From assembly GCA_005808475.1 (NCBI GenBank), contig SYLY01000098.1, forward strand, positions 1 to 64,000: DNA of 64,000 bases, written 5' to 3'. The notes under the pieces are model-generated. The model was not told where the DNA came from. It saw only the letters and a program-made list of their open reading frames with translations, and ran no database searches. This DNA is from Acidobacteriota bacterium. Lineage in GTDB: Bacteria; Acidobacteriota; Terriglobia; Bryobacterales; Bryobacteraceae. This document shows, piece after piece, positions 1 through 64,000 of the stretch (the first letter of the stretch is position 1; each line of letters starts with the position of its first letter). The translations under genes were made by a program, and so were the position numbers.

Positions 1-156
1 GACCCCGCCCTTGCCGCCTTTCCACTCGCCTCAGCCCCACGGCGCTCGTCCAAAAACGACTCGCCACTCCCGCAGGCCTCAAAATGCCGGTCCCAGCCGG
101 AGATCCAATCCCGTGCCGCTTCGCGGTTGCGGAATCGCTGCCCCCGTTTTCCATTT

Positions 157-186
157 TTGATCCCGGCGTTCCTGGCGTGCTATACT
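157..186 (+). promoter_or_regulatory. Probable promoter of the Ig-repeat protein gene
   Basis: TTGATC (157-162) and TATACT (181-186) are separated by 18 bases, close to a sigma-70 promoter. A GGGAGG ribosome site at 225-230 lies 5 bases before the TTG codon at 236 and decides the start: the in-frame ATG at 254 would be 23 bases away. Promoter assignment is by eye. Confidence 0.5.
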
Positions 187-235
187 AGCGAAAGCGTCCA
201 CCGCGTCCCACCACCAACCCACTTGGGAGGTCCCT

Positions 236-3200
236 TTGTCCCGCAATTTCGCCATGCGCGCTGTGGCGTGTCTTCCCTTCTTTTCTTTTGTTCCCCTTTT
301 CGCGAACAATCTCTTCGTCGTCACGAATGCCGGTAATGGAACCGTCTACGCTGGCACACCGCTGACCCAGGCGGGATCATTCAGTGCCTCGCCCAACATA
401 TTGGGCATTTTCCCCAAATCCGCGCCGAATGCCGTCGACACGAAGTACTACATTATTTCCCGCGATCCGACGAATACCATCCAGATTCTCGGGTCGAACT
501 TCGCCACCGCGGGCTCCCCCCTCAGCATCGGCCAAGTCGCTACCTCCGCCGCGCTCACGCCCGACGGCAAGCGGCTGGTGATGGCGGCCGGTAACCTCCG
601 GATCTTCAACACCGACAACGACGAGGACGTGACGCCTCGCCAGTTTCTCGACATCGGCGTACGCCCGAACGATGTCGCCATCAGCCAGGATTCGCGAATC
701 GCCGGATTCGTGAGCAACGAGGCGCAGCGTGTGACGTTCGTCAACCTGACGACCAGCACCATCCAGGGCATCATCCCCTTGCCAGGAATCGCCGCGGGCC
801 AGTCCGGTGGAGCCTTTATCGCAACAGGTCCGAACGGGATGTTCTACATCAGCGCCGAGGATCGCGTGCTGGAGGTGGATCCCAACTACCGCCCAGTCGC
901 GGCCAACGCGCCGCTAGACTTGTCGGCAGTCCGCCGCACGTTTACCTTTGCCGGAGCCAAGATCGGCCGGCTGCAGTTCACGCCAGACGGAACCCGGGCC
1001 ATCGTTCTCAACACCACCCCCGCCAATTCCGGCAACCTGTACTTCCTGAACCTCGCGCTCAACGCGCCGGGAGGTTTCTCGACTCTGCTGACCAGTTCGC
1101 TCAACGGCAACGTAATCGCCAAGGTGTTCATCGGCGGCAACTCGGTCGCTTATGCGATCAGCAGCCGTGGATCGGTTGCCCGCGAGAAGCTGTACGAGAT
1201 GTCGATCCCGCCCGTGCCCGGCCCGAACGAAAACATCGGTATTCCCGATTTCCGGGAAGCGTTTTTCGGTTCCGTTGGAAACCTCGCGATCGCCGATCAG
1301 GCGGTATTCAGCAAGGAGTACCCGAACCCAACCAGGGCGATTATCTCCGCGCCCCTGAGCCAGCTTTCTTCCGCTGCCGCGCCGACGATCTACGACATGA
1401 GCATCTCGGGCAGCCCGTCGCGGACCTCCGAGTTCCGGCTCCCCGCCGAGGTTGCCTACCTTCAGTACGCCGGTCCCGCGATCACCAGCCCTCCCGAGCC
1501 GGTTGGTGGTTCCGTGTTCCTCAACGACCGGCAATCGGCGCTCAACCCTGGCGCCCGATCGCTGCCGGTGGCGATCAAGGTCCTCAACACCACGGGCCGT
1601 CCCGTTTTCAACAACCAGGTACTTTTCGCGCCTGGTCAGGGCAGTCCGGCCATCGAGGGTTCGGCCACGGTGACCACAAACTCGGAGGGGCTGGCCTTTG
1701 TCACCATCGTCGCGCCCAGCACGCCCGGGAACTTCAGCCTGTCCGCGACTCCGCAGAACGGCTCCGCGCTTTCGTTGCAGATGAGCGTGGTCAACCCCGA
1801 TTCCAGCGGTGGCTCCTCGGGTTCCACCGGTGGAGCGCAGGTCGTGGTCCTCTCCGGCGACGGTCAGATCGTCCGCGAGGGCAACCAGAGCGGCGAAGTG
1901 GTGATCCAGGTGCTCAGCGCCCCGGGAAAACCCGCGGGCGGCGTCGAGGTCACGTGGAACGTCACCGAGGGCGGCAACCGGTGGTTCGAGGGCGACATCA
2001 CCGACTCGATCGAAAAGCGAATCACCAAGACGGATGCCAACGGCATCACTCGCAACAAGTTCTTCGCCAACGTGAGTGTCGGCTTCGGCAGCACGTTCCT
2101 CCTTTCGCGGATGAACGCCACCTGCAAGGTGAACAACGTCGAACTGGTCCAGCCGCTGGTGGCCATCAGCCACTTGGCGATCACTCAGGACGGCAATTTG
2201 GCCGCCTTGCCCTCGACCCGCATTCTCGCGCCGGAGCCGCTGGCGCTGCGAGGGCGGACCGGATCCACTTTGACCAACGCGCTCCGCGTCATCGTGGTGG
2301 CGGCGGCGTTGCCCCAACTCGGCGCCCCGATCCCGAACGTCGGGTTCTCGGTCTCCACCGAAAACCAGGACCCCACCAAGGGCCCGATCGTGAATTGCTC
2401 ACCCCAACTCTACGGCCTGACCAAGGAGACCGGCGAGGGCGCGTGCGACGTGAAGTTCTCGGGCCGCTCGGGTCCCGCCACCGCCGTGGTGCGGGTTGGA
2501 CACGCCGAGTTCAACATGAACGTCTTCGTCGATCCCGGCGAGGCCAACAACTTGGTCATTCTCGGCGGTAACAACCAGGCGGCCGAGCCCAACCAGGCCC
2601 CGCCGAATCAGATGATCGTGCAACTGGACGATGGCGGTGGCACCTTCCTGCCGAACGTAACGATCCGCTGGGAAATCACTCAGGGCTCGGCGATTCTCGC
2701 GAACGCCACCACCCTCACCGATTCCCAGGGACGCAGCCAGAACGGCATCCGCTTCGGCGCGTTGCCTGGCGTGGTTACGGTCCGAGCCACGGCGGTAGGC
2801 GGATCCAGTCCGAACGTCGTGTTCAACCATCGGATCGTCGCGGCCCTGTCGGCGATCGCCAAGGTCAGCGGAGACACCCAGACGGCGTTCACCGGAACCA
2901 ACTTCGCCCAGCCTTTGATCGTCGGTGTCACCAACACCGCGGGTCAAGGGGTGCCGAACCAGAACGTGACCTTTACGATCGCGGCGGGTCCGGCAACGTT
3001 CGTCCCGAGCGGAACCTCGGTCACGGCCACAACCGACAACAATGGCCGTGCGCAAGCCCAGGTTCGCGCCGGTGCTCAGGCCGGATCGGTGGTGGTGAAC
3101 GCGGCGGTCGCGGGACTCAACCAGACGGTGACGTTCAACCTGGCATCGCAGCTTCCGGGACCCCAGGTCGCCCCGGCCGACTTCTTCAACGCCGCATCGG

Positions 3201-3907
3201 GCGAAGCGGGAGCGATCTCGCCGGGCGGACTCTACGTCATGACCGGTGCAGGTCTGGCGGGCGACATCCGCGGTTGTATCCAGGGACGCACGAACCCGAT
3301 CGGACCCTGGCCAACGCGAGTCGCCAACATCGAGGTGCAGTTCGGCGCGGTGCTCGCTCCGATCATCGAGGTCTGCAACCAAAATGGCGTCGAGTCCATT
3401 CGGATGCAGGTCCCGTTCGAGGTCACTCCGGGCTTGACCAACGTGACGGTACGGGTCGGGTCCACCCAGTCCACGGTGCAGAACGTTCGCGTCGTCGATC
3501 TCCAGCCGGGCATTTTCGAGGAGACCGACGGACTGGGACGGCGCTATGCCACGGCTCGGAGGCCGAACGGAACCTTCGTGACCCCGGAGAATCCCGCCCG
3601 CTGGGGTGAGATCGTCCGGTTCTTCATCACGGGCGCGGGACAGACCAATCCCACCGCGTTCACGGGTGTGCCGGGGGCGGCGAACCAGCGCATGCAGGTT
3701 CAGGCGATCGCCGGTATCAACGATGCGGGTGCTCGCGGCGTGGACTTCCTCTACGCGGAGGGCCAGATCGGTACCTACGAAATCCAGGTCGAAATCCCGT
3801 CCGGTACACCGGCGGGAAGCCGTCCGGTGGGCATCCTGCTCCAGCGGCCGGGGACCAACGATTTCGTATTCCCCTTCAACGCTCCGGTCATCGCGATCGC
3901 GCAGTAA
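236..3907 (+). CDS. Secreted Ig-like repeat protein with Solibacter-type C-terminal domain
   Basis: A 1223-residue exported protein. Residues 1-25 form a signal peptide (hydrophobic AVACLPFFSFVPLFA). Residues about 30-420 read like a YVTN/WD-type propeller, with recurring phrases such as LTPDGKRLVMAAG and FTPDGTRAIVLN. Residues about 440-990 contain several Big_1-like Ig repeats, each carrying a T-D-x-x-G-x-A turn (TTNSEGLAFVTI, TKTDANGITRNKF, TLTDSQGRSQNGI, ATTDNNGRAQAQV). The last 210 residues (NAASGEAGAISPGG..., VQFGAVLAPIIEVCNQNG, LQPGIFE) match the pattern of the TIGR03437 domain typical of Solibacter relatives. The start is a TTG chosen because of its ribosome site. The role is probably cell-surface or extracellular; no catalytic residues were recognised. 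It is transcribed alone. Confidence 0.85.
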   Translation: MSRNFAMRAVACLPFFSFVPLFANNLFVVTNAGNGTVYAGTPLTQAGSFSASPNILGIFPKSAPNAVDTKYYIISRDPTNTIQILGSNFATAGSPLSIGQVATSAALTPDGKRLVMAAGNLRIFNTDNDEDVTPRQFLDIGVRPNDVAISQDSRIAGFVSNEAQRVTFVNLTTSTIQGIIPLPGIAAGQSGGAFIATGPNGMFYISAEDRVLEVDPNYRPVAANAPLDLSAVRRTFTFAGAKIGRLQFTPDGTRAIVLNTTPANSGNLYFLNLALNAPGGFSTLLTSSLNGNVIAKVFIGGNSVAYAISSRGSVAREKLYEMSIPPVPGPNENIGIPDFREAFFGSVGNLAIADQAVFSKEYPNPTRAIISAPLSQLSSAAAPTIYDMSISGSPSRTSEFRLPAEVAYLQYAGPAITSPPEPVGGSVFLNDRQSALNPGARSLPVAIKVLNTTGRPVFNNQVLFAPGQGSPAIEGSATVTTNSEGLAFVTIVAPSTPGNFSLSATPQNGSALSLQMSVVNPDSSGGSSGSTGGAQVVVLSGDGQIVREGNQSGEVVIQVLSAPGKPAGGVEVTWNVTEGGNRWFEGDITDSIEKRITKTDANGITRNKFFANVSVGFGSTFLLSRMNATCKVNNVELVQPLVAISHLAITQDGNLAALPSTRILAPEPLALRGRTGSTLTNALRVIVVAAALPQLGAPIPNVGFSVSTENQDPTKGPIVNCSPQLYGLTKETGEGACDVKFSGRSGPATAVVRVGHAEFNMNVFVDPGEANNLVILGGNNQAAEPNQAPPNQMIVQLDDGGGTFLPNVTIRWEITQGSAILANATTLTDSQGRSQNGIRFGALPGVVTVRATAVGGSSPNVVFNHRIVAALSAIAKVSGDTQTAFTGTNFAQPLIVGVTNTAGQGVPNQNVTFTIAAGPATFVPSGTSVTATTDNNGRAQAQVRAGAQAGSVVVNAAVAGLNQTVTFNLASQLPGPQVAPADFFNAASGEAGAISPGGLYVMTGAGLAGDIRGCIQGRTNPIGPWPTRVANIEVQFGAVLAPIIEVCNQNGVESIRMQVPFEVTPGLTNVTVRVGSTQSTVQNVRVVDLQPGIFEETDGLGRRYATARRPNGTFVTPENPARWGEIVRFFITGAGQTNPTAFTGVPGAANQRMQVQAIAGINDAGARGVDFLYAEGQIGTYEIQVEIPSGTPAGSRPVGILLQRPGTNDFVFPFNAPVIAIAQ

Positions 3908-3918
3908 CCGGTCTAACC

Positions 3919-3948
3919 AAAGGGAGGTGGCGCCCGCCGCCTCCCTTT
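3919..3948. terminator. Bidirectional hairpin terminator
   Basis: AAAGGGAGGTGGCG and CGCCGCCTCCCTTT pair over 14 positions with a single G-U wobble around a very small C-rich loop. The A and T runs at the outer ends give a U tract in either direction. It sits between the convergent genes ending at 3907 and 3954, so it can serve both. Confidence 0.75.
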
Positions 3949-3953
3949 CCTTA

Positions 3954-5342
3954 TCACGACACCAGCTTGCGGAGCACCTCTCCGTGAACGTCGGTGATGC
4001 GGTAGTCGCGGCCCTGGAACCGGTATGTCAGCCGCGTGTGGTCCATTCCCAGACAATGCAGGATCGTCGCCTGCAAATCGTGCGCGGTCGCCGGATCCGC
4101 CTCCACCTTGTATCCCAGTTCGTCGGTGGCGCCGTACTGCACACCCGGCTTGATGCCGCCGCCCGCCATCCACATCGTGAACGAGCGGTGATGATCCCTG
4201 CCGACCAGCGGCTCGTCCACCGAGCCCTGGAGCATCGGCGTCCGGCCGAATTCTCCACCCCAAACCACGAGCGTCGAGTCCAGCAATCCCCGCTGCTTGA
4301 GATCGGCGATCAGCGCCGCCGAGCCCTGGTCCACTTCGCGGCAGATCTTCGGGAAGTGCTGCACCAGATTGATGCGCGGCCCTCCATGATGGTCCCACTC
4401 GCCGTGCGTGAGCATCACAAAGCGGACCCCCCGTTCCACCAGTCTCCGCGCCAACAGAGCGTTGTTGGAGAATGTCCTCTTTCCCGGCTCCGTTCCATAC
4501 AGACTGTGGATATGGGCGGGTTCGCGCGAGATGTCCATCAGTTCCGGCACCGATGCCTGCATGCGGTACGCCATCTCGTACGACGCGATGCGGGTGGAGA
4601 TCTCCGGGTCGCCGCACTGCTCGAGCTTGGCGCGATTCAGCTCCCCCAACGTATCGAGCGATGCACGCCGGATCTCGCTCGACATGCCGTCGGGGTTCGA
4701 CAGGGAAAGCACGGGATCGCCACCCGACCGGAACGGCACCCCCTGGTAGTGAGTGGGAAGGAAGCCGGAACCGATGCAGCCCGTCTGGCAACGGCCCGGG
4801 CGCCCCGACTGGAGCACCACGAACGCCGGCAGATCCACCGATTCGCTGCCGAGCCCGTAGGTCACCCACGCGCCCATCGATGGCCGTCCCGGCCGGAAGT
4901 GCCCGGTGAACAGCATCAGCTCTGCCGGCACGTGATTGAACTGCTCCGTGCGCAGCGAATAGATGAAGCTGAGGTCGTCGGCGACACTGGCCGTGCGCGG
5001 CAGCAGCTCGCTGATCCAGGCGCCGCTCTTTCCCCGACGTTCGAACTGAAACGGCGTTCCCAATAGCGAAGGCTGGCCGGACAGGAACGCAAACCGTTCG
5101 CCCTCGATCAGACTTTGCGGGACCTTCTGTCCGTGCATCTGCTTCAGCTTCGGCTTGTAGTCGAATAGATCCAGTTGCGAAGGCGCGCCCGACTGGCAAA
5201 GGAAGATCACCGCCTTCGCCTTCGCGTCGAAATGGGGCTTCCGCGCCTCGGCTGCCGCCGATCCCTCTGACAGATGCGCCAGCGCCATCGAACCGATGCC
5301 GGTCGTCGACGCGCGGAGAAATTGCCGCCGGTCCATGGTCAT
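3954..5342 (-). CDS. DUF1501 family protein, Tat-exported
   Basis: A 462-residue DUF1501 protein, an alkaline-phosphatase-fold family common in Planctomycetes and Acidobacteria and nearly always next to haem/DUF1549/DUF1553 proteins. The N-terminus has a twin-arginine signal (DRRQFLRA). Family motifs are visible: the FLCQSGAPSQLDLFDYKP block near the start, TLVVWGGEFGRTP, GRDHHRSFTMWMAGGG and the C-terminal DLQATILHCLGMD. The start at 5342 overlaps the stop of the upstream haem protein as ATGA and has a GAGGGA site, so translation is coupled; a longer frame to 5396 lies inside the neighbour and was rejected. A second copy is at 13501-14967. The biochemical role of the family is not settled. 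Confidence 0.88.
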   Translation of the reverse strand: MTMDRRQFLRASTTGIGSMALAHLSEGSAAAEARKPHFDAKAKAVIFLCQSGAPSQLDLFDYKPKLKQMHGQKVPQSLIEGERFAFLSGQPSLLGTPFQFERRGKSGAWISELLPRTASVADDLSFIYSLRTEQFNHVPAELMLFTGHFRPGRPSMGAWVTYGLGSESVDLPAFVVLQSGRPGRCQTGCIGSGFLPTHYQGVPFRSGGDPVLSLSNPDGMSSEIRRASLDTLGELNRAKLEQCGDPEISTRIASYEMAYRMQASVPELMDISREPAHIHSLYGTEPGKRTFSNNALLARRLVERGVRFVMLTHGEWDHHGGPRINLVQHFPKICREVDQGSAALIADLKQRGLLDSTLVVWGGEFGRTPMLQGSVDEPLVGRDHHRSFTMWMAGGGIKPGVQYGATDELGYKVEADPATAHDLQATILHCLGMDHTRLTYRFQGRDYRITDVHGEVLRKLVS

Positions 5343-8300
5343 TCCCTCGTCACCGTTTCGTCCAGATTGAGCAGCACGTTCGCCGCCACGACCCACGGAG
5401 CCAGATCCGGCGCCGACGGCGACAGCTTGCGCGCAGCGGCCGGATCGGCGCGGTACTTGGCCGCGGTCCGCTCCAGCAGTGTCAGGATCGATGCCAGTTC
5501 CTTCGCGTAAGGCCGCCTCCCCGTCGCAAGACGGAAGCCGAGGATCGCGCGATCGGCCGCGGTCGCGCCGCGCATGCGGCCCGCCAGCGCCCGGGCGGCT
5601 TCGACGAACGCCTCGTCATTGAGCGCGGTCAGCGCCTGCAGCGGCGTGTTGGACCGGGGCCGGTCCACCGTGCACACCACCCGCTCCGGAGCGTCGAACG
5701 TCATGGACGCCGGATACGGCGCCGCGCGTTTGTAGAAGGTGTACATGCCTCGGCGGTAGCGGTCCTCGCCGCTGGAGGCTGGCCATGTCTGAATCCCGCT
5801 CTCGATGAACAGGCTCTCGAACACCGATTTCGGCAGCGGTGGGAACACGCTCGGTCCGCCGAGCTTCGCCGACAGCAGCCCCGCGGCGGCGAGCGTCACG
5901 TCCCGGATTGGTTCCGCGCCGAGCCGGTATCGAGACCCGCGCCCCAGCAACCGGTTGGCTGGATCGCGGGCGAGCGCGTCCGGCGCCGCCGCCGAGGACT
6001 GCCGGTAGGTCTCCGACATCGCGATCTCCTTCACCAGCCATCGGAAATCCCAGCCACGCTCCATCCACTCCACCGCCAACCAGTCGAGCAGCTCCGGATG
6101 CGTGGGCCGCTCGCCCTGCGCGCCGAAGTCGTCCGCGGTCTTGACCAGACCCGTTGCGAAAATCGCCCGCCACACGTGGTTGGCGAGAACACGGGCCGCA
6201 AGCGGATTGCCGCGGGACACCATCCATCGCGCGAGATCGAGCCGGCCGGAGCCAGCCGCCGGCGCGGTGAAGATCGCGGGAACGGCGGGCGTCACCGGCT
6301 CGCCTTTGGCGAGGAAGTTCCCACGAGCCTGCATGTGCGTATCGCGCGGTTTGTCGAGTTCGCGCATGACGAGCGTCGCGGCGGAGTTCTTCGCGAAGTA
6401 GTCGTCGTAAGCGGCCTTCGCGCGATCGTGCTCGCGCCGCGTCCTGGCCAGTAGCGGCGAGTTCCAACGGTAGTACGATGCCAGCTTGTCCGCGTCCGTC
6501 TTCAGGCCTTCCGGCAGCCGCGCCAGGAAGGCGAGGGCGTCGAAAGGAGCGGCGCTCGATTCCACCACGGCCTCTTCCTTCGGTAGCCGCGCAAACCCGA
6601 TCCGCAACCGCGCCGCTCGCACCGGCGTGTCGAAGAGCAGGGTTTTCTTGTCCGCCGAGGTCTCCGCCGCTTTCAGCTTCCGCCCGGAACCCGCGAACTT
6701 CTTGAAGTAGTAGCGATAGTAGCCTGGCCCGTTGGTGTACTTGAGCAGCACTCGATTCTCGCCGGCCCGCAGGTCCAGGGCGATCGCGCCCTTGTCCGGG
6801 TCCACGGCCTCGAGCGCGGCCGACGCGAACACCGGCCTGCCATTCAGGAACACCTTCACTCCCTGATTCGACGCGACACCGATCCGCGCGCGGCGAGCCC
6901 GCGGCGCGGTCACCGTGCGGGACAGATAAACGGAACAGTTGTACCCGTCGAGCTGATAGAAAGCGCCATCGGGGAGATCGGTGCGCTTTCTCCAATCGGG
7001 GCCGGGCGCGGACTGCTTCTCTGGAGCCCAGGCGGTCGCGTGCGCCTCCTGGGGCGACTCGGCCTCGAAGACGGGGCTCTGGAACCAGTCGCTCCAGACG
7101 AGCGTCCCGGCCTCGCGCTCCTCCTCGATCTCCTCGGCGGACCACGCCTCTACCGTCTCCGCCGGCTCCGTCACGCGGAGGCCCGTCAATGGCGCGGGAT
7201 TCCGCACTTCGATGACGCGCTCCTTTCCCGCTCCGATGCGCGACCAGGAAGCGGAGACGCGGGGCGCGGCAGCGGCCATCTCCCGCTCCCATTCCTTAAG
7301 CGCGCTGGAAAGAGCGGGCGTGGGCGTATCCAGGATCTTGCGGGGCGCATCCATCGCCGCTCGCAGAGCGTTCAGCTTCGCCTTGCCGCCGTGGAAGACG
7401 CGGTGCTCCTGGTCCAACTGGATGGCGCTCTCGGCGGTGCTGTTGAAGAAGGCGTAGAGACGGTAGTAATCGGCGCGAGTAAAGGGATCGTACTTGTGAT
7501 CGTGGCACTGCGCGCACCCGATCGTGGAGCCGAGCCAGATGGTTCCCGTGGTCTCCAGACGGTCCTTGACGGCGGCATCGCGGAACTCGTCGTCCTTGGA
7601 GCCTGCCTCGGAGTTGATCAGCGTGTTGCGATGGAAGCCGGTGGCGATGAGTTGATCCTCGGTGCGATCGGGCAGTAGGTCGCCGGCGATCTGCTCGATG
7701 GTAAAGCGGTCGAACGGGATGTTGGCGTTGAACGCGCGGATCACCCAGTCCCGCCATGGCCAGTTGGAGCGCGGCTCGTCGGACTCGTATCCGTTGGTGT
7801 CGGCGTAGCGCGCCAGATCCAGCCACCAGTGCGCCCAGCGCTCGCCGAAGCGGGGGGAGCGCAGCAGCCGGTCCACTTGCTTCTCGTAGGCGTTGGCCGC
7901 GCGATCCGCGAGGAACGTATCGATCTCGGCGATCGACGGCGGCAGCCCGGTAAGATCCAGCGACAGCCGCCGGAGCAGCGTCTCGCGCGACGCTTCGGGG
8001 GCGGGGCGCATTCCCTCCGCGGCCAGCCGCGCGTGCACGAACCGGTCGATGGCGCGCCCGTTCCACCTCGCATCGGCGATCTCCGGCAACGCGGGGCGCA
8101 CCGGCGCCTTGTACGACCAGTGCAACTCGACCGGCGCTTCCTTGGAGCCCACTCCGGCCGGCCACGTCGCGCCTTCGTCGATCCAGCGCCCGAGGGCCGC
8201 GATCTCGCTGGCGCCGAGTTTGTCGCGCGTTGGGGGCATCTCGCCCTTGGTGATCTTCTCGAACAGCCTCGACTCGCGGGAACTGCCCGGCTTGACGGCG

Positions 8301-8482
8301 GGTCCGCTCTTCCCGCCCTTGCGGAGCGCGCCCGCGGCGTCCAGCCGCAGTCCACCGAGTTGAGCCTTCGCCCCGTGGCAGGAGTGGCAGCGCGATTCGA
8401 GGATCGGATAGACTTCCCGCGCGAAGTCGACAGGCGCCGCGAACGCGGACGCGGCGAACAGGAACGGAATGGGCCGGACCAC
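5339..8482 (-). CDS. Cytochrome c / DUF1549 / DUF1553 protein (PSCyt type)
   Basis: A 1047-residue exported protein. After a short signal peptide (RPIPFLFAASAFAAP) comes a planctomycete-type cytochrome c domain with the haem motif CHSCH at residues 32-36 and a distal MPP motif (GEMPPTRDKL). A DUF1549 region follows, with AHWWLDLARYADTNGYE and a second CxxCH (CAQCHDHKYDPF). A middle carbohydrate-binding-like beta region is followed by DUF1553 (RLDLARWMVSRGNPLAARVLANHVW, ERVVCTVDRPRSNTPLQAL). The GTG at 8482 was chosen because GATAAT lies 7 bases upstream and the signal peptide begins there. It is the first gene of a two-gene operon with the DUF1501 protein. Probable periplasmic or surface electron-transfer/hydrolase complex; substrate unknown. 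Confidence 0.87.
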   Translation of the reverse strand: MVRPIPFLFAASAFAAPVDFAREVYPILESRCHSCHGAKAQLGGLRLDAAGALRKGGKSGPAVKPGSSRESRLFEKITKGEMPPTRDKLGASEIAALGRWIDEGATWPAGVGSKEAPVELHWSYKAPVRPALPEIADARWNGRAIDRFVHARLAAEGMRPAPEASRETLLRRLSLDLTGLPPSIAEIDTFLADRAANAYEKQVDRLLRSPRFGERWAHWWLDLARYADTNGYESDEPRSNWPWRDWVIRAFNANIPFDRFTIEQIAGDLLPDRTEDQLIATGFHRNTLINSEAGSKDDEFRDAAVKDRLETTGTIWLGSTIGCAQCHDHKYDPFTRADYYRLYAFFNSTAESAIQLDQEHRVFHGGKAKLNALRAAMDAPRKILDTPTPALSSALKEWEREMAAAAPRVSASWSRIGAGKERVIEVRNPAPLTGLRVTEPAETVEAWSAEEIEEEREAGTLVWSDWFQSPVFEAESPQEAHATAWAPEKQSAPGPDWRKRTDLPDGAFYQLDGYNCSVYLSRTVTAPRARRARIGVASNQGVKVFLNGRPVFASAALEAVDPDKGAIALDLRAGENRVLLKYTNGPGYYRYYFKKFAGSGRKLKAAETSADKKTLLFDTPVRAARLRIGFARLPKEEAVVESSAAPFDALAFLARLPEGLKTDADKLASYYRWNSPLLARTRREHDRAKAAYDDYFAKNSAATLVMRELDKPRDTHMQARGNFLAKGEPVTPAVPAIFTAPAAGSGRLDLARWMVSRGNPLAARVLANHVWRAIFATGLVKTADDFGAQGERPTHPELLDWLAVEWMERGWDFRWLVKEIAMSETYRQSSAAAPDALARDPANRLLGRGSRYRLGAEPIRDVTLAAAGLLSAKLGGPSVFPPLPKSVFESLFIESGIQTWPASSGEDRYRRGMYTFYKRAAPYPASMTFDAPERVVCTVDRPRSNTPLQALTALNDEAFVEAARALAGRMRGATAADRAILGFRLATGRRPYAKELASILTLLERTAAKYRADPAAARKLSPSAPDLAPWVVAANVLLNLDETVTRE

Positions 8483-8489
8483 TGATCCG

Positions 8490-8518
8490 ATTATCCACGA
8501 TTCGGCCGGGCGTATACT
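8490..8518. promoter_or_regulatory. Divergent promoter pair
   Basis: Minus-strand GATAAT (8495-8490) ends 7 bases before the GTG at 8482. Plus-strand TATACT (8513-8518) ends 14 bases before the ATG at 8533. The whole spacer between the two starts is 50 bases, so the two operons share one compact control region. The plus gene has an AGGA at 8521-8524 that could act as a ribosome site. Confidence 0.55.
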
Positions 8519-8532
8519 GTAGGAACGAAACG

Positions 8533-10062
8533 ATGCCCCCATTTACTTGCCGCGGCGCCATCCTCGGCGTGGCAATCCCCCTCACGGTGTCTCTCCTCTG
8601 CCCGGCGAACGCGTGGGCGCAGGACTGGCCGCAGTTCCGCGGGCCCAACTCGAGCGGTATCTCGAGGGACGCCAAGCCGCTTCCCGTGACGTTCTCCGCA
8701 ACGGAGAACGTTCGCTGGTCGGTCGACGTCGGTGACGGCGCGGGCGGCGCGGTGGTTGCGGCGGGGCGTGTCTTCGTGAGCGGGATGACGGGCGCCGGAA
8801 CGGTAAGCCTGTTCGCGTTCGATGCGGCGACGGGCAGGAAACTCTGGCAACGCGATTGGCCCACCGGCCGGCTGGACGAAATCACCAAGCCCAACAGCCA
8901 CGCCAGCACCACGCCCGCGGCCGACGCCGACCGCGTTTACTTCTACTTCAGTACGCTCGGTCTGCTGGCGGTGGACGCACGATCCGGCCGCGACGTTTGG
9001 AGCCAGAAGCTGCCTACCCCGCTCTTCGTCTTCAAGTGGGGGCCCGGCGTGTCTCCGGTGCTCTATCGAGACATGGTGTTGTTCGCCCAGGATGACGACC
9101 TGTTCCCCGCTCTCCACGCGTTCGACAAAGCGACGGGCAAGCTGCGCTGGAAGGACGACCGTCTGGACATGGCGGTGAACTACACGCATCCGGTCGCCTG
9201 CGCCGCGGGCGGCCGCACCGACATCGTGCTGGGCGGCACGGGCATGCTCATCGGCTACGATCCCGAATCGGGCCGGCGCCGCTGGTACGCGAAAACGCTC
9301 CTCCGCAACCTCAAGACGACGCCCGTGTGCGAGGGCGGCATCATCTACATTTCCGTGCAGAGCGGAGGCATCGCCAACCAGTGGCTGGCATCGGTGGATC
9401 AGGTGAAAACCGGCAACAAAGACGGCAAAGTCACCAAGGCGGAGATTCAGGCTTACGTGGGCGACATTCCTGTTCCCGAAATCTTCTTCAAAAGGACCTT
9501 CGACCGCGGTGACCTCAATAAAGACGGAGTCCTGGAAGGCCGTGAGTTGGATATCGCATTTCTGCACCCGGACAACTTCGCGGGCGCCGATTTCACCGCG
9601 ATGGGCGAGAAAGCCGCCAGCGAGGCCATCGTCGCGGTCCGCGGCGGCGGGGAGGGCGACGTGACCTCAACGCACGTGCTCTGGAAGCACACGACCAAGC
9701 ACACCGACCACATCGTCTCGCCGTTCGTCTCCGGTGGCCGGATGTTCCTCGTCAAGGGAGGCGGTATCAGCACGGCATTCGAGACCGCGACGGGCGCGCC
9801 GGTGCGGTCTCCGCAGCGGATTGGGAACATCAGCGATTATTACGCGTCGCCTGTCTCCGGCGACGGTAAGATCTATGTCGCCGGGGAGAACGGCGTCGTC
9901 GTGGTTCTGGAGGATGGTCCCGAATACAAGATGCTCGCCAAGAACGACATGGGCGAGAGCATCGTCGGCACTCCCGCGATCGCCGGTGGCAGCCTCTTCA
10001 TCCGGACGCGAACCAAGGTCTTGGCGGTCTCGGCCGCGAAGAAAGGAAGCCGCGTTCCATGA
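8533..10062 (+). CDS. Secreted PQQ-like beta-propeller with inserted EF-hands
   Basis: A 509-residue exported protein. A signal peptide ends near ANAWAQ and is followed by the family's opening phrase DWPQFRGPNSSGIS. PQQ/BamB-like propeller blades recur (FAFDAATGRKLWQRD, LLAVDARSGRDVW, HAFDKATGKLRWKDD). Around residues 289-345 two EF-hand loops are inserted between blades: the second (DLNKDGVLEGRE) has all canonical ligand positions, the first lacks the acidic residue at position 1. This suggests calcium-dependent structure. Its stop overlaps the next start as ATGA, so it is coupled to the haem protein downstream. No enzymatic PQQ-dehydrogenase signature was seen; a binding or assembly role is as likely. 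Confidence 0.85.
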   Translation: MPPFTCRGAILGVAIPLTVSLLCPANAWAQDWPQFRGPNSSGISRDAKPLPVTFSATENVRWSVDVGDGAGGAVVAAGRVFVSGMTGAGTVSLFAFDAATGRKLWQRDWPTGRLDEITKPNSHASTTPAADADRVYFYFSTLGLLAVDARSGRDVWSQKLPTPLFVFKWGPGVSPVLYRDMVLFAQDDDLFPALHAFDKATGKLRWKDDRLDMAVNYTHPVACAAGGRTDIVLGGTGMLIGYDPESGRRRWYAKTLLRNLKTTPVCEGGIIYISVQSGGIANQWLASVDQVKTGNKDGKVTKAEIQAYVGDIPVPEIFFKRTFDRGDLNKDGVLEGRELDIAFLHPDNFAGADFTAMGEKAASEAIVAVRGGGEGDVTSTHVLWKHTTKHTDHIVSPFVSGGRMFLVKGGGISTAFETATGAPVRSPQRIGNISDYYASPVSGDGKIYVAGENGVVVVLEDGPEYKMLAKNDMGESIVGTPAIAGGSLFIRTRTKVLAVSAAKKGSRVP

Positions 10063-13000
10063 CGCGCCACCGCATGAGAACCGCCAGACTTCGCCGCCTG
10101 TGCGCGATCGCTTGCTTCTTCACGCCATGGGCGAGCGCTCAACTCTCCACGGACGGGGTGGGGCGTAAGCTCTACGCCGAACAGATCCGGCCCGTCCTCG
10201 AGCGGCAGTGCCAATCTTGCCACCAGGGTTCCAACCGGCAGGGCGGGCTGGACGTGTCGACGCGCGAAGGGCTCTTGCAGGGCGGCGGCCGCGGCCCCGC
10301 CGTGGTTGCCGGAAATTCCAAGGACAGCCTGCTGTACAAGCTGATCGCGCATCGCGAGCAGCCGCATATGCCGATGCGGAGCCAGAAGCTTCCCGCGGAA
10401 ACCGCCGCCCTGATCGCGCTGTGGATCGACCTCGGCGCGCCGGACGAAGCCGCTCAGGCGGCCATGGTGTCGAAGGCGCCGGACGATCCGCTGTTCGACA
10501 AGGTGCGTCCGGTGCTCGAGACCCAGTGTCTCGACTGCCACGGCGGCAAGTTCAAGCAGGCTGGGCTGGACCTCTCCACGCGGGACAAGCTCTTGCGCGG
10601 CAGCGACGCGCACAAGGATGTCGTGACACCCGGCAATGCCGCGTCCAGTCTGCTGATGAAGAAGATCAGGCACCAGCATGAGCCGGGCATGCCGTACCAG
10701 GGTGCGAAACTCTCCGCCGGGACGATCGCCGCCTTTGCCGCCTGGATCGACGCCCAGGCGCCCTATTCGGCGGAACTCCGGCTTCCGGCCGCGGCCGACC
10801 GGAAAGCCTTCCTGCATGGCGCCACGCACTGGGCCTACCAACCGCCCAAACGGCCGGCGCTACCCAAGGTTGGCAACCGCGCGTGGGCTCGCGGCCCGAT
10901 CGACCTGTTCATCGCCGCCGGGCACGAGAAGCGGAAGCTCGAACCGCTGCCCGAGGCCAACAAGTCCACCCTCCTGCGGCGGGTCCATCTCGATCTGACC
11001 GGCCTCCCCCCAACGCCGGAACAGCTCGCCGCGTTCGTCAAGAACCCTTCCCCCAAGGCCTACGAACAGGTCGTGGACGACCTGCTTTCCTCGACGGCTT
11101 ACGGCGAGCGATGGGGTAGGCACTGGATGGACGTGTGGCGTTACAGCGACTGGTACGGGCTGCGCAGTTACGGCATTCTGCAGAACAGTCAACGGCACAT
11201 GTGGCACTGGCGCGATTGGATCGTCGAGTCGCTCAACGAGGACAAAGGGTACGACCGCATGATCGTCGAAATGCTCGCCGGCGACGAAATTGCCCCCGAG
11301 GATCCCAAAACCGTGAGAGCCACCGGATACCTGGTCCGCAACTGGTTCCGCCCGAATCGGAACGCGTGGCTCAAAGAGACGGTGGAAAGCGTGACCTCCG
11401 GATTCCTCGCCACCACGATGAAGTGCGCCCGCTGTCACGACCATAAGTTCGACCCGCTCGCCCAGGAAGAGTACTACCGCATGCGGGCCTTCTTCGAACC
11501 CCACGACGTGCGGACGGATCCGGTGCCCGGACAGCCGGACACCTACAAGCTCGGCATGCCCCGTGTCTTCGACTCCGAGCCTCGGGACATCGACGGAACG
11601 GGTCCAGCCATCTACGCCGGGACGTTTCGATTCGTGGGAGGAGACGAGAAGAATCCGGACAAAGCGAATCCGCTCGCGCCCGGGGTTCCGGAGATTCTCG
11701 GGAAGCTCGATGCGATCCAGCCGGTGAAGCTGCCCGTTTCCGGCTACTATCCGTCGATCCAGCCGTTCGTGGGGCGGGATCTGACCGGCCAGGCGCGGCG
11801 GGAGATCCAGCAAGCTCGTGACAGCCTCGCCGAGGCCAGGCAGGCTTTAGACGTTGCCGCGAGCCGCGCCTCCGCTCCGCAACAGCAGGAGCAGGCGGTG
11901 AAGGCCGCGCGCGAGAGTTTCGCGAAGGATCTCAAACCGGTCTTCGACAAGCACTGCGTCGCCTGCCACGGGGACTACTACCCACGCGGCGAATTCCGCG
12001 TTGTGAGCATGGATCTGGTGCTCGAGGGAGGCGCCAAGGACGGCGCGGCGGTCATTCCCGGCAACAGCGCCAAGAGCCCGCTGGTTCAGCGGCTGCGCGG
12101 GGAGATCGAGCCTCGGATGCCCGGCGAAGCGGCGCCCCTGCCGAAGGACGACATCGAGCGGATCGCCCAATGGATCGACCGCTTGCCGCCGGCGGAACCC
12201 CAATTGGCCCTGCAGCGAGCACGCGAAGCTGTCGCACTGGCGGAGAAGAAGCTGGCTTGGCGGATCGCCAATCTGCCGGCGCTCGAAGCCCGCATCGCCG
12301 CCGATCAGGCCAAGTTCGCCGATCCGCCCATGCCGAGGGCGCAGGAACTCGCCACCGCGGCGAAAGAGGCGGAGCGCACCGCCGAGTTGGCCCGCGCCGA
12401 GATGAATCTGCTCGATGCCCAGCAACAACTCGCCGATGCGGTTCGAACGCCGGCCGCCAATGCGCACGAAGCGGCGCAGGTGCGGGAAAAGCGAGTCAAG
12501 CTCGCCACCAGCCAGGTTTCGGCCGCTCAGGCCGCGCTGGGCAAAGCGAAAGAGGACTACACGCCGCTCGGCAAGCAGTACCCGAAAACGAGCACCGGCC
12601 GGCGAACGGCGCTGGCGCGGTGGATGACGCGAACCGAAAACCCGCTCACCGCCCGCGTCGCCATCAACCACATCTGGATGCGCCACTTCGGGCAACCTCT
12701 TGTGGATTCGGTGGACGACTTCGGCGTCCGGGCGGCGCCGCCTTCCCACCCGGAACTCCTCGACTGGCTGGCCGTCGAGCTGATGGAAAACAACTGGAGC
12801 ATGAAACACATCCATCGCGCGATGGTGACGAGCAGCACCTACCGGATGCGGTCCTCGGCCGCCAGCCCCGGCCATCGCAACCTCGCGGCGGACTCCGGCA
12901 ATCGCTACCTCTGGCGCATGAATCCGCGCCGCATGGAGGCTGAAACGCTACGCGATAGTCTGTTGTCCGTCGCCCAGGAGCTGGATCGAACGGTCGGCGG

Positions 13001-13484
13001 CCCCGAGTTGGATCAATACGCGGGCCAGACTTCGCGCAGGCGGAGCCTCTACTTCACCCACACGCCGAACGAGAACATGCAGCTTCTGAAGACGTTCGAC
13101 CAGGCCGATCCGGCCGGCTGCTACCGCCGCTTCGAGAGCATCGTGCCGCAGCAGGCTTTGGCAATGTCCAACAGCGAGATGAGCTTCACCCAGTCGCGCC
13201 TGCTGGCTCGCAAGATCTCGGGCGCGGTGGGGGACAACCCGCGCGAATTCGTCGCGGCGGCCTTCGAACGGATTCTGGCCCGGGCGCCTTCCGCCGAGGA
13301 ACAGACGGAGAGCGTGACGTTCCTCCATCGGCAGACCGAGCTGTTGAAGGACTCCACGAAGCTGACGCGGTTCCAATCGGGCCAGACCAGCGAGGTGCAG
13401 GCCTCCGCGGATCCTTCCCTGCGAGCCCGTGAGAGCCTGGTGCACGTACTGATCAATCGAAACGAGTTCGTAACCATTCGGTAG
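10059..13484 (+). CDS. Multi-haem cytochrome / DUF1549 / DUF1553 protein
   Basis: A 1141-residue exported protein, larger than its paralogue at 5339-8482. Order: signal peptide (to about ASAQ), two tandem planctomycete-type cytochrome c domains (CQSCH at 51-55, CLDCH at 157-161), DUF1549 (MDVWRYSDWYGL, CARCH at 456-460), a charged helical stretch (585-620), a third inserted cytochrome c domain (CVACH at 633-637), a long coiled coil (about 705-830, rich in A/E/K/Q), then DUF1553 (ALARWMTRTENPLTARVAINHIW). Start overlaps the upstream stop as ATGA. It probably relays electrons in the periplasm together with the DUF1501 partner that follows. Confidence 0.87.
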   Translation: MTRHRMRTARLRRLCAIACFFTPWASAQLSTDGVGRKLYAEQIRPVLERQCQSCHQGSNRQGGLDVSTREGLLQGGGRGPAVVAGNSKDSLLYKLIAHREQPHMPMRSQKLPAETAALIALWIDLGAPDEAAQAAMVSKAPDDPLFDKVRPVLETQCLDCHGGKFKQAGLDLSTRDKLLRGSDAHKDVVTPGNAASSLLMKKIRHQHEPGMPYQGAKLSAGTIAAFAAWIDAQAPYSAELRLPAAADRKAFLHGATHWAYQPPKRPALPKVGNRAWARGPIDLFIAAGHEKRKLEPLPEANKSTLLRRVHLDLTGLPPTPEQLAAFVKNPSPKAYEQVVDDLLSSTAYGERWGRHWMDVWRYSDWYGLRSYGILQNSQRHMWHWRDWIVESLNEDKGYDRMIVEMLAGDEIAPEDPKTVRATGYLVRNWFRPNRNAWLKETVESVTSGFLATTMKCARCHDHKFDPLAQEEYYRMRAFFEPHDVRTDPVPGQPDTYKLGMPRVFDSEPRDIDGTGPAIYAGTFRFVGGDEKNPDKANPLAPGVPEILGKLDAIQPVKLPVSGYYPSIQPFVGRDLTGQARREIQQARDSLAEARQALDVAASRASAPQQQEQAVKAARESFAKDLKPVFDKHCVACHGDYYPRGEFRVVSMDLVLEGGAKDGAAVIPGNSAKSPLVQRLRGEIEPRMPGEAAPLPKDDIERIAQWIDRLPPAEPQLALQRAREAVALAEKKLAWRIANLPALEARIAADQAKFADPPMPRAQELATAAKEAERTAELARAEMNLLDAQQQLADAVRTPAANAHEAAQVREKRVKLATSQVSAAQAALGKAKEDYTPLGKQYPKTSTGRRTALARWMTRTENPLTARVAINHIWMRHFGQPLVDSVDDFGVRAAPPSHPELLDWLAVELMENNWSMKHIHRAMVTSSTYRMRSSAASPGHRNLAADSGNRYLWRMNPRRMEAETLRDSLLSVAQELDRTVGGPELDQYAGQTSRRRSLYFTHTPNENMQLLKTFDQADPAGCYRRFESIVPQQALAMSNSEMSFTQSRLLARKISGAVGDNPREFVAAAFERILARAPSAEEQTESVTFLHRQTELLKDSTKLTRFQSGQTSEVQASADPSLRARESLVHVLINRNEFVTIR

Positions 13485-13486
13485 GA

Positions 13487-13492
13487 TATACT
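13487..13492 (+). promoter_or_regulatory. -10 box for the second DUF1501 gene
   Basis: TATACT lies just after the preceding stop codon and ends 8 bases before the ATG at 13501. Transcription would begin at the start codon, so this gene probably has its own leaderless message as well as read-through from upstream. Confidence 0.5.
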
Positions 13493-13500
13493 GCGTGCAG

Positions 13501-14967
13501 ATGAACGGCCGGACTCACCGCAGAACCTTCCTCTCCGATTTCGGCATGGGAGTAACGGGCATGGCCCTGGGCGCCATGTTCCACCGCGACGGCATCGCCG
13601 CGCCCGCCACCCACGCGGAAGCGTGGACGCCGCCCAACGGAATGCCGCACTTCGCGCCCAAGGCGAAGAGCGTCATCTGGCTGTTCATGCAAGGCGGCGC
13701 CAGCCACCTCGAGACCTTCGATCCCAAGCCGGCGCTCGACAAGTACGCCGGAAAGAGCATCCAGGAGACGCCCTACGCGCATGTGCTCGACTCGAAGTTC
13801 AAGAAGAATACGGTGCTGTTCACCGGCAAGGAACGCCGCCCCAACCAGAAGATCCTGCCCCTGCAAGTGGGCTTTCGCAAACGTGGCCAGAGCGGCATCG
13901 AAGTCTCCGACTGGTGGCCGCATGTCGGCGATTGCATCGACGACATCTCGGTGGTCCGCTCCATGTGGACCACCGACAACAATCACGCGGCGCAAACGCA
14001 GTTTCACACGGGACGGCACATCTTCGAGGGCATGTTCCCGTCCCTCGGCTCCTGGATCCACTATGGCCTGGGCTCGCTGAACGACAACCTGCCGCAATTC
14101 GTGGTGCTGGGCGGACGGATCCTGCCCCACGACGGTGGACCGGCGGGCTATTCCGGCGACTATCTCGGACCCCAGCACAACGGCATCGTCATCGATGTGG
14201 ACCCGGCGAATCCGCTGCCTTTCGCCGCCCCGGTGGACGGCGTGTACAAGGAAGAACAGGCCGCCGAGTTCCGGCTGCTGAAGCGGTTCAATCAACTCGA
14301 GGCGGTGCAGTACCCGGAAGACGCGGGCCTGCTGGCCCGGATCAAGTCGTACGAACTGGCGTACCGCATGCAGACCTCGGTTCCGGACCTGTTCCAGTTC
14401 TCCCAGGAGGGCGACCACGCGAGGCGGCTCTACGGGCTCGACAACAAGGTGACCCGTCCGTTCGGCGAGATCTGCCTGACGGCTCGCCGCCTGGTGGAGC
14501 GCGGCGTGCGCTTCGTGGAAGTGATCCACGGCTACTCCACCGACACGCTGGGATGGGACGCTCACTTCGACCTGAAGAAGCTTCACGGCCGCACTTGCTC
14601 CGAGGTCGACCAGCCGATCGCCGGACTGCTCAGAGACCTGAAGCAGCGAGGTCTGCTCGACGAAACTCTGGTGGTTTGGGGCACCGAATTCGGCCGCACT
14701 CCGGGAGTGGAAGGCAAGACGGAAGGGCGCGACCACCATCCGACCGCGTTCAGTTGTTGGATGGCGGGGGGCGGCATCAAGGGCGGCGTCGTCCATGGAG
14801 CCACCGACGAGTTGGGCTTCCACTCAGTGGAAAACCGGCACTACGTCACCGACCTGCACGCCACGGTTCTGCATCAGATGGGGCTGGATCCACGCCGGCT
14901 CACGATTCCGGGCCGCCAGCGCCTCGAAATCGACTACGGCCAACGCATCGCCGAGATCATCGCGTAG
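13501..14967 (+). CDS. DUF1501 family protein, Tat-exported (second copy)
   Basis: A 488-residue paralogue of the protein at 3954-5342. The twin-arginine signal (HRRTFLSDFG) is at the extreme N-terminus. Family motifs: WLFMQGGASHLETFDPKP, GFRKRGQSGIEVSDWWPH, ETLVVWGTEFGRTPG, GRDHHPTAFSCWMAGGGIKGG and TDLHATVLHQMGLDP. Start chosen at ATG 13501, which sits 8 bases after TATACT; a GTG at 13495 is in frame but would fall inside the promoter spacer. It follows the multi-haem protein by 16 bases. The two loci in this window therefore use the same DUF1501/PSCyt pairing in opposite gene order. Confidence 0.88.
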   Translation: MNGRTHRRTFLSDFGMGVTGMALGAMFHRDGIAAPATHAEAWTPPNGMPHFAPKAKSVIWLFMQGGASHLETFDPKPALDKYAGKSIQETPYAHVLDSKFKKNTVLFTGKERRPNQKILPLQVGFRKRGQSGIEVSDWWPHVGDCIDDISVVRSMWTTDNNHAAQTQFHTGRHIFEGMFPSLGSWIHYGLGSLNDNLPQFVVLGGRILPHDGGPAGYSGDYLGPQHNGIVIDVDPANPLPFAAPVDGVYKEEQAAEFRLLKRFNQLEAVQYPEDAGLLARIKSYELAYRMQTSVPDLFQFSQEGDHARRLYGLDNKVTRPFGEICLTARRLVERGVRFVEVIHGYSTDTLGWDAHFDLKKLHGRTCSEVDQPIAGLLRDLKQRGLLDETLVVWGTEFGRTPGVEGKTEGRDHHPTAFSCWMAGGGIKGGVVHGATDELGFHSVENRHYVTDLHATVLHQMGLDPRRLTIPGRQRLEIDYGQRIAEIIA

Positions 14968-14971
14968 CCGC

Positions 14972-16231
14972 ATGCGAGCCAGCCCAGTCAAGGCGGATCG
15001 GCGAGGTTTCCTTCGGGCAGGCGGACTCCTGGCCGCTGGCGCCGCGGCCGGCTTGCCCGGGACGGCGTTGGCGCAGGCGGTCCAGCGATCCGGCGCGCCG
15101 AAGCTGAAGATCACGGCCGTGAAGACGTACCTGCTGCGGCACACCCTGTCGCGAGCGATGGGAGTGTCGGTTTCGGTTCCCCTCGACAAGATCCGCCAGA
15201 CGCTGCTGGTCAAGATCGAGACGGACGCGGGGCTGACCGGTTGGGGCGAGACGCCGCCGATCGGAGGGGCTCGGGGAACCATCGACGACCATTTGGGGCC
15301 ACGGCTGACCGGCCAGAATCCGCTCGAACACCGGCGTCTTTGGCAGCTCCTGTGGGGGCCGAATTTCGGCAACGCGCTGGCCGTCGGAGCACTGGACATG
15401 GCGCTTCTCGATCTGCGCGGCAAGGCGCTGAACCTACCCGTGGCCGAGTTGTTCGGTGGACGGCTCCGCGACCGCGTTCCGGCGTATGCGTCGGCCATGA
15501 ACTACCTGGAGGGAATGGAGCCGGAGGAGCAGTTCCCGCGAGAAGCGGCGGCGATGGTCCAGCAGGGATTCCGGGCGCTGAAGATGCGGATCGGGCGGTA
15601 CCCGGTGGCGCGGGAGACGAAGGTCGCCGCGGCGGTTCGGGAGGTGGTGGGTCCGGACGTTCGTCTGATGGCGGACGCCAACGCGGCGTACACGATGGGC
15701 TCGGCCGTGGAGATGGGGCACGCACTGCACCGGCTCGGGTTCGTGGCGTTCGAGGAGCCGCTGCCGCAGTCGCCGAAATACGCGGGCTATGAGGAGTTGC
15801 GGCGGAAGCTGCCGTTGCCGTTGGCGGCGGGAGAAGCGGTGGACTCCCGGGCGAGCGCGAAGGAACTGATCGACCGGCGCGTGATGGATATCATCCAACC
15901 GGACGTCAGCCTGTGCGGCGGAATCGGCGAGGCTTTGTTTATCGCCGAGACGGCGGCTCTCTCGGGCATTCAGTGTCTTCCGCACTGCTGGGGCAGCGAC
16001 CTGGTCATCGCGGCCACGGTTCACCTGCTGGCGTTGCTGCCGGACCCGCATCCGGGGTTCCCGACGGATACACCGATGCTGGAGCTCGACCAGTCCGAAA
16101 ACCCGTGGCGGAATGGGCTCGCCAAGGAGCCTCTCCCGTTGCGCGACGGCCATGTCGGTGTGCCTGTCAAACCGGGACTCGGCATCGAGGTGGATGAAGA
16201 AGTCGTGAGGAAATACGTGGTGAGGGCATGA
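14972..16231 (+). CDS. Enolase-superfamily (mandelate racemase/MLE type) enzyme, Tat-exported
   Basis: A 419-residue enolase-superfamily member. N-terminal twin-arginine signal (DRRGFLRAGG) followed by A-rich helix and cleavage near ALAQA. The barrel shows a K-x-R catalytic strand (ALKMRIGRYP), metal ligands in LMADANAAY (Asp), VAFEEPLPQ (Glu) and LAAGEAV (Glu), then DIIQPDVSLCGG and the LPHCWGSDL histidine, which together indicate the mandelate racemase-like subgroup (sugar-acid dehydratase or racemase). Substrate cannot be read from sequence. Export of an enolase-superfamily enzyme is unusual but fits the exported operon it ends; it starts 4 bases after the DUF1501 stop. A longer frame from 14795 overlaps the neighbour and was rejected. 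Confidence 0.85.
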   Translation: MRASPVKADRRGFLRAGGLLAAGAAAGLPGTALAQAVQRSGAPKLKITAVKTYLLRHTLSRAMGVSVSVPLDKIRQTLLVKIETDAGLTGWGETPPIGGARGTIDDHLGPRLTGQNPLEHRRLWQLLWGPNFGNALAVGALDMALLDLRGKALNLPVAELFGGRLRDRVPAYASAMNYLEGMEPEEQFPREAAAMVQQGFRALKMRIGRYPVARETKVAAAVREVVGPDVRLMADANAAYTMGSAVEMGHALHRLGFVAFEEPLPQSPKYAGYEELRRKLPLPLAAGEAVDSRASAKELIDRRVMDIIQPDVSLCGGIGEALFIAETAALSGIQCLPHCWGSDLVIAATVHLLALLPDPHPGFPTDTPMLELDQSENPWRNGLAKEPLPLRDGHVGVPVKPGLGIEVDEEVVRKYVVRA

Positions 16232-16370
16232 CCGGCTGGCGATCTTAATTACGCTGCGGTGAGCGGTCAACGCCGCACGGCGACTTGGTGAAGGCGGACA
16301 GGAACGCCGCCAGCCGGCCGGTGGAACTGGCGGCAGGCGGCGATCTGGGGCAGCTTCCGCCACGCGCGAT

Positions 16371-17006
16371 TCAGCCGCCGGCCCAACCTGGCGCCGAGAT
16401 CCGGAATTGCGCCCCTTTACTTCCCGCCCGGTTGGCCGCGACGACCGTCCCGCCGCTCTTCTCCACGACGCTCCGCACGATGTGGAGCCCGAGTCCGCTG
16501 CGCTTGGCGCGTGTGCTGAAGCCGGGCTGGAAGATCCGTTCGAGATTCTGCGCGGAAATGCCTGGGCCATTGTCGGTCACCACGATCTCGACTCCGGCGG
16601 GTCCGCGCGAAGCCGCGATTTCCACCACGCCGTCCTCGCCGATCGCCTGCGCCGCGTTCAGGAACAAGTTGACGAAGACCCGCTCCCATGCCGCCGCGCC
16701 GCCGAGCAGCCTCAGTCCCGGCGCCACGTTCCGTTCGAACTCGATCCGCGCCCCTTTCACCGCCCCCAGGAAATCCGTGGCGAAATCGATCGCGTGGTCG
16801 AGGATCGAGTCGAGCTCCAGTTCCGCGTGGGTCTGCTCGAGAAAGCTCGACAGGATGCGCGAGCCCCGTTCCGCGCTACGGCGGATCGTGGCCGCCAGCT
16901 TGGCCTGCTTCGGGTCGTCCGAGAGCATGTCCGAGCAGTCGGCGATGGTCTCGAACACGTTGCTCAGATCGTGCGCCAGTCCGGCGATCGTCAAATCGGA
17001 CGCCAT
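16371..17006 (-). CDS. Stand-alone histidine kinase core (no sensor domain)
   Basis: A 211-residue protein consisting only of a dimerisation/phosphoacceptor helix pair and an ATPase domain. The H-box is GLAHDLSNVF with His12. The N-box is NLFLNAAQAI, G1 is DNGPGIS, the F-box is IFQPGFSTR and G2 is SGLGLHIV. It has no membrane segment, PAS or other input domain and no response regulator next to it. It begins 3 bases after the aroA stop, so it is in the same transcript. Resembles the NtrB-like kinase core. Input might come from a protein partner; no partner is encoded nearby. Confidence 0.8.
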   Translation of the reverse strand: MASDLTIAGLAHDLSNVFETIADCSDMLSDDPKQAKLAATIRRSAERGSRILSSFLEQTHAELELDSILDHAIDFATDFLGAVKGARIEFERNVAPGLRLLGGAAAWERVFVNLFLNAAQAIGEDGVVEIAASRGPAGVEIVVTDNGPGISAQNLERIFQPGFSTRAKRSGLGLHIVRSVVEKSGGTVVAANRAGSKGAQFRISAPGWAGG

Positions 17007-17009
17007 CGA

Positions 17010-18290
17010 TCAGCCTCGCAGGCGGCCCAGGATGTCGTAGAACTCCGGGAACGAGACGGATGCCGCATCGGCGTTGTGGACCGTGGTGGGTCCATCGGCG
17101 GCCAGGCCGGCCACGGCGAACGCCATCGCGATCCGGTGGTCGCCAAACGAGTCGACCGCGGCGCCGCGGAACCGCTGTCCGCCGGGGATGTGGAATCCAT
17201 CCACCGTCACTTCGATCGAGACGCCCATCCGCCCCATGTTCTCCGCGACGGTCGCGATGCGGTCGGTTTCCTTCACGCGAAGCTCGGCCGCGTCGCGCAC
17301 GGTGAGGCCCTTTCTGGACGCCGCGCCGAGCACGGCCAAGACCGGGATCTCGTCGATCAGCGCCGCGGTGACGGCCTTTTCGATCACTCCGCCTTCCACT
17401 TCGCGGCCAGTGATGGCGATGGTCCCCACCATCTCGCCCGCGGTTTGCGCGACATCCAACACCTTGATGCGCGCGCCGGCCGCCATCAGCCAGTCGATCA
17501 GCATCGTGCGCGACGGGCTCAAGCCCACTCCCTCGATAACGATGTTCGACCCCGGCAACAGGCAGGCCGCCACCAGAAAGAACGCCGCCGAGGAAAGATC
17601 GCCCGGAACGGCGAGATTGCGCGCTTCCAGCCGGGGCCGCCCCTCGATCGAGATCACCGGGCCTTTGCGGGAGATTTCCGCGCCGAACTCGCGCAACGCC
17701 ACTTCGGTGTGGTCGCGTGTTTGGACGTGCTCTACGACGCTGGTCACGCCTTCCGCGTGAAGGCCCGCGAACAGCACGCACGTCTTCACCTGCGCGCTGG
17801 CAACCGGCGGCTCGTAATGGATGGGCTTCAGCTTGGCGCCCTGAATTCGCATCGGAGGGAACTTGCCATCGCGCGCCTCGATGACCGCGCCCATCTCGCG
17901 GAGCGGCGTCATGATCCGCGCCATCGGCCGGTTCGACAGGGACTCGTCTCCGCCGATCTCGCACGGGAAAGGCTGCGCGGCGAGCATGCCCGAGAGCATG
18001 CGGATGGTGGAGCCGGAATTGCCGGCGTCGAGCTGCGCCGATGGCGCGCGGAAGCCGTCGAGCCCCTTGCCGTGGATGGTTACGGTGGAGCCGTCCTTGT
18101 CGATCCCGATCCCGAGCGCCCGCAGGCAGCCGAGCGTCGACTGGCAGTCCGCGCCGCCGGAGTAGTTCTCGATCCGGCTATCGCCTTCCGCCACGGCGGC
18201 GATCATCGCGTACCGGTGCGAAATCGACTTGTCGCCGGGGAGTCGAATGTTTCCGGAGAGGGTTTGAGCGGGTGTTACCGAAAACTGCAT
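17010..18290 (-). CDS. aroA: 3-phosphoshikimate 1-carboxyvinyltransferase (EPSP synthase)
   Basis: A 426-residue full-length AroA, the sixth step of the shikimate pathway (shikimate-3-phosphate plus PEP to EPSP), cytoplasmic. Signature motifs: LPGDKSISHRYAM at the N-terminus, LDAGNSGSTIRMLSGMLA (the GNSGT-like PEP site), AVPGDLSSAAFFLVAA, VKETDRIATVAENM and DHRIAMAFAVAGL. Length and motif spacing are normal. Start at 18290 is close behind a minus-strand TACAAT box. It leads a two-gene transcript with the histidine kinase core, an uncommon pairing. Confidence 0.96.
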   Translation of the reverse strand: MQFSVTPAQTLSGNIRLPGDKSISHRYAMIAAVAEGDSRIENYSGGADCQSTLGCLRALGIGIDKDGSTVTIHGKGLDGFRAPSAQLDAGNSGSTIRMLSGMLAAQPFPCEIGGDESLSNRPMARIMTPLREMGAVIEARDGKFPPMRIQGAKLKPIHYEPPVASAQVKTCVLFAGLHAEGVTSVVEHVQTRDHTEVALREFGAEISRKGPVISIEGRPRLEARNLAVPGDLSSAAFFLVAACLLPGSNIVIEGVGLSPSRTMLIDWLMAAGARIKVLDVAQTAGEMVGTIAITGREVEGGVIEKAVTAALIDEIPVLAVLGAASRKGLTVRDAAELRVKETDRIATVAENMGRMGVSIEVTVDGFHIPGGQRFRGAAVDSFGDHRIAMAFAVAGLAADGPTTVHNADAASVSFPEFYDILGRLRG

Positions 18291-18306
18291 TGCGGAGGGA
18301 TTTTTG

Positions 18307-18326
18307 ATTGTAGCAGCCGGTAGAAT
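18307..18326. promoter_or_regulatory. Divergent -10 boxes for aroA and the GH113-like gene
   Basis: Minus-strand TACAAT (18312-18307) ends 16 bases before the aroA start. Plus-strand TAGAAT (18321-18326) ends 7 bases before the ATG at 18334. The two starts are only 43 bases apart. Confidence 0.5.
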
Positions 18327-18333
18327 CGATCCA

Positions 18334-20001
18334 ATGGCCGGCGGCGCGCGGATCTCCTGGCGGGAATCGCTGACGCTGGCGCTGTGGTTCTACCCGTGCT
18401 GGTGGGCGGCCACGGCGGCGCTGCAAGCGGCGTCGCGGCTCGTATCCGGACGCCAGCCGGGGCAGTGGCGCGTCTCGGCGGCGGGACTGTTCGCCGGGCC
18501 GCCGATGCGCGTTCCTCTTTCCACGCGGCTCGCGGTGGCGCTGGCTTTGGCCGGCATTCTCGTGTTCGTGCTGCGCCGGCGCCCGGCGGCGGCGGGGATC
18601 GCGCTGGTGACGGTTTCGTTCGCCGCCGCGGCGCAATGGTCGTTCGACTTCTTTCGACCCGGCGCGGCTCCGGCCTACTGGGCCGCCGCGGCGCTGTTGG
18701 CGGCGGCTTCCCTCGGGGTGCGGCTGCTGGTGTCGGCGAGCTGGTTCGGGGGGCGGATCGCGCAGGCCTCGGTGGCGGTGCTCGTACCGTTGGCGGCGAT
18801 GCTGGCGTTCGCAACGACGGAAGGGCGGGGATTCCGGCCGCCCTGGGAAATCCTGGCGCGGATGCTCGCAATGACGGCTTTGCCCGCCATCCTGTTCGGC
18901 TGCATTGGCCGAAGCTGGGGACGCTCCCTGCGGCCGCACTGGGCGTGGATGGCGGCTCCGGTGCTGATCGCCGGGGCGATTCTGGGTTCGGCGCGGTCGG
19001 GCGAGCGCCGGGACCGGGCCGATCGCATCGCCCGGATCGACCGCCAACTGAACGGCGTTCCCAAGGTCCCACCGAAACAGGACTACCCGAAACTGTTTTT
19101 TCAGCGCGGCGTCAGCTTCCTGGGTGACGGCCGCGACGGCTACTTCCCCGAGCCTTCGGCGCGCATGCTCGACGGGTTGAAGAGCTACGGCGTGGACTCG
19201 ATCGCGCTTGTCCCCTACGGCAATGGCACGCCCGACGGCGAGCCCATCCGCTTCGACCGCGACCGTGCGTCATGGCCGCTCTACGAGGGATTGGGCCACT
19301 TGGCCCGCGCGCGAGGCATGCGCGTGCTTCTGAAGCCGCAGATCTGGGCGCGGGGCTTTCCGGGCAACATCGAAATCGCCGATCCGCGCCGCCGCCGCGA
19401 GTGGTTCGACAGCTATGGGGCGTTCATCGAGGACTGGGCGAAGCTGGCCGCGCGCATGCACGCCGATCTGTTCTGCGTGGGCACGGAGTTCGTCAAGATG
19501 AGCGTCCACGAAGCGGAGTGGCGCGCCATTGTCGCGCGAGTGCGCGCCGTGTATCCCGGCCCGCTGGTGTACGCGGCGGCGCAAGGCCCGGAGTTCGAGA
19601 ACCTCCGCTTTTGGGACGCGCTGGACTACGTCGGGCTCAACAACTACTATCCGCTGCCCGATACCCTGGAGACGGCGGCGTTGGTGAAGAAGGTGGAGGC
19701 GGTGCAGTCGAGATTCGGCAAGCCGGTGCTGCTCACCGAAGCGGGGTTCGCGAGTGTGAAGGATCCGCATCGCGAGCCATGGTCGGAGCCGCGGCGCGAG
19801 CCCGCCATGGAGGATCAGGCTCGCTGCTACGAAGCGATTCTCCGGGCGTTCCACGAAAAGCCGTGGTTCCAGGGAATCTACTGGTGGAAGGTGTCGACCG
19901 ACGGCCGCGGCGGCTCCGGAGACGCATCGCTGACGCCGTGGGGCAAGCCGGCGATGGACGTGGTGGGCTGGTGGTATCGCGGCAGGCTCGCCGCGCGCTG
20001 A
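18334..20001 (+). CDS. Seven-helix membrane protein fused to a GH113-like glycosidase
   Basis: A 555-residue two-part protein. The N-terminal ~230 residues contain about seven hydrophobic segments (for example LALWFYPCWWAATAALQAA, LAVALALAGILVFVL, AYWAAAALLAAASLGVRLLV, WMAAPVLIAGAILGS). From about residue 255 a TIM-barrel begins (FFQRGVSFLGDGRDGY) that resembles family GH113 mannanase-like enzymes. Candidate acid/base is Glu385 in VGTEFVKM and candidate nucleophile is Glu469 in VLLTEAGFAS, followed by IYWWKVS. The start at 18334 is favoured by TAGAAT 7 bases upstream; an in-frame TTG at 18304 was rejected. The barrel is presumably held at the outer face of the inner membrane. Substrate is inferred only from family resemblance. 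Confidence 0.78.
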   Translation: MAGGARISWRESLTLALWFYPCWWAATAALQAASRLVSGRQPGQWRVSAAGLFAGPPMRVPLSTRLAVALALAGILVFVLRRRPAAAGIALVTVSFAAAAQWSFDFFRPGAAPAYWAAAALLAAASLGVRLLVSASWFGGRIAQASVAVLVPLAAMLAFATTEGRGFRPPWEILARMLAMTALPAILFGCIGRSWGRSLRPHWAWMAAPVLIAGAILGSARSGERRDRADRIARIDRQLNGVPKVPPKQDYPKLFFQRGVSFLGDGRDGYFPEPSARMLDGLKSYGVDSIALVPYGNGTPDGEPIRFDRDRASWPLYEGLGHLARARGMRVLLKPQIWARGFPGNIEIADPRRRREWFDSYGAFIEDWAKLAARMHADLFCVGTEFVKMSVHEAEWRAIVARVRAVYPGPLVYAAAQGPEFENLRFWDALDYVGLNNYYPLPDTLETAALVKKVEAVQSRFGKPVLLTEAGFASVKDPHREPWSEPRREPAMEDQARCYEAILRAFHEKPWFQGIYWWKVSTDGRGGSGDASLTPWGKPAMDVVGWWYRGRLAAR

Positions 20002-20356
20002 CCCTTTATCGCCAAACGCGCCCAGGTCCACTCCAACCAGCCACGAGGTCACGCAGCCGGCCGCGATGGGCCCGTGTTTCGAGGCCAATCGAAGCGATTC
20101 GAAACAGCACGGACGCCCGTGGCGCTATCGCAATGTCGCTGTGCGCGCGGTCGAGAATCACGGATGTCGCGGCGAGCGTTACCCGGTCGCCGAACTGGGT
20201 CGTGCGGTTCCCCGCTTGCCGGGCGTGAACTTCATTGTGGTGGGTGCTAGGAAGACGCTGGTGGTGAAGGAACAGAGGCTTCCGAAATCGAGTTCCGCCG
20301 GGCCGGACTCGGTGATCACTTCGTTGACGTTCAACTCGCCGCACGCCGGCAGGCTG
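20002..20356. other. Gene-poor gap, possibly a decayed minus-strand reading frame
   Basis: No intact gene is supported in these 355 bases. On the minus strand two short frames have protein-like stretches (GELNVNEVITESGPAELDF and SFTTSVFLAPTTMKF in one, GDRVTLAATSVILDRAHSDI in another) that would join if one frameshift were allowed. This could be the remnant of a small gene. I do not recognise the product and see no RNA gene or repeat here. Confidence 0.3.
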
Positions 20357-20977
20357 CTAATGCCAATGTGGCTGAAAGCTCGCCAAGCGCCGAATGGCCC
20401 GATCCAGACTACTCGCGCGCCTGCGTGCCTCTTCTGGGTTCCAAGACTGGCCGGCAAATTCGCAAAGGCATGTGTTGTACTCGCGCCCCACTCTTGCGGT
20501 GCTTTGAGCGGACGGCACGATCCGGAGCTTGACATCCCGGTCCGAGGAACGGGAACACAGATCGATCAGAGCCGCCTTGGGATCGCGCAATTGTTCGGGA
20601 ACCGGTGGCGAACAGCTTCGCAGGTACTTCTTGGGAATCTTCAGAAAGGTCGTGATTCCACTCCAATCGGCAAGCAACCAGGACTCGATTTCCCTGACGG
20701 CGACTCTGAACACCAGATTTGCATGGAGGTCTTCCCCGAGCCAGTCCTCGATCAAGGCGGACGGACATGCATGGTCGTCGAGGTCCGTAAGGAGGAAAAT
20801 CGGCCGGGAACGCGCCGCCTCGTTCCATCCGCGAATCCTCGTCCGAAGATAGCCGAAGCCCCCTCGCCGGTGCGTCGTGCCGATCGCAAACTTAGGAGCC
20901 GCATGACCCAAAACTCGTCTTGCGACGGACTCGCTGAGCTCGTCCTCGACGGCGATGTCGATCGGGATCGGATTCAT
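20357..20977 (-). CDS. DUF4276-like TOPRIM-type partner of the AAA ATPase
   Basis: A 206-residue protein. Visible motifs are an N-terminal acidic strand (DIAVEDELSES), IFLLTDLDDHACPS carrying a DxDD cluster, and REIESWLLAD. This arrangement fits DUF4276/RloB-like proteins, which are regarded as TOPRIM-like nuclease partners of OLD-type ATPases. The ATG at 20977 overlaps the ATPase stop (ATGA), so the two proteins are translationally coupled. A longer frame to 21325 lies inside the ATPase and was rejected. The pair probably works as one complex; a role in phage defence or nucleic-acid surveillance is inference. The family call rests on motif shape only. Confidence 0.72.
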   Translation of the reverse strand: MNPIPIDIAVEDELSESVARRVLGHAAPKFAIGTTHRRGGFGYLRTRIRGWNEAARSRPIFLLTDLDDHACPSALIEDWLGEDLHANLVFRVAVREIESWLLADWSGITTFLKIPKKYLRSCSPPVPEQLRDPKAALIDLCSRSSDRDVKLRIVPSAQSTARVGREYNTCLCEFAGQSWNPEEARRRASSLDRAIRRLASFQPHWH

Positions 20978-22125
20978 GCGCGGCCGATCGCCAGAGAAAG
21001 GCGTTCCGTCCTGGGAGGTGCGGTTAGGGGGAGGATCGCGTCGGCCGCGGTCAATCCCGCCCTCAGTTTCGCGGCTACTTCCGGTATGGAACTCGCGAGC
21101 AGAGCCTCCGTGCCTTCGCTCCCGGGACGCAGGAGCACCACCTCTTCGCCGCCGATGCCCGGATCGGACAACAGTTCGGCGCTGTGGGTGCTGACCAGAA
21201 TCTGGCGTTCTCCCTTCCGTTGAACCTGCGCAATCATTCCCGGGATTTGCCGAACGATCTCCGTGTGCAGCGAGAGTTCGGGTTCCTCGAGCAGCAGCGG
21301 CGCATCGCCTTCGAACAGAGACCAAAGCAAGCCGATCAGCCGTATGGTTCCGTCCGAAAACTGATCTTCTCTTTGCCGGGCGCCATTCACCCGCCAGTGC
21401 TCATAGATGGCCTCCAAATGCGGAACCCCGAGTTCGTCCTTCTCGAGCTTCAGTTGCTTCAGTTGTGGGACAACGGCCTTCAAGGCGCCTTCGATGCGGC
21501 GCAGCCTCGAGTCCCGAGTCTTCCGCGGGGCCCTCGCCACCGCCTCCATGAAGTTACGTCCAAAGGGGTCGTCGGACTGGCCGGCGCCTTGGGGCTCGGC
21601 GTGGCGCACCAATTGCGGGACCAAATGCAAATAGCGCACCTGCTCGAAGAACCTGGGCAATTCCCGAAACTCCGCATTAGCATTGACCTGTTCCAAGTGC
21701 GTCTGCGAGAGCCGTTCCGGGTCCCTGTTGTCCAGATCGTCCGGACGTTCGAGAACTGGCGACCCATCCCGGGAAACGCGTTCATACTCTACCGCCGGGC
21801 GGCGGCGCCTGCCTTGTTCCTGCTTTACTCCAACCTCGTATTTCCAAGTGGGTCCCGATCCGCCTTCGGCGACTTCAACCGAAATCCGAATTTCCGGATA
21901 CCGCCGGGCCGCCAGGCAGCGGACCTTGGAAAGTCCCCCCCGCATTTCAAAGGCGTGTTGCAGCCCCCCACCCGGCTTCGCAATGTCACGCAGAAAGCGG
22001 AACACATCCAGAAGGTTCGACTTGCCGGAAGCGTTCGGTCCAATGATGAACACCCTATCTTGTAGGCTGATATCCACCGTCCGAAAATTCCGCCAATTCG
22101 TCAATTCAAGACGGGTGAGTCGCAT
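20974..22125 (-). CDS. SMC/OLD-like AAA ATPase of a two-gene module
   Basis: A 383-residue ABC/SMC-type ATPase (AAA_21 class). It opens RLTRLELTNWRNF, then Walker A GPNASGKSN (residues 29-37). After an insert with little coiled coil come the signature-like FSDGTIRLIGLLWSLFEG, Walker B LLLEEPELSLH and the switch histidine STHSAELL. Proteins of this kind (OLD, RloA, AbiL, Gabija ATPase) pair with TOPRIM partners. The ATG at 22125 is preceded by a minus-strand TATAAT 9 bases upstream, so the longer frame to 22173 is not used. Expected to be cytoplasmic. Only the downstream DUF4276-like gene is linked to it. Confidence 0.85.
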   Translation of the reverse strand: MRLTRLELTNWRNFRTVDISLQDRVFIIGPNASGKSNLLDVFRFLRDIAKPGGGLQHAFEMRGGLSKVRCLAARRYPEIRISVEVAEGGSGPTWKYEVGVKQEQGRRRRPAVEYERVSRDGSPVLERPDDLDNRDPERLSQTHLEQVNANAEFRELPRFFEQVRYLHLVPQLVRHAEPQGAGQSDDPFGRNFMEAVARAPRKTRDSRLRRIEGALKAVVPQLKQLKLEKDELGVPHLEAIYEHWRVNGARQREDQFSDGTIRLIGLLWSLFEGDAPLLLEEPELSLHTEIVRQIPGMIAQVQRKGERQILVSTHSAELLSDPGIGGEEVVLLRPGSEGTEALLASSIPEVAAKLRAGLTAADAILPLTAPPRTERLSLAIGRA

Positions 22126-22134
22126 CAGAACCGT

Positions 22135-22140
22135 ATTATA
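22135..22140 (-). promoter_or_regulatory. -10 box of the AAA/DUF4276 operon
   Basis: A perfect TATAAT ends 9 bases before the ATG at 22125, giving a leader of only about 1-3 bases. It is the strongest -10 match seen in the window. Confidence 0.6.
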
Positions 22141-22249
22141 GCCACCCGTGCCCCGCGAACTTCCGCCCGGCATCGGCTCCCCGCGCCCATTGGAAGAGGC
22201 CTGCGAGGCTTCGCCACTGACGATTGGTCTGTCGCCGCGCGCCCGCCGG

Positions 22250-22633
22250 CTACGACGGCAGCTTGGTGGTGTGCCGCGCGACCATGCTCCACGCGCCGCC
22301 GCGCTTGACCCAAACCTGCACCATGTCGAGAGGCACGATCGCCACCGAACCGTCCGGCTTCGGATTGTGCGCCATCGTCTTCGAGTGGACGATCGCCGTC
22401 TCGCCGTGGATCTGGACTTCCGCGCCAGGCTCGTCCCTGAAGTCGATCCGCCCGCGCACCAGATGCGCGATGCAGGTGGGTTTGTCTTCCATGAGTGCGT
22501 TCGAGTGGCCGTAGAACAGCTCGTCTCCGAGCATCGCGCCGAGCGCCGCTTCGTCGCCCGCCACCACCGCCGCGTTGAACGCGGCCACCGCCGCGCGAAC
22601 TTCGCTTTCCGCTACAGGATTTCGATCCGCCAT
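22250..22633 (-). CDS. SnoaL/DUF4440-like NTF2-fold protein
   Basis: A 127-residue cytoplasmic protein without signal peptide. It has the NTF2-fold pattern: helix VRAAVAAFNAAVVAGDEAALGAML, the LFYGHSNALMEDK turn, and strands GETAIVHSKTMAHN and VQVWVKRGGAWSMVARHTTKL. Relatives are polyketide-cyclase-like or steroid isomerase-like proteins, often of unknown substrate. It is divergent from the VWA protein gene across 41 bases. Confidence 0.72.
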   Translation of the reverse strand: MADRNPVAESEVRAAVAAFNAAVVAGDEAALGAMLGDELFYGHSNALMEDKPTCIAHLVRGRIDFRDEPGAEVQIHGETAIVHSKTMAHNPKPDGSVAIVPLDMVQVWVKRGGAWSMVARHTTKLPS

Positions 22634-22649
22634 ATCAGAGGCTCAGCGT

Positions 22650-22659
22650 AGCATACACT
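22650..22659. promoter_or_regulatory. Overlapping divergent -10 boxes
   Basis: Minus-strand TATGCT (22655-22650) and plus-strand TACACT (22654-22659) overlap by two bases. They end 16 and 15 bases before the starts at 22633 and 22675. Two polymerases could not use this site at once, so the two genes may be expressed alternately. Confidence 0.4.
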
Positions 22660-22674
22660 ATCAGTACTCCCCTC

Positions 22675-25170
22675 ATGTCCTTTGATCGCGCGTGGGTGCT
22701 GCTTTTCGCGCCCGTCCCCTTGATCTGGTTCGCACTCGAGTGGCGGCGCACCGGCCGCCGGCTGGGCCTGTCGCTGAAGGCCCTGTCCCTATTGGCGATT
22801 CTGCTCGCGCTCGCCGAACCGAAGCTCCAAACGTGGGAGACCAAGGTGGCTCTCGCCGTGCTCGCCGACACCTCCGCGAGCATGTCCAAGGCGGATCTCG
22901 AAAAGGCTACGGCGCTCGTTTCGTCGATCGAAAGCAGCAAGGGGCGCCATTGGACCCGCGTGATTCCATTCGCCGGCGAACCGCGCGATCTTCGTCCGGA
23001 CGAGGTGGGCAAGACGTTTCAGTTGAAGTCCGTTTCGGGCGACCCGGCCCGTGGCACCGATATCGAAGCCGCCGTGCGCGACGCCACCGGAGCGCTTCCC
23101 GCCGGGCTCGCTCCGCGCATCGCCCTGATCACCGACGGCAAGGAGAACCGGGGCTCGGTGTCCCGCGCGGCATGGCAGGCGCGGCAATTGGGGATTCCCA
23201 TCGACACGTTCGCGATGGAGGGACGGCCCCGCCCCGCGTTGCGGCTGGATCATGCGCGGCTGCCGCAACTGGTGTTCTCCGGCGAAAGGTTCGCGATCGA
23301 CCTGGCGGTGGAATCGCCCCGCGCCACGCGCGCCACCGTGGAATTGGGCGCGGAAGGCAAGGCGCTGGGCAGAAGCGAGGTGCAACTGGAAGCGGGGTCG
23401 AATCTGGTGCGTCTCAACGCGAGCATAGCCTCCGCCGGCGCGGTGGAACTGGCGGGCGCCGTGAAAGCCGAGGGCCTCGGCGAGGCGCGATTCGCGCAGT
23501 CGGTCTCGCTGCGGCGGCCACGCCTGCTGTATCTGTCGCAGGACCCGGAGTCCGCTGAAACGCACTTCTCCCGCATGCTCGGCGCCGCGCAGTTCGACGT
23601 CGAACGGTCGCGCGAGCTTCCGGACGGGCCGCTCGATCCCTATCAACTCGTCGTCTTCAACAACTGGGATCTCGAGGCCATCCCGGTGAATCGGAAAGGC
23701 GATATCGAGGCCTTCGTGCAGCAAGGCGGCGGACTGCTGGTGATCGGCGGCGAGAGGAACGTCTACGCGGAAAACAAGAAGATCGAGGACGCGCTCGACC
23801 GGGCGATGCCCGCCAAGCTCGCCCCGCCGCGATCGCCCGAAGGCACCTGCGTGGTCCTGATCGTCGACAAGTCGTCGTCGATGGAAGGCAAGAAGATGGA
23901 ACTGGCGCGGCTGGCCGCGGTCGGCGTGGTGGAGAACCTGCGGCCCATCGACTTGGTCGGCGTGCTGATGTTCGACAACTCGTTCCAATGGGCGGTGCCG
24001 ATCCGAAAGGCCGAGGACCGTCCGTTGATCAAGCGCCTGATCGCAGGCATTACTCCGGACGGAGGCACGCAGATCGCGCCGGCGCTGACCGAAGCGTACC
24101 GCCGCGTGGCGCCGGTCACCGCCACGTTCAAGCACGTGGTGCTGCTCACCGACGGGATCTCCGAGGAGGGCGACTCCATCTCGATCGCCAAGGAGGCCGC
24201 GCTGCAGAAGGTCACCATCTCCACGGTCGGCCTGGGACAGGACGTGAACCGCGGCTACCTGGAAAAAGTGGCCGCGTACGCCAAGGGGAAGTCGTACTTT
24301 CTGGTCGATCCGTCGGGCCTCGAGCAGATCCTGTTGCGCGACGTGATGGAGCATACCGGCTCCACCGCCATCGAAAAGCCGCTGATTCCCGTGGTGATGA
24401 AGCAGGCGGAGATCCTGGAGGGCGTGGGCGTGGAGACGGCGCCGGCGCTGAAGGGCTATGTCCGCTTCATCGCGAAGGCGTCGGCGGATACCATCCTCAC
24501 GATGGAACGCAAGGATCCCTTATTGACCCGCTGGCAATACGGACTGGGGCGTTCGGCCGTCTTCACGTCGGACGCGAAGGCGCGGTGGGCCGCCGATTGG
24601 GTGAACTGGCCCGGCTACGACAAGCTGTGGGCGAACATCCTGCGCGACCTGCTGCCCCACGCGCAGCCGGTGGACACTGGCATCGAGTACGACACCGCCG
24701 CGGGGGAACTGATCGCGCAGTATCGTTTGTCGCGCCACGTGCCCGAACCGGTCAAGCTGCCGGAGTTGTACGTGTTCGGGCCGGGCGGATTCCGCAGGCC
24801 GATGACGATCAAGAAGATGGCGCAGGGATCGTACCGGGCGTCGGCGCCGGTGGGGGCGCGCGAGGGATTGCTGCGCGTGCGGCCACTCGAGGAATCGCGC
24901 GTGTTTCCCGAGATCGGCTACTACCGGCAGGAGGAAGAACTCCGCGACTACGGCAACGACGCGAATCTGCTGAAGCGCGTCAGCGAGTTCACCGGCGGCC
25001 GCTTCCAACCGGAGATCGGGCGCCTGTTCGACGCAAGCGGCCGCGCCGTGCCGTCCACCGTCACGCTGTGGCCCGCTCTGCTCGGCGCCGCGGTGTTGCT
25101 GAACGTCGCCGAATTGGTGAACCGAAAATGGAAAGGTCTGATGGCGTGGATCCGTCCGAACGCCGCGTGA
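22675..25170 (+). CDS. Membrane-anchored double-VWA protein with GATase-like region
   Basis: An 831-residue membrane protein. Two N-terminal transmembrane helices (VLLFAPVPLIWFALEW, ALSLLAILLALAEP) precede a VWA-like domain starting ALAVLADTSASM. A glutamine-amidotransferase-like stretch follows (GGGLLVIGGERNVY). A second, canonical VWA domain begins VVLIVDKSSSMEGKK, with the MIDAS DxSxS and later VVLLTDGISEEGD. A C-terminal helix (LWPALLGAAVLLNVAELV) ends the protein. Relatives act as envelope scaffolds or BatA-like proteins; the sequence shows metal-dependent ligand binding but no catalysis. Its TGA overlaps a GTG of the following methyltransferase. Confidence 0.85.
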   Translation: MSFDRAWVLLFAPVPLIWFALEWRRTGRRLGLSLKALSLLAILLALAEPKLQTWETKVALAVLADTSASMSKADLEKATALVSSIESSKGRHWTRVIPFAGEPRDLRPDEVGKTFQLKSVSGDPARGTDIEAAVRDATGALPAGLAPRIALITDGKENRGSVSRAAWQARQLGIPIDTFAMEGRPRPALRLDHARLPQLVFSGERFAIDLAVESPRATRATVELGAEGKALGRSEVQLEAGSNLVRLNASIASAGAVELAGAVKAEGLGEARFAQSVSLRRPRLLYLSQDPESAETHFSRMLGAAQFDVERSRELPDGPLDPYQLVVFNNWDLEAIPVNRKGDIEAFVQQGGGLLVIGGERNVYAENKKIEDALDRAMPAKLAPPRSPEGTCVVLIVDKSSSMEGKKMELARLAAVGVVENLRPIDLVGVLMFDNSFQWAVPIRKAEDRPLIKRLIAGITPDGGTQIAPALTEAYRRVAPVTATFKHVVLLTDGISEEGDSISIAKEAALQKVTISTVGLGQDVNRGYLEKVAAYAKGKSYFLVDPSGLEQILLRDVMEHTGSTAIEKPLIPVVMKQAEILEGVGVETAPALKGYVRFIAKASADTILTMERKDPLLTRWQYGLGRSAVFTSDAKARWAADWVNWPGYDKLWANILRDLLPHAQPVDTGIEYDTAAGELIAQYRLSRHVPEPVKLPELYVFGPGGFRRPMTIKKMAQGSYRASAPVGAREGLLRVRPLEESRVFPEIGYYRQEEELRDYGNDANLLKRVSEFTGGRFQPEIGRLFDASGRAVPSTVTLWPALLGAAVLLNVAELVNRKWKGLMAWIRPNAA

Positions 25171-26456
25171 CGTCCGATGGCGGCGAGGCCGCCCGGATGC
25201 GCGAGGACTGGAACCGCAGGGCCCGCGAGGACGCGCACTACTACGTCGCCTTCGGCCGCAGGAATCAGACCGGCGGCGAGTTCTTCGCCACCGCGGCCGA
25301 GCAGGTGAACGGCCTCGAGCAAGAGCTGAAGCGTCTGCGTCCGCGGCCCGCGCGAAGCCGCCGGGCGCTCGAGATCGGTTGCGGTCCCGGCCGCCTGATG
25401 CTGCCGATGAGCCGCCACTTCGGCGAGATCCACGGCGTGGACGTCTCCGACGAAATGGTGGCCCGGGCGCGCGAAAACCTCGCCGCCATTCCCCACGCGC
25501 ACGCGCACTGGGCGCCGGACTCCGATCTGGCCGCCTTCGCCAGCTCCTCGTTCGATTTCCTGTATTCGTACGCGGTGTTCCAGCACATCCCCAGCCGCGA
25601 TGTGGTGTTCGGCTACCTGAACGAGTCGTGGCGGGTGCTGAAGCCCAGCGGAATCCTGCGCTGCCAGATCAACGGACTTCCACGATCCGCCAAGACCTAC
25701 GACACGTGGAGCGGCGTCCGCATCTCCGCGGACGAAGTCCGGGAGTTCTGCCGCGAGAAGGGATTCTCGTTATTGGCGCTCGAGGGAATCGAGACACAGT
25801 ACATGTGGGCGACCTTGCGCAAAGGGCCGTGCTGGCAGTTCGCCCGTCCGGCCGAGCCTCGCATCCGCCGGATCACAAACGCCCAGAACTCCGAGCCGGC
25901 CGCTCCCGTTTCCGGCCCCTTCTCTTCGATCGCGCTCCAGGTGCAGGGTTTGCCGCAGGAAGCGGACATCGGCAATCTGGCGGTGGAGGTGGGCGGCGCA
26001 CTCGCGTGCACCTGCTATCTGGGATCGCCCGAGCCGGACGGGTTGCGCCAGTTGAACGCCTACCTGCCGCCGGGATTGCCGTCCGGACTGACGCAGGTCG
26101 AACTGAGATTCAAAGGCGAGCGGTTCTGTGAACCGGTGGCGCTGCGTCTGATCCCGGCCGGTCCCGCCGTGCCGCGGTTGAAATCGCTGACCGACGGCGT
26201 CGACCTGCTCTCGGGGACCCGCATCGTCAGCGGTACGATCAAGGCAACCATCGAAGAAGCGAACCGCCCGGAACTGCTGCGAGCGCGCATCGACGGCATC
26301 GACGCCGTGAATCCCGATCTGTTCCGCACCGATCCGCGCCTTCCGCGTCACGAACTGAATTTCGACGTGCCTCCGGGCGCCGGCCCGGGCCCGGCGGAAG
26401 TGGAGATCCTGATGGGATCGCGGCTGGTGGGACGCGTCGCGGTGGAACTGGCGTAG
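25167..26456 (+). CDS. Class I SAM methyltransferase with C-terminal beta-domains
   Basis: About 429 residues. Residues 20-240 are a class I methyltransferase: ALEIGCGPGRLMLPMS (motif I), IHGVDVSDEMVARAR (post I), SFDFLYSYAVFQHIPS (motif II) and a WRVLKPSGILRCQ strand. After about residue 250 the chain turns into one or two beta-rich domains (NLAVEVGGALACTCYLG, TQVELRFKGERFCEPVALRLIP, PAEVEILMGSRLVGRVAVEL) resembling Ig/TIGR03437-like modules usually seen in exported proteins. No signal peptide is visible. The GTG at 25167 overlaps the upstream stop (GTGA); ATG 25128 and ATG 25197 are alternatives. Methyl acceptor unknown. Confidence 0.75.
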   Translation: MTSDGGEAARMREDWNRRAREDAHYYVAFGRRNQTGGEFFATAAEQVNGLEQELKRLRPRPARSRRALEIGCGPGRLMLPMSRHFGEIHGVDVSDEMVARARENLAAIPHAHAHWAPDSDLAAFASSSFDFLYSYAVFQHIPSRDVVFGYLNESWRVLKPSGILRCQINGLPRSAKTYDTWSGVRISADEVREFCREKGFSLLALEGIETQYMWATLRKGPCWQFARPAEPRIRRITNAQNSEPAAPVSGPFSSIALQVQGLPQEADIGNLAVEVGGALACTCYLGSPEPDGLRQLNAYLPPGLPSGLTQVELRFKGERFCEPVALRLIPAGPAVPRLKSLTDGVDLLSGTRIVSGTIKATIEEANRPELLRARIDGIDAVNPDLFRTDPRLPRHELNFDVPPGAGPGPAEVEILMGSRLVGRVAVELA

Positions 26457-26463
26457 TCCCGCT

Positions 26464-27921
26464 TCAATTGCCCCGCAAGTCGTAGCAGATCAGCCGGGGA
26501 CCCGTGCCCCGGACAACATCCTTGTCGTGCTGGACCACGTAGAGCAGGCCCCGGCTCAACACCGGCAAGCTCCACGTCTGCCGGGCCAGGAACAACGTGG
26601 ACCGCGACAGCTCCTTGTATCCCTTCGGCGACAGGTCCATCCACAGCAGATGCCCCAATTCGCCGAGCGCCAGGAATCGTCCATCCACGCGGAGCAGCGT
26701 CCCGCGATAGGTGGACATCGCCTGCTTGCGCTGCTGGCCGTTGACTTCGAACGTCTCTTCCCATTCCGGATTCGTCCGCCACGCGATCTTGCCCGTCTTC
26801 ACGTCCACCGCGGCCAGCGACGCGTCCGGTTCGTTCCGTCCGTCGAAGCCGTAGAGGAAGCCGTCCTTGTGCACCGGCGTGTTGAAGTGGAGGCCGAATT
26901 CGGGAGAGGTCCACGCGGTCTGGTGTTTGAAATCCGGTCCTATGCGCAAGAGCGCGCCTCCGGCCTTGTAGCTGGCCGAGACGAACACGCTGTTGTCGAA
27001 GATCACCGGGCACGACGCGTTCACCGACTCGTAGCTCTTGCTACGCCACGGGAACGTGAAGTCCACGGCGCCGTTGCTCGGATCGATCGAAAGCAGGCCG
27101 CCGGTGGGCGGGTTGCTCTCGCCGCCGGCCAGCACGAAGACGCGCCGCTTGCCGTGCGGATCGCCGGGCATTGGCGAGGCGTAGCTGGCGCCCCACTGGT
27201 CGCCCGCGCCCCACGCCATGCGCCCGGTGTTCTTGTCGATGGCGATGACGGTGGGGCCGCCCGGCGCGCCTATGTTCATCACCAGCAGGCCGCCCTCCAG
27301 CAGGGGCGTGCCCGCGACGCCGAAGAAGTCCTGCGGAACCTTGAACTCCTTCAGCAGATCGCGCTGCCAGAGGATCTGGCCCGTCGCCAGGTGGAAGCAC
27401 ATCAGCTTGCCTTGCGCGCCGAGCGTGTAGACGCGCGGACCGTCGATCGCCGGGCTGGCGCGCGGACCGTTGTTGTAGCCGTAGCGATCCTCGTAGTCCG
27501 TCGGATACGCATACCGCCAGTAGCGCTCGCCGGTGGATGGCTTCAGGCACTCCACCACTTCGCGATTTCCTTCGCGATGCAGGAACACCAGGTATTCTCC
27601 AGCGATCGATGGCGAACTATAGCCGGTTCCCTTCTTCATCTCCCAAACGATGGGAGGTCCGGACGGCGGTAGCTTGCCGGCCAGCTTGGTCTCCGGCGAT
27701 ACCGCATCGTGCGACGGCCCGAGGAACCACGGCCAATCGGAGGTCACCGCGCCCTTGGGTAGCGCCTTCGGCTTGCGATGGAATCGAACGTCCGTGTTGG
27801 CGGCCGGTTGCGCCGCGGCGTCGCCGGATGGCGCCTTCACGGCGGGTGGCGCCGGGTCCTGAAATCGCTTTTGGGCGAATAGCGAGAGCACTCCACAGAG
27901 CGCCAAGATGGCAAATCGCAT
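26464..27921 (-). CDS. Secreted PQQ-like beta-propeller
   Basis: A 485-residue exported protein. Signal peptide (RFAILALCGVLSLFAQ), a low-complexity linker, then propeller blades beginning DWPWFLGPSHDAVSPET. Blades carry the typical closing phrases (HLATGQILWQRDLL, AIDKNTGRMAWGAG, DVKTGKIAWRTNPEWEE). Unlike the two other propellers in the window it has no EF-hand insertion. Start at 27921 is preferred because TAGAAT ends 10 bases upstream and overlaps the other ATG at 27933. It is divergent from the next propeller gene with 29 bases between starts. Confidence 0.83.
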   Translation of the reverse strand: MRFAILALCGVLSLFAQKRFQDPAPPAVKAPSGDAAAQPAANTDVRFHRKPKALPKGAVTSDWPWFLGPSHDAVSPETKLAGKLPPSGPPIVWEMKKGTGYSSPSIAGEYLVFLHREGNREVVECLKPSTGERYWRYAYPTDYEDRYGYNNGPRASPAIDGPRVYTLGAQGKLMCFHLATGQILWQRDLLKEFKVPQDFFGVAGTPLLEGGLLVMNIGAPGGPTVIAIDKNTGRMAWGAGDQWGASYASPMPGDPHGKRRVFVLAGGESNPPTGGLLSIDPSNGAVDFTFPWRSKSYESVNASCPVIFDNSVFVSASYKAGGALLRIGPDFKHQTAWTSPEFGLHFNTPVHKDGFLYGFDGRNEPDASLAAVDVKTGKIAWRTNPEWEETFEVNGQQRKQAMSTYRGTLLRVDGRFLALGELGHLLWMDLSPKGYKELSRSTLFLARQTWSLPVLSRGLLYVVQHDKDVVRGTGPRLICYDLRGN

Positions 27922-27931
27922 GCGAGATCCC

Positions 27932-27937
27932 ATTCTA
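27932..27937 (-). promoter_or_regulatory. -10 box for the minus-strand propeller gene
   Basis: Minus-strand TAGAAT ends 10 bases before the ATG at 27921. It includes the ATG of the longer possible start at 27933, which argues against that start. Confidence 0.45.
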
Positions 27938-27950
27938 CGCCGCGCTTACC

Positions 27951-29372
27951 ATGAGAGGAATGACACTGGCGCCCTTCCTCCTCATCGCCGCCGCCGCGAG
28001 GGCGGCCGATGTTCCGTGGCCGCAGTTCCGCGGTCCGAACGCGCAAGGCGTCTCGGCCGATACGGGGCTGCCCGTCGAGTTCGGCCCGGATCGCAACCTG
28101 ATCTGGAAGACGCCGCTTCCGCCCGGTCATTCGTCGCCGGTGGTGACGCGCGACCGCGTATTCGTCACCGCGTTCGAAGGCCGCGAACTGGCGACGTTCT
28201 GTCTGCGGCGTTCCGATGGCCGTGTCCTGTGGCGACGCGGCGTGGAGCGTTCGCGAGAGAACCCGATCCGCAAGCCGAACAACCCCGCTTCCGCGACACC
28301 GGTGACGGACGGCGTCAACGTGTTCGCCTTCTTCCAGGATTTCGGCCTCGTCTCCTACGATGCTTCCGGCCGCGAACGTTGGCGCGTGCCGATGGGGCCG
28401 TTCCGCGTCTACTATGGCCACGGCGCTTCGCCGATTCTCGCCGATGGCGCGGTGATCCTCCCGGTGGACCAGGACGGCGGCGGCTCCTACCTCACGGCCA
28501 TAGATGCGCGGACTGGGCGCGAGCGCTGGAGAACGCGGCGGCCCGAAGTGATCTCCGGCTATTCCACGCCGGTGATCCACGGCAAGGAACTGCTGCTCGC
28601 CGAGTCCTTCCAACTCTCCGCCTACTCGATCGCGACGGGCGAACGGACCTGGTTCGTGCCGGGCCTGGCGTGCGAGATGAAATCCGTGCCCGCCATCGCC
28701 GAGGGCCGCGCCTATATCAACGGCTGGGGCTTCCCGGAGAATCAGCCCGGCCGCCAGATCGCGGTGGACGAGTTCGATGTGGCGCTGGCCAGGCAGGACG
28801 CCGACAAGGACGGCAAGCTGTCGATCGCCGAGATGCCGCACGAGCGGCTGAAGAATCGCGGCTATTTCGGCACGTTCGATCTCGACGCCGACGGCTTCCT
28901 GAATCGCGCCGAGTGGGGAGTGGCGCGCGCGATGCTGGCGTCGGAGAACGGGCTGCTGGCGATCGCCTTGGGTGGCGGCGGCAACCGCGGCCGGGAAGCC
29001 ATCCTCTGGTCGTACCGGAAGCCGGTGCCGCAGGTGCCCTCCACGCTGCTCTACCGAGGCGTGCTGTTCATGGTGAACGACAGCGGGATCCTGCTATCGA
29101 TCGATCCGGCGACGGGCAACGTCCTGAAGCAGGACCGCTTGAAAGGGGCCATCGACAAGTACTTCGCGTCGCCGGTGGGGGCCGATGGCAAGGTCTGGCT
29201 CGTATCCCAGGACGGAACCGTTTCCGTGGTGGCGGCGCAAGGACGGTGGGAAACGCTGGCGGTGAATTCGCTGGGAGAGGAAGTGTTCGCCACGCCGGCC
29301 ATCGCCGGCGGCAGGATCTATGTCAGGACGGCGGGCGGCCTGATGTGCTTCGGGAGCCGCCCGCCGCGATAG
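27951..29372 (+). CDS. Secreted PQQ-like beta-propeller with two canonical EF-hands
   Basis: A 473-residue exported protein. The signal peptide (LAPFLLIAAAARAAD) is followed by VPWPQFRGPNAQGVSADTGL, the same opening as the protein at 8533. Between blades, around residues 282-322, are two EF-hand loops with every ligand position filled (DADKDGKLSIAE and DLDADGFLNRAE), so calcium binding is likely. Later blades include LSIDPATGNVLKQDRL and GRIYVRTAGGLMCF. Start is ATG 27951; an in-frame ATG at 27960 is possible. The open frame reaches back to 27537 but that part is opposite the other propeller and is not coding. Confidence 0.83.
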   Translation: MRGMTLAPFLLIAAAARAADVPWPQFRGPNAQGVSADTGLPVEFGPDRNLIWKTPLPPGHSSPVVTRDRVFVTAFEGRELATFCLRRSDGRVLWRRGVERSRENPIRKPNNPASATPVTDGVNVFAFFQDFGLVSYDASGRERWRVPMGPFRVYYGHGASPILADGAVILPVDQDGGGSYLTAIDARTGRERWRTRRPEVISGYSTPVIHGKELLLAESFQLSAYSIATGERTWFVPGLACEMKSVPAIAEGRAYINGWGFPENQPGRQIAVDEFDVALARQDADKDGKLSIAEMPHERLKNRGYFGTFDLDADGFLNRAEWGVARAMLASENGLLAIALGGGGNRGREAILWSYRKPVPQVPSTLLYRGVLFMVNDSGILLSIDPATGNVLKQDRLKGAIDKYFASPVGADGKVWLVSQDGTVSVVAAQGRWETLAVNSLGEEVFATPAIAGGRIYVRTAGGLMCFGSRPPR

Positions 29373-29377
29373 CGGTT

Positions 29378-32300
29378 CTAGAAGTGCAACCGTAGTTGGA
29401 AGCGGATCACGCGTCCGCCCCCATCCTGGGCTGTCTCGTTGAGGAACAGACCCGTCTGGGAGCTGATCACGTTCGCCGCGATGGTCTGCGCGTTCTGCGG
29501 CGGCGAGAAGGGACTCACGCTGACCTTGCCGTACATCGGCGTGTTCCAGATGTTGAAGAACTCGTTGCGGAGTTCCAGCCGGAAGCGCTCCGTCAGCGCG
29601 AAGTTCTTGACGATATTGAGGTCCCAGTTGCGAAGGCCGGGTCCGCGCTCGCTGTTGCGGCCCAGGTTGCCCGGCGCTGTGCGGCGCGTGCCGTTGTTCG
29701 CGGCGATGCCGATGTAGCGGGCATCCTCGCGGCGGATGGGCGCGTTGCCGGCGTCCGGATTGACGTAGCCGGTGGGCGACGTAGCGCTGGGAACCGCGCG
29801 CACGCCTTTCGGCCCGGACGGATTGAAGTCCGGCCGGTCGAACGCGGCGCCGCCCAGTCCGTCGGCGTCCTGGCCGTTGACCACGCTATACGGAACGCCG
29901 CTCTCGTAGGAGGTGATGCCGGTGAGCATCCATCCGCCGGCTAGCTTTCCGAGCGCGCCCTTCTGGGTCTTCATGAAGGGGAGCTCGTAGGTGTAGGTGA
30001 ACACCAGACGGTCCGGCCGGTCGAAGAAGCCAACGGCGCGGTCGATTTGCAAGCCACCGAAGAAAGACGGCACGCCGGCGTTCTGCAGCGTGGACGTGTT
30101 GCCGAAGCTGAAGATCTCGCTGCCGTTGTCGATCACCTTGGACCGCGTGTAGGCGGCCGTGAAGCCGAAACCGTTGGCGAAGCGGCGCTTCACTTCGAAC
30201 TGCGCGCCGTGATAGACCGACGAGCCGCCATTGCTGCGCAGCGTTCGGGCGCCCTGCAACTGATCGATGCGATTCTCGCGCCGCGTGGTGGTCACGTTCG
30301 ACGGCACGGGCGTCCGCAGTTCCGCCGTCACCAGCGGATTGCCGTCCTCGGTCGCGAACAGCTTGGTTCCCTTGGTGCCGACGTACGACAGGTCGAGCAG
30401 GATTCCGCCCGGCAGTTCGCGCTGGATGCCACCCGACCATCGCTGGAAGTAGGGGTTCACCAGATTCTTGTACACCGCGCTCTGCGTGAGGAACGGCGTG
30501 ATCGCCGGAGCCACGTTCGGAATCAGGCCGGAAAGTCCGGAAAGTCCGCGCGGCGCCGCCGTGGTCACCTGCGACGGATTGTTGCCGGCGACCGAGTTCG
30601 GAGCGCCGGCCACCATGTTCGAGGTGATGTTGTTGAAGTAGCTGTCGTAGCCCATCGCGTAGCCCATGCGGAACACGCCCTTGCCGCCGCCGAACAACCG
30701 TCCGAGCGGCCCCGAGTCGTACTTGGGCGCGAAGGCCAAGCCCAGCGTGGGCGACCAGTTGTTCTTGTCGCCCTTCACCTTGTTCGGCTTGGTGAGCGCG
30801 CTGTCGAGCGTCACCGGATCCACGTTGCCCAGTCCCGTGTACACCGGGTTCAGGATCACGTTCATCGGCGTTCCGAAGTATTCGTAGCGCGTGCCCAGCG
30901 TCAGTGTCAGCGCCGGCGTCGCGCGCCAGCGGTCCTGGAAGAAGTACGAATGCCGGAATAGCGACGGGTAGTAGACGGGGCTGCCGAACGTACGCGCGGC
31001 GCCGCCTCCGCCTCCGCCGAAATCGTCCAGGAAGTTGGCCAGGCCGCTGAACGGCTCCGCGCCGGTGCTCGCCGCGAAGGTAAGCTGGCCGCGGAGATTG
31101 GAGGGCGCCGCTTGGCGGGCGCGCTGATCCATCAGGTCGAAGCCGAACCGGAACGTGTGCGTGCCGCGCACCACGCTCATCGTGTCCTGCAGGACGTAGT
31201 TGTTGAACGTGCGTCCCTGCGGGAACGTGGAACTGATGCCGTAGCGGCTCGTGTTGAGCGTGTTGATCCCCTGGATTTCGATGCCAGGCAATGTCTGGCC
31301 GAGGGGATTCGCCGGATCGAGCGGCGCGTCCAGCACGAAGCGCGTGTAGCCGGGGCGCATCTCATTGGTGACCGACGGCGAGAACACGTAGGTGTGATAC
31401 AGCGACACGCTGGCCGACTTCTCGGTCGAACTGGTGATGAAGCTGGGGAAGCTCAAACTCTCGCCGCCTTTGGGCGTGTTGTCGTCGTGGATCAGAAAAC
31501 GGCCGGCGATGGAGTGCCGGTCGCTGAAGCGATGGTCGAGCTTGGCGCCGTACTGGCGCAAAGTTTTTGTCTGCGCGTAGGGAGTGATAAGGCGGCCGAA
31601 TTCCACCTGCGGACGGCCCGCTCCCAGCGGAACCTGGAACAGCCTGGTGACGCCCTCGAAGCCCTTGCTGATGCCGAGTAGCGTGTCGGCGTTCTTGTTC
31701 CGGCCGGCGGGGAACAGCCGTTCCAGCGTCGCGCGGCCGGCGGCCGAGGGCGTGACCATTTCATTGGTGCTCGTCGAGAACTGGCGCAGTTCGAGATAAG
31801 AAACATGATAGAAGGTCCGGTCGCGCTTGATGCGCCCGCTCAGCGTCCCGTCGAACTGCTGTTCGGTTCCGGCAAAGTTCTTGCCCCGCGCCCGAATCGC
31901 GGGGTCTTGCGCCAGCGAGCTCGAGATGGCGTCGTCCCGCGTGGAATCGAGCACAAAGCCGGCCGTTCCGTGCAGGCTATTGGATCCGGACCGAGTGATC
32001 AGGTTGATCACTCCGCCGCCGGCGCGGCCGAACTCGGCGTCGTAGTTGGTGGTCTGCACGGAGACCTCCTGCACGCTGCCCGGATTGAGCACCTGGAAGG
32101 CCTGGCCTCCCACCGAGATGTCGTTGTTATCGGTGCCGTCGATCATGAAGTTGTTCGAGCGGCCTCGCGCGCCGTTGACGATGAACGTGCGCGCCGGCGT
32201 CGCGAACTTGGTGGTGGTCACTCCCGGCACGGTCAATCCGAGATCCACCGGATTGCGCGATGCATAGGGCAACTGCGCGATCTCCTGGAATTCGACGTTA

Positions 32301-32692
32301 CGGCCGCGGACCGGCGCCTCGGTCTGGATCTGAATGGCGCTGTCGGAGACTTCGATCACCTGCGTGACGTCACCGACCTCGAGGACTGCGTCCTGGGTCG
32401 TCACCTGCGCGGCGCCGGCGACCACTCGCGGCGCGGAAAAGGCCCGGAATCCCTGGAGTTTTACGGAAATCTTGTATTCGCCGGGGTCGACCGCGTCGAA
32501 GCGGTAAAGACCCGATGCGTTCGACTGCGTGGTTCGAGTGGCGTTTGTGGCAAGGCCGGTGAGTTCGACCGCGGCATTCGGGATCGCGGCGCCCTGGGCG
32601 TCGGACACCAAACCGCTGACCGTGCCCCTGCTGGTTTGCGCGGCTGCCGAAAACAAGGCCAAACCCGCGATAAAAGCGAGACGAGGTAACAT
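29378..32692 (-). CDS. Oar-like TonB-dependent receptor with carboxypeptidase-regulatory domain
   Basis: A 1104-residue outer-membrane protein. The signal peptide (LPRLAFIAGLALFSAAAQ) is followed by a CarboxypepD_reg domain (SGLVSDAQGAAIPNAAVELTG, GLYRFDAVDPGEYKISVKL). Next is a plug-like region (ARTFIVNGARGRSNNFMIDG, AEFGRAGGGVINLITRSG) and a long beta-barrel ending in an aromatic residue (FQLRLHF). This is the Oar/TonB-like family expanded in Acidobacteria, presumed to import oligomers or siderophore-like ligands. Start at 32692 follows a GGGAGGT site; the extension to 32779 was rejected because it reads through the promoter. It is divergent from the multihaem cytochrome gene across 37 bases. 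Confidence 0.9.
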   Translation of the reverse strand: MLPRLAFIAGLALFSAAAQTSRGTVSGLVSDAQGAAIPNAAVELTGLATNATRTTQSNASGLYRFDAVDPGEYKISVKLQGFRAFSAPRVVAGAAQVTTQDAVLEVGDVTQVIEVSDSAIQIQTEAPVRGRNVEFQEIAQLPYASRNPVDLGLTVPGVTTTKFATPARTFIVNGARGRSNNFMIDGTDNNDISVGGQAFQVLNPGSVQEVSVQTTNYDAEFGRAGGGVINLITRSGSNSLHGTAGFVLDSTRDDAISSSLAQDPAIRARGKNFAGTEQQFDGTLSGRIKRDRTFYHVSYLELRQFSTSTNEMVTPSAAGRATLERLFPAGRNKNADTLLGISKGFEGVTRLFQVPLGAGRPQVEFGRLITPYAQTKTLRQYGAKLDHRFSDRHSIAGRFLIHDDNTPKGGESLSFPSFITSSTEKSASVSLYHTYVFSPSVTNEMRPGYTRFVLDAPLDPANPLGQTLPGIEIQGINTLNTSRYGISSTFPQGRTFNNYVLQDTMSVVRGTHTFRFGFDLMDQRARQAAPSNLRGQLTFAASTGAEPFSGLANFLDDFGGGGGGAARTFGSPVYYPSLFRHSYFFQDRWRATPALTLTLGTRYEYFGTPMNVILNPVYTGLGNVDPVTLDSALTKPNKVKGDKNNWSPTLGLAFAPKYDSGPLGRLFGGGKGVFRMGYAMGYDSYFNNITSNMVAGAPNSVAGNNPSQVTTAAPRGLSGLSGLIPNVAPAITPFLTQSAVYKNLVNPYFQRWSGGIQRELPGGILLDLSYVGTKGTKLFATEDGNPLVTAELRTPVPSNVTTTRRENRIDQLQGARTLRSNGGSSVYHGAQFEVKRRFANGFGFTAAYTRSKVIDNGSEIFSFGNTSTLQNAGVPSFFGGLQIDRAVGFFDRPDRLVFTYTYELPFMKTQKGALGKLAGGWMLTGITSYESGVPYSVVNGQDADGLGGAAFDRPDFNPSGPKGVRAVPSATSPTGYVNPDAGNAPIRREDARYIGIAANNGTRRTAPGNLGRNSERGPGLRNWDLNIVKNFALTERFRLELRNEFFNIWNTPMYGKVSVSPFSPPQNAQTIAANVISSQTGLFLNETAQDGGGRVIRFQLRLHF

Positions 32693-32696
32693 GGGG

Positions 32697-32745
32697 ACCT
32701 CCCTGAAGGAAATCCTTTTCCCACATCCAATGTGCCCCAAGTATA
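32697..32745 (-). promoter_or_regulatory. Promoter and ribosome site of the receptor gene
   Basis: Minus-strand TATACT (32745-32740) lies 47 bases before the ATG at 32692, and GGGAGGT (32703-32697) lies 4 bases before it. This is a conventional leader, in contrast to many neighbours. The -10 box falls inside the first codons of the divergent cytochrome gene. Confidence 0.5.
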
Positions 32746-34391
32746 GCATCCGCGTCTTATGCGCGATCTTCGTGTTCATCGCGTGGGGAGAGACGGGAGA
32801 GCGTTGCCGGAGCTGTCACGGCGCGGCCGTGGATTCCTACGCGCGAACCGGCATGGCGCGCTCGGTGCGAAAGATGCAACCGGCCTACCGGGTGGAGGAT
32901 TTCGCCGGGAAGAACCGGTTTCTCCACGGGCCGTCCCGGAGCCAGTTCGTCATGACGGAGCGCGAAGGGCGGTTTTTCGTGGCCCGCCAAGCCAGGGAAA
33001 ACGTCCCCGCCATGGAACTCGAGATCCACTACGTATTAGGATCGGGCAATCACGCCCGTGGCTACCTTCATCGAACGCCCCAAGGCCGGCTTGTCTCGCT
33101 GCCGGTTACCTGGTATGCGGAGAACGGCGGCTACTGGGACATGGCGCCGGGTTACGACCGGCCGGACCACCCCCACTTCCGCCGCAAGGCCGGATTCGAC
33201 TGCCTGTTCTGCCACGACTCCTATCCCCGAGCCAATGCCGATCCCGAGGATCCCATTTACATGGCGCCGCTGCCGGAAGGGATCGGATGCGAGCGCTGCC
33301 ACGGCGATCCCGCCGCTCACTTGGCCAAGCCGGGCCGGAGCACGATCTTCAACCCCCGGCGCCAGACGCCCCAACGCCAGGACGAGGTTTGCATGCAATG
33401 CCACCTCGAGACCACCTCGCATCCGCTGCCCGCGTCGATTCGCCGCATCGGCCGCGGTCCGTTCGACTACAGCCCGGGCGAGCCGCTCTCCGATTTCGCG
33501 GTCCACTTCGACCACGCGCCGGGCGGCGGCTTCGACGACAAGTTCGAGGTGGTCAGCGCTCCTTACCGGCTGCGCCAGTCGCGCTGTTACAAGGAGTCCG
33601 GCGGGCGGCTGACGTGCATCACGTGCCATGATCCTCACCAGCCGGCCCGGGCCAATGACGGGGCCTGCGTCTCCTGCCATCGGCCCGATCACGGAGAGGG
33701 CCCGCGATGCTCGTCCTGCCACATGGCAACGCGGAGGCCGGAGGACGCGCCTCGTACGACGATCACCGATCACCGGATCGCGCGCAGGCCGGATCGAGGT
33801 CCGGCGCCGGTGCACGCGGGCACCTACGCGGGAGCCGTCGCGCCCTATTACCCCGCCGATCCCGGCGAACTGTACACGCTGCTCGCCAACCCGGACCGGA
33901 TGATCGCCCGGCTGCGCGAGACGCTCGCCGCCGCCGGACCGCCTTCGCCCGAGCCCTACGTGATCCTCTCCGACGCGCTCGCCCGCCGCGGCGACCGGCG
34001 CGCCGCCGAGATGCAGGCCCGGCGAGCCGCCGGCATCGATCCGGAGTACGTTCCCGCCTGGCGGCGCATCGCCCTGCTGACGTTCCCATCGCCCAAGGCC
34101 GCCCGCGACGGACTCCGGCGCGCGCCGCGCGATCCGGTGTTGCTGACCGTGCTCGGCGAGGCCCTGCGAACCGGCGGCGATCTGGACGAAGCGGCGCGAA
34201 TGCTCGAGTCCGCCATCGCCGAGGATCCTTTGCTACCGGACGCGTTCGTCAATCTTGGCGCGTTGCACGCCTTGCGTGGAAACAGGGAGCAGGCGGAGCG
34301 GCGTTTCTCCGAAGCGTTGGCCGTCGATCCTGGCAACGCCGCCGCCGCCGCCAACCTGCGCCGCCTGCGGGCAACCAATCCCGGAAAATAA
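32730..34391 (+). CDS. Seven-haem c-type cytochrome with C-terminal TPRs
   Basis: A 553-residue exported protein. After an N-terminal signal (IRVLCAIFVFIAWG) seven CxxCH haem motifs can be counted: CRSCH (26-30), CLFCH, CERCH, CMQCH, CITCH, CVSCH and CSSCH. The last ~170 residues form tetratricopeptide repeats (PYVILSDALARRGDRRAAEMQAR, DAFVNLGALHALRGNREQAERRFSEALAVDP). This cytochrome-TPR architecture belongs to a periplasmic multihaem family related in shape to cytochrome c554. Start at 32730 is inferred from the signal peptide; the frame opens at 32529 inside the receptor gene. It is followed after 4 bases by the permease, so they may be co-transcribed. Confidence 0.85.
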   Translation: MCPKYSIRVLCAIFVFIAWGETGERCRSCHGAAVDSYARTGMARSVRKMQPAYRVEDFAGKNRFLHGPSRSQFVMTEREGRFFVARQARENVPAMELEIHYVLGSGNHARGYLHRTPQGRLVSLPVTWYAENGGYWDMAPGYDRPDHPHFRRKAGFDCLFCHDSYPRANADPEDPIYMAPLPEGIGCERCHGDPAAHLAKPGRSTIFNPRRQTPQRQDEVCMQCHLETTSHPLPASIRRIGRGPFDYSPGEPLSDFAVHFDHAPGGGFDDKFEVVSAPYRLRQSRCYKESGGRLTCITCHDPHQPARANDGACVSCHRPDHGEGPRCSSCHMATRRPEDAPRTTITDHRIARRPDRGPAPVHAGTYAGAVAPYYPADPGELYTLLANPDRMIARLRETLAAAGPPSPEPYVILSDALARRGDRRAAEMQARRAAGIDPEYVPAWRRIALLTFPSPKAARDGLRRAPRDPVLLTVLGEALRTGGDLDEAARMLESAIAEDPLLPDAFVNLGALHALRGNREQAERRFSEALAVDPGNAAAAANLRRLRATNPGK

Positions 34392-34395
34392 GACG

Positions 34396-35703
34396 ATGAT
34401 CGCGACTCTCGAGCGCTATTTCGAATTCGACAGCCTTCACACGAATTGGCGCACCGAGATTCTCGCCGGCCTGACCACGTTCGTGACGATGGCCTACATC
34501 ATCTTCGTCAACCCCGCGATCCTGAGCCAAACGGGCATGCCGGCCGCGGGCGTCATGACGGCGACGTGTGTGTCCGCCGGGTTCGCCAGCATTCTGATGG
34601 GAGCGTACGCCCGCTATCCGATCGCCCTGGCGCCGGGAATGGGCTTGAACGCCTACTTCACCTACTCGGTGGTGAAAGGGATGGGCGTGAGCTGGCAGAC
34701 GGCGCTCGGAGCGGTGTTCCTCTCGGGAATCGCGTTTCTACTCCTCACGCTGGCGGGTGTGCGCGAGAAGCTGGTGTCGTCCCTGCCGCGCGAGCTCTAC
34801 TCGGCGGTGGCCGTGGGCATCGGCCTGTTCATCGCACTGATCGGATTCCGCAACGCGGGCCTCGTCGTGTCCGATCCGAATACCGGCTTGGCGTTGGGGA
34901 ATCTGAGATCGGCCGGCCCCGCGCTGGCTCTTGGTGGACTGGTGCTCGCGGCCGGACTGGAGGCGCGCAAGGTTCGTGGCTCGCTGCTGATCGCCATCGC
35001 CGCGGCCACCGCTCTGTCGTTGGCGTTGGGACTCACCCGTTTCGAGCCGCGAACGCCCGGTTTCGCGGAGATGTTCTCGACGTTCGGCGCGTTGGACATC
35101 CGCGGCGCGTGGGGACTCGGACTCGCCGAGATCGTCCTCGCGTTCCTGTTCGTCGACCTGTTCGACAATCTCGGCACGCTGGTCGGCGTGACGAAGAAGG
35201 CAGGTCTGCTGTCGGCCAGCGGATCGATCCCGAGAGTGGATCGCATTCTCACGGCGGATTCGGTGGCGACAATCGCCGGCTCGCTCGCGGGCACATCCAC
35301 GGTGGTCAGCTACATCGAGAGTACGGCGGGGCTGGTGGCGGGTGGACGATCGGGCGTGACGGCGATCGTCACGGGGCTGCTGTTCCTGGCGTCCATCGCG
35401 GCGGCTCCTTTGGCGGGACTGATTCCGGCGTTCGCCACCGCTCCGGCGCTGATTCTGGTGGGCGCGGCGATGGCGTCGCACGCGGCGGAGATCGAGTGGC
35501 GCGACATCGCGACGGCGTTACCGGCGTTCGTGACGATCGTGGCGATTCCGTTCACGTTCAGCATCGCGAACGGGATCGCGCTCGGTTTCTCGTCGTTCGC
35601 GCTGGTGCGGCTGCTGGCGGGTCGCGGCCGGGAGGTGAGTCCGCTGTTGTATGTCCTGACGGCGTTGTTCGCGGCGCGGTTCGTGTGGCTCGGGCGAGGG
35701 TGA
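34396..35703 (+). CDS. NCS2/AzgA-type purine permease
   Basis: A 435-residue inner-membrane transporter with about 12 hydrophobic segments. Hallmarks are TNWRTEILAGLTTFVTMAYIIFVNPAIL at the start, the APGMGLNAYFTY motif, FVDLFDNLGTLVGV and STVVSYIESTAGLVAGGRSG. These fit the AzgA/GhxP branch of NCS2, which imports adenine, guanine or hypoxanthine with protons. Start follows the cytochrome stop by 4 bases; the frame opening at 34255 is inside the neighbour. Length is normal for the family. Confidence 0.92.
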   Translation: MIATLERYFEFDSLHTNWRTEILAGLTTFVTMAYIIFVNPAILSQTGMPAAGVMTATCVSAGFASILMGAYARYPIALAPGMGLNAYFTYSVVKGMGVSWQTALGAVFLSGIAFLLLTLAGVREKLVSSLPRELYSAVAVGIGLFIALIGFRNAGLVVSDPNTGLALGNLRSAGPALALGGLVLAAGLEARKVRGSLLIAIAAATALSLALGLTRFEPRTPGFAEMFSTFGALDIRGAWGLGLAEIVLAFLFVDLFDNLGTLVGVTKKAGLLSASGSIPRVDRILTADSVATIAGSLAGTSTVVSYIESTAGLVAGGRSGVTAIVTGLLFLASIAAAPLAGLIPAFATAPALILVGAAMASHAAEIEWRDIATALPAFVTIVAIPFTFSIANGIALGFSSFALVRLLAGRGREVSPLLYVLTALFAARFVWLGRG

Positions 35704-35722
35704 CGGGGGGACAGGGTCCGCG

Positions 35723-38263
35723 TCACAGTTCGCGCAACGCTTCGAAGGGCGCGACCCGGGAGGCTCTGCGCGCCGGCGCGAACGCCGCCGCCAATGCGGT
35801 CACCGTGAGGCAAGCCACCGCCCCGGCCAGCGGCAGCGGAGCCGTGACCTTCACGCCGTAGAGCAGGCCCTCGATCGACCGGGCGCACGCCGCGGCGCCG
35901 CAGAGTCCGGCCGCGATTCCGGCGGCGGTCCACCAACCCGCCTGCCGCAGGACCATGGCGCTGATGTCGCCCGCCGTCGCGCCGAGCGCCATGCGAACGC
36001 CGATCTCGCCCGTCCGCTGCGCCGTTAATAAGGCCATGACTCCGTACAACCCGATGGCCGCCAGCACCAGCCCGGTGACCGCGAATCCGCCGAGCAGCAT
36101 CGATTGAAAACGCGGGCGGGTCCGCATGTTCCGCACACGGTCGTCGAGCGTTTCCAATTGCATCGTCAATCGGGGGTCGAGTTCGCGGAACGCTTCCCGC
36201 ACCAACGGCATCACTCGCGTATCCGCGCGCAGCAACACGTATTGCCGCGGCCGCTCACGGTTGCTCAGCAGGTAGATCTCCGGATCCGAAGCCGCCGTCA
36301 ACCCGCCATTGCGGACGTCGCCCACGATGCCGGTCACCTCGAGTGTGGCTTCCCCGGAAAGGACCAGCCGCTGGCCGAGCGCGGTCTCGCCGGGAAACAT
36401 CCGCGCCGCCATTTGCTCGCTCAACACGATGGTCCGGCCGTCGCCCTCGGCGAACAAACGTCCCTGCCGGAGGGGAATGCCGAGCATCGAAAAGTAGGAG
36501 GCGGACACTTGCCGGACCGTCACGTTTCCGCCCGCCGGCCGCCCTTCGTGCCGCGGCCGGCCTTCCACGTGGATGCTCGAGAAGATCCTGCCTCCCGCGC
36601 GGCCTTCTGGCGGCAGCGAATCGGAGATGGCGGTCCCCTCCACTCCCGGTATCGCGGCCAAGCGCTCTGTCAACGACTTCCAGAACGCGGCTTTTTGCGC
36701 CGGGTGCGGATAGCGGGCGTCCGGCAACTGCGCGTACGCCGAAAACAACGAGGAGGTCTCGATCCCCAACGGCGCGTTCGCCATGTTGCGAAGACTCAGC
36801 GTGAGCAACCCCGCGCCGCACAGCAGGATCAGCGACAACGCGATCTGCACGACGACCAACGATGGCCGCAGCCATTCGCGGCGCTTCCCCGCGACTCGTC
36901 CACCGGTGAGCGCCTCGGGCGATGGGCTTCGCATCGCCGGCGCCAGTCCGAACAGGATCGACGCGGCGGTTGTCGCGAGCAAGCAGAATCCCGCCACCCG
37001 CCAATCGATCGTGGCCTCGTCCAATCGAGCGATTCCGGCCGGCGCCAGCGCGCGCAACAGGCGCAGCAGGCCGGCCGCGAACAGCAATCCACCGGCTCCG
37101 CCAACCGCCCCTAACAGCAGACTCTCCGTCAACGCCTGCCGCGCCAGCCGGATCTTTGCCGCGCCGATCGCCGCGCGCACGGCCAGTTCCCGCCGCCGCG
37201 ACGCCGCTCGCGCCACCAGCAGGTTGGCGACATTGGCGACGGAGATCGACAACACCAGCGATACCGCGGCGAGTAGCAGCAGAGCGGCGCGGCGGCTATC
37301 CCTTGTCTGCCGGTCTCGCAGCGGGAGGATCGCGAGCCGCACCTCTTTCCGAAATCCCCGTGGGATCGTTCGCAGGGCATCCTGGAAGAGCGGCTCCATC
37401 CGCGTCCGGGCCTCCGGGAGAGACACACCGGGCCGCAGGCGCGCGAACGCCGTGAGCAGAAGCGATGGGGCCGAGTCCGGCTTGTTGTCATCCTCCAACT
37501 GCAAGACCTGGAGCACATCCACGCGCGCGAGCGAAGGAGTCTCGAAGTTCTCCGGCAGCACGCCGATCACCGCGGTGCGGTTCCCGTCGATATCGAGTGT
37601 CTTGCCAGAGAGATCGCCGCCGCCAAAGCGATCCGTCCAGAGGGCCCGCGAGATCAGCGCCGTTGGCGGCGCGCCCTCGCGTCCATCCTCGACGCCGAAG
37701 TCGCGCCCCGCCAGCGGCCGGTATCCGAAGACCGAGAGATAACCCGGACTAACGCGCGAGCAGAGCATCCGTACCGGATTCGCTTCGGACAGATTGCAAT
37801 CGCCCACGCCGGCGGTGACCGCAATGGACGAGAACGGCGTCTGGACCTTTCGCCACGCGGAATAGTTCTGTTCGAGGATGAACTCGGTCCCGCCGCTGAT
37901 CGGCGCGGTCATGCCGAACCAGACGAGTTCGTGCTCGTTCGCATAGGGCAAGGGGCGGAAGAGAATCCGGTCCACGAAGCTGAAGACGGCCGTGGACGCT
38001 CCGATACCCACCGCGAGCGCGGCCACCGCCGTGAGCAGGAACCGGAGCGACCGGGCGAATCCGCGCGCCGCGTACCGCAGATCCTGTCCCGCCTGTTCGA
38101 GCCAAACCGGAATGCTCACCGCTCTCACCTCCTCGCCGATCGACGCCCGATTTCCGAATGCCCTTTCCGCGGCGCGCCGGGCCTCCGCCGGATCCATGCC
38201 CGCGCGCTCGTTTAGCTCCGCGCGCATCGCGATATGGGCCTCCGATTCCTCGCGCCAGCTCAT
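35723..38263 (-). CDS. ADOP-type (MacB/FtsX-like) permease
   Basis: An 846-residue inner-membrane protein of the acidobacterial duplicated orphan permease class. A short cytoplasmic prefix (SWREESEAHIAMRAELNERAG, RAAERAFGNRASIGEEVR) precedes the first helix. Two MacB-type periplasmic domains alternate with two FtsX-like permease units (VVSLSISVANVANLLVARAASRRRELAVRAA region, and near the C-terminus GFAVTGLVLAAIGLYGVMALL, GEIGVRMALGATAGD). No ATPase gene is next to it, as usual for orphan permeases. Its ATG overlaps the PadR stop (ATGA), so it is co-regulated with that repressor. Substrate unknown. Confidence 0.9.
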   Translation of the reverse strand: MSWREESEAHIAMRAELNERAGMDPAEARRAAERAFGNRASIGEEVRAVSIPVWLEQAGQDLRYAARGFARSLRFLLTAVAALAVGIGASTAVFSFVDRILFRPLPYANEHELVWFGMTAPISGGTEFILEQNYSAWRKVQTPFSSIAVTAGVGDCNLSEANPVRMLCSRVSPGYLSVFGYRPLAGRDFGVEDGREGAPPTALISRALWTDRFGGGDLSGKTLDIDGNRTAVIGVLPENFETPSLARVDVLQVLQLEDDNKPDSAPSLLLTAFARLRPGVSLPEARTRMEPLFQDALRTIPRGFRKEVRLAILPLRDRQTRDSRRAALLLLAAVSLVLSISVANVANLLVARAASRRRELAVRAAIGAAKIRLARQALTESLLLGAVGGAGGLLFAAGLLRLLRALAPAGIARLDEATIDWRVAGFCLLATTAASILFGLAPAMRSPSPEALTGGRVAGKRREWLRPSLVVVQIALSLILLCGAGLLTLSLRNMANAPLGIETSSLFSAYAQLPDARYPHPAQKAAFWKSLTERLAAIPGVEGTAISDSLPPEGRAGGRIFSSIHVEGRPRHEGRPAGGNVTVRQVSASYFSMLGIPLRQGRLFAEGDGRTIVLSEQMAARMFPGETALGQRLVLSGEATLEVTGIVGDVRNGGLTAASDPEIYLLSNRERPRQYVLLRADTRVMPLVREAFRELDPRLTMQLETLDDRVRNMRTRPRFQSMLLGGFAVTGLVLAAIGLYGVMALLTAQRTGEIGVRMALGATAGDISAMVLRQAGWWTAAGIAAGLCGAAACARSIEGLLYGVKVTAPLPLAGAVACLTVTALAAAFAPARRASRVAPFEALREL

Positions 38264-38565
38264 GCGAACCTCAGCAGCCGCGCCATGCCCTTGGCCACCT
38301 CCGCCCACTTGTCGCGGGCTTTGGCGAGGCGCTTTCGTCCCGCCGGGGTCAGCCGGTAGTATCGCGCGCGCCGGCCGGCGGCGGTGGTGCTCCACTCGGC
38401 GGTCAACGCGCCGTCCTTCTCCAGACGGCGTAGCGCGGGATACAGCGATCCTTCCTCGACGGTGAGCAGTCCGCCCGATCCCTCCTGAACGCGCAAAGTG
38501 ATGCCGAAGCCGTGGTTCGGCCCGGCGTCCAAGGATTCGAGAATGAGAAGTTCGAGCGGCGCCAT
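38260..38565 (-). CDS. PadR-family transcriptional regulator
   Basis: A 101-residue winged-helix regulator. Motifs: LELLILESLDAGPNHGFGI, then the recognition region VEEGSLYPALRRLEKDGALTAEW and the wing RRARYYRLTPAGRKRL, with a C-terminal dimerisation helix. It is short, as in the PadR-s1 group. It is first in a two-gene operon with the ADOP permease and sits directly behind a palindrome overlapping its own promoter, so autoregulation is likely. The inducer is not deducible. Confidence 0.92.
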   Translation of the reverse strand: MAPLELLILESLDAGPNHGFGITLRVQEGSGGLLTVEEGSLYPALRRLEKDGALTAEWSTTAAGRRARYYRLTPAGRKRLAKARDKWAEVAKGMARLLRFA

Positions 38566-38577
38566 CCCTTGCCAGCT

Positions 38578-38606
38578 ATCCTAGTCAACTAGGGGAAGGA
38601 TGTCAA
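38578..38606 (-). promoter_or_regulatory. PadR-ADOP promoter with palindromic operator
   Basis: On the minus strand TTGACA (38606-38601) and TAGGAT (38583-38578) are 17 bases apart, a textbook sigma-70 promoter. A palindrome CCTAGT-TG-ACTAGG (38593-38580) has perfect 6-base arms and covers the -10 box and its upstream spacer. Bound PadR would block polymerase. The operator role is inferred from position. Confidence 0.75.
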
Positions 38607-38617
38607 GCTCCGCGGAT

Positions 38618-40189
38618 CTAGGGCCCGCACACGAACGATACCCGCCGAGTGGGCGCGCCGTCGGCCGTGAACTCGTAGGTGTGGAACCGGTTGTCGCGAA
38701 GCGGCTGCGGCAGGCTCCAGGAGTAGCCGTGCTTGCCGTTGTCGCCGAGGTACGCCGCGACATCGGGACGGTCCCGGTCCGCGGTGATCGACTCCCGCAA
38801 CGTGCCGTCCACCACCACACGCACCCCCACGGCCACGTTCGGCTGGGTCCGGTCCGCCGCCCAGCCGGAGAGGCTCTGGCAGCTATAGCTATCCAGATAG
38901 TGCTCCACCGTGGGACAAGCGGCGACCGGCGCGCCCGATCCCGGCAGCGGCGTACCCGTGTCGGCGTCGATGAGCCCGAATACGTGCTCCCCGAGGCCCT
39001 GCCACGGGACTGTGTAGGTCAGGCCGTGGTTGCCGTTATCCCGCAAGAATCCCTGCAAGTCGGGCCGGGGCTGGTCCGCCACTACCGTCGCGATCTCCTT
39101 GCTGTCCACGAACACCCGGATTCGCAGCGGCACGTTGGGGCGGTTCCGGTCCGCCGCCCACCCGGACAGCGTCTGGCAACTGCCGGTGATCGCGGCCACG
39201 TGCGTTCCGGAGCTTGGGCAGCGCGCCATGGTCACGGAAGAAAACAGCGGATTCGAGGAGTTGGGATAAAACAGCCGCAGCTCGGACGCGGAGATCCCGA
39301 ACCGGAGCCGGAATCCGTGCCGCCCGTCGTCGCCCAAGTGCGCGCCGACATCGGGCCGGGGCAGGCTGGCCAGTTCTGGTCCGGAGACCGCGCCCCCGGC
39401 TTGCCGCAATTCCCACTGAACGGACACCGGCGTGTTCGGTTTCGACCGGTCCGCGACCCAGCCGGACGCCTGCATGCCGCCCAGCGCATCGCACGAGGCG
39501 GAGTCGACGTGACCCTCCCAAATCCGGGGACAAACCGGAGTGACGATGGTTTCGTCCAGCGTCGGATTCCCGAAAGTCGTCACGCGAACGGAATGGCGTT
39601 GGCCATCCTGGTAACCGGAAGGCAGCGCGAACCGGAACCCCACGTCCCGGCGGCCGGCCGGCAGAAAAGTCAGGTCGGGCCGGGGCTCGCCGGCGCCTCC
39701 GAATGCCACGAACTCCAGTCCGTCCACCGCCACCGCGACCGCCATCGCGGGAGCGTCGCCCGGATAGACCCACCCGCGCACCTCCGTGCAACTGACCGAT
39801 TCCACGCGCCCCTGCGCCACACAGGGCGGCGACTCGCGAACCGGCGGGTACAGCGCCTGCCCGCCTTCGCGAAACCGCGCCGACACCACGTGCGACCCTC
39901 CCGCGCGCAGCGCCGGGATCGACACCGCGAATCCCGCCGGCCGGAACGTGGACCCCAGATAGGCGGCCACGTCGTCACGACTGGCGCCAGTGGCGGCGGT
40001 GGTCGCATAGACCCCGTCAACCAGGATGTCCACCAGCACCGGCGATCCCGGCCGGTTGCGGTCCACCGCCCAACCGATAACGGTGTCGCAACCCGCGCGG
40101 TCCAGGAATCCTTCGAAATTCGGCGACTCAACGGTTCCCGCGAGCAGCGCGGAGAAGAACGTCAAGAAGCAAAGCGCCGGCCGTGCCAT
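38618..40189 (-). CDS. Secreted protein of five C-x(n)-GWA-D-R repeats
   Basis: A 523-residue exported protein (signal ALCFLTFFSALLAG). Almost the whole mature chain is five divergent repeats of roughly 90-100 residues. Each starts with a cysteine and a GW phrase (CDTVIGWAVDRNRPGSP, CTEVRGWVYPGDAP, ASGWVADRSKPNTP, CQTLSGWAADRNRPNVP, CQSLSGWAADRTQPNVA). Each continues with a beta-rich body and ends near RPDV..hLGDNGxHG. Repeat 2 has lost the ADRxxPN core. I do not recognise a named domain; the pattern looks like an Ig-type or adhesive beta-sandwich, with one Cys per unit available for disulfides. It is monocistronic with its own TATCAT box. Confidence 0.75.
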   Translation of the reverse strand: MARPALCFLTFFSALLAGTVESPNFEGFLDRAGCDTVIGWAVDRNRPGSPVLVDILVDGVYATTAATGASRDDVAAYLGSTFRPAGFAVSIPALRAGGSHVVSARFREGGQALYPPVRESPPCVAQGRVESVSCTEVRGWVYPGDAPAMAVAVAVDGLEFVAFGGAGEPRPDLTFLPAGRRDVGFRFALPSGYQDGQRHSVRVTTFGNPTLDETIVTPVCPRIWEGHVDSASCDALGGMQASGWVADRSKPNTPVSVQWELRQAGGAVSGPELASLPRPDVGAHLGDDGRHGFRLRFGISASELRLFYPNSSNPLFSSVTMARCPSSGTHVAAITGSCQTLSGWAADRNRPNVPLRIRVFVDSKEIATVVADQPRPDLQGFLRDNGNHGLTYTVPWQGLGEHVFGLIDADTGTPLPGSGAPVAACPTVEHYLDSYSCQSLSGWAADRTQPNVAVGVRVVVDGTLRESITADRDRPDVAAYLGDNGKHGYSWSLPQPLRDNRFHTYEFTADGAPTRRVSFVCGP

Positions 40190-40198
40190 GACGAGTCC

Positions 40199-40250
40199 AT
40201 GATACTCCCGGCCGGCGCGGGCCCGCCAGACGGCTGCGCCGCGCTACCCT
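40199..40250. promoter_or_regulatory. Divergent -10 boxes for the repeat protein and its neighbour
   Basis: Minus-strand TATCAT (40204-40199) ends 9 bases before the ATG at 40189. Plus-strand TACCCT (40245-40250) ends 10 bases before the ATG at 40261. The plus box is a weak match. Confidence 0.35.
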
Positions 40251-40260
40251 TGGACCCGGT

Positions 40261-40809
40261 ATGCCGAGACGCCTCATTCCCTGGCTCGCCGGCGGGGCCG
40301 GTCTGACGATCCTCTGGCTCGCCTTCGGCAGAAGCGTGTCGATCCTCGCCGATCACCTCCGGCAGTCCGAAGCCGTCTCCTTGCCGGTCAAGACCCTCTC
40401 CTTTTCCGACGGCGCCTTCCGGGCGGACGCCGCGATCTTACGCATCGATCCCGGCGCCGCCATCCAGCGGGACGCTCGATCGCGTCTGTCCATCCAGAAA
40501 GGCGACACCGTCTTCCCGCTCGGCCCTGGCGACGAACCCGTCCCGGAACCCGGCGACCGAGTCTCGCTCACGCTTCGCAACGGATTGAGCTGGCCCACTC
40601 CGTTCGAACTCAACTTCATGACAGGCCATTCCCCATCGTGGAAGCGGCATCGATACTACCGGCTGACGTGGACGAAGCCGGACGGAACGAGCCTCGACGG
40701 GCTGTGGCGCTTCGAGCAATGGTCCTACGCGCAACTCGGCTGGAGCGGCGACATGGACCCCGCGGCTCTCATTCACCTGAACATCGCGCGGGCCACTCGA
40801 TCCAACTGA
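40261..40809 (+). CDS. Hypothetical single-pass membrane protein
   Basis: A 182-residue protein not recognised. One N-terminal hydrophobic anchor (LIPWLAGGAGLTILWLAFG) is followed by a soluble, probably beta-rich domain with charged and aromatic clusters (HRYYRLTWTKPDGTSLDGLWRFEQW). It likely faces the periplasm. It is separated from the serine hydrolase gene by 46 bases. Confidence 0.6.
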   Translation: MPRRLIPWLAGGAGLTILWLAFGRSVSILADHLRQSEAVSLPVKTLSFSDGAFRADAAILRIDPGAAIQRDARSRLSIQKGDTVFPLGPGDEPVPEPGDRVSLTLRNGLSWPTPFELNFMTGHSPSWKRHRYYRLTWTKPDGTSLDGLWRFEQWSYAQLGWSGDMDPAALIHLNIARATRSN

Positions 40810-40840
40810 CGGGCGGCTCGATGCGGCTGCGTTTCCGAGG

Positions 40841-40846
40841 TATGCT
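40841..40846 (+). promoter_or_regulatory. -10 box for the serine hydrolase gene
   Basis: TATGCT ends 9 bases before the ATG at 40856, predicting a very short leader. Confidence 0.4.
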
Positions 40847-40855
40847 GGTCGGTCG

Positions 40856-42082
40856 ATGATCCGATCCGCCGCCCTGCTTTCGATCGCCGCGTTGGCCCTC
40901 GCCGAGGACTACTTTCCCGAGCCCGATTCCGGCAAGGGCTGGCGCACGCTGACCGATCCCGCCAAGATCCGCAAGACCGCCGGCATCGATACGGCCAAGC
41001 TCGACGAAGCGTTCGAGTACACCAAGCTCACCAGCCAGCACGGCGGACTGCTGGTGGTGCGGCACGGCCATCTGGTCTACGAGCGCTACTTCGGCCGCGG
41101 CCATCGCGAAGCGCTGCCGGAACTCGCCTCCTGCGGGAAGGCCTTCACGACAATCGCGACCGGGATCGCGATGAAGGAGTTCCCGGACCGCTTCCCGAAC
41201 GGGCTCGACGAGAAGATCTTCACGCCGAAGCATCTGCCGTCGCAATACTTCCCGTTGAACGATCCGCGCAAGGCGGAGATCTCGCTCGGACAGGTTCTGT
41301 CGATGTCGGCCGGGCTGAAAGGAATGAACCCGGTCTACGTAAAGGGCGAGCGCCAGACGTGGGAGAATCCGACCGAGGACAACGGTCCCTATTCGACCAC
41401 CGACGACTTCGCGATGCGCCAGCCGCTCTGGTGCGCTCCCGGCGATTGCTACTCGTATTCCACCGCGTCCAGCCACGTTCCCGCGATGATCGTCCGCCAC
41501 GTGACCGGCATGGAGATGGAAGAGTACATGCGCCGCAACCTGACCGGACCGCTCGGCTTCGGCACGTGGGGCTACGCAATGTACCGGCCCAAGCTGAAAG
41601 GTGGCATTGACGCCAACGGCCGGATGTTCCACACGCCAGGCGGCGGAAGCATCGCCTTGCGGTCGACCGACGCGCTGCGATTCGCCTATCTCATGCTGCG
41701 CGAGGGCCGTTGGAAGAAGCGCCAGATCGTCGACGCCGAGTATGCGCGCCAATGCGGCCGCGGAGTGAAGTACAACCCGCACTTCGCGCACAGCTACAAC
41801 TTCAACCACAACGAGGCGGGGAATCTGAAAGGCGTGCCGAAAGACGCTTTCTGGAAAGGCGGCGCGGGCGGCTATGCGATCTACGTCGTGCCGTCGCTGG
41901 ATCTGGTCGCCTACAAGATGGGCGGCAACGAGAGTCAGTACGATCCTCAACTGACGAGGCTCCCGGTGCGATATCGCTACGACGGATCGCGCGATGGCTG
42001 GAAGCCGGGCGATCCGAAGACCGTGGGCGACGCCACCGGGAACACGCTGCGCATGGTGGTGGCCGCGGTGACCGGAAAGTAG
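40856..42082 (+). CDS. Beta-lactamase-fold serine hydrolase, secreted
   Basis: A 408-residue exported hydrolase of the class C beta-lactamase / penicillin-binding-protein-like family. The signal peptide is RSAALLSIAALALAED. The catalytic SxxK is SCGK (Ser92, Lys95) and the second-motif tyrosine is probably in CYSYSTASSHVP near residue 200. LSMSAGLKGMN, LTGPLGFGTWGY and the C-terminal FWKGGAGGYAIYVVPSLDLVAYK (the KTG-like region) complete the pattern. Natural substrates of this family range from peptides to esters; nothing here narrows it. Confidence 0.83.
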   Translation: MIRSAALLSIAALALAEDYFPEPDSGKGWRTLTDPAKIRKTAGIDTAKLDEAFEYTKLTSQHGGLLVVRHGHLVYERYFGRGHREALPELASCGKAFTTIATGIAMKEFPDRFPNGLDEKIFTPKHLPSQYFPLNDPRKAEISLGQVLSMSAGLKGMNPVYVKGERQTWENPTEDNGPYSTTDDFAMRQPLWCAPGDCYSYSTASSHVPAMIVRHVTGMEMEEYMRRNLTGPLGFGTWGYAMYRPKLKGGIDANGRMFHTPGGGSIALRSTDALRFAYLMLREGRWKKRQIVDAEYARQCGRGVKYNPHFAHSYNFNHNEAGNLKGVPKDAFWKGGAGGYAIYVVPSLDLVAYKMGGNESQYDPQLTRLPVRYRYDGSRDGWKPGDPKTVGDATGNTLRMVVAAVTGK

Positions 42083-42481
42083 CTACGGCTTGGGCTTGGC
42101 CGCCACCAGACGGATGCGCAACGGCTTCGAATCGGGCTTGGCCGCCAGCGGCTTGCACACCAGTTGCACGGACTCCGCCGGAGCCACGATCCGCGACACC
42201 GCGCGATCGGCGTCCAGCCCGGTGAGCACCAGCAGCTTCGGCGACGGCGCATAGATCTCCACCACGCGAAGCACCGCCGCGCCCACCGTGCACTGGACCA
42301 TTAGCTCCTGGTCTTCCTTGAGCGCCGCCTGCATCGCGTGGACTTGGCCCATTACCGCGGCGGCGACATTGTCGGGATCGGGCGGGGCTGTCTCTGGCGG
42401 ACGGACGGTGTCCATCAGCTCCTTGACCTGGCTGCCGAGCGCCTCCTGGGCGAGCTGCTTGGTGATCGCGCCGATGTTCAT
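42083..42481 (-). CDS. Hypothetical cytoplasmic protein
   Basis: A 132-residue protein of unknown function. The N-terminal half is helical (IGAITKQLAQEALGSQVKEL), the C-terminal half strand-rich (LMVQCTVGAAVLRVVEIYAP, SVQLVCKPLAA) ending in a basic KPKP tail. No signal peptide. The stop abuts the hydrolase stop on the other strand directly, so these two genes converge with no space between them. The ATG at 42481 is the first start that excludes the low-complexity frame overlapping the radical SAM gene. Confidence 0.6.
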   Translation of the reverse strand: MNIGAITKQLAQEALGSQVKELMDTVRPPETAPPDPDNVAAAVMGQVHAMQAALKEDQELMVQCTVGAAVLRVVEIYAPSPKLLVLTGLDADRAVSRIVAPAESVQLVCKPLAAKPDSKPLRIRLVAAKPKP

Positions 42482-42509
42482 TATCCCGAGATTACTACGG
42501 CGGGCAGCG

Positions 42510-43616
42510 TCAGCCGCGCGAGGCCTTGGGCTGGTGCTCGCACAGCGGGTCGCTGGCGAGCGGATCGCCGGTCTCGCTGAACGCGCGAGCGCGGGAGCCG
42601 CCGCACAAAGCTCGATACTCGCAGACGCCGCAACGGCCGTCGAACTGGCTCGGATCGTGCAAGGCGCGGAACAGCTTCGATTCGCGATAGACAAAGGCCA
42701 ATCGGTCCCGCCGCACGTTCCCCGCCGCCACCGGGAGGAAGCCCGCCGGGCAGATGTCGCCGGTGTTGGACACGAAGACGATGCCGTGGCCGTCGCGAAT
42801 GCCGAAGCCTCGATACGCGGACGCGCTCTTGATGTCGGTCCCGTGCAGACCGTCCGCCTTCATTCGCTCCAGCACGACGCGGCGATAGGAGGGCGCCTCC
42901 GTGGTCGCCACCGTGAAGGGTGCGTGATGCGAGGTCTCGTGGATCCACGCCATCAGCTTTTCGGCTTCCTCCGCGGACAGCGGGTCCAGCACCTTGCCGC
43001 GGCCGGTGGAAATCAGAAAGAACAGGCTCCAGCGCGCGATGCCGTAGGGCCGCAGCAGTTCATACACCGCCGGCAGATCGGCGGCCGTCTCGCGCGATGC
43101 GAGCGTATTCACCTGCACCGGCATCGCCAGCTCCCGCGCCCAGTCCATCGCGCGCAACGTGAGATCGAACGTGCCGGGCACTCCGCGGATGCCGTCGTGC
43201 AGGGCCGGCGTCGAGCCATCCAGACTCAGCCCGAGCCCTTCGACACCGGCGTCGCGCAGGCGCTCCAGCACCTCGCGCGAAAGCCGGTGCGACGCGGCAG
43301 GCGTGATCGACAGACCGATGCCCAGCCGCCGCGCCTCGGCGATCAACTCGAACAGATCCGCGCGTGCGAGCGGATCGCCGCCGGTGAGAATCAGGTGCGG
43401 CATCGGGTCGCCGAACTCGGGGAGTTGCCGGAGGAATTGGACGCTCTCTTCGTGAGACAACTCCTCCGGATGCGCCTGAGGCATCGACTCGGCGCGGCAG
43501 TGGCGGCAGGCCAACGCGCAGGCTTGTGTCATTTCCCAGTAAACGTTGAGCGGAGTCAGGGCGAAATCGCGAGGCGCGGAGTGCCCGTGATGGGAAGACG
43601 CCCGGGGAGATGCCAT
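42510..43616 (-). CDS. Radical SAM/SPASM protein (NirJ/AhbD-like)
   Basis: A 368-residue protein. The radical SAM cluster motif is CALACRHC (Cys33, Cys37, Cys40), followed by HLILTGGDPLARADLF and LSLDGSTPALHD. The C-terminal SPASM-type cysteines appear as GDICPAGFLPV, RCGVCEYRALCGG and DPLCEH, enough to bind further iron-sulfur clusters. The overall look is that of NirJ/AhbD-type haem-modification proteins or the related TIGR04053 group. No haem-biosynthesis or peptide-precursor gene lies next to it, so the substrate remains open. Confidence 0.82.
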   Translation of the reverse strand: MASPRASSHHGHSAPRDFALTPLNVYWEMTQACALACRHCRAESMPQAHPEELSHEESVQFLRQLPEFGDPMPHLILTGGDPLARADLFELIAEARRLGIGLSITPAASHRLSREVLERLRDAGVEGLGLSLDGSTPALHDGIRGVPGTFDLTLRAMDWARELAMPVQVNTLASRETAADLPAVYELLRPYGIARWSLFFLISTGRGKVLDPLSAEEAEKLMAWIHETSHHAPFTVATTEAPSYRRVVLERMKADGLHGTDIKSASAYRGFGIRDGHGIVFVSNTGDICPAGFLPVAAGNVRRDRLAFVYRESKLFRALHDPSQFDGRCGVCEYRALCGGSRARAFSETGDPLASDPLCEHQPKASRG

Positions 43617-43648
43617 GACTCCAGTCTAGCCGCCGGGCCGTGATCCGG

Positions 43649-43963
43649 TCAGTTGACGACGAGCCTGGTGTTGGTGCCGCCGATCCGGATTTCCTTCACG
43701 CGGTACTTGCCGTCGCCGTTCTGATAGCGGACCGACGTGGCGTTGAACTTTCCGTCCGAGTTCTCCACGGTGACGGCCACTTCCACGCGCTGTTTGCCCT
43801 TGTGGATCACGGCTTTGCCTTCGTCGACGGTCAGCTTGTATTCGCCCGGCTTCAACGTGGTTCCGCTGACGATCGATTCCTGGAACAGCGTGATGTTGTG
43901 GGTCGCGGCGGAGGCGATGGTCATCGCGGCGGCGGCGAGAAAAGACACGAATAGCTTCTTCAT
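43649..43963 (-). CDS. Small secreted beta-rich protein
   Basis: A 104-residue exported protein. Signal peptide KKLFVSFLAAAAMTIASAA, then a compact all-beta domain with the phrase GTTLKPGEYKLTVDEGKAVIHKG. This GEYKLTV pattern recurs in small acidobacterial envelope proteins of unknown role. An AAGGAG site stands 9 bases before the ATG, so this is a conventionally translated gene. Confidence 0.75.
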   Translation of the reverse strand: MKKLFVSFLAAAAMTIASAATHNITLFQESIVSGTTLKPGEYKLTVDEGKAVIHKGKQRVEVAVTVENSDGKFNATSVRYQNGDGKYRVKEIRIGGTNTRLVVN

Positions 43964-44033
43964 TTTGGATGCTCCTTGGGTTGAGGGGGAAAGGCCGCGG
44001 CTACGATCTCCGAACGTCGCGCCGCATGACCGT

Positions 44034-44978
44034 TTATACGAACTTCGAAGGAAAACGTTCCTTCATTCGTTCGATTTTGCCGGCGGCTTCGCGCTCCACA
44101 TCCGGGTTGTCTCCGAACCCATCGATCCACTCGATATCCCGCTCCCGGCGGAACCATGTCCACTGCCGCTTCGCGTACCGGCGGGTCCACATCCGCGTGG
44201 CGGCCAGCGCTTCCTCCTCGGTGAGCTCCCCGCGGATGGCCGCGGCCGCCTGCGCGTAGCCGAGCGATTCGAACGGCTTGCAAGAGGGGGCGAAGCCGCG
44301 CGCGAGGATCGCTCGAGTCTCCTCGATCAGGCCCGCCCGGAACATTTCCTCGCACCTGCGTTCGATGCGCCGGTAGAGCTCCTCCCGCGGCGGATTCAGC
44401 CCGATCTTCAGTACGTCGTAGCCGGTGAGCGCGTCGCGGCCTTCGGCGTGGAGGTCGCTCAGCGGACGCCGCGCGGAGACGATCACCTCGATCGCGCGGA
44501 TCTGTTTGTTCCTGTCGTTGTGGTGAATGCGCGCGGCGGCGGCCGGGTCGATCCGCCGGAGAATGCGATGCAATGCGCCGGGCCGCTTCGCCTCCCGCGC
44601 CGTCAGCGATTCGCGGAGCCGCTCGTCCCGGGGCGGTCCTTCGAACAGGCCGTCGAACAACGCCCGCACGTAGAAGCCGGTTCCGCCGGCGGCGACCGGG
44701 AGACGCCCGCGCGCGGAGATCTCGGCGATGACGGCGCGAGCGTCGCGCGCGAAATCTCCCGCGGTGTAGGTTTCCCCGGGTTCGCGGATATCGATCAGGT
44801 GATGCGGGACTCCGCGCCGTCCGGCGACGGGCGTTTTCGCGGAGCCGGTATCGAAATGCCGGTAGACTTGCACCGAGTCGCAGCTCACCACTTCGCCGCC
44901 GAACCTCGCCGCCAGGGCCGCCGCGAGCGAACTCTTGCCCGATCCGGTGGGACCGAGCACCGCGACGAGCGGCCTCAT
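44034..44978 (-). CDS. miaA: tRNA dimethylallyltransferase
   Basis: A 314-residue MiaA that adds the dimethylallyl group to A37 of tRNAs reading UNN codons. P-loop GPTGSGKSS at the N-terminus, then SCDSVQVYRHFDTGSAKTP, HHLIDIREPGETYTAGDF, VAAGGTGFYVRALFDGL and the C-terminal TRRYAKRQWTWFRRE tRNA-binding helix. All family landmarks are in order. The ATG overlaps the stop of the EamA gene (ATGA), so they are coupled. Confidence 0.96.
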   Translation of the reverse strand: MRPLVAVLGPTGSGKSSLAAALAARFGGEVVSCDSVQVYRHFDTGSAKTPVAGRRGVPHHLIDIREPGETYTAGDFARDARAVIAEISARGRLPVAAGGTGFYVRALFDGLFEGPPRDERLRESLTAREAKRPGALHRILRRIDPAAAARIHHNDRNKQIRAIEVIVSARRPLSDLHAEGRDALTGYDVLKIGLNPPREELYRRIERRCEEMFRAGLIEETRAILARGFAPSCKPFESLGYAQAAAAIRGELTEEEALAATRMWTRRYAKRQWTWFRRERDIEWIDGFGDNPDVEREAAGKIERMKERFPSKFV

Positions 44979-45814
44979 CGGAACAGCACGCGCCCCGCCG
45001 TGGCGGCGAGAATCACCGCGCCTCCCGCGAGTCCCCACGGCGCCGGAGTCTCGCCGTGGATCAGGAACGCCCACAACGCGCACAGCGCCGGCTCGCACAT
45101 CATGATCACCGAAGCCTCCATCCCGCTGGCGTGCTTTACGCCGCGCGTGAATAGCGCGTAGCCGAGCGCGATTTGCACGAAGCCGAGGTAGGCGAGCACG
45201 CCGGCGTCGCGCGCGGAGATCGACGCGACGGGCAGAGCCCAAGGCAACGATGCGCCAAACGCGAGCAAGTTGCCCATCGCCACCGTGGCCATGCCCGGCT
45301 GTCCCTCGATGCCGCTCTTTTCCATCCAGCGTAGCGCCGCGATCGTGGACGCCCACGCGGCGGCGCTGGCGAGGGCGATCAGATTGCCCCGCGCCGGATC
45401 GGGCGCGGTGAGGCTCGGAGCCGGATCGCCCGCGAAGAACATCGCCGCGCCGGCGGCCATCAGGACCAGGAAGACTCTGTCGCGCCGCGGCACGGCCTCT
45501 TTCAACAACAGCGGGCTGAGCGCCATCATGTACACCGGAGCGGTGTCCTGCAGGAAGATGGCGTTGGCGGCGGTGGTGTACTTGTTCGCCGCGACGAACG
45601 TGAGTCCCATCGCCGCGTAGGCGATGCCGGCGAGCAGGATCCGCCGGTCGAACATCCGTCGCGCGGCGGGTAGGAACAGCAGAATCGCAAGCGCGGCCAG
45701 GCCTGCCCGGAATCCCGCCACCTGCCACGCCGTGAGTTGGATGGACTTGATGGCGGCGCCGCCCGTGGAAAACAGGACGGCCGCCGCGAAGACCTGCAAA
45801 CGCGCGGAAAGCAC
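44975..45814 (-). CDS. EamA/DMT-family transporter
   Basis: A 279-residue inner-membrane protein with about ten helices in two EamA halves. The first half includes VFAAAVLFSTGGAAIKSIQ and FVAANKYTTAANAIFLQDTAPVY; the second ends ALGYALFTRGVKHASGMEASVIMMCEPALCALWAF. Members export amino acids, nucleobases or other metabolites. The start is a GTG at 45814 with a minus-strand TACCCT box 8 bases upstream. It is first in an operon with miaA. Confidence 0.87.
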   Translation of the reverse strand: MLSARLQVFAAAVLFSTGGAAIKSIQLTAWQVAGFRAGLAALAILLFLPAARRMFDRRILLAGIAYAAMGLTFVAANKYTTAANAIFLQDTAPVYMMALSPLLLKEAVPRRDRVFLVLMAAGAAMFFAGDPAPSLTAPDPARGNLIALASAAAWASTIAALRWMEKSGIEGQPGMATVAMGNLLAFGASLPWALPVASISARDAGVLAYLGFVQIALGYALFTRGVKHASGMEASVIMMCEPALCALWAFLIHGETPAPWGLAGGAVILAATAGRVLFR

Positions 45815-45822
45815 TTCCCGTC

Positions 45823-45832
45823 AGGGTACACT
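45823..45832. promoter_or_regulatory. Overlapping divergent -10 boxes
   Basis: Minus-strand TACCCT (45828-45823) ends 8 bases before the GTG at 45814. Plus-strand TACACT (45827-45832) ends 8 bases before the ATG at 45841. The boxes overlap by two bases, and the two starts are only 26 bases apart, so both messages should be leaderless and mutually exclusive at initiation. Confidence 0.5.
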
Positions 45833-45840
45833 GATTCCAA

Positions 45841-47508
45841 ATGATCATGAATCGCAGGCTCTGGGCGGCGCTTCTGCTGGCCGCCGCCGCGTTCGCGCGG
45901 GAACCGGTTCGCGCCCGCAAGGCGATGGTGGTGGCGCAGGAGCCGCACGCCGCCGATGTGGGATTGGACGTGCTGCGGAAGGGCGGCAACGCGGTGGACG
46001 CGGCCGTGGCCGTGGCGTTCGCCTTGGCGGTGACCCTGCCTTCCGCCGGCAACCTGGGCGGAGGCGGATTCCTGCTGGTCCGGTTCGCCGATGGCAAGAC
46101 CGGTTTCATCGACTTCCGGGAGCGCGCCCCCAAGCCGGCCACCCGGAACATGTATCTCGACGCGGCGGGCAATCCCACGCGCGACAGCATCGCGGGGTGG
46201 CGCGCGGCCGGCGTCCCGGGCACGGTTCGCGGACTCGAGATGGCGCACGGAAAGTACGGAACACGGCCATGGGCCGAACTCGTACGGCCCGCCTTGGACC
46301 TGGCGCGCAACGGCATCGGCGTCTCCTATGCGCTCTCCCGTTCGTTGCGGGGCGCGGCCAAGCTGATGGGAGAATTCCCCGAGTCCAAGCGCATTTTTCT
46401 GAACGGCGGGAAAATGTTCGAGGTGGGCCAGAGGCTGACGCAGCCGGAACTGGCGGCGACGCTCGAACGGATCTCGTCCGGCGGCGCGCGCGAGTTCTAC
46501 GAAGGCGAGACAGCGCGGATTCTCGCCGCGGAGATGAAGAAGAACGGCGGCCACATCGGGCTCGACGATCTGCGCGGCTACAAGGCGATCGCGCGCGTTC
46601 CGCTCAGCGGCCGCTACAAGGACTACGACATCGTCACCGCTCCGCCGCCCAGTTCGGGAGGCTTGGGATTGCTGCAGATGTGCGGCGTGCTGGAAGGCTC
46701 GGGATACGAGAAGACCGGCGCCGGTTCCGCCTCCACGATCCACTTCCTGGCCGAGGCCATGCGGCGTTACTACGCGGACCGCAGCGAACACCTGGGCGAC
46801 CCCGACTTCTTCAAGGTCCCGGTCCGCGGCCTGATCGATCCGCGCTACGTCTCTTCCTTGCGCGACTCCATCGACCGGACCAAGGCCACTCCCAGCGATT
46901 CGCTGAAGCCGGGCAAACCCCGGGACGGTGAATCCGCCGACACGACTCATTTTTCGATCGTCGACGAGCACGGCAACGCCGCCGCGCTCACCTACACGAT
47001 CAACGGCAGCTATGGCAACGGAGTCACGGTTCCGAAGCTCGGATTCCTGTTGAACAACGAGAGGGACGATTTCGCGGCCAAGCCGGGCTTCCCGAACATG
47101 TTCGGGCTGGTGCAGGGCGAGGGCAACGCGATCCAGCCGGGCAAGACGCCGCTCTCCTCGATGACCCCCACCATCGTGACGCGGGGAGGCAAGCTGTTCA
47201 TGGTGATCGGAGCGCCGGGCGGATCGCGCATCATCACCGGCGTCACGCAGGCGTTCCTCAACGTGGTGGATCACGGGATGAACATGCAGGAGGCGATCGA
47301 CGCGCCGCGATTCCATCATCAGTGGCAGCCCGACAAGCTGTCTCTCGAGAAGGGTTTCTCGCCGGACACGATCGAACTGCTGAAGGCGAAGGGACACACG
47401 ATCGACAGGATTCCGGCGGTCGCGCTGGTGGAGTCGATCCTGCTGGGCGACGGATGGCTGCAGGGTGCGACCGACGGCAGGGGATCGGGCAAAGTGGCCG
47501 GATACTGA
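45841..47508 (+). CDS. ggt: Gamma-glutamyltransferase
   Basis: A 555-residue periplasmic N-terminal nucleophile hydrolase that cleaves gamma-glutamyl bonds of glutathione and related compounds. After the signal peptide (LWAALLLAAAAFA) come EPHAADVGLDVLRKGGNAVDAAVA and LPSAGNLGGGGFLL. Self-cleavage would expose the threonine of ADTTHFSIVDEHGNA, generating the small subunit. Later motifs include LNNERDDF, GKTPLSSMTPTIV and IGAPGGSRIITGV. Length is normal. Confidence 0.95.
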   Translation: MIMNRRLWAALLLAAAAFAREPVRARKAMVVAQEPHAADVGLDVLRKGGNAVDAAVAVAFALAVTLPSAGNLGGGGFLLVRFADGKTGFIDFRERAPKPATRNMYLDAAGNPTRDSIAGWRAAGVPGTVRGLEMAHGKYGTRPWAELVRPALDLARNGIGVSYALSRSLRGAAKLMGEFPESKRIFLNGGKMFEVGQRLTQPELAATLERISSGGAREFYEGETARILAAEMKKNGGHIGLDDLRGYKAIARVPLSGRYKDYDIVTAPPPSSGGLGLLQMCGVLEGSGYEKTGAGSASTIHFLAEAMRRYYADRSEHLGDPDFFKVPVRGLIDPRYVSSLRDSIDRTKATPSDSLKPGKPRDGESADTTHFSIVDEHGNAAALTYTINGSYGNGVTVPKLGFLLNNERDDFAAKPGFPNMFGLVQGEGNAIQPGKTPLSSMTPTIVTRGGKLFMVIGAPGGSRIITGVTQAFLNVVDHGMNMQEAIDAPRFHHQWQPDKLSLEKGFSPDTIELLKAKGHTIDRIPAVALVESILLGDGWLQGATDGRGSGKVAGY

Positions 47509-47544
47509 GCGGCGGCCCGGCTCCGGCTGCACTACCATGTACGC

Positions 47545-49776
47545 ATGGTGCGCTCGACTTTTCTACTTCCCGCCGCCGCGCTCGCGGCGTTGGCGGCCGA
47601 TTGCGATCTTTCCGGTTACAAGGCTCAACCGGGACTCGAAGCGGCGCGATCGAATGGCTCCGTCACGCTGACGTGGGCCGGGGAACGCGGCGAGACGCTC
47701 CGCGCCGGGTTCGCGATCGCCAACGGCCAGCCGGTGATCCGCGATCTCGCGCTGCGCAAGCAGGGCGGCGCCTGGGCGCAAATCGGGTCGGATCTGACGC
47801 CCGAGTTCCACGTCACCGCCGGGAAGCGGCGCATCTCCAATCAGCAGATGTCCCCTTTGCGCGAACTCGGACTGACCAGCCCGGAGATCCTGGAACGCGA
47901 AAAGTGGAAAGTGTTTTGGGACTCGCCGCTCACCGTTCCCGGATCGCCCAACACCAATCCCGGCCTACCGCGGACGCCGGACGAGATCCGGCGCGCCACG
48001 TCGAAGTTCAGCACTGGATCCTGCGCGGTGAAGACGGACGGGGCTCGTCTGGAGGTCTCGTTCGATGGGCTGAGCCTGGGTGTGTTCGCGGGGACGCTCC
48101 AGTTCACCGTGTACAAGGGTACGAACCTGATCCGGCAGGAAGCGATCGCCAAGACCGAAGAGGATTCGGTCGCGTACAAGTATCACGCGGGGTTGCGCGG
48201 GTTCCAGCTCGGAGCCGCCAAGCGGGTGGTGTGGCGGGACACCGCGCGCGGCTGGCAGAAGCACGAGTTCGGGGGAGGCTCCAACAACGATCCGGTGGCG
48301 TTGCGCGCTCGCAACCGGCTGGCCATCGTCGAGACGGCGGGCGGGTCGCTGGCGGTGTTTCCGCCGCCGCACAAGTTCTTCTTCGCGCGCGAGATCGAAC
48401 TGAATCTCGGCTATGTGTGGTATCGAAAAGATAACGATTCGTCGTTCTCGATCGGCGTCCGCCACGGGGACCGCGAGGAGATGTACCGCGGCTACGGCGT
48501 TTCCAACGAACTTTGGGAGAAGCGCACCCGGCAGGCGCGGAGTTTCGCGCAGGGCAACTTCGCGCTATACAACGCGCCCAAGGGGACCTGGCAGCGGATG
48601 GCCGTCTACTACTACCTGTCGCCCGGCGACGGCGCGGCCGCGCAGGCGCGCGTCATGAACTACACGCACGACGATTCGTACAAGCGCCTGCCCGGATACC
48701 AGGTGGCGATCAGCCATTTCCACACGCACTTCCACGAGATGCTGCTCGACGCGGGCAGCTTCGACGTGCAGCCCACCTGGCTGCCCACGTTTCGAGCCAT
48801 GGGAGTCAACATCGCCATGATGTCGGACTTCCACGGCGACGGCCATCCGTCCGACCCGGGTCCGCTGCGGTTCAAGGAGCAGCACGCCTACTTCGAAGGC
48901 GCCAGGCGGTTCTCCGACAAGGAATTTCTGATCATGCCGGGCGAAGAGCCCGACGCCTTCTTCGGCGGCCACTACACGATGGTGTTCCCGAAGCCCGTCT
49001 ACTGGTCGCACGTGCGCAAGGAAGGGCAGCCGTTCGAGGAGACGAGCGGCGAATTCGGCAAGGTCTACCACGTGGGCGACGCGAAAGAGGAACTGGAAAT
49101 GCTGCGCCGCGAGAACGGGCTGGTGTGGCAGGCGCATCCGCGCACCAAGGGGTCGAGCGGATATCCGGAGACGATCCGCCAGACCGAACACTTCCGCAGC
49201 GACCGCTATTTGGGAGCGTCCTATCAATCGCTGCCCGTGGATCTTTCCGAGAAGCGCATCTGCGAGGTCCGCTGTTTCGGCACGCTCGACGACATGAACA
49301 ACTGGGGCGCGCCCAAGTACCTGTTCGCCGAAGGCGACACCTACCAGAAGAATCCGGAGGACGACACCTACGGTCACCTGCTGGTGAACTACGTCAAGCT
49401 GGACCGTTTGCCGAAGTTCGACGAGCCGTGGACGCCGGTGATCCGGTCGCTGCGCGACGGCGCGTTCTTCGTGACCAGCGGAGAGGTGCTGATCCGCGAG
49501 TCCGGCATCGAGGGCTCCGGCGCCAACGCGGCGATGTTCGCCGACGCCGAATGGACGTTCCCGCTCGACTTCGTGGAAGTGGTGTGGGGAGACGGGGACA
49601 AAGTGGACCGCAAGATCGTCAACGCGACGGAGCTGCCCGCGTTTGGACGCAAGCGGTTCCGCGTGCCGGTGGACCTGGCCGGTAAGAAGTGGGTGCGATT
49701 CGCGATCTGGGACTCGGCGGGTAACGGCGCTTTCACGCAGCCGTTACATCCGGGTGGTACACTCGGGAGCCAGTAA
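47545..49776 (+). CDS. Secreted protein with a PHP-like metal-binding domain
   Basis: A 743-residue exported protein not assigned to a named family. Signal peptide RSTFLLPAAALAALAA. The first ~350 residues are beta-rich and may bind carbohydrate. From about residue 388 there is a PHP/amidohydrolase-like metal pattern: SHFHTHFHEM (His391, 393, 395, 397), MMSDFHGDGHPSD (Asp428, His430), IMPGEEPDAFFGGHY and LVWQAHPRTKGS. This would bind two or three metals in a TIM-like barrel. The C-terminal ~100 residues look like a beta-sandwich. Probably a periplasmic phosphoesterase or hydrolase; substrate unknown. A TACCAT box sits 6 bases upstream. Confidence 0.7.
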   Translation: MVRSTFLLPAAALAALAADCDLSGYKAQPGLEAARSNGSVTLTWAGERGETLRAGFAIANGQPVIRDLALRKQGGAWAQIGSDLTPEFHVTAGKRRISNQQMSPLRELGLTSPEILEREKWKVFWDSPLTVPGSPNTNPGLPRTPDEIRRATSKFSTGSCAVKTDGARLEVSFDGLSLGVFAGTLQFTVYKGTNLIRQEAIAKTEEDSVAYKYHAGLRGFQLGAAKRVVWRDTARGWQKHEFGGGSNNDPVALRARNRLAIVETAGGSLAVFPPPHKFFFAREIELNLGYVWYRKDNDSSFSIGVRHGDREEMYRGYGVSNELWEKRTRQARSFAQGNFALYNAPKGTWQRMAVYYYLSPGDGAAAQARVMNYTHDDSYKRLPGYQVAISHFHTHFHEMLLDAGSFDVQPTWLPTFRAMGVNIAMMSDFHGDGHPSDPGPLRFKEQHAYFEGARRFSDKEFLIMPGEEPDAFFGGHYTMVFPKPVYWSHVRKEGQPFEETSGEFGKVYHVGDAKEELEMLRRENGLVWQAHPRTKGSSGYPETIRQTEHFRSDRYLGASYQSLPVDLSEKRICEVRCFGTLDDMNNWGAPKYLFAEGDTYQKNPEDDTYGHLLVNYVKLDRLPKFDEPWTPVIRSLRDGAFFVTSGEVLIRESGIEGSGANAAMFADAEWTFPLDFVEVVWGDGDKVDRKIVNATELPAFGRKRFRVPVDLAGKKWVRFAIWDSAGNGAFTQPLHPGGTLGSQ

Positions 49777-49797
49777 ATCTAGAATCGGGAGGGCAAG

Positions 49798-50166
49798 ATG
49801 ACCGCGCATGAAGTAGGAACGAAGCTCGTCGAGCTTTGCCAACAAGGCAAGAATTTCGAGGCCATGGAGACGCTCTACGCTCCGGATGTCGTCAGCGTGG
49901 AAGCGGGCGCGCCTCCGGGCATGCCCCGCGAATTCACGGGCAAGGAAGCCGTGATCGGCAAGAGCAAATGGTGGGTGGACAATCACGAGATCCACTCCGG
50001 AACCTGCGAGGGGCCGTACCCGCACGACGACCGTTTTATCGTGCGATTCGACTACGACGTCACGTTCAAGCCCACCGGCAAGCGCTTCCGGATGACCGAA
50101 GCCGCGCTATACACGGTGGCGAACGGCTTGGTGGCGCGGGAGGAATTCTTCTACTCGATGGGATAG
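49798..50166 (+). CDS. SnoaL-like NTF2-fold protein
   Basis: A 122-residue cytoplasmic protein. Helix HEVGTKLVELCQQGKNFEAMETLYAPDV, the GKEAVIGKSKWWVDNHEIHS segment and the strands RFIVRFDYDVTFKP and RMTEAALYTVANGLVAREEFFY give the NTF2/SnoaL fold. A strong GGGAGGG ribosome site stands about 6 bases before the ATG. It is the second protein of this fold in the window, but not closely similar to that at 22250. Confidence 0.78.
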   Translation: MTAHEVGTKLVELCQQGKNFEAMETLYAPDVVSVEAGAPPGMPREFTGKEAVIGKSKWWVDNHEIHSGTCEGPYPHDDRFIVRFDYDVTFKPTGKRFRMTEAALYTVANGLVAREEFFYSMG

Positions 50167-50199
50167 GGCGGTCCCGCCCGTCCGGCACGCGGCGTCTGA

Positions 50200-50205
50200 T
50201 ACGAT
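50200..50205 (+). promoter_or_regulatory. -10 box for the tandem hydrolase gene
   Basis: TACGAT ends 7 bases before the ATG at 50213, predicting an essentially leaderless message. Confidence 0.4.
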
Positions 50206-50212
50206 CCCTACC

Positions 50213-52348
50213 ATGCGCCGCATCTTCGCTTTAGCACTTGCATCCGCCGCCGCGTTCGCGCAGGAACCGGCGGCTCCCGGCGGACCGGCGCTTCCTCTCT
50301 GGAACGTGCTCCACGGCTCCAGCGAGTACGCCAACGCGGGCTCGATGTTTTCATCCTACCTGTCAAAGCTGCGCCACGAAGAAGAGGAGCGCCGGTCCAA
50401 GGCGATCGCGGGTCTCGCCACGCGCGGCCAGATCCGCGCCTATCAAAGCGAAACGCGCGCCAAGCTTCGGGCGGCGCTTGGCGAGATGCCGTCCCGGACT
50501 CCGCTGAACGCGCGCGTCACCGGCACGCTGGAACGCGACGGGTACACGGTGGAGAAGGTGATCTTCGAGAGCCGGCCGCGGTACTGGGTTACCGCGAACG
50601 CATACGTCCCGCGAAAGGGCGCCGCGCCGTATCCGGCCGTGCTCGCGCCGGTGGGCCATTGGGGCATGGGCAAGGCGTTCGACGAGTATCAACGCCTGGG
50701 CATCTTCCTCGCCCGCCGCGGTTATGTCGTGCTCGTTTACGACGTGCCCGGGCAAGGCGAGCGCCGCGAGTATTTCAATCCGGTGGTGAACCGCGCGTTG
50801 ATCGATCCCGGCGGATCGCACTGGTTCGTGACGCTCGAACACGGCTACGCGGGCGCGCAAGCGATCCTCACCGGCGGCAACTACGCGTCGTACCTGGTGT
50901 GGGATGGCATCCGCGCGCTCGACTATCTGGCGGAGCGGAAAGACGTGGATCCGAACCGGCTCGCCTGCACCGGCACTTCCGGCGGCGGTCTGCAAACCGA
51001 GCTCCTGTCGGCGATCGACGAGCGCATCAAGATCTCGATCCCCGTCTGCTACGGCGGCTGCAATCCGGACAACCCCACGCGGCCGGGGCTGAGCATCGCC
51101 GACATCGACGCTCTCATCGCGCCGCGGCCGCTGTTGATGATCGAAGCGACCGGTGACCCGCGCCCCGCGGTCGCGTCGAAGTTGGACCGGCATCGCGAGA
51201 TCGAGAGCTTGTACAAGGCGGCGGGCGAAGCGGGAAAGACGCGGTACGTCGTCGTGGACGGTCCGCATGGCTACCTGCCGGAGATGCATCAGGCGGCGTA
51301 CACGTGGATGCAGAAGTGGTTCGCGGGCGCCGAGGTATCGGCGGAGAGCCTGAACGAACCGGTGACGGCGGTGGAGCCCGCGGAGAACCTGCACGCGACC
51401 TCGTCCGGAGAAGTGACGATGTCGCTGGGCGGCGAAACCGTCTGGTCCTTGAACCGGGCGCACGCGGCGCGGTTGGCGGTATCTCGCAAGGCGGGGCCCG
51501 ATCTCCGGGAGACCGTTCGCGCCAGCGTGGCGATCGAACGGCCCGCCTCGGGCCTGCCCTCCCGCACCCTGGGGCGCGCCGATCGGGGCCCCTATGCGCT
51601 CGAGAAGGTGGTGTATCACAGCGAGCCCGGCATCTATGTGCCGTCGGTCCTGCTGCTGCCGAAATCGTCCGGCAAACACCCGGCCGTGCTGTTCGTCAAC
51701 GAAGAGGGCAAGGCGGAACCGAAACTGGTGGAGCATTACTTAGAGCCGCTGGCAAAGGCAGGCATCGTGGTGTTGTCGATCGATCCGCGCGGCATGGGGG
51801 AAACCGATCCGGAGGCTCCGCGCGCCTCGAGGACGGGCGATTTCAAAAAGCTGGTTCACGATGCCGAGTCCGGCTACTTCCACGATGCGATCCGCGTGGG
51901 CAAGACCGCGCCCGGCATGCGGGCTCTGGATGCGATGGCGGGGGTGAGTTATCTGGCCGGCCGCGCCGAGGTGGACGCAAAGCGCATCTCGGCGATCGGC
52001 CACGGGATGGGTGGACTCGTCGTGCTCTACGCCGCCGCCTTCGACGAGCGCATCCGCTCCGCGGCGATCACGGGTTCGCTCGTCTCGTACGCGGCGATCG
52101 CCGCCAGCGAGCTCTACTCGCACCGCTTCGGCGCCTTCGGACCCGGATTCCTGCGCGGGTTCGATCTGCCGGACGCCGCCTCGCTGATCGCGCCGCGGCC
52201 GCTGACGATTCACAACGCCGTGGATGCGCTCCATCGCGTGCTTCCCGTGGAGACGGCGCGCGAAGCCTACGGCCAGCCGCATGTCCGCGTGTTCCACGAG
52301 ACGGCGCCGAAGGAGATCGCGAAGCGCTACATCGGGCTGGCCGAGTAG
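50213..52348 (+). CDS. Secreted tandem alpha/beta hydrolase, second domain probably inactive
   Basis: A 711-residue exported protein (signal RRIFALALASAAAFA). Two alpha/beta-hydrolase domains of the acetyl-xylan esterase/DLH-like type lie in tandem. The first has YVVLVYDVPGQGER, the nucleophile elbow GTSGGG (Ser256), IAPRPLLMIEATGDPR and the histidine of VDGPHGYLPEM. The second starts near residue 465 (HPAVLFVNEEGKAEPK, VVLSIDPRGMGETDP), but its elbow reads GHGMGG, with Gly598 where the serine should be. It keeps the fold but should not be catalytic. The first domain may be a carbohydrate esterase. Confidence 0.8.
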   Translation: MRRIFALALASAAAFAQEPAAPGGPALPLWNVLHGSSEYANAGSMFSSYLSKLRHEEEERRSKAIAGLATRGQIRAYQSETRAKLRAALGEMPSRTPLNARVTGTLERDGYTVEKVIFESRPRYWVTANAYVPRKGAAPYPAVLAPVGHWGMGKAFDEYQRLGIFLARRGYVVLVYDVPGQGERREYFNPVVNRALIDPGGSHWFVTLEHGYAGAQAILTGGNYASYLVWDGIRALDYLAERKDVDPNRLACTGTSGGGLQTELLSAIDERIKISIPVCYGGCNPDNPTRPGLSIADIDALIAPRPLLMIEATGDPRPAVASKLDRHREIESLYKAAGEAGKTRYVVVDGPHGYLPEMHQAAYTWMQKWFAGAEVSAESLNEPVTAVEPAENLHATSSGEVTMSLGGETVWSLNRAHAARLAVSRKAGPDLRETVRASVAIERPASGLPSRTLGRADRGPYALEKVVYHSEPGIYVPSVLLLPKSSGKHPAVLFVNEEGKAEPKLVEHYLEPLAKAGIVVLSIDPRGMGETDPEAPRASRTGDFKKLVHDAESGYFHDAIRVGKTAPGMRALDAMAGVSYLAGRAEVDAKRISAIGHGMGGLVVLYAAAFDERIRSAAITGSLVSYAAIAASELYSHRFGAFGPGFLRGFDLPDAASLIAPRPLTIHNAVDALHRVLPVETAREAYGQPHVRVFHETAPKEIAKRYIGLAE

Positions 52349-52361
52349 CGGATCCGGGGTC

Positions 52362-53606
52362 CTACGCCGCGGGCTTCGGCTTGATGAAAATCACCTCCGC
52401 GTGCTGGATCCAGCCCGACCGGAGGTCCACCCGGAACCAGCCTTCTCCATTCTTCTCGTGAAGGCGGGTGGGAGAGCGCTTGCCGAACTCCTTCAAGTCG
52501 GGCTGCGCCCAGGTCTTTCCCATGTCGTTCGACACGATGAAGCCGGTGTTCAGCGTGGTGGCCGGAGCGCAGTGGGCCGCCAAAATGGTCCCGTCCTGCA
52601 CGATCATGCATGCCGACTCGACTTCGGGATTGAACAGGCGCTCGTGCTTGTCCTTCGACAGCAGGTCCTTCGGGTCGCACCGGAACACGCCGCGGTCGTG
52701 CGGCTTGGGACCGTTCGAATCGCTGACCCAATAGACCGTTCCGTTGACGAAGTTCAGTCCGCCGCACTTGTAGCGCGAGTTGGAAACGTCGGAGACGACG
52801 ACCTCCCACTGCCACGAGTCGCGCTTGCCGTCGTACACGCCTCGCAGCCAGTGGCACTCGTGGCCCAGTCCGCGGGTGCCATCGCCGGTGGTCGCATAGA
52901 AGGCGTTTTCGGCGGGGTTGTAGGCCACCGTGTGGATATGGCGGCAGAGCACCTTGTTGGATGGATCGCCGAGGAGCGCGCCATCCTTGCCTCCGCCGGG
53001 CGAGCCGGTGTCGGAGAAGAAAGGATTCTGGCCGAAGCTGTACGCGATCTTCACCGTGCGGCCGCTGTCGGTGGAGTAGTAGATGTTGATGGGAGTGGCG
53101 CCGCCGAGGACGTTGCAGTAGTTCCCCCACACCATCATCTCCTTGCCCTTGACATCCCAGGAGACGGTGCCCGGCAGCGTGTGGAAGTACCAACCCGGGT
53201 TGTCCGGATTCTTAGGCGTATGCGGAACATAGTCCGAGCCGTCCCGCGCCTTGACGCGAATTTCCTTGTACGTCTTCAAACTGTCGGTGCTCAGGTACAG
53301 CTTGGCGCCGGTGGCGAAGACCACGTTGCCGTTCTTCAGGATATGGCTGAAGGTGATCTTGCCCGCGTCCGCGAAACCGGCGCTATGCGGCCAGGAATGG
53401 CCGTTGTCCTTGGAAAGGAAGATCCGGCCCTCCGCGTGCGCGAATGCCCGGCTGCCCCGCTGCGAGTCGATGTACTTCCCGGCCGGCTGCTCGCGATACC
53501 AGAAGTGTTCGGTCTCGCCGCTTCTCGGGGCCGCGGCGGCCGTCGTCGCGGTGACCGCCGCCGTCTCGAGGAAGCGGCGTCTCGTCAGTTGTGGTCCTCG
53601 TTTCAT
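52362..53606 (-). CDS. Tat-exported sialidase/BNR-like beta-propeller
   Basis: A 414-residue protein exported by a twin-arginine signal (TRRRFLETAAVTATTAAAA). The mature part has BNR/Asp-box-like repeats: SKDNGHSWPHS, STDSLKTYKEI, STDSGRTVKIAYS and SNDMGKTWAQPD, which place it in the sialidase-fold propeller group. The usual sialidase arginine triad cannot be confirmed by eye. The start at 53606 has an AAGGAG site 7 bases upstream; the longer frame to 53705 was rejected. It is divergent from the SDR gene. Confidence 0.78.
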   Translation of the reverse strand: MKRGPQLTRRRFLETAAVTATTAAAAPRSGETEHFWYREQPAGKYIDSQRGSRAFAHAEGRIFLSKDNGHSWPHSAGFADAGKITFSHILKNGNVVFATGAKLYLSTDSLKTYKEIRVKARDGSDYVPHTPKNPDNPGWYFHTLPGTVSWDVKGKEMMVWGNYCNVLGGATPINIYYSTDSGRTVKIAYSFGQNPFFSDTGSPGGGKDGALLGDPSNKVLCRHIHTVAYNPAENAFYATTGDGTRGLGHECHWLRGVYDGKRDSWQWEVVVSDVSNSRYKCGGLNFVNGTVYWVSDSNGPKPHDRGVFRCDPKDLLSKDKHERLFNPEVESACMIVQDGTILAAHCAPATTLNTGFIVSNDMGKTWAQPDLKEFGKRSPTRLHEKNGEGWFRVDLRSGWIQHAEVIFIKPKPAA

Positions 53607-53703
53607 CGCGTTGCTCCTTCTGAAATCCGCACCGTCCGGCAATCTATCACACTCGGGATGCGATGCGGTTACTCTGGAAGGGCGGCGTGGCCGCGCGGAT
53701 AGC

Positions 53704-54585
53704 ATGATGGCGGTCGCGAATCGACGCAGTGACTACGGTCTCGAGGGGAAGCTTGCGCTCGTCACCGGAGCAAGCCGCCGCACTGGACTTGGCGCGGCGG
53801 TTTGCAGGGGCTTGGCCGCGGAAGGCGTGAACGTACTGTTCACGACGTGGCTGAAGTACGACAGGGACCGGCCGCATGGCGCCGACGAGGAGGGTCCCGC
53901 CGCGCTGGAAGCGGAGTTGCTCCTTCTGGGTGTCCAGGCGCGCCGTCTCGAGATCGACTTGGCGCATCCGGACAGCGCGATGCATGTTCTGGACGATGCG
54001 GAGGAGTGGTCGGGCCTGCCGGACATCCTGGTGAACAACGCCGCTTGTTCCACGCCCGATGGGTTCGAGCGCCTGGACGCCGCCACGCTCGACGCGCACT
54101 ACGCGGTGAACGTGCGCGCGACGCTTCTGCTATCGGTGGAACTGGCCCGGCGCGCCAAGGCGGTGGGCCGGTACGGCGGACGCATCATCAGCCTGAGTTC
54201 GGGGCAGAGTGTGGGACCGATGCCCGGGGAACTGGCCTACGCCGCGACGAAGGGCGCGATCGAGGCGTTCACACGTAGCCTCGCCGCCGAGTTGGCCCCG
54301 ATGGACATCACCGTGAATGCGGTGGATCCCGGCGCGACCGACACCGGTTGGTTGACGAAATCGACGCGAGCCGAATGGGCCGTGACGTCCGGAATCCCGA
54401 GATTGAATCAACCGGATGACGCGGCTCGCACGATCGTCTTTCTGGCGAGCGCCCCGGCGCGCCACATCACGGGGCAGGTCCTACATGCCCGGGAAGTGCA
54501 ATCTAGCCCGGACAACTTCGCCAACGGCGAATCGCCTCCCCAGGTGATTCGCCGTTGGCGGGAATCTCATCGCGATCAGAAGTAG
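53704..54585 (+). CDS. Short-chain dehydrogenase/reductase with an atypical tail
   Basis: A 293-residue Rossmann enzyme. Cofactor motif TGASRRTGLG, then DILVNNAACST, the catalytic serine in IISLSSGQS, YAATK with the active Tyr and Lys, and NAVDPGATDTGW. NADP preference is not decidable by eye. SDRs usually end soon after the HITGQVL strand; here about 30 further residues (from HAREVQSS) run through the stem-loop at 54519-54560 and are not family-like. The ATG at 53704 is followed at once by another ATG. Its end overlaps the convergent gene by 10 bases. Confidence 0.83.
   Translation: MMAVANRRSDYGLEGKLALVTGASRRTGLGAAVCRGLAAEGVNVLFTTWLKYDRDRPHGADEEGPAALEAELLLLGVQARRLEIDLAHPDSAMHVLDDAEEWSGLPDILVNNAACSTPDGFERLDAATLDAHYAVNVRATLLLSVELARRAKAVGRYGGRIISLSSGQSVGPMPGELAYAATKGAIEAFTRSLAAELAPMDITVNAVDPGATDTGWLTKSTRAEWAVTSGIPRLNQPDDAARTIVFLASAPARHITGQVLHAREVQSSPDNFANGESPPQVIRRWRESHRDQK
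54519..54560. repeat. Perfect 15-base inverted repeat (hairpin)
   Basis: CGCCAACGGCGAATC (54519-54533) and GATTCGCCGTTGGCG (54546-54560) pair perfectly around a 12-base loop. The hairpin lies within the last codons of the SDR gene and 16 bases beyond the stop of the convergent gene. It lacks a clear U tract on either side, so termination is possible but not certain. Confidence 0.8.
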
Positions 54586-55541
54586 GCGATCTGTTGGCAG
54601 AGTTGCGCCGCCTGGAATCCGGTGACGCTTTGCGAGTCCGCAACCAGATTGTAGAGGCCGAGGTAGGGTACGCCTTGAATCGATTCCACGTAATCGGTGC
54701 GGTAGTTCGATGCGGCCATGCCCGAACCCGAGTACCGGCTCCAGGTGGATGCCACCGGGGTGAAAGCGCCAGTGGCAAGTGTCACCGCGGAACTCGTGGA
54801 CGCCAGAGTGTTGCGATTGTAGACCTGCCGGTAAGAGGCGGAGCCGTTCATCGGCGCGACCGCGATCCGGACCCCCGTAAGGCCGCAGCCCTGGAACGAG
54901 TCGAGCGTAATCCACGCACCCAGCGGGTAGACCACCGTTTCCGCCGTATCGTTGAGCAGCCATGTCTTGGGGCCCGCCGTGTAGTCGTCGACCGACAGAC
55001 CGATGGTTACCGCGCCGGTGGCGTCGTTGATCGACGTGGCCAACGCGTTCACATTCGATGGAATGCCGCTGCCAGAGAGTCCGCCTAGCTTGCGGTTCGA
55101 CTGGGTCCAGACTCCGTTGGCGCCGAGCGAGTGCCGCTTCAGGATCCAAAGCGTGGTGGGGAACCAGGAACTGGCCTGGAACCGGTTGTAATACCAGTAC
55201 ACGTCGACGATGGGCTTGGCGGCGGCGCCGTTCCACCAGGCGGTGATCGCCGGCATACGGTTCCGCTCGATCGCGGGGGTGACCGCCGGCGAGATCGTGG
55301 TGGGCACGGGCGCGTTCGACACTCCGAAGGGAAAGATCGACATCTTGATCGACTCATTCTCGCTCCAGACCGCGTAGACCGTATTTTTCAACAGCGCGAT
55401 CGACGGTGTGGTCCCGGTCCCGACCGCCAGCGGTCCGCTCCAGGCGCAGTACCCGCCGGAAGGAGCGGTGCACCTAGCCGACGAGGCCTTGGCGGGCCCG
55501 GAGCGGACCGCCGCGCTGCCCAAACTGCGTCCGGAGCACAT
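54576..55541 (-). CDS. Propeller-like protein, apparently 5'-truncated
   Basis: An open frame with a convincing C-terminal ~270 residues: NTVYAVWSENESIKMSIF, DVYWYYNRFQASSWF, TWSRYSGSGMAASNY and DYVESIQGVPYLGLYN. These look like a BNR/sialidase-type secreted beta-propeller rich in Ser, Thr, Asn, Tyr and Trp. The expected signal peptide is missing. The frame reaches 55658, but residues before MCSGRSLG (ATG 55541) look like non-coding sequence. The gene may have lost its 5' end. It lies exactly between two perfect inverted repeats (54519-54560 and 55588-55622). Codon use appears less GC-biased than in its neighbours by eye. Confidence 0.5.
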   Translation of the reverse strand: MCSGRSLGSAAVRSGPAKASSARCTAPSGGYCAWSGPLAVGTGTTPSIALLKNTVYAVWSENESIKMSIFPFGVSNAPVPTTISPAVTPAIERNRMPAITAWWNGAAAKPIVDVYWYYNRFQASSWFPTTLWILKRHSLGANGVWTQSNRKLGGLSGSGIPSNVNALATSINDATGAVTIGLSVDDYTAGPKTWLLNDTAETVVYPLGAWITLDSFQGCGLTGVRIAVAPMNGSASYRQVYNRNTLASTSSAVTLATGAFTPVASTWSRYSGSGMAASNYRTDYVESIQGVPYLGLYNLVADSQSVTGFQAAQLCQQIAYF

Positions 55542-55587
55542 CGGCCTGGCCCAGATCCTCAGCGGCGCCGCGTGGCGAAGGCAAGGG

Positions 55588-55622
55588 TCGCACGGAGGTC
55601 TGGAGGCGTAACCTCCGTGCGA
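55588..55622. repeat. Perfect 12-base inverted repeat (hairpin)
   Basis: TCGCACGGAGGT (55588-55599) and ACCTCCGTGCGA (55611-55622) pair perfectly around an 11-base loop. It lies between the truncated propeller-like gene and the ThuA-like gene, 28 bases before the latter's -10 box. Sequence is unrelated to the hairpin at 54519-54560. It could terminate, regulate, or mark an insertion boundary. Confidence 0.75.
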
Positions 55623-55649
55623 GCCGGTCCACCGTGGCGTCCGCGGCGG

Positions 55650-55655
55650 TATGAT
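55650..55655 (+). promoter_or_regulatory. -10 box for the ThuA-like gene
   Basis: TATGAT ends 11 bases before the ATG at 55667. Confidence 0.4.
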
Positions 55656-55666
55656 CAAAGCCGGTC

Positions 55667-56539
55667 ATGAGAATCCACCGCATCGCCACCTTGCTGCTGG
55701 CCGCCTCGATCCCGGCGGCTGCCGCCGATCGCAAGATCGCCCTGATAGCCGGTCCGCCCAGCCACGGTCCGCTCGCGCATGAACAGAACGCCGGCGCGAT
55801 GTTACTCGAGAAGTGGCTGAATCGCGTCCCCGGAATCCGCGCCACAGCTTACAAGAGCGGCTGGCCGTCCGATCCCTCCGCGATCGAACAGGCAGACGCC
55901 ATCTTCGTCTTCTGCGACGGCGCCGAACGCCACCTGATCTTTCAGGACGACCGTGCCGCCGCGATCGGCAGGGCGATGGCTCGCGGGGCCGGTCTCATGC
56001 TCTACCACTCCGGCGTGGAACCACCAGCGGCGCGCGGCCACAAGGAAACGCTGGACTGGATCGGCGGATTCTTCGAACTCAACTACTCGGTCAATCCGAT
56101 CTGGGAGGCGGACATCCAGCCCGCCAAGGAGCACCCGATCACGCGCGGCGTCGCTCCGTTCAAACTGAAGGACGAGTGGTACTTCAACATGCGCTTCCGG
56201 GACGGCATGCAGGGCGTCCAGCCCATTCTGACCGCCGTTCCGCCCCAGGAAACGATGAGCCGGCCCGATGGCATTCGCAGCGGGAACCCGGATGTGCGGT
56301 CGAAGATCGGGAAGCCGCAACTTCTCATGTGGGCGGTGGAGCGGCCGGACAGGGGCCGCGGCGTCGGATTCACGGGCGGCCACTTCCATCTCAACCTGGG
56401 CGACGCCAATTTCCGCAAGGTGGTTCTCAACGCGCTGCTGTGGACCGCGAAAGCCAAGGTTCCCAAGAAGGGGCTCGACGTGGCGGTGACCGAGAGCGAA
56501 CTGATGACGAATCTCGATCCGAAGCCGGGCCGCAAGTAA
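55667..56539 (+). CDS. Secreted ThuA-like protein
   Basis: A 290-residue exported protein of the ThuA family (class I glutamine-amidotransferase-like fold, named after trehalose utilisation). Signal peptide RIATLLLAASIPAAAAD. Fold markers: KIALIAGPPSHGPLAHEQNAG, DAIFVFCDGAERH, GLMLYHSGVEPP, HPITRGVAPFKLKDEWYF and the closing GVGFTGGHFHLNLGDANFRKVVLNALLW. No classic GATase catalytic triad is evident. It is followed after 15 bases by the phosphatase-like gene. Confidence 0.83.
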   Translation: MRIHRIATLLLAASIPAAAADRKIALIAGPPSHGPLAHEQNAGAMLLEKWLNRVPGIRATAYKSGWPSDPSAIEQADAIFVFCDGAERHLIFQDDRAAAIGRAMARGAGLMLYHSGVEPPAARGHKETLDWIGGFFELNYSVNPIWEADIQPAKEHPITRGVAPFKLKDEWYFNMRFRDGMQGVQPILTAVPPQETMSRPDGIRSGNPDVRSKIGKPQLLMWAVERPDRGRGVGFTGGHFHLNLGDANFRKVVLNALLWTAKAKVPKKGLDVAVTESELMTNLDPKPGRK

Positions 56540-56554
56540 GGTAACCTGACGAGG

Positions 56555-58123
56555 ATGACCCGCTCGACGCCGATCGCACTCCTTCTGGCAGCGGCCGCCC
56601 TTGCCCAGGCGCCCACCCCTCCGCGCCGCAAACCCAAGCTGGTCCTGGCGGTGATCGCCGACCAGTTCCGTCTGGACTACCTGTACCGCTTCCGCGACAA
56701 CTACAGCGGTGGACTCTCGCGGATGCTCACCCAGGGGGCTGTCTTCACGAACGCCTACTACGAGCACTCCTATACCGTCACCGCGATCGGGCACTCCACA
56801 TTCATGTCCGGCGCGACGCCGTCGATCAGCGGGATCGTCGCCAACGACTGGTACGACCGCCAGAGCGGAAAGGCCGTCACCAGCGTTTCCGACACCGGGC
56901 ACAAGATGGTGGGCGCCACGGGCGATGGATCGTCGCCTCGCCGGCTGCTGGTGAGCACGCTCGGCGACGAGTTGAAGATGGCGGGCCGCGGCAAGCCCAA
57001 GGCGATCGGCATCTCGATCAAGGACCGCAGCGCCATCCTCCCGGTGGGCCACATGGCGGACGGCGCCTTCTGGTTCGACAACAAGACCGGGAACTTCGTT
57101 TCGAGCACCTACTACTTCGCCGATGCCCTTCCCAGCTGGACCGGGGACTTCAACAAGTCCCGCGCCGTGGACAAGTACATGGGCGCCGAATGGCGTCCCA
57201 TCGACAACCCCAAGGCCGAGCCGTTCCAGACCATGCTGAAGGAACCCACCGACAAGTATTGGGGCGAGATGCAGCGCACCCCCTTCGGCAACGAGATCGT
57301 GGAGGCGCTCGCCGAGCGCGCCGTCGTCGCGGAAAAGCTGGGCCAGCGCAACGAGCCGCTGCCAGATCTGCTCGCGGTCAGCTTCTCGTCGAACGACTAC
57401 ATCGGACACGATTACGGGCCGGACGATCCCCGCGTCCGCGACATCTCGATCCGCACCGACCGGCTACTGGGCAAGCTCTTCCAGTTCCTCGAAGCGAAGG
57501 TCGGCATGGCGAACGTGCTGGTGGTCTTCTCCGCCGATCACGGCGTCGCGCCCATTCCGCGCGTCAACAACGAGCGGAAGATGCCCGGCGGAACCCTGGG
57601 CGCCAAGGCGATCCTCGCCAAGCTGGACGAGCGGCTGGACGCCGTCTATGGGCGCGGCGAGTGGTTCCCGCGGCCGGAGCTTCCGGCGATCTACGTCAAC
57701 CGCAACCTGATCGCGCACCTGGGGCTGGACGCGGCGCGGGTCCGCGCGCGAATCGCCTCGTGGCTTCGGGAAGAGGCCCACGTCCAGCGCGTCTATACCT
57801 GGGATCAACTGGCCGATGGACGCGCCGGATCCGATCCCATCGATTTGCGAGTCCGCAATTCGTTCAACGCCGAACGCGGCCCCGACATCTATCTGGTGCT
57901 CGATCCCTACTGGCTGCCCGAACCCGGCAAGGGCACCACCCACGGAACGCCCTACAGCTACGACGCGCACGTGCCGGTGATGTTCCTCGGTCCCGGCGTC
58001 AAGGCCGGCTTCCATCACGGCAAGGCAGCTCCCAACGACATCGCGCCCACTCTGGCCACCATGCTCGAGGTGGAGCGCCCCTCGGGCGCGCTGGGCCGGG
58101 TTCTCGAGGAAATGCTCCGCTAG
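56555..58123 (+). CDS. Secreted PafA-like alkaline phosphatase/phosphodiesterase
   Basis: A 522-residue exported enzyme of the alkaline-phosphatase superfamily. Signal peptide PIALLLAAAALAQA. Metal and nucleophile sites can be followed: VIADQFRLDYLYR (Asp), the nucleophilic threonine in SYTVTAIGHSTFMSG, SNDYIGHDYGPDD (Asp/His), FSADHGVAP (Asp-His) and DAHVPVMFLGPG (His). The spacing is that of PafA-type phosphate-monoester phosphatases or nucleotide phosphodiesterases. A weak TAACCT box 7 bases upstream and an ACGAGG before the ATG are both possible initiation signals. Confidence 0.87.
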   Translation: MTRSTPIALLLAAAALAQAPTPPRRKPKLVLAVIADQFRLDYLYRFRDNYSGGLSRMLTQGAVFTNAYYEHSYTVTAIGHSTFMSGATPSISGIVANDWYDRQSGKAVTSVSDTGHKMVGATGDGSSPRRLLVSTLGDELKMAGRGKPKAIGISIKDRSAILPVGHMADGAFWFDNKTGNFVSSTYYFADALPSWTGDFNKSRAVDKYMGAEWRPIDNPKAEPFQTMLKEPTDKYWGEMQRTPFGNEIVEALAERAVVAEKLGQRNEPLPDLLAVSFSSNDYIGHDYGPDDPRVRDISIRTDRLLGKLFQFLEAKVGMANVLVVFSADHGVAPIPRVNNERKMPGGTLGAKAILAKLDERLDAVYGRGEWFPRPELPAIYVNRNLIAHLGLDAARVRARIASWLREEAHVQRVYTWDQLADGRAGSDPIDLRVRNSFNAERGPDIYLVLDPYWLPEPGKGTTHGTPYSYDAHVPVMFLGPGVKAGFHHGKAAPNDIAPTLATMLEVERPSGALGRVLEEMLR

Positions 58124-58224
58124 CGCGCGGCAACGGAACCTTTCCTCCGGCGCGGCCGTCCAATCCCGGTGTGTTACCCTGATTGGAGCAAATCCCTCAG
58201 GTGTCAAAAGGAGTAGCAGTTCCG

Positions 58225-58749
58225 ATGTCCGCAATCCGCGTTTCGCGCTTGGCGCTCGTCTGCGCGAGCTTGGCTGTCAGCCTCGTACCCGCCTCGGCGC
58301 AGTTGAAGATCGGCGTCATCAACAGCCAGAGGGCGTTGGTCGACACCGCGGAAATCAAGAAGGCGCAAGCTGAGCTGGAGGCGAAGTTCAAACCTCGCCA
58401 GGATGCGCTCGCCAAGCTCCAACAGGAGATCGCCGGGTTGCAACAGCAACTCCAGACGATGGCGGGCAAGCTCACTCCGCAAGCCGAGCAGGACATGGTC
58501 GGCCAAGGGCAACGCAAGCAGCGCGAGGCCCAAAGGCTGGGGCAGGACCTGCAGGACGACGTCAACCGCGAGCGCGACGACATCCTCCAACGCGCCGGCG
58601 CGCGCATGCAGGAAGTGGTGAACAAGCTCGCCGAAGCCAAGGCGTTCGATCTGGTGCTGGACGTGAGCAACACCGTCTATTCCAAGCCCGCGCTCGACGT
58701 CACCAAGGAAGCCACCGCCGCCTACGACAAGGCCTTCCCGTCCAAGTAG
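58225..58749 (+). CDS. skp: OmpH/Skp-family periplasmic chaperone
   Basis: A 174-residue exported coiled-coil protein. Signal peptide RLALVCASLAVSLVPASAQ followed by the Skp opening LKIGVINSQRALVDTAE. It continues in a long heptad-rich helix pair (AKLQQEIAGLQQQLQTMAGK, REAQRLGQDLQDDVNRERDD) and closes with AFDLVLDVSNTVYS, the typical terminal strand. It should hold outer-membrane proteins in the periplasm. AAAAGGAG at 58206-58213 is 11 bases before the ATG at 58225; an in-frame GTG at 58201 is an alternative. It leads a tight three-gene run. Confidence 0.9.
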   Translation: MSAIRVSRLALVCASLAVSLVPASAQLKIGVINSQRALVDTAEIKKAQAELEAKFKPRQDALAKLQQEIAGLQQQLQTMAGKLTPQAEQDMVGQGQRKQREAQRLGQDLQDDVNRERDDILQRAGARMQEVVNKLAEAKAFDLVLDVSNTVYSKPALDVTKEATAAYDKAFPSK

Positions 58750-58756
58750 CGTTCCC

Positions 58757-59215
58757 ATGAGCGGCTACCTCGACGACTTCGGAGCCGCGGACGCCAAGCG
58801 GGAGAGGACGTTCAAGCGGTTCGTCCTGGCGGGCGTCGCGCTTGTCGTCCTGGCCATTGCCGGCTACTTCCTCTTCCGCAACTACAAGGAAGAGGGCCAG
58901 ATCAAGGCTTTCGTCCAAGCGTTGCGCGACAAGCGGTACGACGAGGCCTACCGCCTGTTCGGCTGCTCGGACTCGGCGCCCTGCCGCGACTATTCGTTCG
59001 ACCGCTTTCAGGAAGACTGGACTCCCAAGGGCAAGCACAAAGACGCCGGTACGATCCAGATCGCCAAGGTCAAATCCTGCACCGCTGGGATTATCCAGAC
59101 CATCCGCTGGGACGGCGAGGAGATTCTGCTTTGGGTGAATCGCGCGGATCTCACCGTCGGCTTTGCGCCGTGGCCCATCTGCGATCCGCGAATGAAGGTT
59201 CCGCCGGCCCAGTAG
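58757..59215 (+). CDS. Hypothetical single-pass membrane protein
   Basis: A 152-residue protein. A short cytoplasmic start (SGYLDDFGAADAKRERTFKR) precedes one helix (FVLAGVALVVLAIAGYFLF) and a periplasmic domain with four cysteines (GCSDSAPC, SCTAGI, ICDPR) likely to form disulfides. The domain resembles small DUF4878/NTF2-like lumazine-type folds only loosely; no family claimed. It starts 7 bases after skp and abuts the TauE gene, so the three are co-transcribed. Confidence 0.7.
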   Translation: MSGYLDDFGAADAKRERTFKRFVLAGVALVVLAIAGYFLFRNYKEEGQIKAFVQALRDKRYDEAYRLFGCSDSAPCRDYSFDRFQEDWTPKGKHKDAGTIQIAKVKSCTAGIIQTIRWDGEEILLWVNRADLTVGFAPWPICDPRMKVPPAQ

Positions 59216-59992
59216 ATGCAGGAGGCCGCCTACACCTACCCGCTGGTTTCGGCGGCGGCGTTCCTCGGCGGAGCCATCAACGCGATCGCCGGCGGTGGAA
59301 CGCTGCTGACGTTTCCCTCGCTGCTCGCCGTGCTGACGCCGGTCGCGGCGAACGCCACCAGCACCTTCGCGCTGTTCCCCGGATCGCTGGCAAGCGCATG
59401 GGGCTACCGCGCGGAGATCGCCGGCTCGCGTCGCATGCTTGTCTGGCTGTTCCCCGCGAGTCTGGTAGGCGGGATTCTGGGGGCGCTGGCGCTCACCCGG
59501 TTTCCGGAGCGCGTTTTCGAGAACCTGATCCCGTGGCTGCTGCTTACGGCGTCCACCTTGCTGGTGCTGCAGCGCCCGCTGGCGAAGTGGATCGGCGCGC
59601 ATCCGCACCAGGCGCCGCGGCCGGGAACGCTTGCGACGATCGTCTTCTTTCAGTTTCTGGTGGGCGTCTACGGCGGCTATTTCGGCGCGGGCATCGGAAT
59701 CCTGATGCTCAGCTCGCTCGGGTTCATGGGCATTCCGGATATCCACCGGATGAACGGTGTGAAAGCGGTTCTGGCCGCCGCGATGAACGGGATCTCGCTC
59801 GTGATTTTCGTGTTCGAGCGCCGGGTGGACTGGCGGTTCGCGCTGCCGATGGCGCTGGCCTCGATCGCCGGGGGCTACCTGGCCGCGCGCGTGGCGCGCA
59901 AACTGCCCACGCAATACGTGCGGACCATGGTGATCTGCATCGGGTTCGCCGTGGCGGCCTACTCGTTCCACCGCCGCTTTTTCGCGTCCTGA
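59216..59992 (+). CDS. TauE/SafE-family membrane transporter
   Basis: A 258-residue inner-membrane protein with about eight helices in two halves. Each half carries the family's glycine-rich phrase: AAFLGGAINAIAGGGTLLTFPSLL near the N-terminus and FLVGVYGGYFGAGIGILMLSSLG in the middle. Members export sulfite, sulfoacetate or other organosulfur anions. Start follows the previous stop with no spacer. Substrate not determined. Confidence 0.88.
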   Translation: MQEAAYTYPLVSAAAFLGGAINAIAGGGTLLTFPSLLAVLTPVAANATSTFALFPGSLASAWGYRAEIAGSRRMLVWLFPASLVGGILGALALTRFPERVFENLIPWLLLTASTLLVLQRPLAKWIGAHPHQAPRPGTLATIVFFQFLVGVYGGYFGAGIGILMLSSLGFMGIPDIHRMNGVKAVLAAAMNGISLVIFVFERRVDWRFALPMALASIAGGYLAARVARKLPTQYVRTMVICIGFAVAAYSFHRRFFAS

Positions 59993-60004
59993 AACCCACG
60001 GCGC

Positions 60005-60010
60005 TATACT
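60005..60010 (+). promoter_or_regulatory. -10 box for the small TPR gene
   Basis: TATACT ends 6 bases before the ATG at 60017, the shortest such gap for a strong match in the window; the message should start at the initiation codon. Confidence 0.5.
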
Positions 60011-60016
60011 TCGATC

Positions 60017-60391
60017 ATGGCGACTCTCTTCGTGTGGCTCGCGCTCTTCGCGCAGCAGCCCGCGGCCCAGCAGGCTCCTCAGGAGCCCCCGGAGGAAGAC
60101 GAGTCCTCGCGGCCCAAGGAGTATGCGTTCAACCCCTTGCAGGCGGCGAAGGAGTTCAACATCGGCGCCTACTACGCCAAGAAGAACAGTTGGAAGGCGG
60201 CCGCCGGGCGATTCGAGGAAGCCACCAGGTGGAACCCTTCCTTCGGCGACGCCTATCTCCGCTGGGCGGAGGCGCTCGAGCGGCTCGGGCAGCGCGACAA
60301 GGCGAAGGTGGTGTACTCGAAGTTCCTCGAGGCCGCTCCCGATCACAAGCGCGCGGTGGAGATCAAGAAGAAGGTGGGAGCGAAGAGTTGA
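60017..60391 (+). CDS. Small exported TPR protein
   Basis: A 124-residue protein with an N-terminal signal or anchor (ATLFVWLALFAQ), a Pro/Glu/Gln-rich linker and two tetratricopeptide repeats (EFNIGAYYAKKNSWKAAAGRFEEATRWNP, DAYLRWAEALERLGQRDKAKVVYSKFL). It resembles a minimal BamD-like periplasmic TPR unit. The last 29 bases overlap the end of the epimerase gene on the other strand. Confidence 0.75.
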   Translation: MATLFVWLALFAQQPAAQQAPQEPPEEDESSRPKEYAFNPLQAAKEFNIGAYYAKKNSWKAAAGRFEEATRWNPSFGDAYLRWAEALERLGQRDKAKVVYSKFLEAAPDHKRAVEIKKKVGAKS

Positions 60392-61181
60392 CGCCTTCCC
60401 GCTCGGCGGCGATCGCGGCGGGCAGCCCTGACCGGTAGCCGGGAAACCTCAGATCCACGCCCAGCAGCCGGCGGATAGCGCGGCCGTCCACTTTTCGGTC
60501 CGCGCCGCGTGTGTCGGCATCGGGTAGTTTTCCCGAAGGCGGCGGGGCGGGGATTCCCAGCAGACCGCAGGTGAACGCCGTGATCTCGGCGGCCGTGCAG
60601 GGCTCGTCATCGGCTACTGGATAAGCGCCGGTCAGGTTCGAAAACAAGGCCTTTTCGGCGATCGCGGCGAGATCGTCCACGTGGATGCGGCTGATGAAGT
60701 TAGAGCCGTCGCCGAGCATGCGATGCTTGCCCTCGCGCAGCGAGACGTGGACGCCGCGGCCCGGTCCATAGATCGCCGCTGGGCGCAGCACGAGCGCCTT
60801 CCAAGGACCGGCCAGCACGTCGTCTTCCTCCTCGACGCGAAGCCGTTCGCGCGGAACTCTCGGAGCGGGTGGCGTGGTCTCGTCCACCAGATGGGCCGCC
60901 CCGTAGATGCCGGTAGTGGAGAGATAGACGACCCGCGCCGCGCGGGCGGCGAGCATCGGCCCCAGCCGCGGCATCGTGCGAGCCCATTCGCCGTCGCGTT
61001 GCAGCAGCGGGATGGAATGGAGCACCAGCGCGCCGTCGGGGATGTCGATCGAATCGCCGCGCCAGAGATCGAAAGTGGAGCGGTTGGTGGTCACGATTCC
61101 GGCCGCTATGCCGCTGGAAGCGATGCGGCGCGCCACGCGGACGCCGGTATAGCCGCAACCGAGGATCGCGACACGAATCAC
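60363..61181 (-). CDS. NAD(P)-dependent epimerase/dehydratase-like protein
   Basis: A 272-residue extended SDR protein. Its nucleotide-binding start is VAILGCGYTGVRVARRI (a GxGxxG variant). Then come YLSTTGIYGAAHLVDE, RPAAIYGPGRG and SRIHVDDLAAIAEKAL, characteristic of the YeeZ-like epimerase group. The catalytic YxxxK is not present in standard form, as in several YeeZ-type members, so enzymatic activity is uncertain. It starts at a GTG overlapping the tannase stop (GTGA), thus co-transcribed with it. Confidence 0.8.
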   Translation of the reverse strand: MIRVAILGCGYTGVRVARRIASSGIAAGIVTTNRSTFDLWRGDSIDIPDGALVLHSIPLLQRDGEWARTMPRLGPMLAARAARVVYLSTTGIYGAAHLVDETTPPAPRVPRERLRVEEEDDVLAGPWKALVLRPAAIYGPGRGVHVSLREGKHRMLGDGSNFISRIHVDDLAAIAEKALFSNLTGAYPVADDEPCTAAEITAFTCGLLGIPAPPPSGKLPDADTRGADRKVDGRAIRRLLGVDLRFPGYRSGLPAAIAAEREGVNSSLPPSS

Positions 61182-62743
61182 TTCGGCGCCGAACAGGTGA
61201 AGTTCGCCGCGTCGTTCGCGTCGCCGCCCTTATGCCGCGCGACCGACGGATACGCGCACAGCGGCCTGGTTCGCTCGATCCCCGCCGCTGGATTCTGCCC
61301 TTTGTATTGCGCTGCCACGATCCGCTCCGGGGCCACATCTTGCTCCACCCACCGTTCGAGGGCGGCGCTGACGTCCTTGTCCGGATCTCCGCCCGACGGT
61401 CCGGCCTGGCCGAAGCTGTTCGGCGCGCTTCCGCCTCCACAGTGCTGGACTCCGGGAGCCAGGAACAGGCGCACGAACTCGCCGGTCCGCTTGGCGCCCA
61501 GTTTCTTCACCACGCTGTTGTAGTAGTCGATCGAGTTTTGCGCGGGAATCGCCGCGTCGCACCAGCCGTGGTAGAGGATCAGCTTGCCGCCTCTGGCGTG
61601 GAACCGGCGCAGGTCGGGATCCACCGAGTTGAGGATTGGCCCCATCTTCTTCGTGGCGATGGCGCCGTCGCGGTCCACGTCGAAGGTCTTGTAGTCCCAA
61701 TTGGAATCGCTGAATACCATGTTCTTGAAGAACTGCGTCGAGAAAGCGTACATCGAACTGCGCTCGGGGGCGGCGCCGGTGATCCACGGGCCCCAACCGC
61801 CGGGTTCGGCTTCGCCGCCGGGCGAGATCGACGGGAACAGGCTCTTGCCCATGCCGTCGAGCGGTCCCGAATAGATCTTGCGCAAGGCCGCCACTTGCGG
61901 TCCCGTCAGGCACGAATCGCCGTCGTCGCTCTTGCATTGGATGGAGGCGGGGTCGAAGCGGCAGCGCGATGGATCGTCCAGCAGGCCGTCCTTCAGTCCG
62001 TCGATGCCGTCGCACGCCGAGCGGACGGCGGTCTGCAGCGCCGGCAGCTTCGAAGAGGGGATATAGGCGCCCGGTTCAGCGAGGGCCTTCGCCCCCCACG
62101 CGGCGCTGATCAGGAGCTTCGTCCAATAGTTGGCGGGAGCGCCGGCGACGATTCCGTCGTAATCCTCGGGGAACCTCTGCGCTTCCATCAGCGCCTGCCT
62201 ACCGCCGTTCGAGCAGGAGACGAAGTACGATTTCGAGGCGGCCTTGCCGAAGAAGGCCTGCGCGACCGCCTTGCCCTTCACGGCCGTCTCGTGGATCGCG
62301 CGGTAGCCGAAGTCGACGATCTTCTCGGGATGGTCGAGCGCCCAACGTGCGTCCTGCCCACCGGCGCGATGGCCGGTGTCGGTGGCTGCGGCGGCGTATC
62401 CGCGCGAGACCGCCGCTGCCAGCGCCGGATAGCTCACCGCGCCGGCGAATCCGCCATTGCCGATCCCGAGGAACTTGCCGTTCCAGCCGGAAGCGGGCAT
62501 CCAGACCTCGAGCGTGATGTGAGAGTCGGAGGACGGTTTCATCACTCCGGCCGCGCGGCAGAATGCGGCGCGGGTCCGCACGGAGGGGCCACCTGGAACC
62601 TGATAGTCGCCGGCCGGGACGGAGATGGCCGTGTCGATCGTCGTGTTCGCGAGTTGCAGCTTCGCGAGATCCTCGCAGGTTGTCGCGGCGGCGGCCAATA
62701 CGGCGGCGGCCAAAAAGAGCGCTCCAGTCAGCATCCGTTCCAT
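61178..62743 (-). CDS. Secreted tannase/feruloyl-esterase family enzyme
   Basis: A 521-residue exported esterase that cleaves gallate or ferulate esters of plant phenolics. Signal peptide TGALFLAAAVLAAAA. The family's CS-D-HC architecture is visible: SCSNGGRQALMEAQ holds the nucleophilic Ser next to a Cys, and GVQHCGGG holds the catalytic His next to its partner Cys. The lid carries calcium-type acidic residues and further cysteines (DPSRCRFDPASIQCKSDDGDSC). Start at 62743 stands 7 bases after a minus-strand TACACT. It is first in an operon with the epimerase. Confidence 0.9.
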   Translation of the reverse strand: MERMLTGALFLAAAVLAAAATTCEDLAKLQLANTTIDTAISVPAGDYQVPGGPSVRTRAAFCRAAGVMKPSSDSHITLEVWMPASGWNGKFLGIGNGGFAGAVSYPALAAAVSRGYAAAATDTGHRAGGQDARWALDHPEKIVDFGYRAIHETAVKGKAVAQAFFGKAASKSYFVSCSNGGRQALMEAQRFPEDYDGIVAGAPANYWTKLLISAAWGAKALAEPGAYIPSSKLPALQTAVRSACDGIDGLKDGLLDDPSRCRFDPASIQCKSDDGDSCLTGPQVAALRKIYSGPLDGMGKSLFPSISPGGEAEPGGWGPWITGAAPERSSMYAFSTQFFKNMVFSDSNWDYKTFDVDRDGAIATKKMGPILNSVDPDLRRFHARGGKLILYHGWCDAAIPAQNSIDYYNSVVKKLGAKRTGEFVRLFLAPGVQHCGGGSAPNSFGQAGPSGGDPDKDVSAALERWVEQDVAPERIVAAQYKGQNPAAGIERTRPLCAYPSVARHKGGDANDAANFTCSAPK

Positions 62744-62750
62744 GGGGAGC

Positions 62751-62756
62751 AGTGTA
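62751..62756 (-). promoter_or_regulatory. -10 box for the tannase/epimerase operon
   Basis: Minus-strand TACACT ends 7 bases before the ATG at 62743; the message would be leaderless. Confidence 0.5.
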
Positions 62757-62791
62757 GCAGCCGGGCGCGGATTCGGGCAGGGGCGCCGGGG

Positions 62792-62890
62792 CTATCGCAC
62801 CATCGTCCACAACAGACCGAGCATCAACGCGAGTCCGATGAGGCTGGCTGCTCCCGACGGTCCGTGCGCGGCTTTCTGCTGTTCTTCCAT
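62792..62890 (-). CDS. 32-residue membrane mini-protein
   Basis: A short frame between the tannase operon and the DUF1569 pair, below normal gene-finding length. It encodes 32 residues: a polar, charged start (MEEQQKAAHGPSG) followed by one hydrophobic segment (AASLIGLALMLGLLWTMV) and a terminal Arg. That layout fits a single-pass inner-membrane mini-protein with an N-in polar tail. CTAGAAC just upstream of the ATG could act as a weak -10 box, with GGAAG as a ribosome site. No function can be assigned. Confidence 0.5.
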   Translation of the reverse strand: MEEQQKAAHGPSGAASLIGLALMLGLLWTMVR

Positions 62891-62979
62891 CTTCCGTTCT
62901 AGAATGCCCCGAACCCGCGGTGCAGGCAATCACCTATGGGTACCGGACCACTCGCACTAGACCTCCGCGGCGGGACGGT

Positions 62980-63432
62980 TCAGACGCCGAACTGCCGCAG
63001 GTGATGATCGATGTGGCGCCACTGGAGACAGGTCCAGTCTCGAAAGCTCAATTCGCCGAAAGCTGGATGCGGGCGCAGCCGCATCGAGGCTCCCTTGCCT
63101 GCGAACTCCCCGAGCACGGCGGCCAGAGACTTGCTGGCGTCCTGGAAGTCCGTCGCGGCCGGTGGAATGAACTCCGGCGCCGTCGGGACCCCTTTGGGCC
63201 ACGGGACGGGGGAATAGATGATCAGCCATCGCATCAGTCCGGTCTTGAAGAAGAACGGAGTGGGCTTCTCGGCGACCTCCATCTTGCCCATCGCTCCGAG
63301 CATCGGCATCGAACAGTGCCGCAGCATTTGGCCGGCGTTGAACCTGCCCCAGGCGGGGCGCTTGTCCGGGGTCAGCTTGGCGATCCGCGCCTGGAGTTCG
63401 GCCCGCACAGATGCTTCGGAGATCGATTTCAT
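62980..63432 (-). CDS. DUF1569 protein (DinB-like fold), second of a pair
   Basis: A 150-residue cytoplasmic protein. Family features: the RPAWGRFNAGQMLRHCSMPM helix and the C-terminal metal-type motif WRHIDHHLRQFGV. DUF1569 proteins belong to the DinB/YfiT-like four-helix bundle group, some of which are metal-dependent thiol transferases. It starts 4 bases inside the end of its paralogue (ATGA overlap), so they are coupled. The retained histidines suggest metal binding. Confidence 0.82.
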   Translation of the reverse strand: MKSISEASVRAELQARIAKLTPDKRPAWGRFNAGQMLRHCSMPMLGAMGKMEVAEKPTPFFFKTGLMRWLIIYSPVPWPKGVPTAPEFIPPAATDFQDASKSLAAVLGEFAGKGASMRLRPHPAFGELSFRDWTCLQWRHIDHHLRQFGV

Positions 63433-63866
63433 AGCCCGAATTGCCTCAGGTGGTGGTCGAGGTGGCGCCAGATCAGGACGCCCCAGTCATTGGCGTCGAT
63501 GTCGCCGAACACGGGGCTGGGCTGGAATCCGCCGCCTTTGGATTTGAAGCGGTTCATCGCCACGGTCAGATCGGCCTTTGCCTTGGCGAAATCCGCCTGG
63601 GAAGGCGCGATCAACTCCGGTCCCGTGGGGGCGTTCTTGGGGAACGGCACCTTATGGATGACCAGGCGGCGCACGAAGCCCCACTTCAGGAAACCGGGGC
63701 CGCCTCTCATCGTCTTCTCGCCCAGCGCGACCTGAATGGGGATGGCGCAGTGCCACATCGTCCGCGCCGGGTTCATCTTGCCCCAGCGTGGCTTCATATC
63801 GATCTTCAGCTTGCCGAATCGCGCGCCGATGGATTTGAATTCGTCGTTTTGCAACAGGGAGGCCAT
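63429..63866 (-). CDS. DUF1569 protein (DinB-like fold), first of a pair
   Basis: A 145-residue paralogue of the next gene, same layout: KPRWGKMNPARTMWHCAIPIQ in the first helix and WRHLDHHLRQFGL at the end. The mid-region phrases VPFPKNAPTGPELIAPSQADF and, in the sister protein, VPWPKGVPTAPEFIPPAATDF align directly, marking a tandem duplication. A minus-strand TAGGAT box ends 6 bases before the ATG. Confidence 0.82.
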   Translation of the reverse strand: MASLLQNDEFKSIGARFGKLKIDMKPRWGKMNPARTMWHCAIPIQVALGEKTMRGGPGFLKWGFVRRLVIHKVPFPKNAPTGPELIAPSQADFAKAKADLTVAMNRFKSKGGGFQPSPVFGDIDANDWGVLIWRHLDHHLRQFGL

Positions 63867-63872
63867 TGCGAA

Positions 63873-63878
63873 ATCCTA
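63873..63878 (-). promoter_or_regulatory. -10 box for the DUF1569 pair
   Basis: Minus-strand TAGGAT ends 6 bases before the ATG at 63866 and overlaps the stop codon of the gene running in from the right edge. Confidence 0.4.
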
Positions 63879-64000
63879 CCGCGTGTAGACCAAGCTTCCG
63901 TTCTGGGTGTCGGTGAAGTTGAACACCGTTCCCGATACCGTGCTGCGAGCCGTGCCGGAGATCCGGCATGTGAACGAATTCACCGACGTGGGGATGTTGG
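63876..64000 (-). CDS. C-terminal end of a gene cut by the window edge
   Basis: About 41 codons of an open frame that enters from the right edge and stops at TAG (63878-63876). The residues are Thr/Ser-rich and beta-like (TSVNSFTCRISGTARSTVSG, FNFTDTQNGSLVYTR), like the last strands of an exported beta-sandwich or propeller protein. Identity cannot be given without the missing sequence. Confidence 0.45.
   Translation of the reverse strand, partial: NIPTSVNSFTCRISGTARSTVSGTVFNFTDTQNGSLVYTR

Follow-up and report, generated by a model that had tools for sequence, protein, structure and literature searches.

Does a pair of overlapping genes in the genome of an Acidobacteriota bacterium form an antiphage system, in which an ATPase is coupled to a separate nuclease? 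The genes lie on contig SYLY01000098.1, of which positions 1 to 64,000 (64,000 nucleotides, hereafter the window) were analysed. A preliminary description made from the DNA letters had proposed a compact defence module of this kind, and its account of the gene structure proved correct: two open reading frames of 383 and 206 aa lie on the minus strand at the positions given below, and the TGA stop of the ATPase gene overlaps the ATG of the small-protein gene by 4 nt.

22125..20974, minus strand: ATPase gene of the HEC-01A type, encoding an SMC/OLD-like ABC ATPase head (383 aa)
20977..20357, minus strand: putative TOPRIM-fold nuclease gene of the HEC-01B type (206 aa)

Both products match the models of a candidate system almost end to end, which assigns the pair to a candidate already catalogued and means that it is not new. 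Residues 1-378 of the ATPase align with positions 1-380 of 382 in the PADLOC HEC-01A model PDLC04180 (E 7.8e-162), and residues 1-205 of the small protein with positions 1-201 of 204 in the HEC-01B model PDLC04194 (E 2e-61). With these two matches and the adjacency of the genes, the window pair is, as judged from profiles, a full-length member of HEC-01, an antiphage candidate catalogued in PADLOC-DB 2.0; the window copy adds one member to that family. The abbreviation means Hma-embedded candidate; the set was assembled by guilt-by-embedding, and several of its members have proved antiviral, HEC-06 being named (PMC12988326). On HEC, the literature searched contained only this concept and the HEC-06 statement; it held no individual antiphage proof for HEC-01, and nothing relevant was found under DUF4276 or HEC-01. 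In Pfam the ATPase matches AAA_21 (E 1.4e-36), and in PADLOC it also matches the AbiLi model at 1e-22. The small protein had been called DUF4276-like; a Pfam match to DUF4276 (PF14103) does exist, but at 23.4 bits it stays under the curated cut-off of 30.2 bits. Up to E 1, the small protein matched neither RloB nor AbiLii in Pfam, NCBIfam or PADLOC, nor the AriB model in PADLOC, and comparison with PDB sequences, singly or as a profile, gave nothing significant. The same genome holds five further, divergent DUF4276/ATPase loci (L103, L104, L105, L106 and L107), which match other HEC-01 models; the ATPase match of a paralogue on its contig C25 contains an in-frame TAG.

The HEC-01 subfamily of the window pair is an obligate two-gene unit. 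A search of 84,980 species genomes retrieved 192 small-protein relatives, and the best 80 of these were taken on. Among these best 80 of 192, the gene immediately upstream, on the same strand, encodes an ATPase relative in 77 of the 77 checkable loci, namely those whose contig extends far enough upstream, and with few exceptions the intergenic gap is about -7 to +21 nt. This regularity, like the strength of the two PADLOC matches, lies far beyond what chance would give. Pairwise identities of the ATPases and of the small proteins rise and fall together (Mantel r 0.76, a value reached in 0 of 2000 permutations). The best 80 of 192 relatives are spread over 19 named phyla, with archaea among them. 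On the ATPase tree they imply 28 phylum changes, between the minimum of 18 and the shuffled mean of 45.6, a pattern suggestive of partly vertical descent inside phyla and jumps from one to another, a single jump being no proof since bins may hold stray contigs. The phages, plasmids and viral contigs that were searched contained no relative.

The predicted structure of the ATPase (pLDDT 93.7) matches the heads of SMC, Rad50, PtuA and AriA at Z 19-21. The Walker A motif, the Walker B motif with its EEPE and the switch His, all named beforehand, are present and are conserved across 74 aligned sequences.

22018..22041, minus strand: Walker A, GPNASGKS, ATPase residues 29-36; G29, A32, G34, K35 and S36 invariant across 74 aligned sequences
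21346..21360, minus strand: FSDGT, ABC-signature-like, ATPase residues 256-260; S257, D258 and G259 invariant (n = 74)
21277..21300, minus strand: Walker B, PLLLEEPE, ATPase residues 276-283, with the catalytic Glu pair E280/E281; both invariant (n = 74)
21184..21186, minus strand: switch His314 of the ATPase, kept in 73 of 74

The small protein carries the motifs VEDELSE, LTDLDD and RVAVREIESWLLAD, in agreement with the DxDD and REIESWLLAD motifs read there earlier. Structure prediction had been suggested as a check on its being a TOPRIM-like nuclease, and a TOPRIM fold was found in the model. The AlphaFold2 prediction, with 73 relatives as the alignment, has a pLDDT of 96 and the order strand 4-10, helix 13-26, strand 30-37, helix 40-54, strand 60-65, helix 72-80, strand 88-93, then helices. 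In the PDB, Foldseek placed two C-terminal regions of OLD proteins and the PARIS protein AriB in the top three ranks, the best with E 2.6e-3 and a probability of 0.98. With VIA-align the model reached Z 8.7 with AriB (8ux9), 8.6 with an OLD C-terminal region (6nk8), 8.1 with AriB (8v46) and 7.9 with an OLD C-terminal region (6njv), over 161-166 residues and against a background in which most unrelated Rossmann-like rows scored Z 5-7 and the uncharacterised protein 2p62 scored 8.2. The alignments start with model residue 4 on BpOLD 393 and model residue 2 on AriB 17; by this offset, assuming no early gap, E11 falls at BpOLD E400 and AriB E26. In BpOLD, metal A is held by E400, D455 and D457 and metal B by E404, T506 and E508, and K562 is catalytic (PMC6755086). 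In AriB, the Toprim mutant E26A shows no ribosome stalling, unlike the wild type (PMC12409363). The corresponding positions of the small protein are as follows.

20945..20947, minus strand: TOPRIM glutamate E11; present in 73 of the 73 sequences with a letter there
20777..20785, minus strand: TOPRIM DxD motif, D65-L-D67; D65 in 74 of 74, D67 in 73 of 74
20684..20692, minus strand: E96-I-E98, candidate metal-B ligands (cf. BpOLD T506/E508); in 74 of 74, both positions having belonged to the relative-search pattern
20576..20578, minus strand: K134, candidate catalytic lysine (cf. BpOLD K562); in 74 of 74, at a position outside the relative-search pattern

E11, D65, D67 and K134 are thus kept in 73-74 of 74 sequences and follow one another as in the BpOLD two-metal site; except for E11 and the DxD, individual metal ligands were assigned by sequence order and not from superposed coordinates. 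Where BpOLD has E404, the small protein has a conserved Ser and, directly after it, a Glu. This Ser, the Foldseek E of only 2.6e-3 and the inclusion of E96 and E98 in the search pattern were weighed against the TOPRIM assignment. The predicted fold, the OLD and AriB matches and the conserved catalytic-type residues support a TOPRIM fold in which the Glu and the DxD are conserved, and they give a reason at the level of structure for regarding the HEC-01 partner as a nuclease, an activity that we infer.

A survey of homologous pairs for linkage to defence genes, which the preliminary description had also suggested, gave a divided answer: nine loci lie inside or beside R-M or Cas genes, and many others lie amid housekeeping genes. 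The pair sits between the methyltransferase and restriction subunits of type III systems (mod-[pair]-res) in L032, L033, L035, L036 and L082, which form four branches of the ATPase tree, L035 and L036 being near-copies. In L040 and L066 it sits between type I hsdS and hsdR (hsdS-[pair]-hsdR), in L030 it directly follows a type IIG enzyme, and in L092 it overlaps the end of cas6 by 4 nt. (This last locus, L092:8329-8847, is from an ANME-2 archaeon, and the overlap lies downstream of a weakly RAMP-like protein.) The nine R-M- or Cas-associated loci require 7 changes on the ATPase tree, and the R-M-embedded relatives fall outside the window's own acidobacterial clade. A near-versus-far comparison around the 77 relatives, which counted families and not proteins, found defence genes in both sets, also more than 6 kb away, and showed no gradient; therefore no enrichment is claimed. 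The neighbours of the relatives are mostly housekeeping genes. In at least six genomes of one order of Planctomycetota (L049, L070, L109, L110, L111 and L112) kdsB and pyrG enclose the pair; these copies have diverged in sequence and were apparently long inherited there. The pair is carried by 6 of the 98 sampled genomes of that order. In most of those without it kdsB adjoins pyrG directly, 19 of the sampled genomes having this arrangement (gap below about 175 nt). The comparison shows that the pair is a cassette that enters or leaves the operon with the flanking genes unbroken.

At the window locus the pair looks acquired, given its low GC and GC3 and the rarity of relatives nearby. Its GC of 0.605 is the lowest of any equal-length stretch in the window (mean 0.662, sd 0.016), its GC3 is 0.69 against 0.84-0.86 in most neighbours, and a small-protein relative is present in 5 of 61 related genomes and missing from the other 56. 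Its neighbours are a decayed remnant, a GH113 gene and a DUF4440 gene.

20002..20356, minus strand: decayed, frame-shifted gene remnant of 355 bases, adjoining the pair
22140..22135, minus strand: TATAAT hexamer, conceivably the -10 box for leaderless transcription, 9 nt ahead of the ATPase ATG

The decay noted in this 355-base gap is real, in that two minus-strand frames of the remnant match a single reading frame in genome G003 (contig C106 near 16112, L108; 78% DNA identity over 58 bp). The remnant has no Pfam match of its own; by eye its sequence reads like an outer-membrane beta-barrel fragment. The locus had further been taken for an island that gains and loses genes. The foreign composition of the pair and the adjacent decayed gene agree with this, but none of the 38 other window genes matches a PADLOC defence model at 1e-10, so the window copy does not sit in a defence island. 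In the congener G001, separate contigs carry the GH113 block and the VWA gene, each beside other genes than here; the window junction is therefore specific to this genome, though not necessarily a simple insertion, and this comparison yielded no clean empty site. Directly upstream of the GH113 gene, at 16407-18323, lies a 638-aa open reading frame without a Pfam match, which has the same neighbour in G001 at about 50% identity. The strong TATAAT promoter of the earlier account did not hold up: the hexamer is a single one, with no sigma-70 site with a -35 box found near it and no evident Shine-Dalgarno between it and the ATG 9 nt away, so that it could at best give a leaderless transcript. No Rfam match was obtained in the region, and hence no known retron-type RNA family.

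Taken as a whole, the evidence favours, with a probability of about 0.72, a two-gene HEC-01-type antiphage system composed of a sensor and restraint ATPase and a separate TOPRIM nuclease. The two-component defence candidate first proposed is thereby supported by the HEC-01A and HEC-01B matches, the structural matches to OLD and AriB, the catalytic-type residues and the R-M embedding of relatives, and from these we infer the antiphage function. The subfamily is both an obligate pair and a resident of R-M operons on several separate branches. Weighed against the defence reading were the lack of relatives in the phages, plasmids and viral contigs, the lack of another defence gene in the window, the housekeeping neighbours, the missing enrichment gradient and the position of the R-M-embedded relatives outside the acidobacterial clade. 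The window pair probably works like PARIS, in which AriA restrains AriB and frees it on infection (PMC12409363). On this model HEC-01A would probably form ATP-dependent dimers or oligomers and serve as sensor and restraint, and HEC-01B would be a separate metal-dependent TOPRIM nuclease with a two-metal site of E11, D65, D67, E98 and K134. In the uninfected cell the ATPase would be expected to keep the nuclease switched off. The phage would provide a cue, perhaps by interfering with restriction or DNA, that alters the ATPase, and the ATPase would then free or activate the nuclease; the freed enzyme would cut nucleic acid, either tRNA, the PARIS substrate, or DNA, that of OLD and Gabija, and the cutting would stop the infection, probably at a cost to the cell.

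Because the pair turns up in R-M operons time and again, anti-restriction proteins suggest themselves as a candidate trigger; PARIS, for its part, responds to Ocr. The pair might thus guard restriction systems, its ATPase sensing phage anti-restriction activity in a PARIS-like manner and solitary copies such as that of the window guarding R-M systems encoded elsewhere in the genome. We regard this extension as tentative and rather doubtful; if true, it would explain the repeated, separate presence in type III and type I operons, and it offers a specific hypothesis for a catalogued but uncharacterised system.

Addiction modules are common in plasmids and phages, and the absence of the pair from the plasmid and phage collections searched speaks against its being a toxin-antitoxin-like addiction pair, with the HEC-01B nuclease as toxin, the ATPase as neutraliser, selfish maintenance as its rationale and phage protection as incidental. 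AAA ATPases do neutralise TOPRIM_OLD toxins in tested pairs (PMC10440598), and both the tight coupling of the two genes and their scattered phyletic spread would suit such a module; the recurrent R-M operon embedding and the near-full-length match to defence-candidate models favour defence, and we consider addiction unlikely. A cellular role apart from defence is retained as a rival since the pair can stay long in a housekeeping operon: it would serve nucleic-acid maintenance or nucleotide metabolism, as is the case for Cran1, an OLD protein of archaea; an OLD-family ATPase-nuclease that is essential to the cell cycle is known (PMC12796447). Beside this precedent, the diverged and apparently long-inherited kdsB-[pair]-pyrG copies in at least six genomes of one planctomycete order and the housekeeping surroundings of many relatives point that way. 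Its patchy presence (in only 6 of 98 genomes of that order, with kdsB and pyrG directly adjacent in 19 without it, and absent from 56 of the 61 genomes related to that of the window) and several separate R-M and Cas associations that lack a housekeeping explanation make this role improbable as well. Least of all do we expect the window copy to be a decaying passenger, captured with foreign DNA and since without function. It does adjoin a decayed gene, lacks a clear promoter and has a same-genome paralogue on C25 with an in-frame stop, but both of its reading frames are intact, the catalytic-type residues are all kept and the start/stop overlap is preserved.

Placed beside known systems, the defence pair proposed here shares with class 1 and 2 OLD proteins and Gabija GajA the TOPRIM fold (here predicted), the order of the two-metal residues and a related ATPase N-terminus, whereas ATPase and nuclease are fused there and separate in the window. 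Gabija further has a UvrD-like GajB helicase, and none lies beside the window pair; membership in Gabija was rejected on both grounds. With RloA/RloB and AbiLi/AbiLii it shares the combination of an AAA ATPase and a TOPRIM_OLD-related partner, and Rlo proteins are found in type I R-M operons (PMC10440598), as are the relatives L040 and L066; the small protein matches no RloB or AbiLii model, and this assignment was likewise rejected. PARIS (AriA/AriB; class 4 OLD) resembles it in having separate, adjacent ATPase and TOPRIM genes, in the rank of AriB among the top structural matches and in the offset that puts E11 on AriB E26. AriB has about 305 residues against the 206 of HEC-01B, and the sequence model, with no AriB match up to E 1, rejects membership in PARIS. 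With HEC-01 no difference was found, and the likeness extends to near-full-length matches for both genes and to their adjacency.
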